Shown: in pieces, positions 1 through 64,000 of the stretch
How the letters are laid out: every line of letters starts with the position of its first letter
Numbering within the stretch: the stretch's first letter is position 1
Assembly (NCBI RefSeq): GCF_001530125.1
Contig: NZ_LDUG01000036.1
Location: 124,001-188,000 of the forward strand
Reading direction: 5' to 3'
Length of the DNA stretch: 64,000 nucleotides
From: Thiobacillus denitrificans
Lineage (GTDB): Bacteria; Pseudomonadota; Gammaproteobacteria; Burkholderiales; Thiobacillaceae
Notes under the pieces: model-generated
The model's input: the letters and a program-made list of their open reading frames with translations, nothing else
The model's database searches: none
Told to the model about the DNA's origin: nothing
Made by a program: the position numbers and the translations under genes

Positions 1-270
1 GAGATTCGATTTGCGCACCCCAACGGCTTCTGCCGCCAGCGTCTGCTGGTAGTGCTGGAACGTCCGGGTCGTGCGCACCGACACTTTGTTGGCTTCAACC
101 CAGCGGGCCAGCTTCTCGCTGGTCGGCGTTTGCTGGCGTGTCACTTCATGCAGCACCATATCGACCAGCACGAGCGGCCAGCCGGGCTTGAACAACAGGT
201 CGAGCGCGTCCGCGTAGGCCAGGGTAATGAGCGGCCCGGCATCGGGCAGCAGGGCAACGGACGCTGACAT
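1..270 (-). CDS. PIN-domain-like toxin, 3' part beyond window
   Basis: The ORF starts with ATG at 270 and is open to base 1, so only the first 90 residues are visible. The N-terminus LLPDAGPLITLAY has the hydrophobic strand plus Asp typical of PIN-type ribonucleases (first acidic metal ligand). It lies 12 bases downstream of a small antitoxin-like gene on the same strand, the usual antitoxin-toxin order. The other PIN acidic residues would lie outside the window, so the family call is inference from one motif and context. It could instead be an unrelated nucleic-acid-binding protein. Confidence 0.55.
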   Translation of the reverse strand, partial: MSASVALLPDAGPLITLAYADALDLLFKPGWPLVLVDMVLHEVTRQQTPTSEKLARWVEANKVSVRTTRTFQHYQQTLAAEAVGVRKSNL

Positions 271-282
271 GGTGTCTCCCGC

Positions 283-630
283 TTACGCCGACAGCGAATT
301 CAGTTGATCGACCATGTCACGCGTTACGGCCTCGGGGAGCCTGGGCATCGGCAGGTGCGCTTGCGCCATCAGCAGAAACAGGTCTTCCTCACCATCGATG
401 CCCAGCGCTTGCATGGCCTCAGCGCCATTGAGCTTGCCGAGCGAAAAATCGAGCAGAACCTTGAAGTTCTGGTTGCCGCTGACCTCTGCCGCTTCGAAGG
501 TCTCGACCAGATGGCGAAGCTCGGCGTTGAACAGCGCGTTGACCGACGTGTCAGTTTTGGCGGCGATGACCTTGGCGCGCTTGAGCAGGTCGCGATCGAC
601 CGCGCCGGTGAAATTGACGGTTGTTGCCAT
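283..630 (-). CDS. Antitoxin-like protein paired with PIN-like toxin
   Basis: The product is 115 residues, starting MATTVNFTGAVDRDLLKRAK. This is a ribbon-helix-helix-like beginning (a short strand, then a helix carrying Arg/Lys), and the tail is acidic and leucine-rich. The start at 630 is preferred over an in-frame ATG at 723 because GGAG lies about 8 bases upstream and the tandem operator at 649-682 would otherwise be inside the gene. It is followed 12 bases later by the PIN-like toxin gene. The expected role is to neutralise the toxin and repress the operon. The antitoxin role rests on context and N-terminal character; I do not recognise the exact family. Confidence 0.6.
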   Translation of the reverse strand: MATTVNFTGAVDRDLLKRAKVIAAKTDTSVNALFNAELRHLVETFEAAEVSGNQNFKVLLDFSLGKLNGAEAMQALGIDGEEDLFLLMAQAHLPMPRLPEAVTRDMVDQLNSLSA

Positions 631-648
631 TTTATTGCTCCTTACTGA

Positions 649-682
649 TAACACTTGAATAAGTGTAACACTTAAATATGTG
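649..682. promoter_or_regulatory. Tandem 17-bp operator upstream of toxin-antitoxin pair
   Basis: Two head-to-tail copies, TAACACTTGAATAAGTG (649-665) and TAACACTTAAATATGTG (666-682), match at 15 of 17 positions. Each contains an inverted repeat, for example ACACTT-N4-AAGTGT at 651-666. They lie between the hsdR stop and the antitoxin start, in an AT-rich stretch suitable for a promoter. This is the arrangement expected for autoregulation by a dimeric antitoxin. The binding itself is inferred. Confidence 0.7.
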
Positions 683-725
683 TTATTGCCCGGCGTTTTG
701 TGCGCGCCTTTTCTTGCGTGCATAG

Positions 726-3260
726 CTATGGAGCAAACTGGTTCAGGGATACATAGTCCTTGATGTAATTGGGGATGAGGGCGCGGTACTTGGCGGGCAC
801 AGCCGTGAAGTCGCGGGTGGAGAAATAGGGGTTGGTGGCCAGATCGGTGAAGTGGCCGCTTTCGATGATGCCGCGCACGGCATGGCTGGTGGCGTAGGCC
901 TTGAAGAAGTTTTTGATCGCCGGGATGGCCTCGGCTTCGTCGGGTTTGGCATCACTGACGAACTTGGCGAACTCTTCTTCCAGCAATTCGTCTTTGGACT
1001 TGAAGCGCGGGATGAGGCCGAAAACCTTTTCGAGAATTTCGCGCAGGCCAAGGCGGCGATCCACGGCGGCAGCTTTACGCAGTTTGTCGAGGCTGTAGTA
1101 CTCGGTCGGTTTGTCGAAAACTTCGCGGTTGACGTAGTCGATGACGCGATCCCACTGACCGGCTTCGACGGCATCGGCGATGGTGGCGTTGTCGCGCACG
1201 GCGTCCTCGAATTTCTCGAAAAACATGCGGTCAATCTTCATGCCTTCGGCGGTGATTTGCTCGACTTGGAGCGAGGCGATGAGGTCATCTCCCATGTGCG
1301 CGTAGGTGCCTCCGGGCGGGGGAGGGGGCTGCGGATCATCACTGCCTTTGCTTTGGGGTTTGGGCAGCTTGAGTGTTTCGTCGTAGTTGAATTCGGTCTC
1401 GAAGTATTCGCAGTTGGCGAAGAAATCGAACAGCTTGAAGGCGGACTTGTTCGGCGCGGTGACGCTGTCCTTGATGGCGTCGTCGAAGAGCTGCTCGCGG
1501 AAGTCGTGCTTGCGGGTGCCGCGCCCCTTGATCTGGATGAAATCGGTCGGCGAGAAGATGGGGCGAAACAAGCCAATATTGAGGATGTCCGGACAGTCGT
1601 AGCCGGTGGTCATCATGCCTACGGTGACGCAGACGCGCGCCTTGCTGGTTTTGTAGGCGGGCAGGAAGTTGGCCGAACCGAGCAGGTTGTTGTTGACGAA
1701 ATTGATCGTAAATTGCTGGGCGTCGGCAATTTGTGACGTGACTTGTACGGCGAAGTCGGACTGGTATTTGGCCGGGTACATGCGGTCGGCCATCTGGTTG
1801 AGAATCTGTGCCAGCTTGGCTGCGTGGTGCTGGCTGACCGCGAAGATGATGGCTTTACCTATCTCTCCGCTGATTGGGTCGCGCAGGGCGTTTTCCAGAA
1901 AGGTTTTGCAGAAGAGCTGGTTCGTGGCATCGGAAAAGAAGCGCTTCTCGAACTCGCGCTGTTTGTAGGTTTCTTCCAGTTCGTTGCCCGCGTCGTCGGT
2001 GAGGGTGACGGCGTAGCCTTCTTCGGACAGCAGTTCGGTGGTGATGTCAGTGCGGGCATCGACCACCGTGGGGTTGATGAGAAAGCCCTCTTTTACGCCG
2101 TCGAGCAAGGAGTAGCGGAAGGTCGGCTGGCTATTCTCGCAGCCGAAGGTGCGGTAGGTGTCCAGCATCAGACGGCGCTCGGCTTCGCGCGGGTCGCGGG
2201 TGCCGGATTTGGCGCTGTCGAACCGGCGCAGGTAATCACGCGGCGTGGCGGTGAGCCCCAGCTTGTAGCCGACGAAGTAATCGAACACGGCGCGGGCGTT
2301 GCCACCAATGGAGCGATGGGCTTCGTCTGAAATGACCAGGTCGAAGTCGGTCGGCGAGAAAAGTTGCTGGTACTTGTTGTTGAAGAGCAGCGATTGCACG
2401 GTGGTGACGACAATCTCGGCGCGCCGCCAGTCGTCGCGGTTCTCCTTGTAGACCACGCTCTGGAAGTCGGCAGACAGCAGCGCCACGAAAGCCTTCTTGG
2501 CCTGATCCTCCAGTTCGAGACGATCCACCAGAAACAGCACGCGGCGGGCATTGCCGGACCGCAGGAAGAGCTTGATGACGGCAGCGGCGGTAAGGGTTTT
2601 GCCGGTGCCGGTAGCCATCTCGAACAGGAAGCGCTCTTTGCCGTCTTGCACAGCCTGTTGCAAGACGTGAACGGCCTGCAACTGATAGGGCCGCAGGAAG
2701 CGCAGTTTGTTGGCCTTGATGTAGTCGGGACGCTCTGCCTCGTTGCGCCACGCCGCTTCGGATTGGTAGTTAGGGCGCAGGGTCAGCGCGATATAGTCGT
2801 CGCCAACCTGTTCTTCGATGAGGCGTTGCGGGTTGGGCGTGACCTGCCGGTAGCCGGTGACCGAGTCCGGGGTGGGGAAAGACGTAATGAGGTAGGGGTT
2901 GCCGCGCGCCAGGTCCCAGAAATAATGCAGGTTGCCGTTGGAGAGGATGACGAAGCGGCAGTTCTGGGACTCGGCATATTTGCGCGCCTGTTCCTTGCCG
3001 ACGAGTGGGTGCTTGCCCTCGGACTTGGCCTCCAGCACGATGAGCGGGAAACCTTTGGCGTCCAGTAGCAGGAAGTCGATGAAGCCCTTGCCGGTTTTCT
3101 CGAAGTTTTCGCCAAACGCATCGAGATCGGATGAGGTGATCGTTGCGTTGGATTCGAGGCGGATGTTGGCGGGCGTGCTGCCTTCCGCGAAGAAACGCCA
3201 GCCTGCGGCTTCGAGCAGTTTGTTGATCTTGATGCGGGCCGTGGCTTCTTTATCGGTCAC
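726..3260 (-). CDS. hsdR: Type I restriction enzyme R subunit
   Basis: This 844-residue protein is the motor and nuclease subunit of a type I restriction system (EcoEI-like length). An N-terminal PD-(D/E)XK nuclease is visible as DFLLLDAKGFPLIVLEAKSE around residues 62-81. The superfamily 2 translocase follows with Walker A (MATGTGKT, about residue 215), a DEAH box (SDEAHRS), GLTATP and a C-terminal helicase domain containing QIKGRGTR. The last ~150 residues match the EcoEI_R C-terminal type. The start is GTG at 3260 with AGGA seven bases upstream. No hsdM or hsdS is visible on either side; they would have to lie beyond base 1 or elsewhere. Confidence 0.93.
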   Translation of the reverse strand: MTDKEATARIKINKLLEAAGWRFFAEGSTPANIRLESNATITSSDLDAFGENFEKTGKGFIDFLLLDAKGFPLIVLEAKSEGKHPLVGKEQARKYAESQNCRFVILSNGNLHYFWDLARGNPYLITSFPTPDSVTGYRQVTPNPQRLIEEQVGDDYIALTLRPNYQSEAAWRNEAERPDYIKANKLRFLRPYQLQAVHVLQQAVQDGKERFLFEMATGTGKTLTAAAVIKLFLRSGNARRVLFLVDRLELEDQAKKAFVALLSADFQSVVYKENRDDWRRAEIVVTTVQSLLFNNKYQQLFSPTDFDLVISDEAHRSIGGNARAVFDYFVGYKLGLTATPRDYLRRFDSAKSGTRDPREAERRLMLDTYRTFGCENSQPTFRYSLLDGVKEGFLINPTVVDARTDITTELLSEEGYAVTLTDDAGNELEETYKQREFEKRFFSDATNQLFCKTFLENALRDPISGEIGKAIIFAVSQHHAAKLAQILNQMADRMYPAKYQSDFAVQVTSQIADAQQFTINFVNNNLLGSANFLPAYKTSKARVCVTVGMMTTGYDCPDILNIGLFRPIFSPTDFIQIKGRGTRKHDFREQLFDDAIKDSVTAPNKSAFKLFDFFANCEYFETEFNYDETLKLPKPQSKGSDDPQPPPPPGGTYAHMGDDLIASLQVEQITAEGMKIDRMFFEKFEDAVRDNATIADAVEAGQWDRVIDYVNREVFDKPTEYYSLDKLRKAAAVDRRLGLREILEKVFGLIPRFKSKDELLEEEFAKFVSDAKPDEAEAIPAIKNFFKAYATSHAVRGIIESGHFTDLATNPYFSTRDFTAVPAKYRALIPNYIKDYVSLNQFAP

Positions 3261-3340
3261 TCGGGTTCCTGTTTCACTGCGGGTGGTCAGGCATTATCAG
3301 GCGTCGATTATGCAGGACGTTTCGGCCCGCATTGGATGGG

Positions 3341-3688
3341 TCAGCCGAAAAAACACGCATGTTTGTCTTCGGCCACCAGCGCGAGAAAGGCGTCGAGCGT
3401 GTCCACTTCCGGGGCGGGCGGGTAGCCGTGCCATTTGAAATCGGCGCGCATCCAGTACACCTTCCAGACGTTTTGCGTTTTGACGTAGGTTGCTTTGGCA
3501 ACCGGCGATTCCATTTTTTGACTCGGGTTGTCCCAGACGGGCCGGATTTCGAACAGCTCGACGCTCTGGCCCTGCAGGCGAAATCCGAGGTCGAGCTGGC
3601 TGCGGATGGCGGGCGGCGGACGGTGCGCTTCGATAAACCGGCCGACCGTTTTCTCGATCCGCTTGCGTTCAAGTTCGCTGAAAGCCAT
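3341..3688 (-). CDS. DUF3024 family protein
   Basis: This 115-residue soluble protein starts MAFSELERKRIEKTVGRF and contains the family's conserved core: QLDLGFRLQGQSVELFEIRP, then ESPVAKATYVKTQNVWKVYW, ending in CFFG. I recognise this as the DUF3024 pattern; no biochemical role is known to me. It lies upstream of hsdR on the same strand with an 80-base gap, so co-transcription is possible but not shown. Confidence 0.8.
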   Translation of the reverse strand: MAFSELERKRIEKTVGRFIEAHRPPPAIRSQLDLGFRLQGQSVELFEIRPVWDNPSQKMESPVAKATYVKTQNVWKVYWMRADFKWHGYPPAPEVDTLDAFLALVAEDKHACFFG

Positions 3689-3723
3689 GGGGTGTGCCTG
3701 TTACTGAGGTATCGACAGGGCGC

Positions 3724-3993
3724 TTATTGCTCGTCTGGCGGGACGCCTTCGCCAAAGTCGCTCCAGTCGCGATCTTTCTGTTCGTGGAACGCCCGGCCTT
3801 CGCCCATGAAATCCGGCGAGAAGGCAGCGAAGGCTTCGGCGAGGCCGGTCAACTTGCGTTTGACGACCGGGCGAAGCACCAGTGTGTCGCCGATTTTTTC
3901 AATTTCGACATCCTGGTCGGCTTCGAAGATAGCGAACTCTTTGGGGCTGCGGGTGGCCAGCGAGCGACCGATCTTGAAAATACGCGTGAGCAT
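3724..3993 (-). CDS. VapB/MazE-like (AbrB-fold) orphan antitoxin
   Basis: The product is 89 residues starting MLTRIFKIGRSLATRSPKEF, the swapped-hairpin AbrB/MazE DNA-binding pattern (strand, N-Gly-hinge-like, SxxRxPKEF). It continues with VEIEKIGDTLVLRP and a C-terminal toxin-binding tail rich in Asp and Trp. Such antitoxins normally precede a PIN-type VapC gene. Here the next 35 bases are empty and then the DUF3024 gene begins, so no toxin is present. The start at 3993 is chosen because upstream codons in frame overlap another antitoxin gene. Confidence 0.75.
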   Translation of the reverse strand: MLTRIFKIGRSLATRSPKEFAIFEADQDVEIEKIGDTLVLRPVVKRKLTGLAEAFAAFSPDFMGEGRAFHEQKDRDWSDFGEGVPPDEQ

Positions 3994-4006
3994 TCGGACT
4001 ACTTGC

Positions 4007-4234
4007 TCACATTGCGTAGCGCTGGCGGATATGCTCGAATACCGCATCGCCGGGGACGACCTCCACGCGGCCGGCGCGCAATTCATCGAGCCGGCGCTGT
4101 GCCACGTCCATCCACGCGGAATCGATCGCGCTTTCAGGTGCATTCAGGCTGCGCAGCAGCGTATCCACTACGCGTGCCCGTTTTTCCACTGGCAGCGAAG
4201 CTACTTCGTCGATCAACTCAGCTGTTTTCATCAT
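4007..4234 (-). CDS. Addiction-module antitoxin (PF09720-like), orphan
   Basis: The product is 75 residues, reading MMKTAELIDEVASLPVEKRA and later AWMDVAQRRLDELRAGRVEV, then PGDAVFEHIR. This is the pattern of the 'putative addiction module component' family that usually sits just upstream of a RelE/ParE toxin. GAAGGG lies five bases before the first of two adjacent ATG codons. The expected toxin is missing: the next gene, 13 bases on, is a VapB-like antitoxin. The pair may be a toxin-free remnant or an anti-addiction locus. Confidence 0.75.
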   Translation of the reverse strand: MMKTAELIDEVASLPVEKRARVVDTLLRSLNAPESAIDSAWMDVAQRRLDELRAGRVEVVPGDAVFEHIRQRYAM

Positions 4235-4297
4235 CGATTCCCTTCATGCATGGCCAATCGAAGTTTACGCCCGCCATCAACCGCAGGAAACCGTGAT

Positions 4298-5402
4298 TTA
4301 CACGCCCTGTTTCAGGCTCGCCTCAATGAACATGTCGAGGTCGCCGTCCAGCACCTTCTGCGTGTTCGTGGCTTCGACGTTGGTGCGCAAATCCTTGATG
4401 CGCGACTGGTCGAGCACGTAGCTGCGGATCTGGTGGCCCCAGCCGACGTCGGACTTGCCGGCTTCGAGCTTGTCCTGCTCGACCTGGCGGCGGCGCAGCT
4501 CGGCTTCGTAGAGCTTGGACTTCAGCATCGACATCGCCTCGGCGCGGTTCTTGTGCTGCGAGCGGTCGTTCTGGCACTGCACCACGATGCCGCTGGGCAG
4601 GTGGGTGAGGCGCACCGCCGAGTCGGTCTTGTTGATGTGCTGGCCGCCGGCGCCGGACGCACGATAGGTGTCGACACGCAGGTCGGCGGGGTTGATGTCC
4701 ACCTCGAAGGAATCGTCGATCTCCGGGTAGACGAATATGCTGGCGAAGCTGGTGTGGCGCCCGCCCGAGGAGTCGAACGGGGATTTCCGCACCAGACGGT
4801 GCACCCCGGTTTCTGTACGCAAGGTGCCGTAGGCGTAGTCGCCCTCAATCTTGATGCTGGCTGATTTGATGCCGGCGACGTCGCCGTCGGATTCTTCCAG
4901 TAACTCGGCCTTGAAGCCTTTGCGTTCGGCGTATTTCAGGTATTGCCGCAGCAGCATCGACGCCCAGTCGCAGGCTTCGGTACCGCCCGCGCCGGCCTGG
5001 ATGTCGATGAAGCAGTTGTTGGGATCCGCCGGATGGTTGAACATGCGGCGGAATTCCAGGGTCGAGACGTCCTTTTCGAGGCTGGCGATGTCGGCCTGCA
5101 CGGCGGCGAGGGTGTCGTCGTCGTTCTCCTCGCGCGCCATTTCGAACAGTTCGGACGCATCCTTCAGGCCCGAGCTGACGCGGTCGAGCACTAGCACCAC
5201 ATCTTCCAGCGACTTGCGTTCGCGGCCCAGTTCCTGGGCGCGGGTGGCGTCGTTCCAGAAATCAGGCGCTTCGGACAGGCGGCTGACTTCTTCCAGGCGG
5301 TCTTTCTTGACAGCGTAGTTAAAGAAACCCCCTGAGCTGGGTGGCGCGCTCGCCCAGGTCGGCGAGTTTGGATTCGATCTGATTGAGGCTTTCGGCTTCC
5401 AT
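4298..5402 (-). CDS. prfB: Peptide chain release factor 2, +1 programmed frameshift
   Basis: RF2 recognises UGA and UAA and hydrolyses peptidyl-tRNA. Translation starts at ATG 5402 and reads 27 codons to CTT at 5324-5322. It meets an in-frame TAA at 5321-5319 and must shift +1 to continue at AAC (5320), giving about 367 residues (join 5402..5322, 5320..4298). The decoding tripeptide SPF ([12 protein letters not shown]) and the catalytic GGQ ([10 protein letters not shown]) are both present. The upstream AGGGGG at 5333-5328 has the spacing seen in E. coli. It lies 15 bases downstream of the DUF4010 gene. lysS, its common partner, is not next to it here. Confidence 0.95.
5318..5333 (-). promoter_or_regulatory. 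RF2 programmed frameshift site with UAA
   Basis: Read on the minus strand the site is AGGGGGTTTCTTTAAC: an internal Shine-Dalgarno-like AGGGGG, three bases, then slippery CTT and the stop TAA. The geometry equals the classical AGGGGG-N3-CUU-UGA-C cassette, but the stop is UAA instead of UGA. In the classical model only RF2 reads UGA, which makes the shift an RF2 sensor. UAA is also read by RF1. Confidence 0.9.
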
Positions 5403-5417
5403 GATAGGGCTCGGTGA

Positions 5418-6743
5418 TTAAGCGGAAAAGCCCCGAATTATAGCCCAGGCCAACACCAGGCCCAGACCTGCCGTGGCCATGCCGGCGATAGCGTGGCGTG
5501 CCATCTGCCAGCCGCCGATGCCGAGAGCGAGCGCCGATTTGAATACCAGATTGGCCAGGGTGGCGAGCGTGATGACGTTGACCAGCACGGTCACGGACAG
5601 TTTGTCCAGATTGTGCAGGCGCATGCTGGACAAGGTGATGGCGTCGACATCGGTCAGCCCGGACAACACCGCCACCGCATACAAGCCACGTGTCCCAAGC
5701 CAGTCGGATAGCCAGGCTGCAGCGAGCAACACCACGCCATACATCAGGCCGAAGCCCAATGCCGTGCGCAGCTCGGTGGGGTTGCCCATCGCCAATGCGG
5801 GCAGTTCACCTTGCGGTTGCAGCCGGTGCACGCCATACGCGGCGCCCAAACCGCCGACGATCAGCCCGCCTGTCAGCACGGGCAGCAGTTGTGCCAGGAC
5901 CGCGGGCGCCACAATTGCGGCCAGCACGCCCAGGCGCACCAGCACCATCAGGTTGGCCAGCACGATGACGATGACCGCAATCGGAATCATCGTGTCGCTG
6001 GCGCGGGCGTGGCGGCTGAATGACAGGGTCGTTGCAGTCGATGACACCAGTCCGCCGAGCAGGCCCAGCATCACCGCGCCGCGTTGTTGTCCGACCACTC
6101 GCAGCGCGGCATAGCCCGCCAGTCCCACGCCGGCGATCAGCACCACCATCCACCATATTTGGTGCGGGTTGATCGCCCCGTAGGGGCCGTAGTCCTGGTT
6201 CGGCAGCAGCGGCAGAATAATCAGCGCAAGCACCGCGAACTGCAGTATCGACAGCAGGTCGCGACGGCTCATATGCTGGCTCAGACCGCGCAGCTCGGGC
6301 TTGAAGTACAGCAGCATGGTTGCCGCAATCCCCAGCATCACCGCCAACTGGACTTCGTCGTGCCACACCAGCACGCCGAGGCCGTAGCACAGCATCAGCG
6401 CTGCCACTGTTGTCGTGCCAGGGTCGCCGTCCGCTGGTTGCGGCGAGTGCAGATAGGCCGCAATCATCATGCTGCCGACCAGCAGCAGGCCGACGGCAAT
6501 CAGCCAGAGTTCGCCGAACTCGGTTGCCAGATGCGCCGTCAGCACGCCGAATAGCGCGGTCAGCGCAAAGGTGCGCAGCCCCGCCTTCGCCGCCGGGTTG
6601 CGCTCGCGCTCCAGCCCCATCAGCAGGCCGATCGCCAGCGCCACCACGTAACGCGGCAAGGTGGCCAGTTCGGCGGGCAGCCAGGTGAGGATCTCGTCCA
6701 TTTTGATTCGTATTTCGGAAGGGGGGGCATTGTCGGTTGACAT
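5418..6743 (-). CDS. MgtC/SapB-like DUF4010 membrane protein
   Basis: The 441-residue integral membrane protein has an N-terminal MgtC/SapB-like part ([20 protein letters not shown], then [11 protein letters not shown]) and a long C-terminal multi-helix DUF4010 part including [11 protein letters not shown] and [11 protein letters not shown]. About a dozen hydrophobic segments are visible. Function is unknown; transport has been proposed for related proteins. A second in-frame ATG (MDEILTWLP, residue 15) could be the true start. It lies directly upstream of prfB and probably shares its transcript. Confidence 0.85.
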
Positions 6744-6833
6744 GACAAGTATGCCCCCGCCTGATCAATTCGCAATCGCACCTGCATCGGCCTGGGTTCA
6801 ACCTCGCCAATGCGAATGTTTCGGGCAAAGAAA

Positions 6834-6859
6834 AACCCCAACCGTTTCCGGCTGGGGTT
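6834..6859 (-). terminator. Rho-independent terminator, probably ancestral ssrA terminator
   Basis: The stem AACCCCA-CCG/CGG-TGGGGTT with a TTTC loop is followed on the minus strand by TTTTTCTTT. It lies just beyond the attL-like ssrA remnant. It would have terminated ssrA before the element inserted (inference). Confidence 0.7.
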
Positions 6860-6864
6860 TGGGT

Positions 6865-6879
6865 ATTGGTGGGCCGGGG
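6865..6879. repeat. attL-like copy of ssrA 3' end
   Basis: ATTGGTGGGCCGGGG matches ATTGGTGGAGCCGGGG at 13104-13119 apart from one missing A. Read on the minus strand it is CCCCGGCCCACCAAT, that is, the CCA end of ssrA. A terminator on the same strand follows, as expected for a displaced tmRNA 3' end. Confidence 0.6.
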
Positions 6880-6941
6880 TCTCTTTAATCATGCGCTGCA
6901 AGCCTCATGGATAAAGGGGTTTGTGCTTTTGCTGTCGGGTA

Positions 6942-6963
6942 GTTACTGCGCCTGTTACTGCAA
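6942..6963 (+). repeat. Left integrase arm-type sites
   Basis: Two GTTACTGC copies start at 6942 and 6954, 12 bases apart. The same pair with the same spacing lies at 12973-12994 inside the right end. Further single copies are at 13017 and, inverted, at 12934-12943 across the integrase start codon. Paired sites inside both ends fit arm-binding by the integrase N-terminal domain (inference). Confidence 0.65.
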
Positions 6964-7002
6964 CCCGTGGCCGGTGCGGGTGCAATCGAGGCGAAAAAAA
7001 AT

Positions 7003-7019
7003 CCCGGCACATGGCCGGG
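7003..7019 (-). terminator. Terminator of the element operon
   Basis: CCCGGC-ACATG-GCCGGG is followed on the minus strand by a run of eight T. It is placed 66 bases beyond the last stop codon of the element's operon. Confidence 0.8.
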
Positions 7020-7085
7020 CTGGATTGTCTGTGTCCACCGCCTGCCCAGCAGGAGGTCGTCCACGATGCTCAGTCTGCGGCTACC

Positions 7086-7373
7086 TCACGCGTACAGCCT
7101 AAGAGTCTCGGCCATCACGTCATAGCCCGGCTCCATGCGTGCCAGCGGTGCCGGTTGATCGCGGTGGCTGGCGACGTCGAGCAGTTCCAGCACACGGGCC
7201 TGCGCATCCACCGGCAGATCGTCGAACTCATCAGCCCCGTGTTCGGCAAACATCGCTGTGAGTTCGTCCAGTTCGGCGCCGGACAGCAGCGCCAACACGG
7301 CGGACGTCAACGGGCTGGTTGTGTCGGGTCGATACCGGGCCTCTAGGCGTGCGACGCGGTCGAGCAGGCTCAT
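7086..7373 (-). CDS. Unknown element protein, coiled-coil N-terminus
   Basis: The product is 95 residues, acidic and helical. It starts MSLLDRVARLEARYRP, a heptad-like pattern very similar to the start of the neighbouring gene product (MSLESRIENLEARIKT). The start at 7373 overlaps the upstream stop as ATGA and has GGGGG about eight bases before it, so translational coupling is likely. It is the last gene of the element's operon, before a terminator. I do not recognise the family. Confidence 0.65.
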   Translation of the reverse strand: MSLLDRVARLEARYRPDTTSPLTSAVLALLSGAELDELTAMFAEHGADEFDDLPVDAQARVLELLDVASHRDQPAPLARMEPGYDVMAETLRLYA

Positions 7374-7639
7374 GACGCTTCCCCCGCTCGGCAGCGCTGC
7401 GCAGAACCGCAGTCGTCGGCATCGGGGCAACCCTCCCGGCTGCGGTACTCGGTCGGCTCGGCTCCCATCGCTGCGGTAAAACCTGCTATGTCACAGGGGT
7501 GCGGGAACTCGATCAGCCAACACTTCGTGACGGTGCCGGCCTGGTCGATCAAGCGGCGGACGAACACCAGCGGCACGGTCTCATCCTCCACGGTCTTGAT
7601 GCGGGCTTCCAGATTTTCAATGCGTGACTCAAGACTCAT
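7370..7639 (-). CDS. Unknown element protein, coiled-coil N-terminus
   Basis: The product is 89 residues. The first ~20 residues (MSLESRIENLEARIKTVEDE) look like a short coiled coil and resemble the next gene's N-terminus. The rest contains VRRLIDQ and four Cys (C42, C50, C72, C78 approximately), which could bind metal or form disulphides. A GTG one codon upstream is an alternative start. It overlaps both neighbours. Function unknown. Confidence 0.55.
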   Translation of the reverse strand: MSLESRIENLEARIKTVEDETVPLVFVRRLIDQAGTVTKCWLIEFPHPCDIAGFTAAMGAEPTEYRSREGCPDADDCGSAQRCRAGEAS

Positions 7640-7967
7640 CACAGTCCCCTTCTAACTGTTGCTCCAACTGTTGAATACGCTGTTCAAGTTCAGCATCCAC
7701 GATCACGCGGCCCAAACTGTTCAGGATGAACGCCAGCCGTGACGCGTCGCTGGTCGCCACCTTCCCAGACTTGGCCTGTCTGTATAGGCGGCCCAGTTCT
7801 GCCTTTAGATCGGACAGCTTGGACAACGGGATGAACTTCTCCCGCTTCCGGCTGGGGGTGGGGGGTACAGGCAAGCCCGTTGCGCCATCGATCACGAAGC
7901 CGTCTTCGTCGGTAGCATCGCTGGCGCCGTAGGGTTGCCGTGGCTGCGTTGAACTGGGTTTGCCCAT
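7629..7967 (-). CDS. Unknown element protein
   Basis: The product is 112 residues. The N-terminal half is polar and probably disordered (Ser/Thr/Pro/Asp rich). The C-terminal half is helical, with LSKLSDLKAELGRLYRQAKS and a Gln/Glu-rich end (RIQQLEQQLEG). The ATG at 7967 with GAGGGA upstream is preferred to the GTG at 7979. It overlaps the next gene by 11 bases. The helical part has the look of small DNA-packaging or replication accessory proteins, but I cannot assign it. Confidence 0.55.
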   Translation of the reverse strand: MGKPSSTQPRQPYGASDATDEDGFVIDGATGLPVPPTPSRKREKFIPLSKLSDLKAELGRLYRQAKSGKVATSDASRLAFILNSLGRVIVDAELEQRIQQLEQQLEGDCDES

Positions 7968-7988
7968 GCTATCCCTCACCCTCTCCGA

Positions 7989-8516
7989 TTAAGCGCGCCA
8001 ACGCACCCATGCGCGGATTGTCGGCACTGCCGCCGCCAGCGCGGGATCGGTCAGTTCACTGTGCGAAAAGGCTAGCAAATCGGTCGGCAACATGCCCAAG
8101 CTCTGAGCCAAGTCGGTGTACACGCCACTGGGGTAAATGGCGCGAAGGGGGGCATATGCTGGCTGTGGAACCGGCGTGTTATTCGACACAGGCATCAATC
8201 CATGGCGCGGGGTGCCATCGGGGTTCCGCAGGACTTCGCCGGTCGAGTTCCGGTCGAGGTGCGAATAGACCGCGCGCGGGTCTTTGCCAAGAAGATCGTC
8301 AATCCGAAGTAGCGCGGCGTAAATGTCCGCGCCGTGGCTTTCGCCGTGCTCGACGCCCGATTTATGGGTTGAACCTTTGGCGGCGGCATTGACCGTGAGC
8401 ATCGACTGAGCGGCGCGCACGGCCTCGGCCAACAGGGTGAACTGTTCGGCCTGCGTGGCGGTCAGGGTTGTGGTGCGGATGGCTTTGCCATCACGGTAAA
8501 CGGTTGCTGTAGACAT
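7989..8516 (-). CDS. Unknown element protein
   Basis: The product is 175 residues from ATG 8516, with GGAGA seven bases upstream. It begins with a short strand-like segment (MSTATVYRDGKAIRTTTL), then helices (AEQFTLLAEAVRAAQSML), a Pro-rich middle and a C-terminal helical part ending RAWVRWRA. No motif I know. It lies 14 bases downstream of the coiled-coil gene in the same operon. Confidence 0.6.
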   Translation of the reverse strand: MSTATVYRDGKAIRTTTLTATQAEQFTLLAEAVRAAQSMLTVNAAAKGSTHKSGVEHGESHGADIYAALLRIDDLLGKDPRAVYSHLDRNSTGEVLRNPDGTPRHGLMPVSNNTPVPQPAYAPLRAIYPSGVYTDLAQSLGMLPTDLLAFSHSELTDPALAAAVPTIRAWVRWRA

Positions 8517-8530
8517 GATGTTCTCTCCTT

Positions 8531-9124
8531 TTAAGCGTGGTTGAGTTCGGCCAGCACAGCGGCGCGGGCTTGGTTTGGGCTGGTGGGGAAGCGTGCTTGC
8601 ACTTGTGCCTGGACAAGCTGACCAAGGTGCCAAGGGTGGCCGTACTCGTTCAGCAGTGAGCGGGCAGCGTATAACTTGGGTTCGGCCTGAGCCAAGCTTT
8701 CAAGAGCGGTTTCGCAATCGTTGAACAGTTCGTTTGCGATTTCGACCAGGCGATCCTTTTCGGCCTCGCGGATCGCGGCGATGATGGCAACACCCTTTTC
8801 GTGGAGCGCCTTGTGCTCACCCTCGAAGCGTGTCTTGACGGCGTCCAACACACGCAGGCGGGTCGAGGTCTCGATCCCGTTCGCGGCCTGCGTCTTGGCA
8901 TCGGCAAGGGCTTTCTCTGCGCTGGCAGTGTCGGACTTTTCGCCCAATTCCTGACGGGCAAGATGTTCGATCAGATTCTGCTCAGCCGCCGCAATACCGG
9001 CGGCATTGTCGGTGGCTTCGGTCTCGATGTCGTGGCACTCCGCTGCAATGTCACCCAGCTTGGAGGCGATAGCGGATTGCTGGCGCCGGACTTCGGCAAG
9101 CTGGTCATTCAGTTTTTTAAGCAT
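8531..9124 (-). CDS. Coiled-coil element protein
   Basis: The product is 197 residues from ATG 9124, preceded by AGGA. The first ~160 residues are almost entirely heptad-like helix rich in Ala, Glu, Lys and Gln (LNDQLAEVRRQQSAIASKLG, later AEKALADAKTQ). The C-terminus is short and globular-looking. It overlaps the upstream gene by eight bases. It may be a scaffold or regulatory oligomer; function unknown. Confidence 0.6.
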   Translation of the reverse strand: MLKKLNDQLAEVRRQQSAIASKLGDIAAECHDIETEATDNAAGIAAAEQNLIEHLARQELGEKSDTASAEKALADAKTQAANGIETSTRLRVLDAVKTRFEGEHKALHEKGVAIIAAIREAEKDRLVEIANELFNDCETALESLAQAEPKLYAARSLLNEYGHPWHLGQLVQAQVQARFPTSPNQARAAVLAELNHA

Positions 9125-9557
9125 GGTGGTTCCTTTCGTGGTTGGTGGTACAGGTTGTGGCCGGGATGGCCGGGGGGACTTCTCGGGCGATTGCCCGGAA
9201 ACAAATAAGAGCCGACACGGGATCGGCGAGCGCGACTTGCAGCGCCACCGCGTGTTCGGCTTCTGTGAATTGGTAGCGGTCACCGCACAGTCGAACGAGG
9301 TCGGTTAATTCAGCCTCGTTTGTAATGTGCGCGGCCACCTCCAAATGTGCGGCTAATGTGCGGGGCTTTTCCGTGCTTTGTGCGGACAATGTGCGGGACG
9401 ATGTGCGCTCAAGAACCGCACCGGCTAAGGCTTTCAGGCTGGTCTGTGCGGATAATGTGCGCGGTAATGTGCGGCTTTCATCGCTAATGTGCGGATGTGC
9501 GGTTCCTAGGGTGCGCACATCCGCACATTTCGTTTTTGCGGTCGAGTTGGTGTTCAT
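9117..9557 (-). CDS. Unknown protein encoded across the iteron-like array
   Basis: The product is 146 residues from ATG 9557, which overlaps the repA-like stop as ATGA. The middle contains recurring RTLSAQ and RTLAAH words. These are the translation of a DNA repeat array (9324-9529), since repeat spacing is not a multiple of three. Only the C-terminal part (EAELTDLVRLCGDRYQFTEA onwards) looks like ordinary protein. The gene may be partly a by-product of the array; function unknown. Confidence 0.5.
   Translation of the reverse strand: MNTNSTAKTKCADVRTLGTAHPHISDESRTLPRTLSAQTSLKALAGAVLERTSSRTLSAQSTEKPRTLAAHLEVAAHITNEAELTDLVRLCGDRYQFTEAEHAVALQVALADPVSALICFRAIAREVPPAIPATTCTTNHERNHHA
9324..9529 (+). 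repeat. Helically phased iteron-like array, consensus AATGTGCGG
   Basis: Eleven direct copies or near copies of AATGTGCGG start at 9324, 9344, 9355, 9377, 9388, 9400, 9443, 9454, 9466, 9486 and 9494. Two inverted copies lie at 9513 and 9521. The steps are 20, 11, 22, 11, 12, 43, 11, 12, 20 and 8 bases, mostly one, two or four helix turns and not codon multiples. The array starts 25 bases downstream of a RepA-like ATPase gene. It is a plausible replication origin or partition/incompatibility site (inference). Confidence 0.8.
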
Positions 9558-10600
9558 GCCGCCCCCCTTTTAGCTCTTGGCAGGACGATGTTCTTACCGG
9601 CTGCGTTCGCCTTATCCACCAGCCTGCCAAGCGCAAATCGGCTCAAGCTGAGTTCTTCCTGTATCTCGGCACGGCTGGCACCGTCACGCACCAAGGCTTC
9701 CAGCCGGTCGAGAATGCCATCCTCAGCCGGGGCGTATTCCCATCGGATGCCGTTGTCGTCGCCGTGCAGACACACATCAAGCGGCTGGGCTTCGTCGCCG
9801 GTCAGGTTGCGTGCCTTCTCAAAGTGAAGCTCGAACTTGGCACCATCCGCCGGGTTGTACTCGGCAGGGCGGCGCAGGCTGATAACCGTGTCGAGAACAT
9901 CCTCGCGGCGACTGGCACCCCGCTGCTGCCCCCCCTTGCCTGCATGGTGGATGAACAGCACAGCTCGGCCTTTAGCGCGATGGCGAAGCGCCCATTCCTG
10001 AACCGGGAGCCAAGACTCGCCTTCGTTTTCCTTGCCGCCCCGGGCGAGCGTGCTCAGGTTGTCGATTATGATCAGGTCGGCTTCGTCTGCGTACAGGTCG
10101 ATAGCAGCCTGCCCGGCATAGTCGGACAGGTTGGGCATGACGCCGTTAGGTTGCAGATCGGGTGTCAGGATGTTGAAGCCGTCAGGATCGGGTTCACCGT
10201 CGAAGGCGCCGACGATCAGGGCAAGGCGCGATTGCATCACCCGCGCCGGGAGTTCGCCGTCGATATACAGCACGCGGCGCTTGCCCGGTGCGTGCCAGCC
10301 CAGCAGATCGCAACCACTGGCGACGGCGTAGGCGACGGACAGACCCAGCCATGATTTACCAATGCCGCGCCATGCGTAAATCATGCTCAGGCTTTGCTCG
10401 GTCAGCCACGGCGCCAGCATCGGTGCGCGCGGCGGGATTTGCTTCTCCAACAGTTCGGACAAGCTCACGCAAACCGGCGTCAGGCGTGGCGCTGCGAGTT
10501 TCGTGGCGGCAGTCGATACCGAAGCCCCAGCCATACCGTTTGCGGCGCTCTCCGTCGATTCTGCGGGGACCAGGTGTTTTGCAAAACTGTTGGGCTTCAC
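9554..10600 (-). CDS. RepA-like AAA (RecA-fold) ATPase
   Basis: The product is 348 residues from GTG 10600, overlapping the previous stop. Walker A is GIGKSWLG (AWRGIGKSWLGLSVAYAVAS, about residue 75). Strand-two Asp is in LYIDGELP and Walker B is LIIIDNLSTLARGG, followed by AVLFIHHAGKGGQQRGASR. This is the AAA_25/RSF1010 RepA-type hexameric helicase or loader pattern found in plasmid and integrative element replication modules. The last ~60 residues look like a small winged-helix (SRAEIQEELSLSRFALGRLV). A role in element replication is supported by the adjacent iteron-like array. Confidence 0.8.
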   Translation of the reverse strand: MKPNSFAKHLVPAESTESAANGMAGASVSTAATKLAAPRLTPVCVSLSELLEKQIPPRAPMLAPWLTEQSLSMIYAWRGIGKSWLGLSVAYAVASGCDLLGWHAPGKRRVLYIDGELPARVMQSRLALIVGAFDGEPDPDGFNILTPDLQPNGVMPNLSDYAGQAAIDLYADEADLIIIDNLSTLARGGKENEGESWLPVQEWALRHRAKGRAVLFIHHAGKGGQQRGASRREDVLDTVISLRRPAEYNPADGAKFELHFEKARNLTGDEAQPLDVCLHGDDNGIRWEYAPAEDGILDRLEALVRDGASRAEIQEELSLSRFALGRLVDKANAAGKNIVLPRAKRGAA

Positions 10601-11028
10601 GCGGCAGACCTCAGTTCGAGAGTCGCGACAATTTCGCTGGTAGTGAGCGTAGTCTTGCCCTGTGCCATGCAGAAGATCGGGCAGGCCGTAGCGCCAGCGG
10701 CCAGCGCAGCAGCAGCCACTTCGAAGGCGCGCGCAGGTTCATCGTGGTGGACGACCATGCAGCCCAGCTCGGCCACAAGGCTGAGGTCGAGCTGGTCGAG
10801 CTGTTGATCGTCAGGCACGACGACGCGCGGCATGGCGCGGCCAAAGCGCCAGCCAATGCTTATCACCAGAAAAGGAACCGTCTGGCCGTTCCGGCGAGCC
10901 ACAACAAGATCGCGCCCGAAGGCTGGCAAGCGGCGTGCCGTGCTGCTATGCTTTGCGCTGTCAGTTGTATGTTGTGAGGCCGCTTCCCGATGCCAGTCGG
11001 AGCGGCCTTTTGTTTGTGCGACGTTCAT
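10597..11028 (-). CDS. Unknown element protein
   Basis: The product is 143 residues, overlapping both neighbours by four bases. The N-terminus is polar. A compact region VVVPDDQQLDQLDLSLVAEL and then GCMVVHHDEPARAFEVAAAA follows, with possible alternating strands and helices. I do not recognise it. Its position between an AlpA-like regulator and the RepA-like ATPase suggests a replication or control role, but nothing in the sequence proves this. Confidence 0.55.
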   Translation of the reverse strand: MNVAQTKGRSDWHREAASQHTTDSAKHSSTARRLPAFGRDLVVARRNGQTVPFLVISIGWRFGRAMPRVVVPDDQQLDQLDLSLVAELGCMVVHHDEPARAFEVAAAALAAGATACPIFCMAQGKTTLTTSEIVATLELRSAA

Positions 11029-11321
11029 GCAGCCTGCCGGGTTGCGTCGTCCAGTTGACCAGTGAGTTTTGCGAAACGCTTGGTGCGGTCAGCTACCAAA
11101 CGTTGAACCAAGGCACGAATTCCATCGTCATTTACGCCAGCAGCGCGGGCTGCGTTGATCGCGTCAATCTCGCGTTTCGGGATTGCGGCGGCACGCAAGC
11201 CAACCTTCACGGGTGGCGGCGTCAGGCCCTCCGCGTGAGCTTTGTAGTAGCCAGCACGACACATGCAAAGCTGTTTGCAGCCTTCGTCGATTCTTACCAG
11301 TTGAAAATCATCATTGTGCAT
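11025..11321 (-). CDS. AlpA-like regulator / excisionase
   Basis: The product is 98 residues from ATG 11321, with AGGAGA seven bases upstream. The pattern QLVRIDEGCKQLCMCRAGYY followed by PPPVKVGLRAAAIPKREID is the winged-helix AlpA/MerR-like fold used by P4-type elements to control integrase and excision. It heads the element's long operon and lies on the opposite side of a 347-base control region from the integrase 3' end. Confidence 0.7.
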   Translation of the reverse strand: MHNDDFQLVRIDEGCKQLCMCRAGYYKAHAEGLTPPPVKVGLRAAAIPKREIDAINAARAAGVNDDGIRALVQRLVADRTKRFAKLTGQLDDATRQAA

Positions 11322-11668
11322 TCCGTGCTCTCCTTGGGCGTTGAGGAATGCGCTTAGATTAATTACGCTGGAAGCGCAAAGGCAAGAACTAAATAACTTG
11401 TAATATTTCTGTAAGTGTTTGATTACTAATACCAAAAAGGTAGCGTAAGCAATGATGGTAGCCCCCGTGTTCAGGATTGACGCGGGTTTCAGGTCGATTG
11501 TGACGGGCGGTTGTATCGGGTCGATACCACTATCGCTACCATTGCGGTAGCGGTGTTTTCAGGCTGTTTGCTTGCAGTGTTGAAACGGTCGAATCAGCGG
11601 TTTTGAAATTCCCGCGAAAGTGCGATCAGGACTTGCGGCGGAAGTGGGTGCTCGCCGCCGGCAGGGTG
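11322..11668. other. Control region between integrase and AlpA-like gene
   Basis: This AT-rich 347-base stretch has no convincing gene. It contains several GGTAGC words and a perfect inverted repeat CGCTACC-ATTGC-GGTAGCG (11534-11552). It also has ACTTGTAATA-type AT-rich blocks near 11390-11440 that could serve as the promoter of the AlpA-like operon. The inverted repeat could be an operator or the integrase transcript's terminator; I cannot tell which. Confidence 0.5.
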
Positions 11669-12934
11669 TCAGGCAGCGGCCCTGCCGTGGAGCGGCACCA
11701 CGTTCGCCCCGGCCTTGATGGTTTCCAGATAGCCAGCCCACAGACGCATCATGAGGTGTCGCTGTTCCAGATGCGCGGTGCGGTTGTAGGCGCGCCCATT
11801 GGGGTCTTTGACGGCGTGGGCTAGCTGGTGCTCGATCAGGTGCGCATCGAAGTGCAAAACCTCATCAAGGATCGTCCTCGCCATCGCCCGGAAGCCGTGG
11901 CCGGTCATTTCCTCCTTGGCGATACCCATGCGCCGCATGGCCGCTAGAATGGCGTTGTCACTCATCGGGCGTTCGCTGGTGCGCGCGCTGGGGAAGACGT
12001 AGCGCCCGCGCCCGGTCAGGGCCTGAACTTCGCGAAGTATTTCAACAGCCCGTGGTGCCAGCGGGACGATATGGCCGGTGTCGGTCTTCGTCACGGTGAA
12101 GCGCCATTCCTTCGCGTCCAGATCAATGTGCGCCCATTCGGCCTTGCGTAGCTCGCCCGGCCGCACGAACACCAGCGGCGCAAGCTGCAATGCACAGCGC
12201 ACGATCAGCGATCCACGATAGGCGTCAATCGCCCGCAACAGTTCCGCCACCTTGGCCGGTTCGGTGATTGCAGCCATGTGCCCGCCTTTGACCGGCTCCA
12301 AAGCGCCCCGCAGGTCACGGGTTGGATCGCTCTCGATATGCCCCTCGGCAACAGCAAAGCGGAAGACCTGCCCGCAATTGGTAAGCGCCCGGTGCGCGGT
12401 TTCAATCGCCCCGCGCGCCTCAATGCGACGCACGGCGGCCAGTATTTCCGGCGGCTTGATTTCGCCTATCGGGCGAGCGCCCAGCCAAGGAAACAGGTCA
12501 CGCTCAAGACGGCGGATGATTTTGTCGCCGTGGCTTGGCACCCAGCTCGATGATTTTTTCGCGTACCACGCACGGGCGACAGCCTCGAAGCTGTTTTCAA
12601 GCGGGATTCCTTCCGCCACGCGCCGTTCGGCTTCATTCGCTTCTGCCTGTTTGACCTTGGCCGCCTTGCGGGCGTCGCTGGGGTCTGTGTTGGCAGCCAC
12701 CAATGCACGCGCGCCCTTGGCCTTGTCGCGCGCCAGTGATAGGCCGGTGCTTGGGTACACGCCTATGGAAATGGTCTTGCGCTTGCCCGCGATGGTGTAG
12801 TCGAGCCGCCACCACTTTTTCCCGTCTGGACGGATCAGCAGGTAAAGCCCGTCGCCATCGAACAGGCGGTAAGGGGCTGGCTTGGGCTTGGCCGCCTTGA
12901 TGGTCGCATCCGACTTGATGAGGTATTTCGCCAT
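11669..12934 (-). CDS. int: P4-type tyrosine site-specific integrase
   Basis: The product is 421 residues. The N-terminal DUF4102 arm-binding domain is seen (DGDGLYLLIRPDGKKWWRLD, then KTISIGVYP). The catalytic domain follows with Arg in FVRPGELRKAEW, HGFR and an LAH motif, and the nucleophile Tyr lies in GRAYNRTAHLEQR. GGGAG precedes the ATG. The gene starts 172 bases from the 3' end of ssrA and reads away from it, typical for integrases that use tRNA or tmRNA 3' ends. An inverted arm-type repeat spans its start codon, suggesting autoregulation. Confidence 0.95.
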   Translation of the reverse strand: MAKYLIKSDATIKAAKPKPAPYRLFDGDGLYLLIRPDGKKWWRLDYTIAGKRKTISIGVYPSTGLSLARDKAKGARALVAANTDPSDARKAAKVKQAEANEAERRVAEGIPLENSFEAVARAWYAKKSSSWVPSHGDKIIRRLERDLFPWLGARPIGEIKPPEILAAVRRIEARGAIETAHRALTNCGQVFRFAVAEGHIESDPTRDLRGALEPVKGGHMAAITEPAKVAELLRAIDAYRGSLIVRCALQLAPLVFVRPGELRKAEWAHIDLDAKEWRFTVTKTDTGHIVPLAPRAVEILREVQALTGRGRYVFPSARTSERPMSDNAILAAMRRMGIAKEEMTGHGFRAMARTILDEVLHFDAHLIEHQLAHAVKDPNGRAYNRTAHLEQRHLMMRLWAGYLETIKAGANVVPLHGRAAA

Positions 12935-12972
12935 TGCAGTAACTCCCTCGACGCAGTGACAGCAAAAACGCT

Positions 12973-12994
12973 GATACTGCGTACGTTACTGCAA
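12973..12994 (+). repeat. Right integrase arm-type sites
   Basis: GATACTGC (12973) and GTTACTGC (12985) stand 12 bases apart, the same spacing and orientation as the left-end pair at 6942-6963. The two 22-base blocks share 18 positions. Confidence 0.65.
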
Positions 12995-13050
12995 GATAGG
13001 CTGGATTTCAACGGATGTTACTGTACGGCCTTGGACGCCAGACAAAGAAA

Positions 13051-13072
13051 AAGCCCGTATTTTCACGGGCTT
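13051..13072 (-). terminator. ssrA terminator supplied by the element
   Basis: AAGCCCGT-ATTTTC-ACGGGCTT is followed on the minus strand by TTTCTTT, 34 bases beyond the ssrA 3' end. It lies inside the integrated element, so the element supplies a new terminator for the tmRNA gene. Confidence 0.8.
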
Positions 13073-13074
13073 AA

Positions 13075-13101
13075 GGATGTTTCTGGATGTTGTTGGATGT
13101 T
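13075..13101 (+). repeat. GGATGTT triplet at 10-bp spacing beside attR
   Basis: GGATGTT starts at 13075, 13085 and 13095, exactly ten bases apart, and once more at 13013. The block touches the attR core at the ssrA 3' end. Phased short repeats here could bind integrase, IHF or excisionase; this is inference. Confidence 0.5.
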
Positions 13102-13105
13102 GAAT

Positions 13106-13472
13106 TGGTGGAGCCGGGGGGAATCGAACCCCCGTCCGCAAGCCCTCTACAGGCAGTTCTACATACTTAGTCCGGTGTTTTTGTGCTTTAAGCTCGATCA
13201 CGCCCGCCGAACAGGCTGGATTTTGCCGAGTCGCCTTGATTTAGCCTTCACCCAAGCGACCCGGATGAACGCGATTTCATGTGAATTAACTCACTGTCGG
13301 CTTGCGCCGGCCCGGCCCATGAACGATCCGGTGTGAGTCCTAGACCTTAAGCGGCTAGGGCGTAGTTTTCGTCGTTTGCGACTAAGTTTTTTTCAGTTGG
13401 ATTTACGAGGTGCTCTGACCCTCGGTATGCCCTACTCTGCTTTGCGACCCACGTCGAAGCCAGGTCGGCCCC
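13106..13472 (-). ncRNA. ssrA: Transfer-messenger RNA
   Basis: The gene is 367 bases from GGGGCCGACCTGG... to ...CCCCGGCTCCACCA. The 3' part has the T-arm GGGGTTCGATTCCCC and an encoded CCA. The resume codon GCA at 13379-13377 opens the tag ANDENYALAA, stopping with TAA at 13349-13347. It rescues stalled ribosomes with SmpB and tags nascent chains for ClpXP. Its 3' end is the attachment site of the integrative element. Confidence 0.97.
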
Positions 13473-13556
13473 ATGTGTGTTGCTACAACAAGTGTACTGC
13501 ATAGAGAGGGGGCCGGATAGAAAGTTCCGGCGCGAAAGGATTTTCTGCGGGGCGGT

Positions 13557-13940
13557 TTACTGCCCGAAGGGGAAGGGGTCGTGCGTGATCGCGACCGCCA
13601 CCATGTAAGCGAATACCAGCAGGGCGGTGAACCAGGCGGCGATGCGCTGGCCACGGGTTTTTCCGCGCTTGAGGGCAAGGGTGCCGAGTACGATGTAGGC
13701 GATCAGGGCGAGCACCTTGGCGGTGAGCCAGCCGTGCACCAGCGGGTATTGCTGGATCAGCACGGCCAGCCCGATGCCGCTGGCCAGCAGCAGGGTGTCG
13801 ATGAGGTGCGGGACGATGCGCACCCAGCGTGCCTGCAACCGGGGGGAATCCGCCATCATCCAGACGCCGCGGAGGACAAACAGCGCCAGGCTGAGGGCGA
13901 TGGTGGCGAGGTGCAGGTTTTTGATGAGGCTGTAGGCCAT
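13557..13940 (-). CDS. SirB2-like membrane protein
   Basis: The product is 127 residues with four hydrophobic helices (for example ATIALSLALFVLRG and VLALIAYIVLGTLAL). LIKNLHLATI...RGVWMM and the short loop PHLIDTLLLASG are typical of the SirB2 (invasion gene expression up-regulator) family. Its molecular role is unclear. It begins three bases after the gph stop codon and is probably the last gene of the mtaD-ubiG-gph transcript. Confidence 0.8.
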   Translation of the reverse strand: MAYSLIKNLHLATIALSLALFVLRGVWMMADSPRLQARWVRIVPHLIDTLLLASGIGLAVLIQQYPLVHGWLTAKVLALIAYIVLGTLALKRGKTRGQRIAAWFTALLVFAYMVAVAITHDPFPFGQ

Positions 13941-13943
13941 CGT

Positions 13944-14633
13944 TCAGCTTCCCAGGTAATCGAGGGTTTCGGCCGGGTGGTGGATTTGCGCATGCGCCCC
14001 CCAGTTAAGCGGGCGATCAGCGGCGTCGAGATAGCCCCAGGCGGCGACCAGCGCGGGCATGGCGGCGGCGCTCGCGGCCTGGATGTCGCGTTCGGCGTCG
14101 CCCAGGTAGAGGCACTGCGCGGGCGTGGCGCCGCACAGTTCGGCGGCAGCGAGCATCGGCGCCGGGTGCGGCTTGGCCTGCGGGCAGGTGTCGCCGGAGA
14201 CGATGCAGGCGGCGCGCTCGGCGAGGTCGAGCACGGACATCAGCGGCTCGGTGAAGCGCGCCGGCTTGTTGGTGACCACGCCCCATTTCAGCTGGCGCGC
14301 TTCGAGCTCGGCCAGCAGGTCGAGGATGCCGGGGAAGGGACGCGAGTGACGGCAGATGTTGTCGGCATACAGCCGCAGGAATTCCTCGCGCATGTGGGCG
14401 AAGCGCGGGTTGTCGGGGTGCAGGTCGAACCCCACGCCGAGCAGGCCGCGCGCGCCGTGCGAGGCCTGCGGACGGATGACAGCGTCGGCCAGCGGCGGCA
14501 GGCCGTGCTGTGCGCGCTGTAGGTTGAGCGCGTAGCCGAGGTCGGGCGCGGTGTCGACCAGGGTGCCGTCGAGGTCGAACAGCACCGCCTTGATGCCATC
14601 GAGCTTCACTGCCTTAATCTCCACGGCGTTCAA
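13944..14633 (-). CDS. gph: Phosphoglycolate phosphatase (HAD family)
   Basis: The product is 229 residues. HAD motif I is [15 protein letters not shown] (nucleophile first Asp). Motif II is GVVTNKP and motifs III/IV lie in KPHPAPML and YLGDAERDI. It dephosphorylates 2-phosphoglycolate; some relatives next to ubiG have also been annotated MupP-like (N-acetylmuramate 6-phosphate phosphatase). The start overlaps the ubiG stop by four bases, so the two are translationally coupled. Exact substrate is inferred from family and context. Confidence 0.85.
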
Positions 14634-15328
14634 TCCCCACGGCGGGTCGCCAGCAGGTAGTTGACGCCGGTGTCCGCTTCCAGCTTGTACGCCTTGGTCA
14701 GTGGGTTGTAGATCATGCCGATCAGTTCATGGGTGTCGAGCCCGGTCTCGCGTGCCATGCGGGCGAGCTCGGCGGGCTGGATGAACCTGGCGTAGTCGTG
14801 GGTGCCGCGCGGCAGCAGCTTGAGGATGTATTCGGCGCCGATGATGGCAAACAGATAGCTCTTGGCATTGCGGTTCAGCGTCGAGAAGAACACCCAGCCG
14901 CCGGGCTTGACCAGGCGCGCACAGGCGGCAACCACCGAGGCCGGATCGGGCACGTGTTCGAGCATTTCCATGCAGGTGACGATGTCGAATTCGCCCGCAT
15001 GCTGGTCGGCGAAATCTTCGGCGGACACCAGCTGGTAGTCGACGCTTTTGCCCGATTCATATAAATGCAGTCTGGCGACCTTGAGCGCCTTGTCCGACAG
15101 GTCGATGCCGCTGACCTCGGCGCCGGCGCCGGCCATCGCCTCGGCCAGGATGCCGCCGCCGCAGCCGACGTCGAGCACGTTCTTGCCGGCCAGCGGCGCC
15201 AACTGGTCGATCCACTTCAGACGCAGCGGATTGATTTCGTGCAGCGGCTTGAATTCGGAGTTCGGGTCCCACCAGCGATGGGCGAGTTCAGAAAACTTGG
15301 CGATTTCGGCGGCGTCGACGTTGCTCAT
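14630..15328 (-). CDS. ubiG: Ubiquinone biosynthesis O-methyltransferase
   Basis: The 232-residue SAM-dependent methyltransferase performs the two O-methylations of ubiquinone synthesis. Features seen are [20 protein letters not shown] at the N-terminus (the UbiG signature), motif [17 protein letters not shown] and [16 protein letters not shown]. The length matches the family. It overlaps mtaD upstream and gph downstream by four bases each. Confidence 0.95.
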
Positions 15329-16650
15329 GACTGTCCTTTTGCGATGAGTTTGCTGCGCCAGTAGGCGGCGCGGGTGGCCAGGTCGTCGGCATCCAGATCG
15401 ACCAGGCGGCGGTTATTCAGTTTCAGCGTGCCGTCGACCCACACATGGGTGACGTGCTCGCGTCCGGCAACGTAAACCAGGTGCGAGACAGGGTCAAACA
15501 CCGGCTGGCTCGACAGGGCGTGCAGGTCAACGGCGACCAGGTCGGCGCGCTTGCCGGGGACGATGCTGCCGATCCGGCTGTCGAGGTTGAGTGCGCGGGC
15601 GGCGTCCAGGGTGGCGGCCTTGAGCGCGGCGGCGGCTGGGAGGGCGGCGGCGTCGCCGCTGGCGCCCTTGGCCAGCAGGGCGGCCAGGCGCATTTCGCCA
15701 AACAGGTCGAGGCGATTGTTGCTGGCGGCGCCGTCGGTGCCGAAACCGAGATTGACGCCTGCCGCGAGGAGTTTGGCCACCGGCGCGATGCCGGACGCGA
15801 GCTTCAGGCCGGAGCTGGGGCAGTGCGCCACATGACAGCCGTGTTGCGCCAGCAGCTCGACTTCGGCGTCGTTCACGTGGATCGCGTGGACGCCGATGAA
15901 GTTGGGGCCCAGCAGGCCCAGCCGCGCCAGCCGTTCGAGCGGCCGCAGCCCGTATTGCTTGAGGCTGTCGTGGATTTCGTCGGCGGTTTCGTGGATGTGG
16001 GTGTGGATGGGCAGGCCGAGCTGTTCGGCCAGGGTGTTGATGCGGCCGAAGGTGGCGTCGGCGATGGTGTAGGGCGCGTGCGGGGCGAAGGCGAAGCTGA
16101 GCAGCGGCTCGTCCTTGAGTTCATCGCGCAGGGCCAGCCCCTTGGCCAGATAGTCGTCGGCATCGACCGCATAGGCGCTGGGGAATTCCAGCACGATCAT
16201 GCCAAGAGTGGCGCGCATGCCGGCCTGCAGAAAGGCTTCGCCCGCGGCCTGCGGGAAGAAATACATGTCGTTGCAGCAGGTGACGCCGCCCGAGAGCATT
16301 TCGGCGGCGGCGAGCAGGGTGCCGTCGCGCACGAAGGCCTCTGAAACCAGCCGTTTTTCGGCCGGCCAGATGTGCTCGTTGAGCCAGGCCATCAGCGGCA
16401 GGTCGTCGGCCATGCCGCGCAACAGCGACATCGCGGCGTGGCCGTGCAGGTTGACGAGGCCCGGCATCAGGGCGTGGCTGGGCAGGGTGACCGTTTGCGC
16501 GGCGTCGTAGCGTGCTTGCGCCGCGGCGGCGGGCAGCACGTCGAGAATCCGGCCGTCCTGTATGACGACGGCATGGTCGGCCAGCGCACCATCGGGTTCG
16601 ACGGGCACCACCCATTGCGGCAGGAGAATAAGATCGGCGGGGGCTTTCAT
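15325..16650 (-). CDS. mtaD: 5-methylthioadenosine/S-adenosylhomocysteine deaminase (TRZ/ATZ hydrolase)
   Basis: The product is about 441 residues of the amidohydrolase superfamily. Metal ligands are visible in [15 protein letters not shown] and in [15 protein letters not shown] and [12 protein letters not shown] follow. The family deaminates MTA, SAH or related adenosines. Coupling to ubiG, which produces SAH, makes SAH recycling a sensible job (inference). ATG 16650 is chosen since GCAGG lies upstream; ATG 16662 is an alternative. It is transcribed away from gyrA. Confidence 0.8.
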
Positions 16651-16751
16651 GGTGGCCTGCATTCTCACTGTTTGGCCGTAGTTTGGCAAAGCCCGGTGGA
16701 GCCGGCGACCATGCTAAAATCACGGGCTTTAAGTCAACAACAAAGCCGGTT

Positions 16752-19310
<2,559 letters not shown>

Positions 19311-19313
19311 AGC

Positions 19314-20393
19314 ATGACGATCTATAACTTCAGCGCCGGCCCGGCCGTGCTGCCCAGGGACGTTTTATTGCAGGTGCAGGCCGAGATGATCAACTGGCAC
19401 GGCAGCGGCATGTCGGTGATGGAAATGAGCCACCGCGGCAAGGAATTCATGGGCATCGCGGCGGAAGCGGAAGCCGACCTGCGCGAGCTGATGGGCGTCC
19501 CCGTCCACTACAAGGTGCTGTTCCTGCAGGGCGGCGCGTCGAGCCAGTTCGCCATGGTGCCGATGAACCTGTTGCGCGGCAAAACCGGTGCGGACTACCT
19601 GAACACTGGCGAATGGTCGAAAAAAGCGATCAAGGAAGCGAAACGCTACGGTGCGGTGAACGTGGTGGCGACGAGCGAAGACAAGCACTTCAGCTACGCG
19701 CCGACGCAGGACCAGTGGAAACTCGATCCCGATGCGGCCTACGTGCACTACACGCCGAACGAAACCATCGGCGGCGTTGAAATCTTCTGGACCCCGGAGA
19801 CCGGCAGCGTGCCGCTGGTGGCCGACATGTCGTCGACCATCCTGTCGCGGCCGATCGACGTGTCGAAGTTCGGCGTGATCTACGCCGGTGCACAGAAGAA
19901 CATCGGCCCGGCCGGGCTCACCATCGTCATCGTGCGCGAAGACCTGATCGGGCAGACCGTGCCCGGCACGCCGACCATGTTCGACTACAAGATCCACGCC
20001 GACAACGAGTCGATGTACAACACGCCGGCGACCTTTTCCCTATACACGGCGGGGCTGGTGTTCAAGTGGCTGAAGGCGCGCGGCGGCCTCGCCGCGATGG
20101 AAAACACCAACCGCGAGAAGGCGAACCTGCTGTACGACGCGCTCGACGCGACCGACTTCTACAGCTCGCCGGTGGCGAAGGAGAACCGCTCGCTGATGAA
20201 CGTGCCCTTCACCCTGAAGGACGCCGCGCTCGACGAGGCCTTCCTCAAGGGCGCCAAGGAACTCGGCCTGATCCAGCTGAAAGGCCATCGCTCGGTCGGC
20301 GGCATGCGCGCGTCGATCTACAACGCCATGCCGGTCGAGGGCGTGCGCGCACTGGTCGATTACATGGGCGAATTCGAGAAAAGCCATGGCTGA
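19314..20393 (+). CDS. serC: Phosphoserine aminotransferase
   Basis: The 359-residue class V PLP enzyme converts 3-phosphohydroxypyruvate to phosphoserine and also serves pyridoxine synthesis. The N-terminus [12 protein letters not shown] is diagnostic. The PLP lysine is in [12 protein letters not shown], and the C-terminus has [12 protein letters not shown]. It overlaps the next gene (serA) by eight bases. Confidence 0.97.
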
Positions 20394-21564
20394 GCCGCGC
20401 AAGATTCTCACCCTCAACGCCATTTCCGCGCGCGGGCTGGCGCGGCTGCCGGAGCATTACACCGTCGGCGGCGACATTGCCGACCCGGACGGCATTTTGG
20501 TGCGGTCGGCCAACATGCACGACATGGATATCCCGGCGACGGTTCGCGCAATCGCTCGCGCCGGCGCCGGCACCAACAATATCCCGGTCAAGAAGCTGTC
20601 GGAACGCGGGGTGCCGGTGTTCAACGCGCCGGGTGCCAACGCCAATGCGGTGAAGGAACTGGTCATCGCGGGCATGCTGCTGGCCGCGCGCAACATCGTG
20701 CCCGCGATTAGCTTTGTCGAAGGCCTCACGGGCTCCGACGAGGAGATGCACAAGGCGACCGAAGCCGGCAAGAAGCACTTCGCCGGAACTGAACTGCCGG
20801 GCCGCACACTCGGCGTGATCGGCCTCGGCGCGATCGGCTCCTATGTTGCCGAAGCCGCGATCAAGCTCGGCATGGACGTGGTGGGCTTCGACCCCGCGAT
20901 CACGGTCGATGCTGCGTGGCGGTTGCCGTCGCAGGTCAAGCGCGCCGAGAACGTCGAAGACGTGCTGCGCATGGCCGACTTCGTCACGCTGCACGTGCCG
21001 CTGTTGGACGCCACGCGCAACCTCATCAACGCCCAGCGCATCGGCGCGATGCGTCCCGGTGCGGTGCTTTTGAATTTCGCGCGCGAAGGCGTGGTCGACA
21101 ACGTCGCCGTGATCGAGGCGCTCGACGCCAATAAGCTGCACGCCTACATCTGCGACTTCCCGGCGAACGCACTCAAAGGCCATGCCAAAGTGGTGGCGCT
21201 GCCGCACCTTGGCGCCTCCACCGAGGAGGCCGAAGAGAACTGCGCGGTGATGGTGGCCGAACAGCTTGCCGACTATCTTGAAAACGGCAATATCCTCAAT
21301 TCGGTTAATTTCCCCAACGTCAGCATGGCGCGCGAATCCGCATACCGCATCGCGGTTGCCAATGCCAACGTGCCCAACATGGTGGGGCAGATTTCGTCGG
21401 TGCTCGCCACCGCCGGACTGAACATCCACAACATGCTCAACAAGTCCAAGGGCGACATGGCGTATACGCTGGTTGACGTCGACAGCGCCGCGACCGATGC
21501 CGTCATGCAGCAACTCTCCGCTATCACCGGTGTGCTCGCCGTGCGCTATCTGCCTGCCGCCTGA
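20386..21564 (+). CDS. serA: D-3-phosphoglycerate dehydrogenase
   Basis: The 392-residue short-form PGDH catalyses the first step of serine synthesis, feeding the SerC reaction encoded just upstream. The NAD-binding [13 protein letters not shown] motif is at about residue 145, with Arg-Glu-His region residues in NFAREGVVD and [17 protein letters not shown]-terminal ACT domain ([20 protein letters not shown]) suggests serine feedback. serC-serA adjacency supports the assignment. Confidence 0.93.
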
Positions 21565-21568
21565 CGCG

Positions 21569-22636
21569 ATGGATGAAGGATTGAAGGCGCTGCGTGCGCG
21601 CATCGACAGCATCGACGACGCCATCCTGCAGCTGGTGTCGGAGCGGGCGGGCATCGCCCAGCAGGTCGGGCGCGCCAAGAATGGTGAAAAAATCTACCGT
21701 CCCGAGCGCGAGGCGCAGATCGTGCGGCGCCTGCGCGAAGCCAACCCCGGTCCGCTGTCGGGCGACACCATTGAGCGGCTGATCCGCGAAATCATGTCGG
21801 CGTGTCGCGCAGTGGAAGAAACCCCCCACGTTGCCTACCTGGGGCCCGTCGGCACCTTCAGCCAGCAGGCCGTGCACAAGCATTTCGGCCATGAGGTCGA
21901 GGCACTGGCCGAGACCGACATCGATGCCTGTTTTCAGGCGGTGGAAACCGGCCGCGCAGATTTTGCCCTGGTGCCGGTGGAAAACTCGACCGAGGGCGCG
22001 ATCGGCCGCACGCTCGACCTCATCGTCGAAAGTACGCTGAAAATCTGCGGCGAGGTAATGCTGCCGATCCACCAGACCCTGATGCGCAAACATGGCGGCC
22101 TTGGCGGTATTCAGCGGGTGTATGGCCATGCGCAATCGCTCGCCCAGTGTCAGCAGTGGCTAAGCCGTCATCTTCCCAACGTCGAACGCGTGAGTGTGGT
22201 CAGCAATAGCGAAGGTGCGCGCCGCGCCGCAGCCGAGCCCGATGCCGCCACGCTGGGCTCGGAAACCGCCGCCGAACTGTATGGCCTGACGGTAGTGGAA
22301 AAGCGCGTCGAGGATGAGGCCAGCAACACCACACGTTTCCTGGTGCTGGGGCAAACCGATGCTGCGCCGTCCGGGCGCGACAAAACCTCGCTGGTGATGG
22401 GCGCGCACAACCAGCCGGGCGCGGTGGTCAAACTGCTGCAGCCGCTTGCCGATGCCGGCATTTCCATGAGCAAGCTCGAATCACGCCCGGCGCGTTCAAG
22501 CAACTGGGAATACCTGTTTTTCGTCGTTTGCGAAGGCCATCGCGAGGAGGCCAAACTGGCCGGCGCGCTGGCCGAAATCAAGGCGCGTGCTGCTTTCCTG
22601 AAAATTCTTGGCTCCTACCCCGCTGCCTCGTCATGA
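21569..22636 (+). CDS. pheA: Bifunctional chorismate mutase/prephenate dehydratase
   Basis: The 355-residue P-protein has an N-terminal AroQ chorismate mutase (LRARIDSIDDAILQLVSERA, residues 5-90). The prephenate dehydratase follows (VAYLGPVGTFSQQAVHKHFG; VPVENSTEGAIGRTLD; NTTRFLVLG) and then a C-terminal ACT domain containing the ESRP motif. It makes phenylpyruvate. ATG 21569 lies five bases after the serA stop. The hisC start overlaps its stop as ATGA. Confidence 0.96.
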   Translation: MDEGLKALRARIDSIDDAILQLVSERAGIAQQVGRAKNGEKIYRPEREAQIVRRLREANPGPLSGDTIERLIREIMSACRAVEETPHVAYLGPVGTFSQQAVHKHFGHEVEALAETDIDACFQAVETGRADFALVPVENSTEGAIGRTLDLIVESTLKICGEVMLPIHQTLMRKHGGLGGIQRVYGHAQSLAQCQQWLSRHLPNVERVSVVSNSEGARRAAAEPDAATLGSETAAELYGLTVVEKRVEDEASNTTRFLVLGQTDAAPSGRDKTSLVMGAHNQPGAVVKLLQPLADAGISMSKLESRPARSSNWEYLFFVVCEGHREEAKLAGALAEIKARAAFLKILGSYPAASS

Positions 22637-23727
22637 GCTGTTGTGATTTTGCTCCGTCGTACGTGCGCGGCATCGCCCCCTATCAACCCGGAAAACCCAT
22701 CTCCGAACTCGCGCGCGAACTGGGGCTGAACGAAGCCGATATCGTCAAGCTGGCGTCGAACGAAAATCCGCTCGGCCCCAGCCCGTTGGCGCTGGCAGCG
22801 GCCCAGGATGCGCTGGTCGACATGGCGCTGTATCCCGACGGCGCCGGGTTTGCGCTGAAGGCGAAGCTGTCGGAAAAACTGGGCGTCGCACCCGGACAGA
22901 TCGTGCTGGGCAACGGCTCCAACGACGTGCTGGACATGGCGGCGCGCACCTTCCTGGCGCGCTGCACCTCGTCGGTGTATGCGCAGCATGCCTTCGCGGT
23001 GTATCCGATTGCCACGCAGACCGTGGGCGCGCAGGGCATCGCGGTGGCGGCGAAGGATTACGGCCACGACCTCGCCGCGATGCGCGCGGCGATCCGCGAC
23101 GACACCCGCGTGCTGTGGATCGCCAACCCCAACAATCCGACCGGCACCTTCCTGCCGTGGGCGGAGATCGAGGCCTTTCTCGAAACCGTGCCGCCGCAGG
23201 TGCTGGTGGTGCTGGACGAGGCCTACGGCGAATACCTGCCACATTCGGACCGCCTCGACACCGTAGCCTGGCTGGCACGTTTTCCCAATCTGCTCATCAC
23301 CCGCACTTTTTCCAAGGCCTATGGCCTCGCCGGGCTGCGGGTGGGCTACGGAGTGGGGCATCCCGACGTGATCGATCTGCTGAACCGCGTGCGCCACCCC
23401 TTCAATGTCAATTTGCCCGCGCTCGCCGCCGCCGAGGCCGCGCTCGACGATGCCGAATTCCTCGCGCGCAGCTATGCGCTGAATGCCGCCGGCATGGCAC
23501 AACTGGTGGCAGGGTTGGCAGATCTGAACATCGAAACTGTGCCGTCTAAAGGCAATTTCCTGCTGGCGAAAGTCGGCGACGCTGCGCGCATCAATGCCGA
23601 ATTGCTGAAGCGCGGGGTCATCGTGCGTCCGGTCGCCAATTACGGCCTGCCTGAGTTTCTGCGCGTGTCGGTTGGCCTTGCCGGGCAGAACCTCCGTTTT
23701 CTCGACGCATTGAAAGCCTGCCCGTGA
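22633..23727 (+). CDS. hisC: Histidinol-phosphate/aromatic aminotransferase
   Basis: The 364-residue class I/II PLP aminotransferase has SNENPLGPSP near the N-terminus, NPNNPTGTF, and the PLP lysine in TRTFSKAYGLAGLRVGYG. The HisC2-type protein in this aromatic operon probably also transaminates phenylpyruvate and 4-hydroxyphenylpyruvate, since it lies between pheA and tyrA. This substrate range is inferred from context. Confidence 0.93.
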   Translation: MSCCDFAPSYVRGIAPYQPGKPISELARELGLNEADIVKLASNENPLGPSPLALAAAQDALVDMALYPDGAGFALKAKLSEKLGVAPGQIVLGNGSNDVLDMAARTFLARCTSSVYAQHAFAVYPIATQTVGAQGIAVAAKDYGHDLAAMRAAIRDDTRVLWIANPNNPTGTFLPWAEIEAFLETVPPQVLVVLDEAYGEYLPHSDRLDTVAWLARFPNLLITRTFSKAYGLAGLRVGYGVGHPDVIDLLNRVRHPFNVNLPALAAAEAALDDAEFLARSYALNAAGMAQLVAGLADLNIETVPSKGNFLLAKVGDAARINAELLKRGVIVRPVANYGLPEFLRVSVGLAGQNLRFLDALKACP

Positions 23728-24587
23728 TCGTCGACACGCTCGCCATCGTCGGTCCCGGCCTGATCGGCGGCTCCTTTTCATTGGCATTGAAACAGGCCGG
23801 CGCCGTGCGTGAGGTGCTGGGGGTCGGCCGCAATCCGGCGCGACTCACCGTTGCGCGCGAACTCGGCCTGATCGACCGCGCGGTCGATTGGGCCGAGGCT
23901 GGCCAGGCCGACTGCATCCTGCTGGCGCTGCCGGTGGGCGAGACCGAAGCCGTCCTGAAACTGCTTGCGCCGCATCTGAAGGCCGGCGCCATCGTCACTG
24001 ACGCCGGAAGTACCAAGGCCAACGTGGTGGCGGCGGCCCGCGCGGCGCTCGGCGCGCGGGCCGCCGATTTCGTGCCCGGCCACCCGATTGCCGGATCCGA
24101 ACAGAGCGGCCCCGGCGCCGCGCGCGCCGATCTGTACCAGGGCAAAAAAGTGGTGCTGACGCCGCAGGCCGATACCCGCGCCGCCGCGCTCGCCACCGTG
24201 CGGGCGCTGTGGGAAGCGGCCGGCGCGCAGGTCGAAATGCTGGAGGCCGCGCTGCACGACCGCGTGTTTGCCGCGGTGAGCCACCTGCCGCACCTGGCCG
24301 CGTTTGCGCTGGTGGATGAACTCGCACAGCGTGCCGACGGCGACACCTTCTTCCGCTTCGCTGCCAGCGGCTTCCGCGATTTCACCCGCATTGCCGGCAG
24401 CAGCCCCGAGATGTGGCGCGACATCGCGCTGGCGAACCGGGAGGCGCTGCTGACCGAGCTGGACGCCTATGTCGCGGCGCTGCAGTCGCTACGTGAGGCT
24501 GTGGCTGGGGAAGACGCCGAGGCATTGTTGACGCTGTTTTCACGCGCCCGCAACGCGCGTGAACACTGGATTGAGACTCAGGATTGA
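23724..24587 (+). CDS. tyrA: Prephenate dehydrogenase
   Basis: The product is 287 residues from a GTG start that overlaps the hisC stop. The Rossmann motif is [35 protein letters not shown] carries the conserved His and Ser, and [13 protein letters not shown] follows. It oxidatively decarboxylates prephenate to 4-hydroxyphenylpyruvate. No chorismate mutase domain is fused. The aroA start overlaps its stop codon. Confidence 0.95.
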
Positions 24588-25873
24588 TGGAATTTCTCGA
24601 TTTGCCCGGATGCAGCGTGGCGCGCGGCACGGTGCGCCTGCCCGGCTCCAAAAGCATTTCCAACCGCGTGCTGCTGCTGGCGGCGCTGGCCGACGGCGTG
24701 ACCGAGGTCCACGACCTGCTCGATTCCGACGACACGCGCCACATGCTGGCGGCGCTGCGCGCGCTGGGCGTCGGGGTCGAGGATTGCGGTAACCATCACT
24801 GGCGCATCAGCGGCATGGGCAGCGCGTTTCCAGTCAAGCGGACCGAATTGTTTCTGGGCAACGCGGGCACGGCATTCCGCCCGCTGACCGCTGCGCTGGC
24901 ATTCTGTGGCGGCGACTATGTGTTGAAAGGCGTCGCGCGCATGCACGAGCGGCCGATCGGCGATCTGATCGACGCACTCAAACAGCTCGGCGCGCAGATT
25001 GATTACCTGGGCAAACCCGGGTTTCCACCGCTGCATATTCATCCGGCGACGCCGGCAGGCGACTGCGCCCAGGTGCGCGGAAACGTGTCGAGCCAGTTCC
25101 TCACCGGCCTGTTGATGGCGCTGCCGCTGCGGCAGAAAGCCACCACGGTCGAGGTGGTCGGCGAGCTGATTTCCAAGCCCTACATCGGCATCACGCTGGC
25201 GATGCTGCGCCGCTTCGGTGTGGCGGTGGCGCAGGACGGCTGGGCAAGTTTCACGGTGGCGGCCGATGCGCGCTATCGCAGCCCGGGCGAGATCCACGTC
25301 GAAGGCGATGCCTCGTCGGCCTCGTATTTCCTGGCGGCGGGCGCCATCGGCGGCGGCCCGGTGCGGGTGGAGGGCGTGGGCCAGGACAGCGTTCAGGGCG
25401 ACGTGCGCTTTGCCGACGCCCTCGCGTTGATGGGCGCGCAGATCACGATGGGGCCGAACTGGATCGAGGCGCGTTCTCCCAAAGAGGGTCGCCTCAAAGC
25501 GATCGACCTCGACTGCAATCACATCCCCGACGCCGCGATGACGCTCGCGGTGGTGGCGCTGTTTGCCGACGGCGTCACCACGCTTCGAAACATCGCCAGC
25601 TGGCGGGTCAAGGAAACCGACCGCATCGCGGCGATGGCGACCGAACTGCGCAAGGTCGGCGCGACGGTGGAAGAGGGCGCGGACTTCATCCGCATCACCC
25701 CGCCGGAAACACTGATTCCGAACGCCATCATCGACACCTACGACGACCACCGCATGGCGATGTGCCTGTCGCTGGTGACGCTCGGCGGCGTGCCGGTGCG
25801 CATCAACGACCCGGCGTGCGTGAACAAGACCTTCCCGGCGTATTTCAAGGTTCTTGCGGAGATTGCCCAATGA
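24587..25873 (+). CDS. aroA: 3-phosphoshikimate 1-carboxyvinyltransferase (EPSP synthase)
   Basis: The 428-residue two-domain enzyme shows [20 protein letters not shown] (S3P and PEP binding), [17 protein letters not shown] and [20 protein letters not shown], all standard. ATG 24587 overlaps the tyrA TGA; a TTG one codon upstream is less likely. It supplies EPSP, the precursor of chorismate, within the same operon as pheA and tyrA. Confidence 0.98.
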
Positions 25874-26547
25874 ACATTCCTGTCATCGCGATCGACGGCC
25901 CTTCGGCATCGGGCAAGGGCACCGTGGCCGAGCGCGTGGCGGCCACACTCGGCTTTCATTTCCTCGACAGCGGCGCGCTCTACCGGCTGACCGCGCTGTC
26001 TGCGATGAAGCACGGCGTGGCGCTGGACGACGAAGCGGGCGTGGCGGCGCTGGCGGTAAAGTTGCCGGCCAGCTTTCGCGACGGCGCGGTGTGGCTGGCA
26101 GAGGAGAATGTCACCGATGCCATCCGCGCCGAAGCGGTGGGTGACGGCGCCTCGAAAGTGGCGGCGCTGCCGGCGGTGCGCGCGGCGCTGCTCGACCGCC
26201 AGCGCGCCTATCGGCAGGCCCCCGGGCTGGTGGCCGACGGCCGCGATATGGGCACCGTGGTGTTCCCAGATGCGGTCGCCAAGGTCTTCCTCACCGCCAG
26301 TGCCGAAGCGCGCGCCGAGCGGCGGTATAAGCAGTTGATCGAAAAGGGGAACTCTGCTAATCTCGCCGCCCTTGTTGCTGATATGCAAGCGCGCGATGCG
26401 CGCGACACGGCCCGCGCCGTGGCGCCGCTCAAACCCGCCGCCGATGCGCTGTTGCTCGACACGACCCATATGGGCATCGAGACGGCGGTGCAGAAGGTGC
26501 TGGCGCACTATGATTTATGCAAGGCCCACAGCAAACAAGGTAATTGA
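25870..26547 (+). CDS. cmk: Cytidylate kinase
   Basis: The 225-residue NMP kinase has the P-loop [17 protein letters not shown] at residues 7-23 and the CMP-binding loop [27 protein letters not shown] and the terminal TTHM segment are typical of Cmk. The start overlaps the aroA stop (ATGA). It phosphorylates CMP and dCMP. The order cmk-rpsA-ihfB is widely conserved in proteobacteria. Confidence 0.97.
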
Positions 26548-26631
26548 TGTAATGAGTCTCGTGTCAGTTCTGCGCCCGCAGGCTGGCGATGTGCAACTAA
26601 CCCCGTCCTCACCGGCGGACTGAAGGTTTTA

Positions 26632-28344
26632 ATGTCTACTGCTACCGCTCCCGCTTCGATGGAAAGCTTTGCCGACCTGTTCGAGGAATCCCTGGTTCAC
26701 CAGGAAATGCGTCAGGGTGAAGTCATCACCGCTGAAATCATCGACATCGACAGCAATTTCGTGACGGTGAATGCCGGCCTTAAATCCGAGAGCCTGATTC
26801 CGATTGAAGAATTCAAGAACGATCTGGGCGAAATCGAAGCCAAGATCGGTGATTTTGTCGCGGTCGCCATCGAGTCGATCGAAGACGGCTTCGGTGCCAC
26901 CAAGCTGTCGCGCGAGCGCGCCAAGAAACTGGCTGCATGGCTGGATCTGGAAGCCGCGATGAACGAAGGCCGCATCGTCACCGGCATGGTGCAGGGCAAG
27001 GTCAAGGGCGGCCTGACGGTGCTGGTGGGCGGCCTGCGTGCCTTCCTGCCGGGTTCGCTGGTGGACATGCGTCCGGTCAAGGACACCACGCCCTACGAAT
27101 ACAAGGAAATGGAATTCAAGGTCATCAAGCTCGACCGCAAGCGCAACAACGTCGTGGTGTCACGTCGTGCCGTGCTGGAAGAGACCATGGGTGCCGACCG
27201 CGAAGCGATGATGGAGAACCTGAAGGAAGGCTCCATCGTCAAAGGCGTGGTGAAAAACATCACCGACTACGGCGCGTTCGTGGACCTGGGCGGAATCGAT
27301 GGCCTGCTGCACATCACCGACATGGCATGGCGCCGCGTCAAGCATCCGTCCGAAGTGGTGCACGTTGGCCAGGAACTGGAAGCCAAGATCCTGCGCTACG
27401 ACACCGAGAAGAACCGCGTTTCGCTCGGCATCAAGCAGCTGGGTGACGATCCGTGGGTCGGCATCGCACGCCGCTACCCGCAGGGCACCCGCATGTTCGG
27501 CAAGGTCGCGAACCTGACCGACTACGGCGCGTTCGTCGAAATCGAAGAGGGCATCGAAGGCCTGGTGCACGTCTCCGAAATGGACTGGACCAACAAGAAC
27601 GTCAGCCCTTCCAAGATCGTTCAGCTGGGCGACGAAGTCGAAGTCATGGTGCTCGATATCGACGAAGACAAGCGTCGCATCTCGCTCGGCATGAAGCAGT
27701 GCAAGTCGAACCCGTGGGAAGACTTCTCGATGAACCACAAGAAGGGCGACAAGGTCAGCGGCGCGATCAAGTCGATTACCGACTTTGGCGTGTTCATCGG
27801 CTTGCCGGGTGGCATTGATGGCCTGGTTCACCTGTCCGACCTGTCGTGGAACGTCCCCGCCGAAGAAGCCGTGCGCAACTTCCGCAAGGGCCAGGACGTG
27901 GAAGCCGTGGTGCTGGGCATCGACCTCGAGCGCGAGCGCATTTCGCTCGGCATCAAGCAGCTCGAAGGCGATCCGCTGACCAGTTACGCGACCGGCCACG
28001 AGAAGGGCAGCATCGTCAAGGGCACCATCAAGACCGTGGAAGCCAAGGGTGCCACCGTGCAGCTGGACAGCGACATGGAAGGCTACCTGCGCGCATCCGA
28101 GGTCTCGCGTGACCGTGTCGAAGACATGCGCACCCATTACAAGGAAGGCGATGAAATCGAAGCCATGATCATCAACGTCGATCGCAAGAACCGCGTGATC
28201 AACCTCTCGATCAAGGCCAAGGACATGACCGATCAGGATTCGGCGATGAAGAAACTTGCCGCAGACTCCTCAGCGGCCGCCACGGGTTCGACCAACCTCG
28301 GCGCGTTGCTGAAAGCCAAACTCGAAAACAAGAACGCCGAGTAA
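26632..28344 (+). CDS. rpsA: 30S ribosomal protein S1
   Basis: The 570-residue protein has six S1 (OB-fold) repeats. Repeats with the recurring [15 protein letters not shown] pattern are obvious at about 190-260, 275-350, 365-435 and 450-520. It delivers mRNA to the 30S subunit. The 84-base gap after cmk may hold its own promoter or leader, as S1 genes are often autoregulated; no specific structure was recognised. Confidence 0.98.
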
Positions 28345-28347
28345 TCC

Positions 28348-28632
28348 ATGACCAAGTCCGAGCTGATTGCTCAACTGGCGGCGCGGCATTCGCAATTTTC
28401 GGTTGCGGATATCGAGATGGCGGTGAAGACGATTCTCGACGCGCTGGCGAAAAACCTGTCGCGTGGCGAGCGCATCGAAATCCGCGGTTTCGGCAGCTTC
28501 AGTCTGAGCTTCCGTCCCGCCCGTCTCGGGCGCAATCCCAAGTCGGGCGAGCGCGTGCAGGTGCCGGCAAAGTATGTGCCGCACTTCAAGGCAGGCAAGG
28601 AGTTGCGTGACCGGGTGGATTTTCCGCTCTGA
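28348..28632 (+). CDS. ihfB: Integration host factor subunit beta
   Basis: This 94-residue DNA-bending protein starts three bases after rpsA. Features are [40 protein letters not shown] and the tip of the beta-arm with RNPKSGERV (conserved Pro). It pairs with IhfA, encoded elsewhere, and serves integrases such as the one at 11.7-12.9 kb. Confidence 0.97.
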
Positions 28633-28650
28633 GCGGGATCTCAGGTTGTT

Positions 28651-28677
28651 GAAAACGGCGCGTTGAGCGCCGTTTTC
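28651..28677 (+). terminator. Terminator after ihfB
   Basis: GAAAACGGCGC-GTTGA-GCGCCGTTTTC is followed by TTTTT. This strong hairpin lies 18 bases after the ihfB stop and closes the long gyrA-ihfB cluster. Confidence 0.9.
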
Positions 28678-28745
28678 TTTTTCACCTGTGCTTTTTGAAA
28701 TCAGCCCGCAACGGTAGAATGGACGCCAATCTGACGCAATCAACC

Positions 28746-29033
28746 ATGAAAAATATCACACGTTATCTGGGGCTGGCGGCGAAACTGCTGCTGTTTTTGC
28801 TGGTGCTGGGCTTTGCCCTGAAAAACAGCCATAGCGCCACTTTCTACTCCTATCTGGGCTATGTGTGGCAGGCGCCGCTGATCGTCATGCTGGGGCTGGC
28901 GTTTGTACTGGGTGCGCTGACGGGGGTGTTGGCCTTGCTGCCCACCCAGATCCGCATGCGCCGTGAACTTGCCAAAAAATCACGGGCCGTTGATTCGGAC
29001 ACGATCATCCACACCGACATGCCTGTCGTGTAA
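28746..29033 (+). CDS. lapA: LapA domain membrane protein
   Basis: The 95-residue protein has two transmembrane helices (LAAKLLLFLLVLGFAL and PLIVMLGLAFVLGALTGVLA) and a basic cytoplasmic tail (IRMRRELAKK). It matches the LapA (YciS) family, which works with LapB in regulating LpxC and lipopolysaccharide synthesis at the inner membrane. It sits six bases upstream of lapB, as in E. coli. Confidence 0.92.
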   Translation: MKNITRYLGLAAKLLLFLLVLGFALKNSHSATFYSYLGYVWQAPLIVMLGLAFVLGALTGVLALLPTQIRMRRELAKKSRAVDSDTIIHTDMPVV

Positions 29034-29039
29034 TCCGCC

Positions 29040-30206
29040 ATGGAATTCGAATTCTGGTGGCTGCTGGCGTTTCCCCTGTTTTTTGTGCTGGGCTGGCTGG
29101 CGGCGCGGGTGGATATTCGGCAGGTGGTGACCGAATCGCGTGCGCTGCCCAATTCGTATTTCCGCGGGCTGAATTTTTTGCTCAACGAGCAGCCGGACAA
29201 GGCCATCGAAGCCTTTCTCGAAGTCGTCAAGCTCGAACCCCAAACCATCGACCTGCACTTTGCGCTGGGCGGCCTGTTTCGCCGCCGCGGCGAACTCGAT
29301 CGCGCGATCCGCATGCACGAAAACCTGCTTGAACGCGAAGGCCTGGCCGAAGACCAGCGCCTGCGCGCGATGAGCGAACTGGGCCAGGATTACTTGAAGG
29401 CCGGGCTGCTCGACCGCGCCGAGCAGGTGTTCGGCAAGCTGCTGGAAACCCCGCAGCATGGGCAGGCGCGCACCTATCTTCTGGAAATCTACGTGCAGGA
29501 AAAAGACTGGCAAAAGGCCATCGACGCGGCGCGCATGCTGGAGAAGGACACCAGCAAGCCGCTCAATGCCGACATCGCTCACTTTTATTGCGAACTGGCG
29601 CTGCTGGAGGCGGCCAGGGGCAATCCCGACGCCGCGGCCGCCCATTTGCAGCAGGCGCTGGCCACTAATCGCCAGTCGGTGCGCGCCAACCTGATGGCGG
29701 GTGATCTCGACGCGGCGGCAGGGCGCCACGAAGCCGCGATTGCCGACTGGCGTCTGGTCGAAACGCAGAACACGTCGCACATGGCGCTGGTGGTCGATCG
29801 CGTGCTCGGCAGCTATCGCCAGTTGGGACGGCTGGCAGAAGGTGTGCAGTGGCTGCGTGCGCTGTATGCCCGGCAACCCTCGCAAGACGTGTTCAACGCC
29901 CTGTATCTGGCGGTGTCTGAAACCGAAGGCGCGGCGGCAGCCAGCCAGCTCGCGCGCGAGGAACTGCGGCGCAATCCGACCCTGCGCACGCTGGATCGCC
30001 TGCTGGAAGCCGAACTCATCAATGCCGAGCCGGAACAGCGCGAGTTGCTGCAGGTGGAAAAAAGCCTGGTGGCGTCGCACAGCCAGCGCATGATGCGCTA
30101 CCAGTGCAGCAGTTGCGGATTCAAGGCCAAGCAGTTCTTCTGGCGCTGCCCGGCGTGCGGGCGGTGGGACAGTTTCGACCCCGAGCGGCGCGAGAGCGAG
30201 GGGTGA
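29040..30206 (+). CDS. lapB: Lipopolysaccharide assembly protein LapB
   Basis: The 388-residue protein has an N-terminal membrane anchor (FWWLLAFPLFFVLGWLAARV), a series of TPR repeats over residues ~40-330 and a C-terminal rubredoxin-like metal site (CSSCGFKA...CPACGRWDSF). In E. coli LapB (YciM) guides FtsH to degrade LpxC. The four Cys ligands are intact. It follows lapA after six bases. Confidence 0.95.
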   Translation: MEFEFWWLLAFPLFFVLGWLAARVDIRQVVTESRALPNSYFRGLNFLLNEQPDKAIEAFLEVVKLEPQTIDLHFALGGLFRRRGELDRAIRMHENLLEREGLAEDQRLRAMSELGQDYLKAGLLDRAEQVFGKLLETPQHGQARTYLLEIYVQEKDWQKAIDAARMLEKDTSKPLNADIAHFYCELALLEAARGNPDAAAAHLQQALATNRQSVRANLMAGDLDAAAGRHEAAIADWRLVETQNTSHMALVVDRVLGSYRQLGRLAEGVQWLRALYARQPSQDVFNALYLAVSETEGAAAASQLAREELRRNPTLRTLDRLLEAELINAEPEQRELLQVEKSLVASHSQRMMRYQCSSCGFKAKQFFWRCPACGRWDSFDPERRESEG

Positions 30207-30223
30207 ACCCCAGGGGGCAGGAT

Positions 30224-30258
30224 TCAGGGATCAGGGATCAGGGATCAGGGATCAGGGA
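30224..30258 (+). repeat. Five tandem TCAGGGA repeats before pyrF
   Basis: Five perfect 7-bp copies occupy 30224-30258. The last copy gives AGGGA seven bases before the pyrF ATG, so the repeat itself seems to provide the ribosome-binding site. No other Shine-Dalgarno candidate lies there. Confidence 0.9.
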
Positions 30259-30265
30259 ATAATGG

Positions 30266-30961
30266 ATGACGCATAAAATCATTGTGGCGCTAGATTTCGC
30301 CGACGCGGCGTCAGCGCTGGCGCTGGTGGAGCGGTTCGATCCAGCGTTATGCCGGCTCAAGGTGGGCAAGGAGCTGTTTACCGTGGCGGGGCCGGAGCTG
30401 GTGCGGGCGCTGGTTGCGCGCGGTTTCGAGGTTTTTCTCGACCTGAAATTTCACGACATCCCCAACACCGTGGCTGCCGCGTGCCGCGCGGCAGCCGGAC
30501 TGGGGGTGTGGATGCTGAATGTGCACGCGTCGGGCGGGCGCCGCATGATGACGGCGGCGCAGCAAGCGCTGGTAGATATGCCGCAGCGGCCGCTATTGAT
30601 TGCGGTGACGGTGCTGACCAGCATGAGCGCCGAAGACCTGATCGAAGTCGGCGTTTCCGACGCGCCGGCCGACCAGGTGCTGCGACTGGCGCGCCTGTCG
30701 CAGGCCTGCAAGCTCGATGGGGTCGTCTGCTCGGCGCAGGAGGCTGCCATGCTGCGCGCCGATCTGGGCGGGGACTTTCGCCTGGTCACGCCAGGCATCC
30801 GCCCGGCGGGCTTGGATGCGGGTGATCAGCGCCGGGTGATGGCGCCGGCGGAAGCCTTGCGTGCCGGCGCGACCGACCTGGTGATCGGGCGCCCGATCAC
30901 GACAGCGGCCGATCCACTGGCTGCGCTCAGACAGATTCAGTCCGACATACAAAATACCTAG
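30266..30961 (+). CDS. pyrF: Orotidine 5'-phosphate decarboxylase
   Basis: The 231-residue TIM-barrel enzyme makes UMP. Features are [30 protein letters not shown] and the catalytic Asp-Lys-Asp cluster in [14 protein letters not shown], then [17 protein letters not shown]. Its start is preceded immediately by a 7-bp tandem repeat that supplies the ribosome-binding site. ugd follows after 12 bases. Confidence 0.97.
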
Positions 30962-30973
30962 GGAGAAGATGCT

Positions 30974-32296
30974 TTGAAAATCACGGTAATTGGAACGGGC
31001 TATGTGGGCCTGGTGACAGGAACCTGCCTGGCGGAAGTCGGCAACGAGGTGCTGTGCCTCGACCTCGATCAGAGCAAGATCGAAATGCTGAAAGCCGGCG
31101 GCATCCCGATTTACGAGCCGGGGCTGGAAGACATGGTGAAGCGCAACGTCGCCGCAGGCCGGCTGTCGTTCACCACCGACATCGAGGCGTCGGTGCGATT
31201 CGGCCAGATCCAGTTCATCGCCGTCGGCACGCCGCCCGACGAGGATGGCTCAGCCGACCTGCAGTACGTGGTGGCGGCGGCACGCAACATCGGCCACCAC
31301 ATGACCGACTACAAGCTGGTGGTCGACAAATCCACCGTGCCGGTCGGCACCGCCGACCGGGTGAAAGCCGCCCTGCAGGAAGAGCTGTCCAAACGCGGCG
31401 TAGCGATCGAATTCAACGTGGCGTCCAATCCAGAATTCCTGAAAGAGGGGGCGGCGGTGGACGATTTCATGAAGCCCGACCGTATCGTGATCGGCACCGA
31501 CAGCGAGGACGCCACCGCGTTGCTGCGCCAGTTGTATGCGCCGTTCCAGCGCAATCATGATCGCCTGACGGTGATGGACGTGAAGAGCGCCGAACTCACC
31601 AAGTACGCCGCCAACGCCATGCTGGCGACGCGCATTTCCTTCATGAACGAACTCGCGGTGCTGGCCGAGAAACTCGGCGCCGACATCGAGCAGGTGCGCC
31701 ACGGCATCGGCTCCGACCCGCGCATCGGCTACGACTTCCTGTATGCCGGCTGCGGCTACGGCGGTTCGTGCTTCCCCAAGGACGTGCAGGCGCTGCGCCG
31801 CACCGGTCAGGAAAATGGCATCCCGCTGCGCGTGCTCGATGCGGTGGAAGCAGCCAACGATGCGCAGAAGCAGATTCTGGTCAACAAGCTGACCGCAAAG
31901 CTGGGCACCGACCTCAAGGGCAAGCGCTTTGCCATGTGGGGGCTGGCGTTCAAGCCGAACACCGACGACATGCGCGAAGCACCCAGCCGCAGCATGCTCG
32001 AAGCGCTGTGGGCGATGGGCGCGAGCGTGTCGGCCTACGACCCGGCGGCGATGGAGGAAACCCGCCGCATCTACGGCGAGCGTGCCGACCTGCTGCTGGT
32101 CGACAGCCCGATGGATGCGCTGAAGGGCGCCGATGCGCTCTTGATCGTCACCGAGTGGAAAGTGTTCCGCAGCCCCAATTTTGACACCATGAAGGCGCTG
32201 CTGAAAGCCCCGCTGGTGTTCGACGGCCGCAATCTCTACGAGCCGCAGGCGATGCGCGAGATGGGTTTCGATTATTTGCCAATCGGACGCCAGTAA
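30974..32296 (+). CDS. ugd: UDP-glucose 6-dehydrogenase
   Basis: The product is 440 residues from a TTG start with GGGAGAAG upstream. NAD-binding is [15 protein letters not shown] and catalytic Cys is in [38 protein letters not shown] begins the C-terminal domain. It produces UDP-glucuronate for polysaccharide or LPS. The three-base gap to cysM indicates an operon. Confidence 0.95.
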
Positions 32297-32299
32297 GGC

Positions 32300-33187
32300 A
32301 TGTACAAGACCATCGAAGACTGTGTCGGCAACACGCCGCTGGTTCGCCTCAAGCGCATACCCGGCGAGACGTCGAACACTATCCTGGTCAAGCTCGAAGG
32401 CAACAACCCGGCGGGCTCGGTGAAGGACCGCCCGGCGCTGTCGATGATCGAACGGGCCGAGGCGCGCGGCGAGATCAAGCCCGGCGATACGCTGATCGAG
32501 GCCACCAGCGGCAACACCGGCATTGCGCTGGCGATGGCGGCGGCGATGCGCGGCTACAGGATGATCCTCATCATGCCCGAGCATCTGTCGATCGAGCGGC
32601 GCCAGACCATGCGCGCCTTCGGCGCCGAACTGCAGCTGGTGAGCAAGGAAGCTGGCATGGAAGGCGCGCGCGACCTGGCGGTTTCGATGGAAAAGCAGGG
32701 CATCGGCAAGATCCTCGACCAGTTCGCCAACCCCGACAATCCGGACGCGCACTACCGCACCACCGGCCCGGAAATCTGGCGCGACACCGAGGGCAGGATC
32801 ACCCACTTCGTATCCAGCATGGGCACTACCGGCACCATCATGGGCTGCTCGCGCTACCTCAAGGAACAGAACCCGGCGATCCAGATCATCGGCGTGCAGC
32901 CGACCGAGGGCGCGCAAATCCCTGGCATCCGCAAATGGCCGGAAGCATACGTGCCGAAAATATGCGACCCCAGCCGCGTCGACCGCATGATCTACGTCTC
33001 CCAGCAGGACGCCGAGGAAACCACCCGGCGGCTGGCGCGCGAGGAAGGCATCTTCGCCGGTATTTCGTCCGGCGGCGCGCTGTGGGCGGCGCTGCAGCTG
33101 TCGAAGGAAGTCGAGAATGCCGTCATCGTCTCCATCGTCTGCGATCGCGGCGACCGCTATCTGTCCACCGGCGTGTTCCCGGCCTGA
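32300..33187 (+). CDS. cysM: Cysteine synthase B
   Basis: The 295-residue fold-type II PLP enzyme has the PLP lysine in NNPAGSVKDRPAL and the phosphate loop EATSGNTGIALAMAA. The short length and WRDTEGRITHFVSSMGTTGT fit CysM rather than CysK. It makes cysteine from O-acetylserine and sulfide or thiosulfate, the latter relevant in a sulfur-oxidising lineage (inference). Confidence 0.93.
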   Translation: MYKTIEDCVGNTPLVRLKRIPGETSNTILVKLEGNNPAGSVKDRPALSMIERAEARGEIKPGDTLIEATSGNTGIALAMAAAMRGYRMILIMPEHLSIERRQTMRAFGAELQLVSKEAGMEGARDLAVSMEKQGIGKILDQFANPDNPDAHYRTTGPEIWRDTEGRITHFVSSMGTTGTIMGCSRYLKEQNPAIQIIGVQPTEGAQIPGIRKWPEAYVPKICDPSRVDRMIYVSQQDAEETTRRLAREEGIFAGISSGGALWAALQLSKEVENAVIVSIVCDRGDRYLSTGVFPA

Positions 33188-33246
33188 AATTGACGTTTTC
33201 CCTGTTCGGTGCTACTTTGGTAACACCTTGTTTATTGGGGAATGTC

Positions 33247-33528
33247 ATGGCCGCTACCACCACGCTCAAACTGCCCGAACAGCTCAAAACCCGCATCGCT
33301 CCGCTGGCCGAGGCTGCTGGAAAGTCGCCCCATGCCTGGATGATCGAAGCACTGGAAGAACGTGTCGAGCAATCCGAGGCCTACACTGCCTTTGTCGCAG
33401 AGGCGCTGGAAGCAGAACAGGAGATGCTGCGGACAGGCGAAGCCTATGCAATGGAAGACGTGCACCAATATCTGTTGGATAAGCTCGACGGCAAACCCGT
33501 CAAACGTCCCAAACCGATCAAGATCTGA
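33247..33528 (+). CDS. CopG/ParD-like ribbon-helix-helix antitoxin
   Basis: The 93-residue protein begins MAATTTLKLPEQLKTRIAPL, then AAGKSPHAWMIEALEERVEQ. This is a clear ribbon-helix-helix start (beta strand TTTLKLP, then helices). The C-terminal half is acidic and then basic (KPVKRPKPIKI). It precedes a ParE-like toxin by three bases. It binds the operon promoter and the toxin, by family. Confidence 0.88.
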   Translation: MAATTTLKLPEQLKTRIAPLAEAAGKSPHAWMIEALEERVEQSEAYTAFVAEALEAEQEMLRTGEAYAMEDVHQYLLDKLDGKPVKRPKPIKI

Positions 33529-33531
33529 TCG

Positions 33532-33819
33532 ATGACGGCGGTCGTATATGCCCTGCAAGCACTCGACGACCTGGATCGGCTGGAAGATTTTCTGCTCGAA
33601 GTGGATGCGCCAGCCGCCAGACAAACCATTCCCCTTATCATTTCGGCGGTAGAAACCCTCCGCCTGCATCCCAATATCGGCAGGCGAAGCGGAAGCCAGC
33701 TGCGCGAACTTGTCATCTCGCGCGGAAAAACCGGTTACATCGCGCTGTATCGCTACAACGAAATTCGCGATGTCGTGATCGTGCTCGCCATTCGCCACCA
33801 ACGTGAGGTCGGGCTGTGA
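33532..33819 (+). CDS. RelE/ParE-family toxin
   Basis: The 95-residue protein has the ParE/RelE architecture: helices LQALDDLDRLEDFLLE and ISAVETLRLHPNIGRR, then strands RELVISRGKTGYIALYRYNE and DVVIVLAIRHQREVGL. Family members poison gyrase or cleave mRNA; which applies cannot be read here. The pair is inserted between cysM and radA without disturbing either. Confidence 0.88.
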   Translation: MTAVVYALQALDDLDRLEDFLLEVDAPAARQTIPLIISAVETLRLHPNIGRRSGSQLRELVISRGKTGYIALYRYNEIRDVVIVLAIRHQREVGL

Positions 33820-33850
33820 ACAGAAAATCGACGAGAAGAAGCAACGCCTG

Positions 33851-35206
33851 ATGGCCAAAACCAAGACGATTTACACCTGCACAGAATGTGGCGGGCAATC
33901 ACCCAAGTGGCAGGGGCAGTGCCCGGCTTGCAATGCCTGGAACACCCTGGTTGAAACCATCGCCGAGTCGGCCAAGCCGCGCTACCAGGCGCTGGCGGCG
34001 TCGAGCCAGGTGCAGATTTTGGGTGAAGTGGAGGGCGCCGAGGCGAGCCGGATTCCGACCACGCTCGGCGAGCTCGATCGCGTGCTGGGAGGCGGGCTGG
34101 TGGCAGGCGGCGTGGTGTTGATCGGCGGCGACCCCGGCATCGGCAAATCGACCCTGCTGTTGCAGGCGCTGGCGGTGCTGTCGCAAAGCCTGCCGACGCT
34201 CTACGTCAGCGGCGAAGAATCCGCGCAGCAACTGGCGCTGCGCGCGCGCCGCCTGCAATTGCCCGAAGCGTATCTGCCGGTGTTGCCGGAGATCCGACTC
34301 GAAGCGATTTTGAGCCACCTCGCCGCGATCAAGCCGGTCATCGCGGTGATCGATTCGATCCAGACCGTGTATTCCGAAACCCTGACCTCAGCCCCCGGCT
34401 CGGTGGCGCAGGTGCGCGAATGCGCGGCGCAGCTGACGCGCTATGCCAAGCAGAGCGGCTGCGCGATTCTGCTGGTCGGCCATGTCACCAAGGAAGGTGC
34501 GATCGCCGGCCCGCGCGTGCTCGAGCACATCGTCGACACCGTGCTGTATTTCGAGGGCGATACCGGGTCGAGTTTTCGCCTGGTGCGCGCGATCAAAAAC
34601 CGCTTCGGCGCGGTGAATGAAATCGGCGTCTTCGCGATGACCGAGAAGGGCTTGAAAGGCGTGTCCAATCCTTCGGCCATCTTCCTGTCGCACCACGGCA
34701 CGCCGGTGCCGGGCTCATGCGTGCTGGTCACGCAGGAAGGCACGCGCCCCTTGCTGGTCGAGATTCAGGCGCTGGTCGACAGCAGTCAGGCGCCCAACCC
34801 GCGCCGCCTGTCCGTCGGCCTGGAACAGAACCGGCTCGCCATGCTGCTCGCCGTGCTGCACCGCCATGCCGGCATCGCCTGTATGGATCAGGACGTGTTC
34901 GTCAACGCGGTGGGCGGGGTCAAGATCAGCGAGCCTGCGGCCGATCTCGCGGTGCTTGCGGCGATCGTGTCGTCGCTGAGAAGCCAGCCCCTGCCCGACA
35001 AGCTGGTGATGTTCGGCGAAGTCGGCCTGGCCGGCGAAATCCGCCCGGTGCAGCGCGGCCAGGAGCGCCTGAAGGAGGCCGCCAAGCTGGGCTTCACCCA
35101 GGCCATCGTGCCGGCCGCTAACCAGCCCAAGCAGAAGATCATGGGGATGACGATTCATCCCGTACATCGGCTGGACGAGGCGATTCGCTTATTCAGGGAA
35201 AGCTGA
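33851..35206 (+). CDS. radA: DNA repair ATPase RadA
   Basis: The 451-residue protein has an N-terminal zinc finger (CTECGGQSPKWQGQCPAC), RecA-like Walker A (IGGDPGIGKSTLLLQ), the RadA-specific KNRFG motif (AIKNRFGAVNEIG) and a C-terminal Lon-like domain (VGGVKISEPAADLAVL). It is a hexameric branch-migration helicase in recombination. ATG 33851 is chosen because the zinc finger begins soon after it. Confidence 0.97.
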   Translation: MAKTKTIYTCTECGGQSPKWQGQCPACNAWNTLVETIAESAKPRYQALAASSQVQILGEVEGAEASRIPTTLGELDRVLGGGLVAGGVVLIGGDPGIGKSTLLLQALAVLSQSLPTLYVSGEESAQQLALRARRLQLPEAYLPVLPEIRLEAILSHLAAIKPVIAVIDSIQTVYSETLTSAPGSVAQVRECAAQLTRYAKQSGCAILLVGHVTKEGAIAGPRVLEHIVDTVLYFEGDTGSSFRLVRAIKNRFGAVNEIGVFAMTEKGLKGVSNPSAIFLSHHGTPVPGSCVLVTQEGTRPLLVEIQALVDSSQAPNPRRLSVGLEQNRLAMLLAVLHRHAGIACMDQDVFVNAVGGVKISEPAADLAVLAAIVSSLRSQPLPDKLVMFGEVGLAGEIRPVQRGQERLKEAAKLGFTQAIVPAANQPKQKIMGMTIHPVHRLDEAIRLFRES

Positions 35207-35253
35207 GGGCACCGGGGACAGGATTGATGTCACGCGATGGGCGCTCGCCCAGA

Positions 35254-36498
35254 TTACCGTCTTCGCGCTTTCCAGGTGACACGGCAGGTTTTCCTCAGGT
35301 ATTCGAGGGCACGCTCCATGTGGGCGTCTGGCCAGTTGGGGTCCAGATCGCTTAGCTGTTCTTCCGCTTCGGGCTTCAGCTCATCGTTCCAGAATTTCTG
35401 CAGTTCTTCGCGGATCGCTGCAGGCGCATGGTCATCGACGAACTTGATCACGGCCTGCGAATCAAAACCTCGGCTTCTGAAAATACTGATGACTTCCTTG
35501 GCTTCCCGCAGAAGCAGGGTGGTTTTGGGTGGCAGCCCGGTCGCAACGAAAAGAAACACCGTGGCCACGACTGTCGGGTCGTCAGCCTCGCCTTGCGTCA
35601 CGCGATCCCATTCCCTGGCGACCAGGCGGTCGTATTCCCTGACGTCGTCGTCCACGCTCTCGCTGATGAAATAGTTTTCGCCAGCGTCGCTATACAGCAA
35701 TTTATCAGCCGTGCTGGAGGCAGCGCGAATCTGCGGCAGATCCCTTTCGATGAAACGATCCATCGCACCTCGCGCAAGCCGCTGGAATTCCGTTGGTGCT
35801 TCCCTGAGAAACCCTTTCAGCCGGTTTTCATTTAGCCTGGCTTTCGGATGCTTGGCAGATTTGAACAAGCGGACGAATGCCGTGCGGGTCGGGAGCTTCA
35901 GTTCGGCTTGATCAACAAAAACAACCAGCATGGCGCTTCGGATCAGCGACTCGGCATCATCGATGTCGTCGCGGGAAACCCCCATTGTTTTTGCCAGCCA
36001 CAACGAGAAATCGATCGTGTTCCGCATCTCCTGGCGAAGGCCTAGTTCGGACCGGTATTCAGCAAGGGGGATCGTGTCTGAAGCCGTTTTTTGGTCGAGA
36101 TAGGCGCGTTGACCCTCGGCTGAAACCGGGCCGCGACCGATCAGCGTGCTGTCCGGCATCGCATGGAGCCGCTTGAGCATGTCCGAGCCGGCTTTGGAGT
36201 GCGACAGTAATGTCCTGTCGCGCAAGGACGCTGCGGCGATCTGCATGTCGCCACCCGACATGTCCTCGAGGTAGAGACTGACCAGATTCACCATCCGGTG
36301 CAGGGCGAGTTCAAGCTCCGGGCGTAGATGCGCCGTGCCGAAAAAGTGGGCAATCTGGACGATGCCCTTCGAGAATTCCTCCTGGAGGCTTTGCAGTCGC
36401 CCCGGCGTGATGATGTCCTGCGCAACGCCGTAACGCAGTGCCTTGTCAAAAAATGGCCGATTGTCGAAAGGCGCCAGTGCGGTGAAAGCGGTTGCCAT
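35254..36498 (-). CDS. Unknown helical protein of J-domain operon
   Basis: The product is 414 residues, mostly alpha-helical and charged, with no signal peptide or membrane segment. Visible segments include LELALHRMVNLVSLYLEDMS, TIDFSLWLAKTMGVSRDDID and VVATVFLFVATGLPPKTTLL. AAGGG lies upstream of ATG 36498. It is the last and largest gene of a four-gene operon headed by a J-domain protein and is convergent with radA. I do not recognise the family. Confidence 0.7.
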   Translation of the reverse strand: MATAFTALAPFDNRPFFDKALRYGVAQDIITPGRLQSLQEEFSKGIVQIAHFFGTAHLRPELELALHRMVNLVSLYLEDMSGGDMQIAAASLRDRTLLSHSKAGSDMLKRLHAMPDSTLIGRGPVSAEGQRAYLDQKTASDTIPLAEYRSELGLRQEMRNTIDFSLWLAKTMGVSRDDIDDAESLIRSAMLVVFVDQAELKLPTRTAFVRLFKSAKHPKARLNENRLKGFLREAPTEFQRLARGAMDRFIERDLPQIRAASSTADKLLYSDAGENYFISESVDDDVREYDRLVAREWDRVTQGEADDPTVVATVFLFVATGLPPKTTLLLREAKEVISIFRSRGFDSQAVIKFVDDHAPAAIREELQKFWNDELKPEAEEQLSDLDPNWPDAHMERALEYLRKTCRVTWKARRR

Positions 36499-36509
36499 GC
36501 GTCCAGCCC

Positions 36510-37259
36510 TTAAATTGCGGACTCTTCTTCGTCACCGGTCGCATCCACCGAACCCGAGGCCTCGGAAATCGAAGCCAGTTCGGCCAACTCCAGCATTTTT
36601 TGCGCACGGTCACGCAGTGTGATCATCACTTCCTCGAACGCATCGGTCAGCTCGTAGCGAAGCACCCATGCGGTTTCCATCCAGTCGCCGTCCGCGACTT
36701 CCGAGCGGGAAAGCACGGGCCGCGAATCTTCGATGAAGTTGCCAAAAGCCAGCCCATGATCGATCTCCTCGATTTTTTCCATGAGCCAGGTGGTGTGGAT
36801 TTTGGGATCGGAATCAGGATTGATTTGCGGTGCAAAACTGCCGCTGGTGGCGAAACAAAACACCTCGTCGTAATGGTCGGCAAAGTAGTCAGCCAGCGTT
36901 TCGCTGCCCCCCTCAATGTCGGAGATGGCTTCGAGGTATTCGTGGACGGCATGATAATCACGGTGAATGACGGCATTCATCATGGCGCGCAGTCGCTCGC
37001 TCGTCCGGTCGCCGTACTTTTTTTCCAGGACAATCGAGCGGGCGAACTGCTCGGGCGTCACCAGCATATTCACCACGGATTCCCTGGACGAATCAAATTC
37101 GCGCATGACCGCAAGCAGGTCCTTGGGCTGCAACTCATCAAGGATGCTTACCAGCGCGTGATCGCCTTGCTCATCGGCAATGGTCGCGAGGGCGTTCTCG
37201 GCGCCGACGATATCGCCGGCAAGAATCAGCTGTGAGGATTTCAAAACAACCGGGTGCAT
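36510..37259 (-). CDS. Unknown protein of J-domain operon
   Basis: The product is 249 residues from ATG 37259 (AAGGA six bases upstream); ATG 37283 is an alternative. The N-terminal ~90 residues look like short helical hairpins (AGDIVGAENALATIADEQGD, LVSILDELQPKDLLAVMREF). The middle has LADYFADHYDEVFCFATSGS and the C-terminus is acidic. The N-terminal words recall helical-repeat DUF proteins, but this is only an impression. It lies 11 bases upstream of the 414-residue gene. Confidence 0.7.
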   Translation of the reverse strand: MHPVVLKSSQLILAGDIVGAENALATIADEQGDHALVSILDELQPKDLLAVMREFDSSRESVVNMLVTPEQFARSIVLEKKYGDRTSERLRAMMNAVIHRDYHAVHEYLEAISDIEGGSETLADYFADHYDEVFCFATSGSFAPQINPDSDPKIHTTWLMEKIEEIDHGLAFGNFIEDSRPVLSRSEVADGDWMETAWVLRYELTDAFEEVMITLRDRAQKMLELAELASISEASGSVDATGDEEESAI

Positions 37260-37288
37260 GCTGTGTCCTTCTTTATGAATCATTGTGC

Positions 37289-37828
37289 CTAGCGATCCAG
37301 CGGATCGAATCCCTGTTCGGCGAGCCAGTCCGCGCCCGCCTCATTCAAGTCATCCGATCCGTCCTCATCGCCTTCTTCACCTTCGGCGCCCCCTTCTTTC
37401 TCGGTCTCTGGCTCAGGCATCGGCGCAGGAATCGAATCCTTGTTGCGCAGGAATTCCAGCGCAGCCGTGGCGACGAGAAAAACGTCGCCGCCCTGAACCT
37501 TCAGCGACGAATCGATCAGCGGCTTGGCCCAGGCTGAAACCGCCAGCTCGTTTTCAAGCTCTGCCCAGGCGAGGAAATCGGCATCCCCGGGTTCGCTCAA
37601 CACGACCCGCTGCATGGTTTCCGGCGACCTGAAGTCAAAGGCGCCGTAGAAAACGACCGATACCATTTCCGGGCTGAATTCGATCATCGGCAGGATGGCA
37701 TCAATCTCCCGGCGCTTCTCGTTCAAGCGCTTTTGCAGCACGGACTTGCCTTCGGAATCCGTCACCAGGTCGTCGACCTCTTCGATGTAGTTTTTGATGA
37801 GGTCCGAAAAATAACGCGATTTTTTCAC
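37289..37828 (-). CDS. Unknown acidic protein of J-domain operon
   Basis: The product is 179 residues. The N-terminal ~130 residues look globular (YFSDLIKNYIEEVDDLVTDS; MVSVVFYGAFDF; VFLVATAALEFLRNKDS). The C-terminal ~45 are a low-complexity acidic tail with Glu, Gly and Asp. Its ATG overlaps the J-domain gene stop by four bases, so translation is coupled. Acidic tails are common in chaperone clients and co-chaperones, but no function can be assigned. Confidence 0.7.
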   Translation of the reverse strand: MKKSRYFSDLIKNYIEEVDDLVTDSEGKSVLQKRLNEKRREIDAILPMIEFSPEMVSVVFYGAFDFRSPETMQRVVLSEPGDADFLAWAELENELAVSAWAKPLIDSSLKVQGGDVFLVATAALEFLRNKDSIPAPMPEPETEKEGGAEGEEGDEDGSDDLNEAGADWLAEQGFDPLDR

Positions 37829-38103
37829 TTAAGGGCTTCCTGGATGTATTTGCCCGACATGTCCCATGCGACAGGCAAAGGGTCTTCGATCAGGCTGCGT
37901 TGCCGATAGTCGTCGTAAGCCTTGCGGCGCGCTGCGTCGGAAAGCACTTCATAGGCTTCCTGGGCTTCTCTGAAGCGCGTCGGTGCATCCGGAGACTGGT
38001 TTTTGTCAGGGTGGTACTGTGCGGCCTTTTTCCGGTAAGCGGCCTTGATTAAATCCGTTGTTGCACTGGGCGATATGCCCAGTATTTGATAGTTGTCATG
38101 CAT
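37825..38103 (-). CDS. Minimal J-domain co-chaperone
   Basis: The 92-residue protein is almost only a J-domain: NYQILGISPSATTDLIKAAY, then YHPDKN with the HPD motif that stimulates Hsp70 ATPase, then EAYEVLSDAARRKAYDDYRQ. It lacks the Gly/Phe, zinc-finger and substrate-binding regions of DnaJ. Start 38103 gives the usual domain boundary. It is the first gene of an operon with three unknown proteins, which are likely its clients or targeting partners (inference). Confidence 0.9.
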   Translation of the reverse strand: MHDNYQILGISPSATTDLIKAAYRKKAAQYHPDKNQSPDAPTRFREAQEAYEVLSDAARRKAYDDYRQRSLIEDPLPVAWDMSGKYIQEALK

Positions 38104-38289
38104 AAAAATCCTTGAGCTTAGGCACCGAGTTTCCCCCACGAACATGCGGACGGGGTCAGGTTTTCCCCATATTGACCGGCCGCGTTGGATGAACAAGCGG
38201 GCTGTTTGCGGCAATTATCCCGGCAGGCTGATCCCGGCAGGTGCGCGCTTGCTGGATAGCTCCCCGGGCTTCCGCTACGTTCCCGCGCC

Positions 38290-39921
38290 CTAACTCATCA
38301 GCTGGCCGTGTTCGCGCGTGTCGTGGAATGCGACTTTGGGCCAGCGTTCCTGTGCCAGCATCAGGTTCACCCGCGTGTCCGCCAGATAGACCAGGTTGCC
38401 ATCGACGTCCCTGGCCAGTTTGAGTGTGTTGGCCTTGGTAAATTCCGCCAGGTGCTGGGCGTCCGGGCAGGTGACCCAGCGCGCAGTGTAGATGCCGGCG
38501 TTCTCGAAGCTGGCGTCGACGCCGTACTCGGTCTTCAGGCGATGGGCGACGACTTCGAACTGCAGCTGGCCGACCGCGCCGATCAGCAGGGTGTTGTCGG
38601 CAAACGGCTCGAACACCTGCACAGCGCCTTCCTCACCGAGTTCCAGCAAACCCTTGTTCAGCTGCTTGGCGCGCAGCGGGTCGCGCAGGCGCGGGCGGCT
38701 GAACAGTTCGGGGGCGAAGTAGGGAATGCCCTTGAACTGCAGCGCCTCACCTTCGGTGAGGGTGTCGCCGATATGCAGCTGGCCGTGGTTGTGGATGCCG
38801 ATGATGTCACCCGCGACGGCGTCTTCCATGCGGGTGCGCTCGTTGGCCATGAAGACCACGGCGTTGGCGATTTTCATCTCCTTGCCGGTGCGGCGGTGGC
38901 GCACTTTCATGTTGGGGCTGTAGCGCCCCGAGCAGACGCGGAAAAAGGCGATGCGGTCGCGGTGCTGCGGGTCCATGTTGGCCTGGATCTTGAACACGAA
39001 GCCGGTGAACTTCGGTTCGGTGGGGTCGACCACGCGCTCGACCGCCTCGCGCGGCTGTGGCGGCGGCGCCCAGTCGGACAGCGCGCGCAGCACTTCGCGC
39101 ACGCCGAAGTTGTTGATCCCGGAACCGAAAAACACCGGCGACTGCCTGCCCTTGAGAAACGCATCAAGATCGAAGCTGTCGCCGGCGCCGCGCACCAGCT
39201 CGATTTCCGACAGCAGGGTGTCGGCTTCGAGCGGGAAGCGTTCCTTCAGGGCGGCCTCGCCCAGCCCCTGCAGCGATTCGAACTGCTGGTTGGCGTTTTC
39301 TTCTCCCGCCTTGAAGCGCAAAATTTCGTTGTTGAGCAGGTGGTACACGCCCTGAAAGCGCTTGCCCATGCCGATCGGCCAGGTCACCGGCGCGCAGTGG
39401 ATTTTAAGGATCGACTCGATCTCGTCCAGCAGTTCCAGCGGCTCGCGCACCTCGCGGTCCATCTTGTTGATGAAGGTGATGATGGGCGTGTCGCGCAGGC
39501 GGCACACCTCCAGCAGCTTGATCGTCTGTTCCTCCACGCCCTTGGCGGCGTCGACCACCATGATGGCGGCATCCACCGCGGTCAGCACGCGATAGGTGTC
39601 CTCGGAAAAGTCCTTGTGGCCGGGGGTGTCGAGCAGGTTGAACACGCAGCCGCCGTGGGAGAACTGCATGACCGAGCTCGCCACCGAAATGCCGCGCTCG
39701 CGCTCGACCTCCATCCAGTCGGAGGTGGCATAGCGGCCGCTCTTGCGCGCCTTGACCGTGCCAGCCATCTGGATCGCGCCGCCGAACAGCAGCAGCTTCT
39801 CGGTCAGCGTGGTCTTACCGGCGTCGGGGTGCGAGATGATGGCGAAGGTGCGGCGTTTCTTGACGTCGCGCGCCAAGGCGGGATCGCCGGTTTGCGCCGG
39901 CGCGGTGAGAGTGGATTCCAT
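38290..39921 (-). CDS. prfC: Peptide chain release factor 3
   Basis: The product is 543 residues from ATG 39921. It is a translational GTPase that recycles RF1 and RF2. G1 is [16 protein letters not shown]3 [14 protein letters not shown] and G4 FINKMDRE; domain II and III follow ([20 protein letters not shown] region, [17 protein letters not shown]). No good Shine-Dalgarno is seen, and an in-frame TTG at 39948 is an alternative start. It shares the window with prfB, but they are 33 kb apart. Confidence 0.96.
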
Positions 39922-40250
39922 CAGGGAGGGTAAAGCGGTAAACACCAATCCGGCATTTTACCGGAGACCCGGTCACTTTACCCGTACGCGGACACTCAGG
40001 TTGAAACTGGGTGAGGGATTCCCGGAAGAGGCATCGCTGTCCGGGCTTCCTGTGAGTTGAACCCACAGCCGGATCAAAACCGCCGTTGGGCACCTATGGC
40101 CCGGGGATGAAATTCAGGGTGTAGTCGGAAAAAGAAAAAAGCCCGGTCAAATGACCGAGCTTTTAATGTGTGGTGCGCTGGAAGAGATGAATCGGGGCAC
40201 TGGGACGTCGTATTTAGGCTGTTCTGAATGGGTTAGCACTATTACACGAG
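39922..40250. other. Gap between prfC and island genes
   Basis: This 329-base stretch has no gene. The prfC promoter should lie near 39930-40000. The left direct repeat of the island (40130-40184) occupies its middle and includes a duplicated tRNA-Arg terminator hairpin. The rest shows nothing I can identify. Confidence 0.6.
40130..40184. repeat. Left direct repeat (tRNA-Arg 3' end copy)
   Basis: Identical to 46133-46181 over 49 bases, then T/C at 40179, then GGAAG. It contains the terminator hairpin GCCCGGTC-AAAT-GACCGAGC and TGGTGCGC, the complement of the tRNA 3' end. Confidence 0.9.
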
Positions 40251-40736
40251 CTATTCTGCAGGAATTTGTTTCTCGATCTCAGGCCCATCAAACGTCTGAG
40301 GTCTTGGTAAGCTAACGCCTCGCAAGCCCATTTCCAATAAAGTGCTTTCGGCCCTACGAAGCGCGATGTCATGAACAACTCCTAAATACGGAGAGAGGGC
40401 CTCGCTTGGTACATTTAGCCAGTCATCAAAACCTACCCAAGATATCAGGGAGAATTGAACTTCGTGTTTAGCCTCGTAATCGACTAATTTTTTTTCCGCC
40501 TCGGAAACCGTAAGCCGTACTTCGAAGTTGATCGCGACATTGAGCAGAGTAGGGGCCTCGGGATTGTCCAATCCAATTTCAAATTGGCTACCAGTTTCGG
40601 CACGCAACTCGATCTTTTTGGGTTCTTTGCTTGGCTGTGCAGGTGCGGACGTTGCGCGTTCATTGACGAGCCGGACTTGCAAGGGCCTTGCATTGATGAA
40701 CGCCTGTCCCTTAATGGTAGGGCTTGGAGTACTCAT
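40251..40736 (-). CDS. SecB-like chaperone of a TAC system
   Basis: The product is 161 residues, close to SecB (155 in E. coli). The core has alternating strands (LLNVAINFEVRLTVSEAEKK, then HEVQFSLISWVGFDDW). The SecB-type end follows, with LSPYLGVVHDIALRRAESTL and GLRGVSLPRP, equivalent to the PYaRe-LP signature. It overlaps the upstream antitoxin gene by 26 bases and has AAGGA before its ATG. In toxin-antitoxin-chaperone systems a SecB-like protein stabilises the antitoxin. Its location rules against housekeeping SecB. Confidence 0.85.
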   Translation of the reverse strand: MSTPSPTIKGQAFINARPLQVRLVNERATSAPAQPSKEPKKIELRAETGSQFEIGLDNPEAPTLLNVAINFEVRLTVSEAEKKLVDYEAKHEVQFSLISWVGFDDWLNVPSEALSPYLGVVHDIALRRAESTLLEMGLRGVSLPRPQTFDGPEIEKQIPAE

Positions 40737-41424
40737 CTGGATTTCCTTGAAGGTATGAGGGTGGTATTAAAGTTGATGTCGGCGTAATGAATGTTTTTAG
40801 GGCCGTCGCCATTGAGAATGGTTGGCTGCCAAATTCCTCAAATAAGATAATTGGTTTATCGCTGACAAAACCAGTCAGAGTTACCAGCTCGCTTTCGATG
40901 ATCCTATAAATCGGGACGCCAGCCGGAAGCACTGCAACACTGCTTGCATGGGCCTCAGTGGCTGATGTTTTCAAGGGATGATGGAAATCGAAGTTCCATC
41001 CTTTTTCCGTAAGTGTTAAATAGATCACACTTGGTAAAGGGGGCGCTGATCCATCAACGAAGCTAAGCACTTCTTTAATACTTAATGCATTATCAAAACG
41101 CGCAGCAAATCGCATCCTAATCGTTAGATCTACATACATTGGTACGGTCTCTGACGATTTTTCCCACCGAGCAACGGTTTGCGCATCTCTGTCGACCATT
41201 TTCCCAAACGACGCTTGGGTGATTTCTAGGCCACGCCTTAGAAAGCGTAAATCGGACCCGCGCAAAGAAGTTGGTCTGCGAAGGACCAGTCGACGAATGC
41301 AATGCTCGAGTTCATCTTCACGTTCATATTCCCGCGCAAGGCCATCCTCGGTATCGAGTTCGTGGTAACCATTTACTAAGCGCAGTTGTGTAAATGCAAA
41401 ATGTGGGTAAGTAATCATGGCCAT
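40711..41424 (-). CDS. HTH antitoxin with long C-terminal extension (TAC antitoxin)
   Basis: The product is 237 residues. A MqsA/HigA-like helix-turn-helix is at about residues 52-92 (LRGSDLRFLRRGLEITQASF; then AQTVARWEKS). The ~145-residue C-terminal part (SVIYLTLTEKGWNFDF, then VPIYRIIESELVTLTGFVSD) is unusually long and may hold the chaperone-addiction region that makes folding depend on the SecB-like partner (inference). Its ATG directly follows the toxin TAA (TAAATG), so toxin and antitoxin are translationally linked. Confidence 0.8.
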   Translation of the reverse strand: MAMITYPHFAFTQLRLVNGYHELDTEDGLAREYEREDELEHCIRRLVLRRPTSLRGSDLRFLRRGLEITQASFGKMVDRDAQTVARWEKSSETVPMYVDLTIRMRFAARFDNALSIKEVLSFVDGSAPPLPSVIYLTLTEKGWNFDFHHPLKTSATEAHASSVAVLPAGVPIYRIIESELVTLTGFVSDKPIILFEEFGSQPFSMATALKTFITPTSTLIPPSYLQGNPDEYSKPYH

Positions 41425-41736
41425 TTAGTTTGAAACATCGATGACGGAAATGACAACAACATTTTTTTCTGGATAGAGGCAAGCAGCTACTGCTATTGCA
41501 TCGCCGTCTATATGTGCTTTCATCGTAAATTTGTACCCGATTGGACCGGACCTAATTGGAATCGTCGGAGGTTCGGTGAAAAATCCCAAGAGCAGGCAAT
41601 CCTTAACTTGGCTGCGGTCGAAGCCTCGCTGGGCGAGACGCTCTTCCGCGTGGGTTGTCCAAGCGATCTTTCCACGTCTAACAAGCCGTCGCAATTCATC
41701 TAAAACTTCATTTTTTGATAGAGAAGCGCTTGGCAT
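41425..41736 (-). CDS. DUF4258/MqsR-like toxin
   Basis: The product is 103 residues. SKNEVLDELRRLVRRGKIAW followed by TTHAEERLAQRGFDRSQVKD is the DUF4258 pattern (small RelE/BrnT/MqsR-like fold, with TxHAxxRxxxRGF). It ends in strands AIAVAACLYPEKNVVVISVI. Such proteins act as mRNA interferases in related systems; catalysis here is inferred. The gene order toxin, antitoxin, SecB-like chaperone matches MqsRA-type TAC triads. No clear Shine-Dalgarno precedes ATG 41736. Confidence 0.75.
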   Translation of the reverse strand: MPSASLSKNEVLDELRRLVRRGKIAWTTHAEERLAQRGFDRSQVKDCLLLGFFTEPPTIPIRSGPIGYKFTMKAHIDGDAIAVAACLYPEKNVVVISVIDVSN

Positions 41737-41751
41737 TGTATAGCTGTTTCA

Positions 41752-41784
41752 ACAATTGTAGTTGTTCATCTATCAAAATGATAG
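41752..41784. promoter_or_regulatory. Probable TAC operator palindromes
   Basis: Two perfect palindromes, ACAATTGT and CTATCAAAATGATAG, lie 16-48 bases upstream of the toxin start, where an HTH antitoxin would be expected to autoregulate. Binding is inferred. Confidence 0.55.
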
Positions 41785-42040
41785 GTCTTGGAGGTGGGGC
41801 CGTCGTTCCCCCCCCGTTCAAGTAACACGGGGTCGTGGATACGTCTGTCTCCAATTTACCAGCAAATGTACCGGTGTTGTTTAGGCAAAATATTGCACGA
41901 CCAAAAATCACTGTAGTCTGGCTTGGCAATCCTCGACTACGGCCCCGCACAAGAGCATCGCCTTTGTGCCAATTAAATCAGCACAGTCTGGCGTGCCAGT
42001 CTGTAGCCTCGCCTTGCAAGTGCGCAAGCGTTTGCGACGG

Positions 42041-42069
42041 TTGAATAATCGCCCCAGGTTCCATATAGT
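42041..42069 (+). promoter_or_regulatory. Promoter TTGAAT-17-TATAGT, probably leaderless
   Basis: TTGAAT at 42041-42046 and TATAGT at 42064-42069 are separated by exactly 17 bases. The expected transcription start, about seven bases after the -10 box, falls on the ATG at 42076, so the mRNA would have no leader. No Shine-Dalgarno sequence is present. Confidence 0.6.
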
Positions 42070-42075
42070 GCGTAC

Positions 42076-42246
42076 ATGGCTCCTAAATCCTTGCTCCAGC
42101 AGAATCCCCATTTGCGCAATAAGCAGGACTACCAGCGCGCATTGCGCACTAACGTGCTTTCTTCTACGGCGATTGAAGGTGTGAAAAAAGCAGCGGAACG
42201 CGCGCTGCCCCCTGCTGCTGACAAGCAGCCAGCAAAAGCCCGCTAA
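42076..42246 (+). CDS. Small Fic-antitoxin-like protein (56 residues)
   Basis: This 56-residue protein has NPHLRNKQDYQRALRTNVLS followed by STAIEGVKKAAERA. The word STAIEG fits the Fic inhibitory motif (S/T)xxxE(G/N), carried by antitoxin helices that block the Fic ATP site. It lies next to a fic gene but on the opposite strand, and the two stop codons overlap tail to tail by four bases. It has its own promoter. Antitoxin function is inferred from motif and neighbour. Confidence 0.65.
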   Translation: MAPKSLLQQNPHLRNKQDYQRALRTNVLSSTAIEGVKKAAERALPPAADKQPAKAR

Positions 42247-42871
42247 TTGCTGGCCTGCACCACCCGCCTGAAAATCTCCCGCATCGGTTCGTAGTTCCTG
42301 TCCATTCCAGCCTGCACCGCAGCAAAGTAAGCCTCGCGCTGCTTGCCTTTGATCACGCCAAAATTGAGTAGCGGCAGTCCTGCCTGCAATGCCATCAACG
42401 TGGACAGCAAGCGCGACACGCGCCCGTTCCCCTCACGGAATGGATGGATCAGCACCACTTCTGCGTAATCGCCAACGCCTCCAATACCTTTTCTGGATCA
42501 TCGAATGTGCAAGGCGTGTAACGCGCCAGCACATCCCGTTCAAACTCCTGCATCAAACGCGGTACTTGAGGGGACATCGCAAACGGAAAACCGCCCTTGC
42601 TGATATTGACCTGGCGGTATTCTCCGGCCCATTCATACAGAGCACCCAGCCATTGTTTATGCCACTGGCAAATATCGGCTGCGGTGAAACGCTGCTCGGC
42701 GGTAACGTGGCGAATCGCCCAATCGGTTGCCTCGGCCAGTGTTGTGGCTTCTAGCGCATCCATTGCGCGCTTGCCGCGGATGCCTTGCAAATTCCTCAGG
42801 ACACGCCCGCGCGAACCTGGTTCAAACTGATCTTCGGTGAGGTGCCCGGTGTCGTAGCGGGAGGGCGTCAT
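42243..42871 (-). pseudogene. fic: Fic family AMP-transferase, frameshifted
   Basis: The first frame, from ATG 42871 (overlapping the upstream stop as ATGA), encodes the N-terminal ~140 residues, with LYEWAGEYRQVNISKGG and FAMSPQVPRLMQEF. The second frame, from about 42461, continues VVLIHPFREGNGRVSRLL with an intact Fic motif HPFxxGNGR. The break lies near 42462, between ATT ACG CA and GAA GTG; comparison with the usual ITHxE word suggests loss of four bases between GCA repeats. The gene should be dead unless frameshifting or an assembly error restores it. Confidence 0.85.
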
Positions 42872-45800
42872 TGGATCGGCCACTTGGTAATGGCTTGGTC
42901 GATCGCGGCTTGCAGGCGGATGGTCTCTGCCAGTGCCGCCATCACCTGCTGGTAATGGGTCAGGTCGTCATAGTTTAGCTGGCGCCCCTTGCGGTCTTTC
43001 AGCCACTTGTACGCCACCTGGTAGCCGCCGACGTGAAAACTCCAGACCGCGTCCGGCACCCCTTCGAAGTATTGCTCGGCGTTGATGTACACCCGGCCAT
43101 CGGCGTAGCGCACCGTCTCCACCTTGTTGTCGCCCGCAACCGGATAGCGGCAGATCGCCGGGGCGGCGGTTTCCATCAGGTGCAGCGCCACCAGTTGCTG
43201 GCCCAGCGCGCACAGGCTGCGGAACAGCTTGGCGTCGGATGTCAGCGGCAGGCGCGGGAAATCGATTTTCAGAAAACCGGCATAACGGCTGCGGTAAGTC
43301 GGTGAATGAAACACCGCATAGGCGTAGTGGAAGCAGTCCTCCGGTGTGGGCGTGGAGCCCAGTTGATCGGTGAGTGCGGCGAGAAAGGCGGGTGACAGGT
43401 TGGGGCTGCGGCTGTCGCCGTTGCCCTCATCGAAAAGATCGCTTTTGTGAGCGTTGGGGTAGAGGTAGAGCGGTAACGTATAACCGCGTTCAGCTGTTTT
43501 GTTTGAAACATAACAATCGTCTGTTATCAGATTGGTTGCCATGATGTGTGCCCAATCCTGTATTGAAATCTGACGGCAGAGATGGAATCCAACATTCTTT
43601 CCCGTCAGCATATGCCGCATTACTTCGCCACGTGGCATGCAATGAAAGCCTCTTGAATTTCCTGTGTGGTAAGTGTTGCGCACGTCGAATGGTCGGTAGA
43701 GGATGGGAGCTAGCCTGGTTTCGTTCGGGCCGCTCGCTCGCAGATCGGCTTGCGCCAGCGATACTTTCCAGTCGCGTGCGTCCTTGCCCAGTGCATATTT
43801 TTCGCGCGCATCCTCGGGCGGCAGCGCGGCAAAATCCTTCACGGTCTGCCAGGCATCGTCGCGGTTCCAGTGAATGGTGAGCGCGTCGCGCGCGGTGACG
43901 ATGCCGACGCTGTTGACCGGCATGATGTCGGTGATTTTCCAGCCCTGCTCGTATTCGGCGCGCAGGGTCTCGTCCTGCGGCACGAACAGGTAGAACGGCG
44001 CCTGCGGCTGGAGGGTGCGCCATGTCGTGGATTTCAGGTCGCACTCGGCGAGCCACCGGTATTTGCCTTCGCGCTCGCCGAACAGGTCGGCGTGGCGCAC
44101 GGTGGCACCCTCACCCCCAGCCCCTCTCCCCGAGGGCGAGGGGAGTCTTTTGACGAAGATGCCGATGGCGACGCCCTGCTGGATGTCGAACACGTTTTCG
44201 TCCTTGCCGCCGTCCGGCGCCTTTTCCATCTTCTTGCTGTTGCCGTGCAGGTCGAGCAGGTAGATGTCGTCGAAGCTGTGCATCAGGCTTTGGCGCATGC
44301 CGCGAAAGGTCGGGTTGTCCAGGTAGCCGTGATTGGTGACGAAGGCCAGCACGCCGTAGCCGGTCTGCTCGATGCGCCACTGGGCGAAGCGGATGAATTT
44401 CACGTAGTCGTCGTTGAGCCATTTGGGATTGCGCTCGCCCAGTGGTCCGCCATCCACTTCGAAGTAGTTGCCTGTTTTTTGATTGGTGGCCCGGTCATTG
44501 CCGCGAAGCAAGCCGGCGATCCATTCGCCCGTGTTGGCGGAGTGTCCTGAGTAGGGCGGGTTGCCCAGCACCACCATGATGGGCGAATCCCGTTTAACAG
44601 TTGCTGCGCTATTGGCTTCCTCGGCCAGCCACTGGGTAAACAGAGGCAGGCCTGTCATTTCGTGTGCTTCTTCCAGCGTGTTGGTGAGGTAGACACGCAG
44701 TCGCTCATCGGCTTCGAAGTCGTAGCCTGATTCCTTCAGCTGCAAGCCCAGCTTCATGTGTGCTACGGCATAGGGTGCCATCAGCAGCTCAAACCCATAA
44801 ATCCTTGGCAACAGGTGCTCAGCTACATAACCCGGCCACATCCCTGCGTTGCCAGTGAAAGTGGCTCGGATGTGTTCGACGACGCTGTAAAGGAATGTCC
44901 CCGTACCGGTGGCCGGGTCGAGAATTTGAACCTTGTGGGTTTCGACGGTGACGAATTCAGTCTTGCCTGTCTTCTTGGCCCTTATCGGGCACTTGATCTT
45001 GATCTTGGTTGCATCAGCCAAGCCCTTTGCCAGTTTGAAATCGCTTTTCAGCAGGTGATCCACGCTACGCACGATATACGACACCACGGGTTCTGGCGTG
45101 TAGTAGACGCCGCGCGCCTCGCGCATCTTCGCGTCATAGTGCCCCAGGAAGGTCTCGTAGAAATGAACGACGGGGTCTTCCTGCCGTGTATGGCGACCAA
45201 AATCCTTGAGGATTGCGCCAATATCGCTTCTGGCCAGCAGTTCTGCGAGGTCGTCAACCGCCCATACGATGCGGTCGTCCAGTTCAGGGCCTGCAACGTG
45301 CCCGAACATTTTGCGCAGGAACGGATTGGTTTTTGGTAGATCGTAGGCAGCATGAGCACGTGTGAAACGTTCCGCAGAGGGGGCGTTGCAACGTGCAGCA
45401 AACAGTCCGTAACAAATAGTTTGTGCGTACATGTCGCCAAACTGTTCGGGTGTCATGTCGTTTAACAGCACCTTTTGGAATGCTTGCATTTGCTGGTGAA
45501 GCGACCCTTCATCCCCTTCGTCTGCAAATGTCTTGCTGATGATTGAGCGTATTAGCCGCGCCATTGCGGCCATACGGATGGCCAGGTCGCGCGGGTTGTT
45601 GATGACGGGGATATCGGCATTGAGAAAGCTATCCAGCAGCCGACCGAGTTGTTCAGTTGCATCGGGGAGAAGTTTCAGCTTGCCGGTTTTGTCGGCTTTG
45701 GCTAGTTTGACCGTGAGCCGGTGCTCACCCGCGACGTACCAGCGGAATTCCAGATAGTCGGTCAGGATCAGGTTGGCCAGGCTTTCGCGGTATCGCTTTA

Positions 45801-46062
45801 GCTGCTCGCCGGATTCGATGCTATCCAGGGGGACACCGACATCCTTGGCCTCGATATAGCCCAGCGGAATGGTGCCGCGCGTGACAATGTAATCGGGTGC
45901 GCCGCACTTGATCCGCCGGGGTTCGTTGGTGGCAGTGATGCCCGCTGCAATCTGCTCGATCAATGCTTTGAGCGCGGGCCGGTGGGTGTGCTCGGTGGCA
46001 TTGCCTGCCCTGATCGCCTGTTCAATGCCGGAAAGATAGGATTTGAGCGCCGCAGGGTTCAT
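42868..46062 (-). CDS. Single-chain restriction-modification enzyme (type IIG/ISP-like)
   Basis: The 1064-residue protein carries an N-terminal PD-(D/E)XK nuclease (GAPDYIVTRGTIPLGYIEAK, residues ~50-72) and a helical linker with ARGVYYTPEPVVSYIVRS. The N6-adenine methyltransferase has motif I (ILDPATGTGTFLYSV) and motif IV (NPPYSGH), and a C-terminal target-recognition region follows. No helicase motifs are seen, unlike full type ISP enzymes. Its stop overlaps the fic start (ATGA), so the two are one operon. A mobile palindrome is inserted in frame at 44108-44145. Confidence 0.88.
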   Translation of the reverse strand: MNPAALKSYLSGIEQAIRAGNATEHTHRPALKALIEQIAAGITATNEPRRIKCGAPDYIVTRGTIPLGYIEAKDVGVPLDSIESGEQLKRYRESLANLILTDYLEFRWYVAGEHRLTVKLAKADKTGKLKLLPDATEQLGRLLDSFLNADIPVINNPRDLAIRMAAMARLIRSIISKTFADEGDEGSLHQQMQAFQKVLLNDMTPEQFGDMYAQTICYGLFAARCNAPSAERFTRAHAAYDLPKTNPFLRKMFGHVAGPELDDRIVWAVDDLAELLARSDIGAILKDFGRHTRQEDPVVHFYETFLGHYDAKMREARGVYYTPEPVVSYIVRSVDHLLKSDFKLAKGLADATKIKIKCPIRAKKTGKTEFVTVETHKVQILDPATGTGTFLYSVVEHIRATFTGNAGMWPGYVAEHLLPRIYGFELLMAPYAVAHMKLGLQLKESGYDFEADERLRVYLTNTLEEAHEMTGLPLFTQWLAEEANSAATVKRDSPIMVVLGNPPYSGHSANTGEWIAGLLRGNDRATNQKTGNYFEVDGGPLGERNPKWLNDDYVKFIRFAQWRIEQTGYGVLAFVTNHGYLDNPTFRGMRQSLMHSFDDIYLLDLHGNSKKMEKAPDGGKDENVFDIQQGVAIGIFVKRLPSPSGRGAGGEGATVRHADLFGEREGKYRWLAECDLKSTTWRTLQPQAPFYLFVPQDETLRAEYEQGWKITDIMPVNSVGIVTARDALTIHWNRDDAWQTVKDFAALPPEDAREKYALGKDARDWKVSLAQADLRASGPNETRLAPILYRPFDVRNTYHTGNSRGFHCMPRGEVMRHMLTGKNVGFHLCRQISIQDWAHIMATNLITDDCYVSNKTAERGYTLPLYLYPNAHKSDLFDEGNGDSRSPNLSPAFLAALTDQLGSTPTPEDCFHYAYAVFHSPTYRSRYAGFLKIDFPRLPLTSDAKLFRSLCALGQQLVALHLMETAAPAICRYPVAGDNKVETVRYADGRVYINAEQYFEGVPDAVWSFHVGGYQVAYKWLKDRKGRQLNYDDLTHYQQVMAALAETIRLQAAIDQAITKWPIQ
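44108..44145. repeat. Palindromic repeat inserted in frame in the RM gene
   Basis: CCCTCACCCCCAG and then CCCCTC-N11-GAGGGG form a GC-rich hairpin of a type common between genes in proteobacteria. Here it is inside the coding sequence and is translated as PSPSGRGAGGEGA, between the methyltransferase core and the recognition region. Confidence 0.75.
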
Positions 46063-46132
46063 GCGGCGAGTTTATAGTATCGGAGCGTGACAGGTGAAAC
46101 CCGCTCGCGATGGATGTGAAATCCAGGCAGGG

Positions 46133-46187
46133 AAAAGAAAAAAGCCCGGTCAAATGACCGAGCTTTTAATGTGTGGTGCGCCGGAAG
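46133..46187. repeat. Right direct repeat with tRNA-Arg terminator
   Basis: Matches 40130-40184. It includes the terminator of tRNA-Arg on the minus strand (stem 46144-46163, followed by TTTTTTC) and the first 14 bases of the tRNA complement (46174 onward). Confidence 0.9.
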
Positions 46188-46250
46188 GGATTCGAACCCC
46201 TGACCCCTTGGTTCGTAGCCAAGTACTCTATCCAGCTGAGCTACCGGCGC
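46174..46250 (-). tRNA. tRNA-Arg(ACG)
   Basis: The 77-base cloverleaf starts GCGCCGGTAGCTCAGCTGGA, has anticodon loop CTACGAA (anticodon ACG), T-arm GGGGTTCGAATCCC and encoded CCA. It is the integration target of the 6-kb island. Confidence 0.97.
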
Positions 46251-46322
46251 TTTGAAGGTTGCGAATTATACGCAGTTTTTTACATTTTTTTGCATCAATG
46301 GCAGATGCAATCAATCATAGTT

Positions 46323-46416
46323 TGGCGGAGACGGAGGGATTCGAACCCTCGATGCAGGTTTAAGCCCGCATGCTCCCTTAGCAGGGGAGTACCTTCAACC
46401 TCTCGGCCACGTCTCC
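46323..46416 (-). tRNA. tRNA-Ser(GCT)
   Basis: The 94-base gene has a long variable arm typical of class II tRNAs. Anticodon stem-loop CCCTGCTAAGGG gives anticodon GCT. The T-arm GAGGGTTCGAATCCCTC and encoded CCA are present. It lies just upstream of tRNA-Arg on the same strand. Confidence 0.97.
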
Positions 46417-46471
46417 GAACCGCCGCGAATTGTAGCGGAATGCGCGGCGGAAAGCCACCTTGGCAGGCCGT

Positions 46472-47701
46472 TTAAGCGGTGGCCTTGTCGAGTTCGAAGG
46501 CCTGATGCAGGGCGCGCACTGCAAGTTCCATGTATTTGTCCTCGACCACCACCGATATCTTGATTTCCGAAGTGGAGATCATCTGCAGGTTGATGTTTTC
46601 CTTCGATAGGGTTTCGAACATCTTGCGCGCGATGCCGACGTGCGAGCGCATGCCGACGCCGACGATGGAGACCTTGGCGATCTTGTCGTCGCCGGTGACT
46701 TCGCGTGCACCAATGCTGGTTGCCGTCGCCTTCACGATGTCCATCGCGCGGGCGAAGTCATTGCGGTGTACGGTGAAGGTGAAGTCGGTCGTATTTTCGT
46801 GACTGACGTTCTGCACGATCATGTCGATGTCGATGTTGGCGTCGGCGACCGGGCCGAGGATCTGGTAGGCGATGCCGGGCTGGTCGGGCACGCCGACCAC
46901 GGTGATTTTGGCTTCGTCGCGGTTGAAGGCGATGCCTGAAATGACGGCCTGTTCCATGGTGTTGTTTTCCTCGAAGGTGATGAGCGTGCCGTCGCCTTCG
47001 TCCTGAAAGCTGGACAGCACGCGGAGTTTGACTTTGTATTTGCCGGCGAATTCGACTGAGCGGATTTGCAGCACCTTGGAGCCGAGGCTCGCCATTTCGA
47101 GCATTTCCTCGAAGGTGATGGTCTTCAGGCGCCGCGCCTCGGGCACGATGCGCGGGTCGGTGGTGTAGACGCCGTCGACGTCGGTGTAGATCTGGCATTC
47201 GTCGGCATTGAGCGCGGCGGCCAGCGCCACGCCCGTGGTGTCGGAGCCGCCGCGTCCCAGGGTGGTGATGTTGCCCTGTTCGTCGACGCCCTGGAAGCCG
47301 GCGACTACCAGCACGTGGCCGGCATCCAGATCGGCGCGCATCCGGGCTTCGTCGATCGACAGAATGCGCGCCTTGGTGAAGGCGTTGTCGGTGAGGATGC
47401 GCACCTGCGCGCCGGTATAGCTCTTCGCTTTCAGGCCCAGGTCCTTCAGCGCCATCGCCAGCAGGGCAATGGTGACCTGTTCGCCGGTCGACACCATCAT
47501 GTCCAGTTCGCGCGGGTCGGGGCTGGCCTGAATCTGCCTGGCCAGCGCGATCAGCCGGTTGGTCTCGCCGGACATGGCGGAGAGCACGACGACCACCTGG
47601 TGCCCGAGCATTTTGAACTTGGCGACGCGCTCCGCCACCGCGCGGATGCGTTCGACGTTGGCGACCGAGGTGCCGCCGTATTTTTGTACGATGAGTGCCA
47701 T
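46472..47701 (-). CDS. lysC: Aspartate kinase
   Basis: The 409-residue enzyme catalyses the first step of the aspartate pathway (Lys, Thr, Met, diaminopimelate). The N-terminal kinase domain has [16 protein letters not shown] and [17 protein letters not shown]. Two C-terminal ACT domains ([40 protein letters not shown]) give feedback control. The region immediately before ATG 47701 is a 14-bp tandem repeat without a Shine-Dalgarno sequence. Confidence 0.96.
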
Positions 47702-47729
47702 GTTAGGGGCTAGGAGTTAGGGGCTAGGT
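47702..47729. repeat. 14-bp tandem repeat touching the lysC start codon
   Basis: GTTAGGGGCTAGGA (47702-47715) and GTTAGGGGCTAGGT (47716-47729) match at 13 of 14 bases. On the lysC sense strand this is pyrimidine-rich (CCTAGCCCCTAAC), so it cannot act as a normal ribosome-binding site. Confidence 0.85.
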
Positions 47730-47749
47730 AAAGGCGGGATATTAATGGA

Positions 47750-49048
47750 TTAGCGCTCGAATAGCGCGATCGATTCCACATGCGCGGTATGCGGGAACAT
47801 GTTGGCGACCCCGGCCGCTTCGAGCCGATAGCCCTTGGTGTGTACCAGTACCTCGGCGTCGCGCGCCAGCGTGGCGGGGTCGCACGAGACATAAACGATG
47901 CGCTGCGGCGCGCCCGCTTCGGGCAGGGATTTGACCATTTCGATGGCGCCGGAACGCGGCGGGTCGATCAGCAGCTTGTCGAAGGGTCCGAGGGCGGCGA
48001 ACTTCTCTGGCGTCATTTCGAACAAGTTGTCGAGCGCGAAGCGGGCGTTGGCCAGATTGTTGTGTAGCGCGTTTTCTCGTGCACGCGCGACCAGTTCGGC
48101 GCTGCCCTCGATGCCCAGCACCGCGGCGCCGCTCTTGGCGAGCGGCAGGGTGAAGTTGCCCAGCCCGCAGAACAGGTCGGCGATGCGTTCGCCCGGCTGC
48201 GGGGCCAGCAAGCGCAGCGCGCGGCTGACCAGCGCGCGGTTCATGGCGACATTGACCTGGGTGAAGTCGGTCGGCCTGAATGGCATCACCAGGCCGAATT
48301 CGGGCAGGCTGTAGCTGAGCTCGGGCGCGATGTGGGGCCAGAAAGGACGCACGGTGTCGGGGCCTTTGGCCTGTTCCCAAATCTGTACGCGATGCTGGTC
48401 GGCGAAGGCCCGAACCTTGACGGCATCGTCGTCGGTCCAGGGTGCGAGCAGGCGGAACACCAGCACGGTGACATGCTCGCCGACGGCAACCTCGATCTGC
48501 GGAATGTGGTCTGCATTCGATAGCGCGTTGATCAACTCGCGTAGCGGCAGAAGCAGCTTTGATACGTCGGGCGTGAGGACTTCGCAGCTCGTCATGTCGA
48601 CGATGAAGCTGGAGCGCTTTTCGCGGAAGCCGACCAGTCCGCCGCCTTTCTTGTCGAGCCACCGCGCCGACAGCCGCGCGCGGGTGCGGTAAGCCCAGCT
48701 CGGGCCGTGCAGGGCGGGCAGCATCACATCGGGTTTGACCTTGCCGATGCGGGCGAGGGTGTCTTCCAGCACGCGCTGTTTGGCGGCCACTTGGGCGCTA
48801 GCTTCCAGATGCTGCATCGAGCAGCCGCCGCAGCGGCCAAAATATTTGCAGCGCGGCTCGGCGCGCTGCGAGCTCGCTTTGAGGATGGCGATGGCGTTGG
48901 CCGAGTTGTATTTGGCGTGCTCGCGGTATACGGCGATTTCCGCGCGCTCGCCCGCCAGCGCGCCGTCGACGAAGGTGACCTTGCCGTCGATGCGGGCGAT
49001 GCCGTGACCCGCGTGGTCGAGGGAAAGAATGTCGACGATGGGATTCAT
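47750..49048 (-). CDS. rlmD: 23S rRNA (uracil-1939-C5) methyltransferase
   Basis: The 432-residue RumA-type enzyme has an N-terminal TRAM domain ([20 protein letters not shown]) and an iron-sulfur cysteine cluster ([15 protein letters not shown]). The SAM domain shows [18 protein letters not shown], the nucleophile region is [13 protein letters not shown], and the general base region is VESIALFER. It methylates U1939 of 23S rRNA. Confidence 0.95.
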
Positions 49049-49063
49049 GGGTTCAATACATTA

Positions 49064-49121
49064 ACCACAGAGACACAGAGGCAGGGAGAAAAACCTCGTG
49101 TGTTTTCTGTGCCTCTGTGGT
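49064..49121. repeat. Inverted repeat ACCACAGAG...CTCTGTGGT between genes
   Basis: The arms ACCACAGAGACACAGA (49064-49079) and TCTGTGCCTCTGTGGT (49106-49121) pair with one mismatch in 16. It fills the gap between rlmD and the exonuclease gene. Similar 'CCACAGAG' palindromes are dispersed in many bacterial genomes (general knowledge). Confidence 0.8.
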
Positions 49122-49129
49122 GAAAAGGT

Positions 49130-49921
49130 TTATCCCCAGGCTGCCAGAAACTCCTGCCAGTGCGGGGCGGCATGGGCTTGCACGGTGCTGCGCGCAAGTT
49201 CGATTTCGGCGGCGTAAGCCGATTCGGAAAGCGTGCCGCGCATCTTCTGGAAACGCAGGTACACCAGCCAGGTATTCATCACGTCGGTTTCGCAGTAGTT
49301 GCGGATGGCGTCGATCTCACCCTGCTGGAAGGCGTCGAGCACCATCGAGCCGTCCATTCCCAGCTTGCCGGGAAAGCCGCACAGCTTGGCCATCTGGTCG
49401 AGCGGGGCATTGGCGCGCGGTTGGAACATCGCCAGCACGTCCATCAGATCCAGATGCCGGGTGTGGTAGCGCGACAGGTAGTTATTCCACTTGAAATCCT
49501 TGTCGTCGTCGCCCCAGTCCCAGTAGCGCGCCGCTGCAATGCCATGAACCAGGCTGCGGTAGTGCAGCACCGGCAGGTCGAAGCCGCCGCCGTTCCACGA
49601 CACCAGCTGCGGGGTGTAGCGCTCGATGCCGTCATAGAAGCGCTGGATCAACTCGGCTTCGCTGCTGTCGGGCTCGCCCAGTGACCAAACCTTCAACTGG
49701 TCTCCGCCGCCTGGATCAGAGCGGCGCAGCACGCAGGAAATGGCGACGATGCGGTGCAGGTGATGCGGCATGAAGTCGCTGCCGGTTTTCTGGCGTCGGG
49801 CGAGCAGCGTCATTTCGGCAAGCTCGGCCTGCGGCAGCGCCGCCGTGTCTATGCTGTTGACTGCGGCGAACCCAGCGAGGTCGGGAACCGTTTCAATGTC
49901 GAAAACCAGGGTGGGATGCAT
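49130..49921 (-). CDS. DEDD-type 3'-5' exonuclease (PolB-exo-like)
   Basis: The product is 263 residues. Exo I is LVFDIETVPD (Asp, Glu), Exo II is LVSWNGGGFDLPVL (Asp), and Exo III is RNYCETDVMNTWLVY (final Asp). This matches the predicted DNA polymerase B-like exonuclease family (PF10108 type), a stand-alone proofreading-like nuclease of unclear role. All four acidic residues appear present. It is separated from rlmD by an inverted repeat. Confidence 0.88.
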   Translation of the reverse strand: MHPTLVFDIETVPDLAGFAAVNSIDTAALPQAELAEMTLLARRQKTGSDFMPHHLHRIVAISCVLRRSDPGGGDQLKVWSLGEPDSSEAELIQRFYDGIERYTPQLVSWNGGGFDLPVLHYRSLVHGIAAARYWDWGDDDKDFKWNNYLSRYHTRHLDLMDVLAMFQPRANAPLDQMAKLCGFPGKLGMDGSMVLDAFQQGEIDAIRNYCETDVMNTWLVYLRFQKMRGTLSESAYAAEIELARSTVQAHAAPHWQEFLAAWG

Positions 49922-50063
49922 AAGGTCAGTGAGCGAGAAAAACCGCCATTTTATGCCAACTCAAAAACAAAACCTGCTTTGCCGTGCTCGCCTCGTCGTG
50001 CTCCAGCACTGTCTGCAGCCCGGCTTCGCGCCATTTCTGATTCTGAGCTGGAAGTTGATGCTG

Positions 50064-51365
50064 TCAGTGCAGGGCTTCGTCGAGCGCCGAGGCGGCAATC
50101 AGGGCATCCAGATAGGCCACGGAAATCTGGTGCAGCGGAATCTTCAGTTGCTGCGCGTGCGCGGCCAGGGTTTCGGCGTCGTTGTTTTCACAGGCATACG
50201 CCAGCTGCAGCATGACGCCTTCGGGTGAGGGATGCGCGCTCAATGCGCGTGCGCTTGTCGCCGATAGCCCCAGCTTGCGGATGAGCGTTTCCACCGGCAG
50301 CGACAGCGCGCGCGGGGCAATCGATAACAAGCCGATTTCGAAGGCGTCGGCGGCACTTTCGGCGGGGGCACCCAGGCGGGTGATCTTGCCCATGAACAGC
50401 GCCCGAGTGAGTGCGGTCACGGCATAGTGGCGCATCGACTCGGTCGGTTGCTTGCCGGTCAGCGCCAGCAGTGCCGCGACCCGGCGGGCGCGTTGTGGCC
50501 CCAGCATGACCAATGCATGGGCTGCCGATTCGGCGGGCCGGCTCAAGCCGCCGACCTGGGAATTGGCAATGGCAAGCATACGCGGTGTCATATCCGGATT
50601 CAGCCGGAAGAACTGCACCAGGGTGTCGACCGACTCGCGCAGGGTGATGGCCAGCAAGTCCAGCTGAACTGCCTGCTCGTGGCTGATTTCGGCGGGTTGG
50701 GTGTCGCCGGAAAAGAAGCTGCCCTTGAACCAGGCGTTCTCGGGCCAGCGGGCCTGAGTATGCGAATGTCGCACGCCTTCCACGATCAGGCGCGCAGCAA
50801 GCACGGGCGGCGTGTCGTCGGCGTGGCAGGTCAGGTAGGACCAGGCAGAAGCGCTGTCCTGCACGATCGCGTTGTTGCGATTGAGCGTGGGGCAGAACGT
50901 CAGGCCGGCATCCCGCAACGCCAGGGTGCGTGCCAGATGCTGTTCGTTGTCGATGTCCACGCACCAGATCAGCTGGCGTTGATTGATTTGCTGCGGGATG
51001 TCGCTGAACAGCACCCCCGCACTGATCCGCACCAGCAAAGGCAGCTTGCCGGTCAGGCCGCCCTGCGTCAATGAATAGAGACCGGTCAGCAACATATCCT
51101 CTTCCATTTGCCGCAGCTCGGGCGGGGCATCGGCGGGCGCGGCGCGGCCGCGCAGGACCAGCTGATGCGCAACCAGGTTGGAGGCGGCGTCGAACAACGG
51201 ATCAAACGACAAAAAGCGCGCGCGCAGGGCCTCCTCGCGAACCGGGGTGCTGTTGTCGATGCCGAGCATTTGCGTCACGACCACGGGCTGTTCGGATTTG
51301 CGGGTGTTGATGCCACCGCCGACGATGCGGGATGGATGGGGATCGTCTGAGGTCATGTCATTCAC
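50064..51365 (-). CDS. EAL/HDOD-like signalling protein, degenerate EAL
   Basis: The 433-residue protein has a YuxH-like layout. The N-terminal ~240 residues follow the EAL-domain plan (FDPLFDAASNLVAHQLVLRG; LPLLVRISAGVLFSDIP; IVEGVRHSHTQARW) but lack an EAL motif and most metal ligands. A C-terminal HDOD domain (FFRLNPDMTPRMLAIANSQV, then ESAAHALVMLGPQRARRVAA) follows. It probably signals without cyclic di-GMP hydrolysis. It is divergent from the DUF4139 gene. Confidence 0.8.
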   Translation of the reverse strand: MNDMTSDDPHPSRIVGGGINTRKSEQPVVVTQMLGIDNSTPVREEALRARFLSFDPLFDAASNLVAHQLVLRGRAAPADAPPELRQMEEDMLLTGLYSLTQGGLTGKLPLLVRISAGVLFSDIPQQINQRQLIWCVDIDNEQHLARTLALRDAGLTFCPTLNRNNAIVQDSASAWSYLTCHADDTPPVLAARLIVEGVRHSHTQARWPENAWFKGSFFSGDTQPAEISHEQAVQLDLLAITLRESVDTLVQFFRLNPDMTPRMLAIANSQVGGLSRPAESAAHALVMLGPQRARRVAALLALTGKQPTESMRHYAVTALTRALFMGKITRLGAPAESAADAFEIGLLSIAPRALSLPVETLIRKLGLSATSARALSAHPSPEGVMLQLAYACENNDAETLAAHAQQLKIPLHQISVAYLDALIAASALDEALH

Positions 51366-51459
51366 TGCGGGGGTAGTACGATCATTCTAGCGCGGCGAAC
51401 CATTTTTGGTGCGGTTCGGTCATCATGGCGCTTTGCCGCAAGGTGTGCAGGAGCCCAAC

Positions 51460-52902
51460 ATGACGAAGAAAAAACTGCTGAATACGATGATCGCCGGGCT
51501 GATGGCCGCATCCCATGCCAGTTGGGCCGCGCCGCGCGAAGAAATCGCCAGTAGCGCAGCCGACCAGCAAAGTGTGGCGGTCACCATTTACAGCGACAAC
51601 CTGGCGCTGATCAAGGATGCCAGGCGGGTCAGGCTTGCGCGCGACATCAACCAACTGGCGTGGCGCGACGTATCGGCGCAGATGCGGCCGGAAACCGCGC
51701 AACTGCGCAATGTGTCGAACCCAGCGGGGTTCCGGCTACAGGAACAGACCTTCGATTTTGATCGGTTGACGCCCGGAAAACTGCTCGAAAAATACGTCGG
51801 ACGTGAAGTCGGCGTGATCCGCACTCATCCCAGCACCGGGGCTGAAACCCGCGAGACCGCCACCGTGCTGTCGACCCACAGCGGCGTGGTGCTGCAGTTT
51901 GCCGATCACATCGAAGCCGGGGTGCCGGGGCGGCTGGCGTTTCCGGACGTGCCCGATACGCTGCGCGACACGCCCACGCTGGTCATCTCGCTGGTCAATC
52001 CGACAGCGGGCACACAGAACCTGGAGCTGTCCTATCTGACCGGCGGGTTGTCGTGGCGCGCCGATTATGTGGCCGAATTAAACGAGCGCGACGACCGGCT
52101 TGATCTGAATGGCTGGGTGACGCTGACCAACCAGAGCGGCGCGGCTTACCCCAATGCCAGGCTGCAATTGGTGGCGGGCGATCTCAACCGGGTACGCGAT
52201 GCCGAGCCGATGCCGCGTGCGACGATGGCGATGGCGGCCAAGGTGGCCGATGCAGCCGAAATGCAGCAGGAATCGCTGTTCGAGTATCACCTCTACACGC
52301 TGCAGCGCCCCACCACGCTGGCGGAAAACCAGACCAAGCAGGTGGCGTTGATGTCGGCGAGCCGGGTGCCGGTGAAGAAGGAATTTCTGCTCCAAGGCGC
52401 GAATTATTATTACACCGGGCAGCACGGCGAGTTGGGGCAGAAAATCAAGGTCGGGGTGTTCGTCGAGTTCGACAACAAGGGCGAAGGCCTCGGCATGCCC
52501 TTGCCCCGCGGCGTGATCCGCCTGTACAAGCAGGACAGCCAGGGCAATGCGCAGTTCGTCGGCGAAGACCGCATCGACCACACGCCGAAGAACGAAACCG
52601 TGCGCCTCAAGCTCGGTGATGCGTTCGACGTGACGGCCGACAAGAAACAGACCGCCTTCCAGAAACTGGCCGGCACCAGCCGTTACAACTACGTGTTCGA
52701 GTCGGCCTATGAAATCGTGCTGAAAAACGCCAAGCCGGAAGCGGTGACCGTCATCGTACGCGAGCCGATGCCGGGCGACTGGACGATGGTGAGCGAATCG
52801 CAGCCGCACACCAAGGCGGCGTCCGGCATGGCCGAATGGCGGGTATCGGTGCCCGTCGGGGGCAAGGCGACGCTCAGCTACCGCGTGCGCGTCAGGTACT
52901 GA
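51460..52902 (+). CDS. DUF4139 family secreted protein
   Basis: The product is 480 residues from ATG 51460, with AGGAG seven bases upstream. The N-terminus MTKKKLLNTMIAGLMAASHA with SWA-A is a signal peptide. The mature part has a DUF4140/4139-like layout: VAVTIYSDNLALIKDARRV, then YLTGGLSWRADYVAELN and a C-terminal beta region ending SYRVRVRY. Family members are probably periplasmic or surface; role unknown. Confidence 0.85.
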   Translation: MTKKKLLNTMIAGLMAASHASWAAPREEIASSAADQQSVAVTIYSDNLALIKDARRVRLARDINQLAWRDVSAQMRPETAQLRNVSNPAGFRLQEQTFDFDRLTPGKLLEKYVGREVGVIRTHPSTGAETRETATVLSTHSGVVLQFADHIEAGVPGRLAFPDVPDTLRDTPTLVISLVNPTAGTQNLELSYLTGGLSWRADYVAELNERDDRLDLNGWVTLTNQSGAAYPNARLQLVAGDLNRVRDAEPMPRATMAMAAKVADAAEMQQESLFEYHLYTLQRPTTLAENQTKQVALMSASRVPVKKEFLLQGANYYYTGQHGELGQKIKVGVFVEFDNKGEGLGMPLPRGVIRLYKQDSQGNAQFVGEDRIDHTPKNETVRLKLGDAFDVTADKKQTAFQKLAGTSRYNYVFESAYEIVLKNAKPEAVTVIVREPMPGDWTMVSESQPHTKAASGMAEWRVSVPVGGKATLSYRVRVRY

Positions 52903-53034
52903 GCCCGCGTGGCCGGCGGTGGACGGTGATCAGGTCGATTTGCGGGGGCAACCTTCATGGGTATCATAAGCATGTGTGCAGGCGCCAAACAGGTGCGGAC
53001 GCAGCATTTTTTTCGACGCTTAGGATGAGACAGC

Positions 53035-53520
53035 ATGGTCACCGTGACACAGAACAAACTCGTATACATCACCTATTCCATCCTTGACGCGCGCGGCATG
53101 GTCGTCGAGCAGTACGATATTCCGGTTGGCTATGTGCAGGGCGCCAACAGCGGCATTTTGCCGGCGATCGAGTCGGCGGTGGTGGGCCGCAAGGTGGGCG
53201 AGCGGGTTGAGATCACGCTGACGCCCGAAGAAGGGTATGGTCTGCGCGACGAGAGCCTGGTGTTTACGGACGATATCGAGAACGTGCCGCCGCAATTCAG
53301 GCGCGTCGGCGCTGAAGTCATGTTCGAGAACGATACGGGCGAGACCAAGGTGTTTTACGTCACCGCGATCGAGGACGACAAGCTCACGCTGGACGGCAAC
53401 CCTTCACTGGCCGGACAGAGCGTGACCTGCCTGGTGAACGTGATGGATATTCGCGAGGCCACGCCGGAGGAAATCCGCAACGGGCGGCCGCTCGACGTCA
53501 AAACCGGTACGGTTCATTAA
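53035..53520 (+). CDS. slyD: FKBP-type peptidyl-prolyl isomerase SlyD
   Basis: The 161-residue protein has the FKBP domain with an IF (insert-in-flap) region: VYITYSILDARGMVVEQYDI, then ANSGILPAIESAVVGRKVGE and TPEEGYGLRDESLV. It lacks the His/Cys-rich metal-binding tail of E. coli SlyD. It acts as a folding helper. Its stop is followed by a MITE-like element. Confidence 0.92.
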   Translation: MVTVTQNKLVYITYSILDARGMVVEQYDIPVGYVQGANSGILPAIESAVVGRKVGERVEITLTPEEGYGLRDESLVFTDDIENVPPQFRRVGAEVMFENDTGETKVFYVTAIEDDKLTLDGNPSLAGQSVTCLVNVMDIREATPEEIRNGRPLDVKTGTVH

Positions 53521-53524
53521 AAAA

Positions 53525-53815
53525 CCTAAAAACCGCAGTTGACCGCGCATCACCCTGAGGAATGCAGCATGGATATTGGTTTTTCTGCCTTCGACCACGC
53601 CCACCTACAGGGTGAGTTCGTTACGCACCCGCTGGCACGCCTGGTCGTGCGCCTGCCTTGGTCGCCCCACCCGCAAGGGGTAGGCCGTGGTTGTAAAGCC
53701 GCTAAAGCGGCAACAACCACGCACGTCGTTGCAGGCCCCGGCCTGCCGCCTCCTCGCTTCGCGGCATCCACCCGCCCAGACGCACCATCGAGCGCGTCCA
53801 ACTGCGGTTTCTAGG
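53525..53815. mobile_element. MITE-like element with 24-bp terminal inverted repeats
   Basis: The ends 53525-53548 (CCTAAAAACCGCAGTTGACC...) and 53792-53815 (...CAACTGCGGTTTCTAGG) are inverted repeats with 21 of 24 matches. Inside is a strong hairpin: CGTGGTTGT (53686-53694) pairs with ACAACCACG (53713-53721), and GCCGCT-AA-AGCGGC forms its tip. GGTTCATTAAAA occurs on both sides (53512 and 53823 areas), a possible target duplication. No transposase is encoded. Confidence 0.75.
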
Positions 53816-53859
53816 TTGAACCGGTTCATTAAAACCAGTACGGTTCAATGACGCAAAAA

Positions 53860-53885
53860 GGCCGGGATCGCTCCCGGCCTTTTTT
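53860..53885. terminator. Bidirectional terminator
   Basis: GGCCGGGA-TCGC-TCCCGGCC has AAAAA on the left and TTTTTTT on the right, so it can end transcripts from slyD (plus) and from the SCP2-like gene (minus). Confidence 0.9.
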
Positions 53886-53899
53886 GTGGCGCAAGCCGC

Positions 53900-54409
53900 T
53901 TACTTCGCAGGGCAGGCCTGGTCGCCCGGAATCTTGCCCGGCAACTGCAGGAAGGCGCCGAATGGTCCCATCACGCCCATGGCTTCCATTTTCGGGCCGG
54001 TGAACTTGAGGCGGCCGAACATCATGGCCTTCATCGGGCCGTATTCGCCCGCGCCCATTTCATTCCAGCGCTCGGTGGTGGCGTGCATGGTGTAGTCGAC
54101 CGCGTGATCCATCTTGGTGTTCTGCACGGCGCCGCCATAAACGCACATGGCCTTGCCATTCTTGTCCGCGATTTTCAGCTCGGTCTGGGTTGCTTCGCCG
54201 CAGTCGGTGCGATACAGGTGAATGATCTTGTAGCCGCGGTCCCTGTTGTTTTTGATCCATTGGTCACTCAGGCCGTCGGTCAGGGTGGCGTCCTTGTTCC
54301 AGGCGTCGCAAGCCTGCGCGGTCCACTCGGTGGACATCATGGCGGGTGCTGCGTGCGCAGCGGTTGAGAGCATTGCCAGGGCAGCCAGCGCGATGGTCGT
54401 GTATTTCAT
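53900..54409 (-). CDS. Secreted SCP2-like protein
   Basis: The product is 169 residues from ATG 54409, with AGGAGG five bases upstream. A signal peptide MKYTTIALAALAMLSTAAHA is followed by a mature region with Cys pairs and SCP2-like words (KIADKNGKAMCVYGGAVQNT, DYTMHATTERWNEMGAGEYG, FGRLKFTGPKMEAMGVMGPF). Similar proteins are annotated as SCP2 sterol-binding domain proteins. It could bind lipids in the periplasm; the ligand is unknown. Confidence 0.75.
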   Translation of the reverse strand: MKYTTIALAALAMLSTAAHAAPAMMSTEWTAQACDAWNKDATLTDGLSDQWIKNNRDRGYKIIHLYRTDCGEATQTELKIADKNGKAMCVYGGAVQNTKMDHAVDYTMHATTERWNEMGAGEYGPMKAMMFGRLKFTGPKMEAMGVMGPFGAFLQLPGKIPGDQACPAK

Positions 54410-54562
54410 AAGCACCTCCTCTTGGTTGGATAACGGACTACAGCTTGTTGGTATGCAAATACTATGTTTACGGGAAGCTGGACAATAGTCGCGCCCTATG
54501 GGCTTGTCAATGCGGCTGCCGGCTTTCCAGGAAACCGTCCTGACAGAACCTGCCGGCACGGC

Positions 54563-54703
54563 TTAGGGAAACACTGATTAATTCGATATAACCGTCATTG
54601 CGAGCGAAGCGCGGCAATCCAGCGCATTGATTAAGCAGGCATTTCTGGATTGCCGCGTCGCTTCGCTCCTCGCAAAGACGGATTAATCAGCGTCTCCTTA
54701 GGG
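54563..54703. repeat. About 140-bp nested palindromic repeat
   Basis: The outer arms contain ACTGATTAAT (54572-54582 area) and ATTAATCAG (54682-54690). The inner arms are CGTCATTGCGAGCGAAGCG (54593 on) and CGCTTCGCTCCTCGCAAAGACG (54659-54680 area, split by a short bulge). It abuts the stop codon of the lipoprotein gene. The 'GTCATTGCGAGCGAAGCG' word is a known type of dispersed bacterial repeat (general knowledge). Confidence 0.8.
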
Positions 54704-55378
54704 TTATTTGGGGGGCGGCAGAAGAAGGCTCTGTTCAACCAGCCGAATGCGCCGGGCGAGCCGGGCCTGTTCGGTCAGATTGCCCTGGGCTGCGGCCTGT
54801 TCCTGCTGCAGCTTCAGGTAGGTCAGCAGGGGCTGGCGCCAGCCGCGTTCCGAGGCGGTTTCAACAGCCACTTCCAGCGTGGCGGCATCGGCTTCCTGAC
54901 GTATCACTAGCAGGCTGGCGTCGAGCAGGCGTGCCAGCGGGTCGGCGATCCGGCTCAGCGTTTCAGGCCGCCTCTCGGCCGGCGTGCGCACCAGGTCGCG
55001 GTGCTGGCTGGGCAGCAGGGCGACATTGAGGGCGTCCCAGCGCAGGGCGAGGAACTGATAGTAGGCATGATCCGCCGCGTTCGGCGCGATGGCGGCGAGC
55101 TCGGCGTACTCGGCGCAGGCATCGTCGATCAGCATGGCGCGGCGGGTGGCGCAACGCACCAGCCACAGGCGCGCGGTCTCGGTGACGCGGCCGGCGCCGC
55201 CGGTGGCGGTGACAGCCTGCTGGAAATAGCGCTCGGCCAGCGTGTTTTCGCCCAGCAGGGCATGCTTCTGATAACGCTCGATGAGATCAGCTGCATCGGT
55301 TTTCCAGTCGGGCGGCGGTGGGCCGCCGCTGCAGCCCGTAAGCGCAACCAGGCAGGCGAGGGCGAGCAGGGTCCTCAT
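54704..55378 (-). CDS. Lipoprotein of Mla-like transporter operon
   Basis: The product is 224 residues from ATG 55378, overlapping the mlaD-like stop as ATGA. The signal peptide ends in the lipobox LTGC. The mature part is helical with TPR-like character (AERYFQQAVTATGGAGRVTE, EYAELAAIAPNAADHAYYQF). Auxiliary lipoproteins often accompany MCE-type ABC systems. The specific role is not known. Confidence 0.75.
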   Translation of the reverse strand: MRTLLALACLVALTGCSGGPPPPDWKTDAADLIERYQKHALLGENTLAERYFQQAVTATGGAGRVTETARLWLVRCATRRAMLIDDACAEYAELAAIAPNAADHAYYQFLALRWDALNVALLPSQHRDLVRTPAERRPETLSRIADPLARLLDASLLVIRQEADAATLEVAVETASERGWRQPLLTYLKLQQEQAAAQGNLTEQARLARRIRLVEQSLLLPPPK

Positions 55379-56322
55379 GGCAGTTTCACCTCGGGGTCGC
55401 GCTTGAACGGCCATTTCTTGTTGATCTCGTTGACCAGCGCGCTAGCCTTGCGCACCGCATCGTCGATCTCGGTGCGCAGCGTGGCAATGTCTTGCGTCCC
55501 TTCCTTGACGTCGGCGGAAATCGCCACCGCGTTGGTCATCAGGGCATCGACTTTTGTCAGGCTGGATTGCGCGTCATTCAGCATCAGTCGTATCTGGGCC
55601 AGCGATTCGTGCGTTTGCTCGGCCACGCCGTCTGGTGCAAACAGCCATTGATCGGCTTTGGCGGCCATGCCGTCCATTTTCAGCGCCAGGCTGTCGAGCC
55701 TGCTGATGAGGACGCGGGTTTTATCGAGAGACTCGGTCACCGCGCGGGCCTTTTCCGGGCTGCCGAGAATGCTTTCCAGCATGCCGTATTCGCCGGTCAT
55801 GCGTCCGGTCACCGTTTGCAAGTTGGCCAGGGTGGCATTGATTTCGCCGTCCTTGCGGGTGAGGTGCTCGACGTTGTCGAGCACCGCCTTGACCCGTTCG
55901 ACCAGTGCCGGAAGCTCCTTGCTGATGTCGGAGGTGAGCAGCAGCACCGTGGCGTTGTCGGGCAGTGCGGGGGCGTCGAGATCGGGCGAGTCGACGCGAA
56001 TCTTGGCGCCGCCGACGATGGGTTTGTCGAGGGTAAAGGTGCTGTTCTCCCTCAGCCATTTTGCATTGCGTTCAAAGAAGGTGGCGTGAATGATGATGCC
56101 GCCCGCTTCATTCAGCCCCAGCGTGGTGACGCGGCCGATTTCGATACCGGAAAACACCACCGGCACCCCGGCTGCGACGCCATCGGCGCTGGCTGCGGCC
56201 AGTTGCAGGTGGAAGGTGTCTTCAAAAAATCCGCGCGCATGCAGCAGATAAACCACGAATGCGCCCGCCAGCAGCAGCGAGGCGGCGGCAAACAATCCGA
56301 CCTTGAAATGCAGTTTATTCAT
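55375..56322 (-). CDS. mlaD: MlaD family (MCE domain) protein
   Basis: The 315-residue protein has an N-terminal membrane anchor (LFAAASLLLAGAFVVYLLHA) and an MCE domain (GVAAGVPVVFSGIEIGRVTT, then STFTLDKPIVGGAKIRVDSP). A long C-terminal helical region (LPALVERVKAVLDNVEHLTR onwards) follows. It is longer than E. coli MlaD (183 residues) and more like PqiB/Yeb-type or actinobacterial MCE with a needle-like coil. It should form a hexameric lipid-binding ring. Confidence 0.88.
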   Translation of the reverse strand: MNKLHFKVGLFAAASLLLAGAFVVYLLHARGFFEDTFHLQLAAASADGVAAGVPVVFSGIEIGRVTTLGLNEAGGIIIHATFFERNAKWLRENSTFTLDKPIVGGAKIRVDSPDLDAPALPDNATVLLLTSDISKELPALVERVKAVLDNVEHLTRKDGEINATLANLQTVTGRMTGEYGMLESILGSPEKARAVTESLDKTRVLISRLDSLALKMDGMAAKADQWLFAPDGVAEQTHESLAQIRLMLNDAQSSLTKVDALMTNAVAISADVKEGTQDIATLRTEIDDAVRKASALVNEINKKWPFKRDPEVKLP

Positions 56323-56741
56323 TCTGAATGCAATGCCTGGTTATATAGAACCTGGTTCCAGCTGAAGTCGTAAATTTCCCAGGTGCCGGTCATGTCTGCC
56401 TGCGACGCCAGTTGATCGATGAAGGCGGGGTAGGGCACATCGTAAAGCATGGCGCCGGGACGGTCGATCACCAGACGCGGGCGCTTGAGGATGAGCGCGC
56501 GCGCCAGCTTGGTGACAAAGCGCTGGGCCGGCGTCATGTCGGAGTCGCGCAGCAATGCAATCTCGGTGTGGTCCAGTTGGTCCAGCATGGCCTGCGCCTG
56601 CCGGGTTGATTCGACTGCGTTGTAATGGCGCTGATAGAGCGGAATCAGCGCAATGTTTTCAAGCGCCGACAGATTCGCCCGCAGTGGCAGATCGAGTGCG
56701 ACACGCGCCACGTCATCGGGCAGGACGGCAACAGCAGCCAT
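56319..56741 (-). CDS. Degenerate ABC ATPase-like protein lacking Walker A
   Basis: The product is about 140 residues from ATG 56741; an ATT at 56789 overlapping mlaE is possible. The sequence follows the second half of an ABC ATPase: NLSALENIALIPLYQRHYNA, then SDMTPAQRFVTKLARALILK, then RPRLVIDRP. The signature LSGGQ is reduced to MTPAQ, and the Walker B glutamate is replaced (DRP instead of DEP). No P-loop exists upstream in any frame between mlaE and this gene. It sits where mlaF is expected, so ATP hydrolysis must come from another protein or is absent. Confidence 0.7.
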   Translation of the reverse strand: MAAVAVLPDDVARVALDLPLRANLSALENIALIPLYQRHYNAVESTRQAQAMLDQLDHTEIALLRDSDMTPAQRFVTKLARALILKRPRLVIDRPGAMLYDVPYPAFIDQLASQADMTGTWEIYDFSWNQVLYNQALHSE

Positions 56742-56767
56742 CAGCGCGGAGCGATCGGCAAACGAAG

Positions 56768-57562
56768 TCAGATGTATTTGAGCGCTAATGACACCACCTC
56801 GATTGTCACAATGGCGAAGAACACCCGCATCATGCCGCGCAGCACGGAGACCGGAACCATGAAGAGTTTTTTCGGCGTTTCGAGCCCGGCGGTGACCGGG
56901 ATCAGGGTGACCGCCAGTCCGAACAGCGCGCACTTGACGAGCAGTCCAGCCATGATTGTAAAATCGAAGATTTTTGCGATGGTCTGGGTATAAGGTTCAA
57001 AGCCCGCCGTGCTCATGCCGTAGATGGTGAGGTAGCCCATCAACAGGGCGAGCAGCCCGGCCAGGCCGGCCAGGATGACGACCGAGACCACGCCGCCGAT
57101 CAGCCGTGGCAGAAACTCGAACTGCATCGGCGGAACCTTACAGTGCGCCAGCGCATCCAATTCGTTGTTGACCTGCATCAGGGCGACTTCGGTGTTGATC
57201 GCGCTGCCGGAACGCAAGGCGATAAAGAGCGCAGTCAGGAAGGGCAGCAGTTCGAGCACCAGCACGCGAATGGTCATTTCGCTGGCGAAGGCAGTGAGGC
57301 CGAAATCGCGTGCGGTGGACAGGATGATGGTGATGATGAGCCACGAAATGACCAGTGCGTAGCCCAGGAAAACAGGCAGAATCTGCACGGCGGTAAAGTA
57401 AACCTGCTTCACGACGACGTCGAAGGTGGCGCGGTTCCAGGTGGTGCGATCCAGCAGCAGCAAGCCGGCCTTGGCCAGAAAGGCAAACATGGCGTAACCG
57501 ACGGTGAACCAGCCGACGACCTTGGCGCCGAGCGATTCGATGGAAGCCGTAAGAAAATTCAT
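56768..57562 (-). CDS. mlaE: MlaE-like ABC permease
   Basis: The 264-residue protein is a member of the MlaE/YrbE permease family, with five to six membrane segments and the conserved core TALFIALRSGSAINTEVALM. LPRLIGGVVSVVILAGLAGL and VTAGLETPKKLFMVPVSVLR follow. It forms the membrane part of a phospholipid transporter with the MlaD-like protein. It heads the operon mlaE-(ATPase-like)-mlaD-lipoprotein on the minus strand. Confidence 0.9.
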   Translation of the reverse strand: MNFLTASIESLGAKVVGWFTVGYAMFAFLAKAGLLLLDRTTWNRATFDVVVKQVYFTAVQILPVFLGYALVISWLIITIILSTARDFGLTAFASEMTIRVLVLELLPFLTALFIALRSGSAINTEVALMQVNNELDALAHCKVPPMQFEFLPRLIGGVVSVVILAGLAGLLALLMGYLTIYGMSTAGFEPYTQTIAKIFDFTIMAGLLVKCALFGLAVTLIPVTAGLETPKKLFMVPVSVLRGMMRVFFAIVTIEVVSLALKYI

Positions 57563-57628
57563 TGCGGCATCTTAACGCCATAGAATGGCAGGCCATACAG
57601 TTTTGCAGTCAGATGGAGAAGTCACACG

Positions 57629-58159
57629 ATGAAAACATTCTTGATTCCGGCAGCCGTGCTGGTGCTGTGCGTGACCGCAGCATCTGCCTGGGCTGCGCCC
57701 GGCACGGTCTTGCGCAATGAAAAGCTCTATAGTCAGCCCAGTGCAAGCGCCAAGGTGGCAGGGACTGTGGCCAAAGGGGCCAGCGTCGGCATCCTCGCCA
57801 AGCAGGGTGGCTGGCTGCGCGTGACCTCAGGCAAAACCACCGGCTGGATCCGGCTGCTCTCGGTGCGCGCGGGGGCGGGCGGGCTGGGCGGAACCAGGGT
57901 GGGCGATGTGGTGGGAGCCGCGACCACGCGGTCCGACCCCAGCCGCGTGGTCGCGGTGGCCGGCCTGCGGGGCCTGAATGACGAAGACCTGAAGCGGGCC
58001 CAGTTCAATGCCGACGAACTGGCGCGTCTGGATGCCTTGAGCGTGATGGCGGCGCAGGCCAGAAGCTTTGCCCGCCAGTCCGGTCTGGCCGCAGTCAATG
58101 TGGCGGAATTGCCCAAGCCCCAGCCCGAGCAGTCATCTTCGCCGTGGGGGGACAACTGA
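57629..58159 (+). CDS. Secreted SH3-domain protein
   Basis: The product is 176 residues. The signal peptide is MKTFLIPAAVLVLCVTAASA with cleavage near WAA. A bacterial SH3 (SH3_3) domain follows (KLYSQPSASAKVAGTVAKGA, then VGILAKQGGWLRVTSGKTTG and WIRLLSV). The C-terminal helical part is unknown. Its stop overlaps the start of the M48 protease gene (TGATG), so they are coupled. Confidence 0.85.
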   Translation: MKTFLIPAAVLVLCVTAASAWAAPGTVLRNEKLYSQPSASAKVAGTVAKGASVGILAKQGGWLRVTSGKTTGWIRLLSVRAGAGGLGGTRVGDVVGAATTRSDPSRVVAVAGLRGLNDEDLKRAQFNADELARLDALSVMAAQARSFARQSGLAAVNVAELPKPQPEQSSSPWGDN

Positions 58160-59100
58160 TGAAAATCAAACTGATGCTATTGGCCGTTTCGCTGGTTTCC
58201 TTCAGCAGCGCGTCAGCCGGATTCGACTTCGGCAAATTGCTCGAAGAGCGCTTGAGCAAGGAACTGAACAAGGATAAGCAGACGCAGCCGACACCGGCTC
58301 AAACAACGACCCCGGCCCCCGCTGCGGCACAAAGCGCCGCAGCGAGCCCGCCTCCAGCCAATCAGAAAATCGATGCCCGGCAACTGGGCTTTGCGCTGTT
58401 CGGCGATTACTCGCTTGAAGAGGAAAACCGCATCGGCAGACAGATTTCCGGCAACCTGCTGGGTGCGGTGCCGCTGGTGCGCGACAACAAGTTGCAGAAC
58501 TATGTCAACCTGGTCGGCAAGTGGGTGGCGCTGCAGAGCGGACGCCAGGATGTCACCTGGCATTTCGGCGTTCTCGACACCGAGGCCATCAACGCCTTTG
58601 CCGCGCCGGGGGGCTACATCTTCGTGACCAAGGGCCTGTATCGCCTGCTCAACAACGAGGCCGAGCTGGCTGGCGTGCTGGGGCATGAAATCGCCCACGT
58701 CACGCAGAAGCATCACCTCAAGGTGCTCAAGCAATCCAGCCTGATCGGGGCGCTGGGGCAAGCCGCCAGCAGCAAGGCGAAAGGCAGCGACCAGGTGGTG
58801 CAGAACCTGATCGGCAACGGCGCAGAAATCATGGCGCGCGGGCTCGACAAGAACGCCGAACACGAGGCGGATCGCGCCGGCATGGTGTATGCCGCGCGCG
58901 CCGGCTACGACCCGTGGGGGCTGCCCAGCGTGTTGCAGGACATGGCGGCCTTGCCCGCGGGGGACAACCGCACCAGCCTGCTCTACAAAACCCACCCGCA
59001 CCCGGCTGATCGCCTTGCAGCGCTGGGCGAGGCGGTGGATGGGCGTCTCGATGCCGTTCGCGGCAAGGAACTGGCCGACCGTTTCTACCGTATCAAGTGA
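58159..59100 (+). CDS. M48 family metalloprotease, secreted
   Basis: The product is 313 residues from ATG 58159. A signal peptide (MKIKLMLLAVSLVSFSSASA) is followed by a Pro/Ala/Thr-rich linker. The M48 domain has the zinc motif HEIAHVTQKHH and the third ligand in EHEADRAGMVYAARAGYDPW. TSLLYKTHPHPADRLAAL is typical of BepA/YfgC-like proteases that survey outer-membrane protein assembly. TPR repeats of BepA are missing. The next gene starts at GTG 59097, overlapping its stop. Confidence 0.92.
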   Translation: MKIKLMLLAVSLVSFSSASAGFDFGKLLEERLSKELNKDKQTQPTPAQTTTPAPAAAQSAAASPPPANQKIDARQLGFALFGDYSLEEENRIGRQISGNLLGAVPLVRDNKLQNYVNLVGKWVALQSGRQDVTWHFGVLDTEAINAFAAPGGYIFVTKGLYRLLNNEAELAGVLGHEIAHVTQKHHLKVLKQSSLIGALGQAASSKAKGSDQVVQNLIGNGAEIMARGLDKNAEHEADRAGMVYAARAGYDPWGLPSVLQDMAALPAGDNRTSLLYKTHPHPADRLAALGEAVDGRLDAVRGKELADRFYRIK

Positions 59101-61313
59101 AGCGCGTTTTATCCAGGCTGGCGCAGGCAGGGCTGTCTGCGCTGTTTGTTTTGCTGATCGCGGCGCACGTTGTGGGTCTGATCCATATCGCCCCCATGCA
59201 GCGCGCCGAGGCTTGGTTGTATGACGCCTGGCTGATTCGCACTGCGCCGGCCGGGGTGGATGATCGCGTGGCCATCCTCGACATCGACGAGGCCAGCCTG
59301 AAAAGCCTCGGCCGCTGGCCGTGGAGCCGCGACACCCTGAGCACGCTGGTCGAGCGGCTGTTCGACCGCTATGGCGTGGCGGCGGTCGGCTTCGACGTGG
59401 TGTTTGCCGAACCGGACACGAGTTCGGGCCTCGATACCCTCAAACAGCTGGCGTCCAGCGATCTGGCGGGCAGCCGCGATTTCAGGGCGGCACTCGAACA
59501 GCTTGCGCCGCGCCTCGATTACGACGCCCGCTTTGCGCGGGTGCTCGCCGAACGTCCGCTGTCGCTGGGCTATTACTTCATTCCGCAAGGCTACGGTGAC
59601 GCCAAAACCGGCATGTTGCCGCCGCCGTCGCTGCCTGCCGCTGCGTTTGGCCCGTTGCAGCCCGGTACGCCGCCGCCCACCGGCTATGGTGCGAATCTGG
59701 CCGCCTTCCAGCAGGCGGCGCAGGGTGCAGGATTTTTCAACATGCGGGCCGACGAGGATGGCACGGCACGCCAGATGAATCTGGTCAGCCTGTATGACGC
59801 AGGCTACTACCTGGCGCTGTCGGCTTCCACGCTGCGGGTGGCGTTCGGTGGCGATCCGGCGCTTGCCGGCATCGACAGGCAGTCGGTGCTCGGCCGGCAA
59901 TACCTGTCGCCGTGGCTGGAAGTAGGCGGCATTCGCGTTCCGCTCAGCGCGGACGGCACTGTGCATGTGCCGTATCGCGCCGGTTCGCCGTTTCCCTACC
60001 TGTCAGCGGCTGACGTGCTGGCAGGCAAGGCGCCGCTGGAACAACTGGAGAACCGTATCGTGCTGCTGGGGTCGACCGCCCCGGGTCTGGCCGACCTGCG
60101 GGTGACGCCGTTTTCCAATGCCTTCCCGGGGGTAGAGATCCATGCGCATTTGATCGCCGGCATGCTCGACGGCACCATCCGCGCCACGCCGCCGTGGGCG
60201 GACGACGCGCGGCTGGCCGCCGTACTGCTGCTGGGTGCCTTGCTGACTGCGGTGCTGCTGCGTTTCGGGCCGACCGTCGGCCTGGCCGCCAGCATGGTGC
60301 TGCTGGCGTTGCTGCTGGCAGCCTACGGCGCGGCATGGTCGCGCTTTTGGGTGGTGCCGATGGCGGCGCCGATGCTGACGCTGCTCGGCCTGTATGCGCT
60401 CAACACCGCCTACGGCTTTTTTGCCGCGACGCGCAGCAAGCGCCAGATCACCAAGCTGTTCGGCCAGTACGTGCCGCCCGAACTGGCTGCAGAAATGAGC
60501 CAGAATCCGGCGCATTACACGATGGAAGGGCAGTCGCGCGACATGAGCGTGCTGTTCTCCGACATCCGCGGTTTCACCAATTTCTCCGAGAAGCTGCCAC
60601 CGGCCGAACTCGCCGAAGTGCTGAACGCTTATCTTTCGACGATGACGCGCATCGTGCAGCAGCATCGCGGCACCATCGACAAGTACATCGGCGACGCCAT
60701 CATGGCATTCTGGAACGCGCCGGTGGATCTCGCCGACCACGCCACCCGCGCGGTGCAGACCGCGCTCGACATGCAGGCAGCGCTGGCGCAGCTGAATCAG
60801 GAATTCGCCGCGCGCGGCTGGCCCGACGTGAAGATCGGCGTCGGCGTCAACACCGGGCGCATGAGCGTCGGCAACATGGGCTCCGAATTCCGCATGGCCT
60901 ATACGGTGATGGGCGATGCGGTGAACCTCGGCTCGCGTCTGGAGGGCATCACTAAGCAGTACGGCGTCGGCATCCTCGTCACCCAGACCACGGTCGAGGC
61001 CGATCCCGTTCACGCCTTCATGAAGGTCGACGACGTGCGCGTCAAGGGCAAGGAAACCCCGGTGGCGATCTATGAACCGCTGGGGCCGAAAGACGGCCTC
61101 GCCGATACGGTGCGCCAGGATGCGGCCGAGTTCGAAGCCGCGTTTGCACGCTATCAGGCGCAGGACTGGGATGCTGCCGAAGCCGCCTTGCGCGCGCTCA
61201 ACGCCCGTGCGCCGCGCACACTGTACGATATCTACCTCGAGCGCATCGCGCATTTCCGCGAAGTGCCGCCGTCCGCAGATTGGGACGGCGTGTTTGTCTA
61301 CACCACCAAATAG
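59097..61313 (+). CDS. CHASE2-domain class III adenylate cyclase
   Basis: The product is 738 residues from GTG 59097. An N-terminal helix is followed by an extracytoplasmic CHASE2 domain (residues ~40-340: VAILDIDEASLKSLGRWPWS; RIVLLGSTAPGLADLRVTPF). Three membrane helices then lead into a class III cyclase domain. Metal-binding Asp is in VLFSDIRGFTNFSEKLP and DKYIGDAIMAFWNAP, and the MGDAVNLGSRLEG segment is present. It should sense an outside signal and make cAMP. A predicted cyclic-nucleotide phosphodiesterase follows. Confidence 0.93.
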   Translation: MKRVLSRLAQAGLSALFVLLIAAHVVGLIHIAPMQRAEAWLYDAWLIRTAPAGVDDRVAILDIDEASLKSLGRWPWSRDTLSTLVERLFDRYGVAAVGFDVVFAEPDTSSGLDTLKQLASSDLAGSRDFRAALEQLAPRLDYDARFARVLAERPLSLGYYFIPQGYGDAKTGMLPPPSLPAAAFGPLQPGTPPPTGYGANLAAFQQAAQGAGFFNMRADEDGTARQMNLVSLYDAGYYLALSASTLRVAFGGDPALAGIDRQSVLGRQYLSPWLEVGGIRVPLSADGTVHVPYRAGSPFPYLSAADVLAGKAPLEQLENRIVLLGSTAPGLADLRVTPFSNAFPGVEIHAHLIAGMLDGTIRATPPWADDARLAAVLLLGALLTAVLLRFGPTVGLAASMVLLALLLAAYGAAWSRFWVVPMAAPMLTLLGLYALNTAYGFFAATRSKRQITKLFGQYVPPELAAEMSQNPAHYTMEGQSRDMSVLFSDIRGFTNFSEKLPPAELAEVLNAYLSTMTRIVQQHRGTIDKYIGDAIMAFWNAPVDLADHATRAVQTALDMQAALAQLNQEFAARGWPDVKIGVGVNTGRMSVGNMGSEFRMAYTVMGDAVNLGSRLEGITKQYGVGILVTQTTVEADPVHAFMKVDDVRVKGKETPVAIYEPLGPKDGLADTVRQDAAEFEAAFARYQAQDWDAAEAALRALNARAPRTLYDIYLERIAHFREVPPSADWDGVFVYTTK

Positions 61314-61330
61314 CCACGATAAAAACAGCG

Positions 61331-62091
61331 ATGAAACTCACCATCCTCGGTTGCAGCGGCGGCATCGGCAGCGGGCGCCACACCACCTGCCTCAAGGTCG
61401 ACGACGATGTGCTGATCGATGCCGGCACCGGCATCACCACGCTCGACTTCGAGCAGCTGCTGGCGATCGATCACGTGTTCCTCACCCATGCCCATCTCGA
61501 CCACACGCTTGGCTTGCCGCTGCTGCTCGACAGCGTGGGCGACCTGCGCGCCACCCCGCTGACGGTGCATGCGCTGCCCGAGGTGCTGGCGGTCTTGTCT
61601 ACCCACCTGTTCAACTGGCATTTGTGGCCGGATTTTCGCGAGATTCCGAGTGCGGAGTCGCCGTGGCTGCGGTTTGCGCCCCTGGACTTTGGCGAGGCGC
61701 TCACGCTGAAGGGGCGGACGTTCAGGCCACTGCCGGTGAATCATGTGGTGCCGGCGTGCGGCGTCCATCTGGCCACGACGGCGGGGAGCCTGGTGTTCAG
61801 CGGCGACACCACGCACAGCGACGCCTTCGTCGCCGCGCTCAACGCCATTCCCGACCTGTGCCACCTCATCATCGACACCTCGTTCGAGAACGCGCTGGTC
61901 GATATCGCGCAGGCGTCGAAGCATCACTGGCCGGATTCGCTGGCGGCAGAACTGCAGGCGCTCAGCGTGCGCCCCGAGCTCTGGATCACCCACCTGAAAC
62001 CGGGCAACGAGGCGGCGATCATGAACGAGTTGCGCGCCGCCGCGCCCAACTGGGGTCTGGAGGCCTTGATGCAGGGACAGGTGATCGAGCT

Positions 62092-62095
<4 letters not shown>
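61331..62095 (+). CDS. Metallo-beta-lactamase-fold cyclic-nucleotide phosphodiesterase
   Basis: The product is 254 residues. MKLTILGCSGGIGSGRHTTC is typical of class II cAMP phosphodiesterases (PDEase_II-like). The metal motif is THAHLDHTLGLPLLLDS, with later ligands in PVNHVV, FSGDTTHSD and WITHLKP. Its location 17 bases behind an adenylate cyclase gene supports cAMP turnover as the function; substrate is inferred. It converges with the histidine kinase gene; the two stop codons overlap by two bases. Confidence 0.8.

Positions 62096-64000
<1,905 letters not shown>

Follow-up and report, generated by a model that had tools for sequence, protein, structure and literature searches.

A probable toxin-antitoxin-chaperone module with a DUF4258 toxin at one end of a tRNA-Arg island in Thiobacillus denitrificans

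A stretch of 64,000 nucleotides from Thiobacillus denitrificans (the window) holds three minus-strand open reading frames (ORFs) at 40251-41736 that encode, in this order, a toxin, an antitoxin and a SecB-like chaperone, and the question they raise is whether together they make up a toxin-antitoxin-chaperone (TAC) system and, if so, whether its toxin is of a class already named for such systems. The TAC pairs named in passages of PMC5105189 are HigBA, HicAB and MqsRA, to which CmdTA is a later addition, and the antitoxin tails given or implied there measure 45 residues in Mtb, 41 in Mmet, 41 in Vcho and 30 in Glov, their length being highly variable. The sequence-only reading of this locus had assumed that TACs use HigBA or MqsRA pairs with short tails, which is incomplete when set beside the passages in print, where HicAB and CmdTA also figure and the C-terminus of CmdA is long.

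All three ORFs, as given in the ORF list of the window, are intact. The toxin stop codon directly abuts the antitoxin ATG and the antitoxin gene shares 26 nt with the chaperone gene, which bears out the three abutting or overlapping genes first proposed, and AAGGAAAT stands immediately ahead of the chaperone ATG. Because the majority of antitoxin homologues begin at the second methionine (MITYPHF), whose counterpart in the window is the ATG at 41418, the antitoxin is probably 235 aa in length. By gene order, overlap and fold, a toxin, an antitoxin and a SecB-family gene stand here in one operon-like cluster, as a TAC system calls for; the features of the locus are collected in Table 1.

Table 1. 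Features of the three-gene cluster and of the island around it, in window coordinates
Feature	Coordinates	Strand	Basis or remark
Left direct repeat: duplicates the terminator of tRNA-Arg and the 3' end of the tRNA	40127..40188		59/62 identical to 46130-46191
SecB-like chaperone gene, 161 aa	40251..40736	minus	AlphaFold2 model, SecB fold
HTH antitoxin gene, 237 aa, lacking the zinc-finger half of MqsA	40711..41424	minus	ORF; TIGR03830 partial match
Candidate chaperone-addiction tail, antitoxin residues 149-237, predicted disordered	40714..40980	minus	AlphaFold2 (AF2) pLDDT; locus alignment
Toxin gene, DUF4258 (PF14076), 103 aa	41425..41736	minus	Pfam match; likeness to Azonexus toxin
Operator-like palindrome CTATCATTTTGATAG	41770..41784	minus	34-48 nt ahead of toxin ATG
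Hairpin CCCCGT-N9-ACGGGG	41812..41832	minus	Common to Azonexus triad
Fic/DOC gene split over two ORFs	42243..42883	minus	PF02661 in both pieces; PADLOC PDC-S04 in larger piece
Type ISP (IIG) restriction-modification enzyme	42868..46062	minus	PF18135 E=4.9e-93; PADLOC REase_MTase_IIG 1035.6 bits
Right direct repeat: terminator and 3' end of tRNA-Arg	46130..46191		tRNA-Arg(ACG) at 46174-46250

The toxin matches the Pfam family DUF4258 (PF14076) with E=8.7e-7 and 29.6 bits, above the cut-off of 25, and is the only protein of its own genome to match that family at E<=0.001. It retains three residues, H, R and G, that hardly vary across the toxin family, and shares 61% identity over 96 aa with the toxin of a second triad, from Azonexus. 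In an alignment of toxins from 67 of 93 related loci plus the window, whose toxin was entered without its first methionine (A6), some rows of which are spurious ORFs, 58 of the 68 proteins individually matched PF14076 at E<=0.01. The toxin had initially been called DUF4258/MqsR-like, and just the first half of that name stands: an MqsR identity was rejected, DUF4258 being the sole family found at E<=10. In excerpts from the literature, DUF4258 is listed among BECR-fold toxins without known activity (PMC11980606), a DUF4258 CdiA tip is marked as a tRNase with a question mark (PMC11630599) and DNA double-strand breaks are listed for DUF4258 (PMC8790059); we take RNase as the likeliest activity and the toxin as probably a BECR-fold enzyme of this type.

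The third protein has no match in Pfam, NCBIfam or PADLOC, and a sequence search of the PDB returned nothing useful, its fold being detected from a structural model instead. The AlphaFold2 model has a SecB fold and finds as its best PDB matches SecB itself and the M. tuberculosis TAC chaperone Rv1957 (5mtw), so that the SecB-like chaperone of the sequence-only reading is upheld by modelled structure and not by sequence families. The missing match over the cut-off to the Pfam SecB model PF02556 is no argument against this fold because, in passages of PMC4257090, 33 TAC chaperones are likewise missing from PF02556; in 350 genomes of the class, the matches listed for PF02556 are mainly strong and of SecB length. 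The antitoxin and the chaperone of the window both have relatives that are 95-96% identical, the 96% identical chaperone homologue belonging to Thiobacillus sp.; Rhodocyclus tenuis, too, has a SecB-like protein on record.

The match of the antitoxin to the MqsA-family model TIGR03830 is confined to the HTH half (profile positions 45-115), with 30 bits against a cut-off of 61.8, and all 78 members of an alignment built from 77 of 83 antitoxin matches plus the window (A4) match this model at E<=0.01. The N-terminal CxxCG zinc-finger half of MqsA is absent from the window antitoxin, which has no CxxC anywhere in its sequence, and a Foldseek search placed it near HTH repressors and HigA2, with no neighbour at E<=0.001. 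In an AF2 model made with 78 sequences, confidence is high up to about residue 148 (pLDDT block means 88-98); after residue 150 the means of 10-residue blocks fall to 44-71, values that may in part be an effect of poor alignment in a fast-evolving tail. The tail is thus predicted by the model to be disordered, the unstructured extension expected of a TAC antitoxin. An HTH antitoxin with an extension of some 145 residues had been proposed, and the HTH and the extension are borne out, the length less so: about 142 residues follow the HTH, about 50 of these belong to a core also found in two-gene relatives, and the part special to the three-gene antitoxins is about 90 residues long. This part has almost as many large hydrophobic residues as the core (0.315 vs 0.354) but fewer charged ones (0.196 vs 0.289), and its sequence is poorly conserved save for short patches, weakly around LPxGxG and at the last residue. 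Of 78 long antitoxins (from P0001-P0082, with 205 aa or more), 71 have H, Q or N as their last residue (41, 23 and 7, respectively), often in the form T-[ILV]-[HQ], a conservation that may stem from either reading frame because the last antitoxin codons overlap the start of the chaperone gene. The short antitoxins have a C-terminal Ala in 60 of 83 cases (51 of 74 without repeats), 27 of the 60 ending in Ala-Ala. CmdA and other TAC antitoxins are said, in passages of PMC11618068, to end in an LAA-type ClpXP signal, and no such end is present at the tail of the window antitoxin.

Ahead of the toxin gene lies a palindrome that the locus shares with its relatives. In the region that lies 230-750 nt before the antitoxin ORF and includes the toxin start, 67 of the 91 related loci used (of the 93 loci L007-L099) have CTATCA-N3-TGATAG with at most two mismatches; shuffled stretches have it in 1 of 91 cases and downstream ones in 0 of 84. 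Among loci with distinct antitoxin ends it was found in 64 of 86. As judged from its sequence and position, the palindrome is likely an operator to which the HTH antitoxin would bind, in two-gene and three-gene forms alike, and as a shared feature it would help to find further members. A search of 39900-42300 for sigma-70-like promoters gave two sites in all, against 2.4 expected, both on the plus strand and none on the minus strand.

With these parts in hand, the locus can be set beside the systems already described. Like the M. tuberculosis TAC (HigB1-HigA1-SecB-TA, Rv1955-1957), it has a toxin, a tailed antitoxin and a SecB-fold chaperone in one operon, but the toxin there is HigB, not a DUF4258 protein, and the tail is about 45 residues in length where the one here is about 90. 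It shares a SecB-like third gene with MqsRAC (E. coli C496_10) and the Vibrio MqsRA-TAC, and the HTH half of its antitoxin matches their MqsA-family model, whereas its toxin is DUF4258 and not MqsR and its antitoxin lacks the CxxCG half and falls below the TIGR03830 cut-off. CmdTAC, as described in the passages cited, is likewise a three-gene system that combines a SecB-like chaperone with an antitoxin whose long C-terminus is unstructured; CmdT, however, is an mRNA ADP-ribosyltransferase, and CmdA ends in LAA and not in the H, Q or N seen in most long antitoxins here. The two-gene DUF4258/MqsA-like modules have in common with the window the toxin family, the antitoxin core and the operator-like palindrome, but are without the long tail, and no chaperone was seen in them. 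We consider it highly probable that the triad is a TAC module, one whose toxin belongs to a class so far unnamed among TACs. That it might be a new or little-described variant had been suggested on the strength of both the toxin and the tail. The passages of the TAC and DUF4258 literature cited here contain no DUF4258 triad and do not name DUF4258 among TAC toxins, in favour of the first ground, although such a triad could be hidden there under MqsRA because triads are named by their antitoxin family. The tail is about twice as long as those for which published passages give lengths, but length alone is not new because CmdA, as there described, already has a long unstructured C-terminus.

How such a module might work can be proposed from the anatomy of the triad and from published TACs. 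Unless bound by the dedicated chaperone, the tail would prevent the antitoxin from folding or lay it open to proteolysis; once the chaperone is present, the antitoxin would neutralise the toxin and repress the operon through CTATCA-N3-TGATAG. Were the chaperone titrated, most likely by a phage protein and less likely under stress, the antitoxin would be lost and the toxin, probably a BECR-fold RNase, would halt growth. That phage or stress might activate the module by titrating the chaperone, as the sequence-only reading also envisaged, is plausible by analogy with CmdTAC and MqsRAC: in passages of PMC11618068 a T4 capsid protein displaces the CmdTAC chaperone and ClpP then removes the antitoxin, and in passages of PMC9519451 MqsRAC protects against T2 and a surplus of chaperone inhibits the protection. 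If the module works in this way, one more toxin class would come under chaperone control, and the locus would be a candidate phage sensor in a bacterial group for which the TAC literature, in the passages available, names none.

The surroundings of the triad bear on what it does for its host. The triad sits at one end of a 6-kb island (40127-46191) flanked by 62-bp direct repeats that are identical at 59 of 62 positions, and the left repeat also yields a terminator-like hairpin 3' of the chaperone gene (40137-40164). GC content is 45-50% in the triad, 59-65% in prfC and about 54-62% in the remaining island. When the prfC flank was compared in 29 other genomes of the genus, from 54 others searched, an insert-free site with prfC, tRNA-Arg, tRNA-Ser and lysC adjacent was found in two (L112 and L133), and a third (L106) has a 52-nt fragment of tRNA-Arg followed by other DNA; 26 of the 29 flanks have no detected tRNA-Arg within 0.5-1.5 kb, by a test that overlooks the short remnant of the window as well. 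We take the triad to be an accessory, horizontally moved module on a tRNA-Arg island beside defence-type genes. Mobile elements are often stabilised by toxin-antitoxin modules, which, with the place of the triad at one end of an island bounded by direct repeats, lends some weight to a reading in which a chaperone-dependent module stabilises the island by addiction rather than sensing phage. We hold this to be possible but on the unlikely side, given that its neighbours are of the defence type (the type ISP restriction-modification enzyme and the Fic gene of PDC-S04) and that CmdTAC and MqsRAC, in the published passages, defend against phages.

A different doubt concerns the chaperone itself, since the system could be an ordinary two-gene DUF4258 system in which the SecB-like gene has a client elsewhere and the tail is not needed. 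We compared 93 loci from genome and viral collections, 86 of which could be aligned (antitoxin ORF of at least 135 aa), and a DUF4258-like ORF adjoins the antitoxin in 81 of the 93 (82 when anywhere on the same strand is counted), as found with a profile built partly from these loci. Counted from a conserved Trp column, which holds W in 79 of the 86 aligned loci, 94 residues follow in the window, 93 in Azonexus hydrophilus (L007) and 99 in the RIFCSPLOWO2_02 betaproteobacterium (L008), compared with 0-34 in the remaining 84 of the 86 loci, so that the extension is absent from two-component homologues. A SecB-like ORF, in any frame, occurs in two of the 93 loci, the same two with long tails, and in none of the 80 short-tailed loci having at least 500 nt downstream; this length was available in 86 of the 93 loci, and the seven others could not have shown a chaperone. 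The antitoxin family is thus mostly a two-gene system, and long tail and chaperone occur together in all three readable long-tail loci. In L008, moreover, antitoxin and chaperone are present though an IS4-family transposase gene (3-1121, opposite strand) occupies the place of the toxin, no toxin ORF being found upstream of the long antitoxin. This coupling renders the ordinary two-gene reading improbable, even though almost every one of the 93 loci has the two-gene form and the tail is poorly conserved outside its short patches. That the module is decayed or inactive, as the split Fic gene nearby and the toxin-less L008 locus might suggest, is very improbable in view of the three intact ORFs, the retained H, R and G of the toxin, the retained palindrome and the 95-96% identical relatives of antitoxin and chaperone.

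A search for the same three-gene order, proposed as a check on the TAC reading, returned one further complete triad, that of Azonexus, which is the second seen as DNA and, with the window, one of only two. Protein records extend the antitoxin-chaperone pair. A tree of the antitoxin core has a branch, supported by 100/100 and 1.31 in length, that sets the 81 long antitoxins apart together with the shorter rows P0022 and P0043. For 21 of 30 SecB-like proteins the longest contig is exactly as long as that of an antitoxin match, and shifted lengths give 0-3 such agreements (30 of 31 SecB-like and 82 of 83 antitoxin matches were used, one of each having no listed contig), an indirect sign of pairing that speaks of the pair alone and not of the toxin. 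The 61 of 82 antitoxin matches that lack a SecB-like protein of equal longest contig are perhaps due to cut contigs or diverged partners. Tentatively, these antitoxins may belong to a DUF4258-TAC clade in which a two-gene system was converted once into a phage-sensing triad when it acquired both the tail, of about 90 residues, and a SecB-fold chaperone of its own, and whose recognition and turnover code is unlike that of known TACs; the toxin might then be released by a route other than ClpXP tagging because the last residue of the tail is mostly H, Q or N, where an LAA tag would be expected. If the module works as proposed, the two-gene relatives and the one tailed group would offer a natural before-and-after comparison for the evolution of chaperone addiction.

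The chaperone is rare among the genomes sampled. A chaperone profile found the genome of the window alone among 399 of the order, 369 of the class and 56 of the genus, and Azonexus alone among 249 genomes of its family; no chaperone was found in phage records, plasmid records or viral contigs. Five matches to the antitoxin were obtained in 100 relatives, its own genome and four with open frames of 151-164 aa, and plasmids gave one weak match, beside an annotated DUF4258 protein. The alignment of the chaperone family (A5) comprises 29 of 31 SecB-like matches, the window and L008. The window (41812-41832) and the Azonexus locus (L007, 3601-3623) have in common a hairpin with the conserved loop GTTACTTG; viral contigs contain no exact copy of the window hairpin, and its own genome contains no second one with up to two mismatches. 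Beside the Azonexus triad lies a stretch that weakly matches a replication protein of filamentous phages (Phage_CRI; L007 1970-3037).
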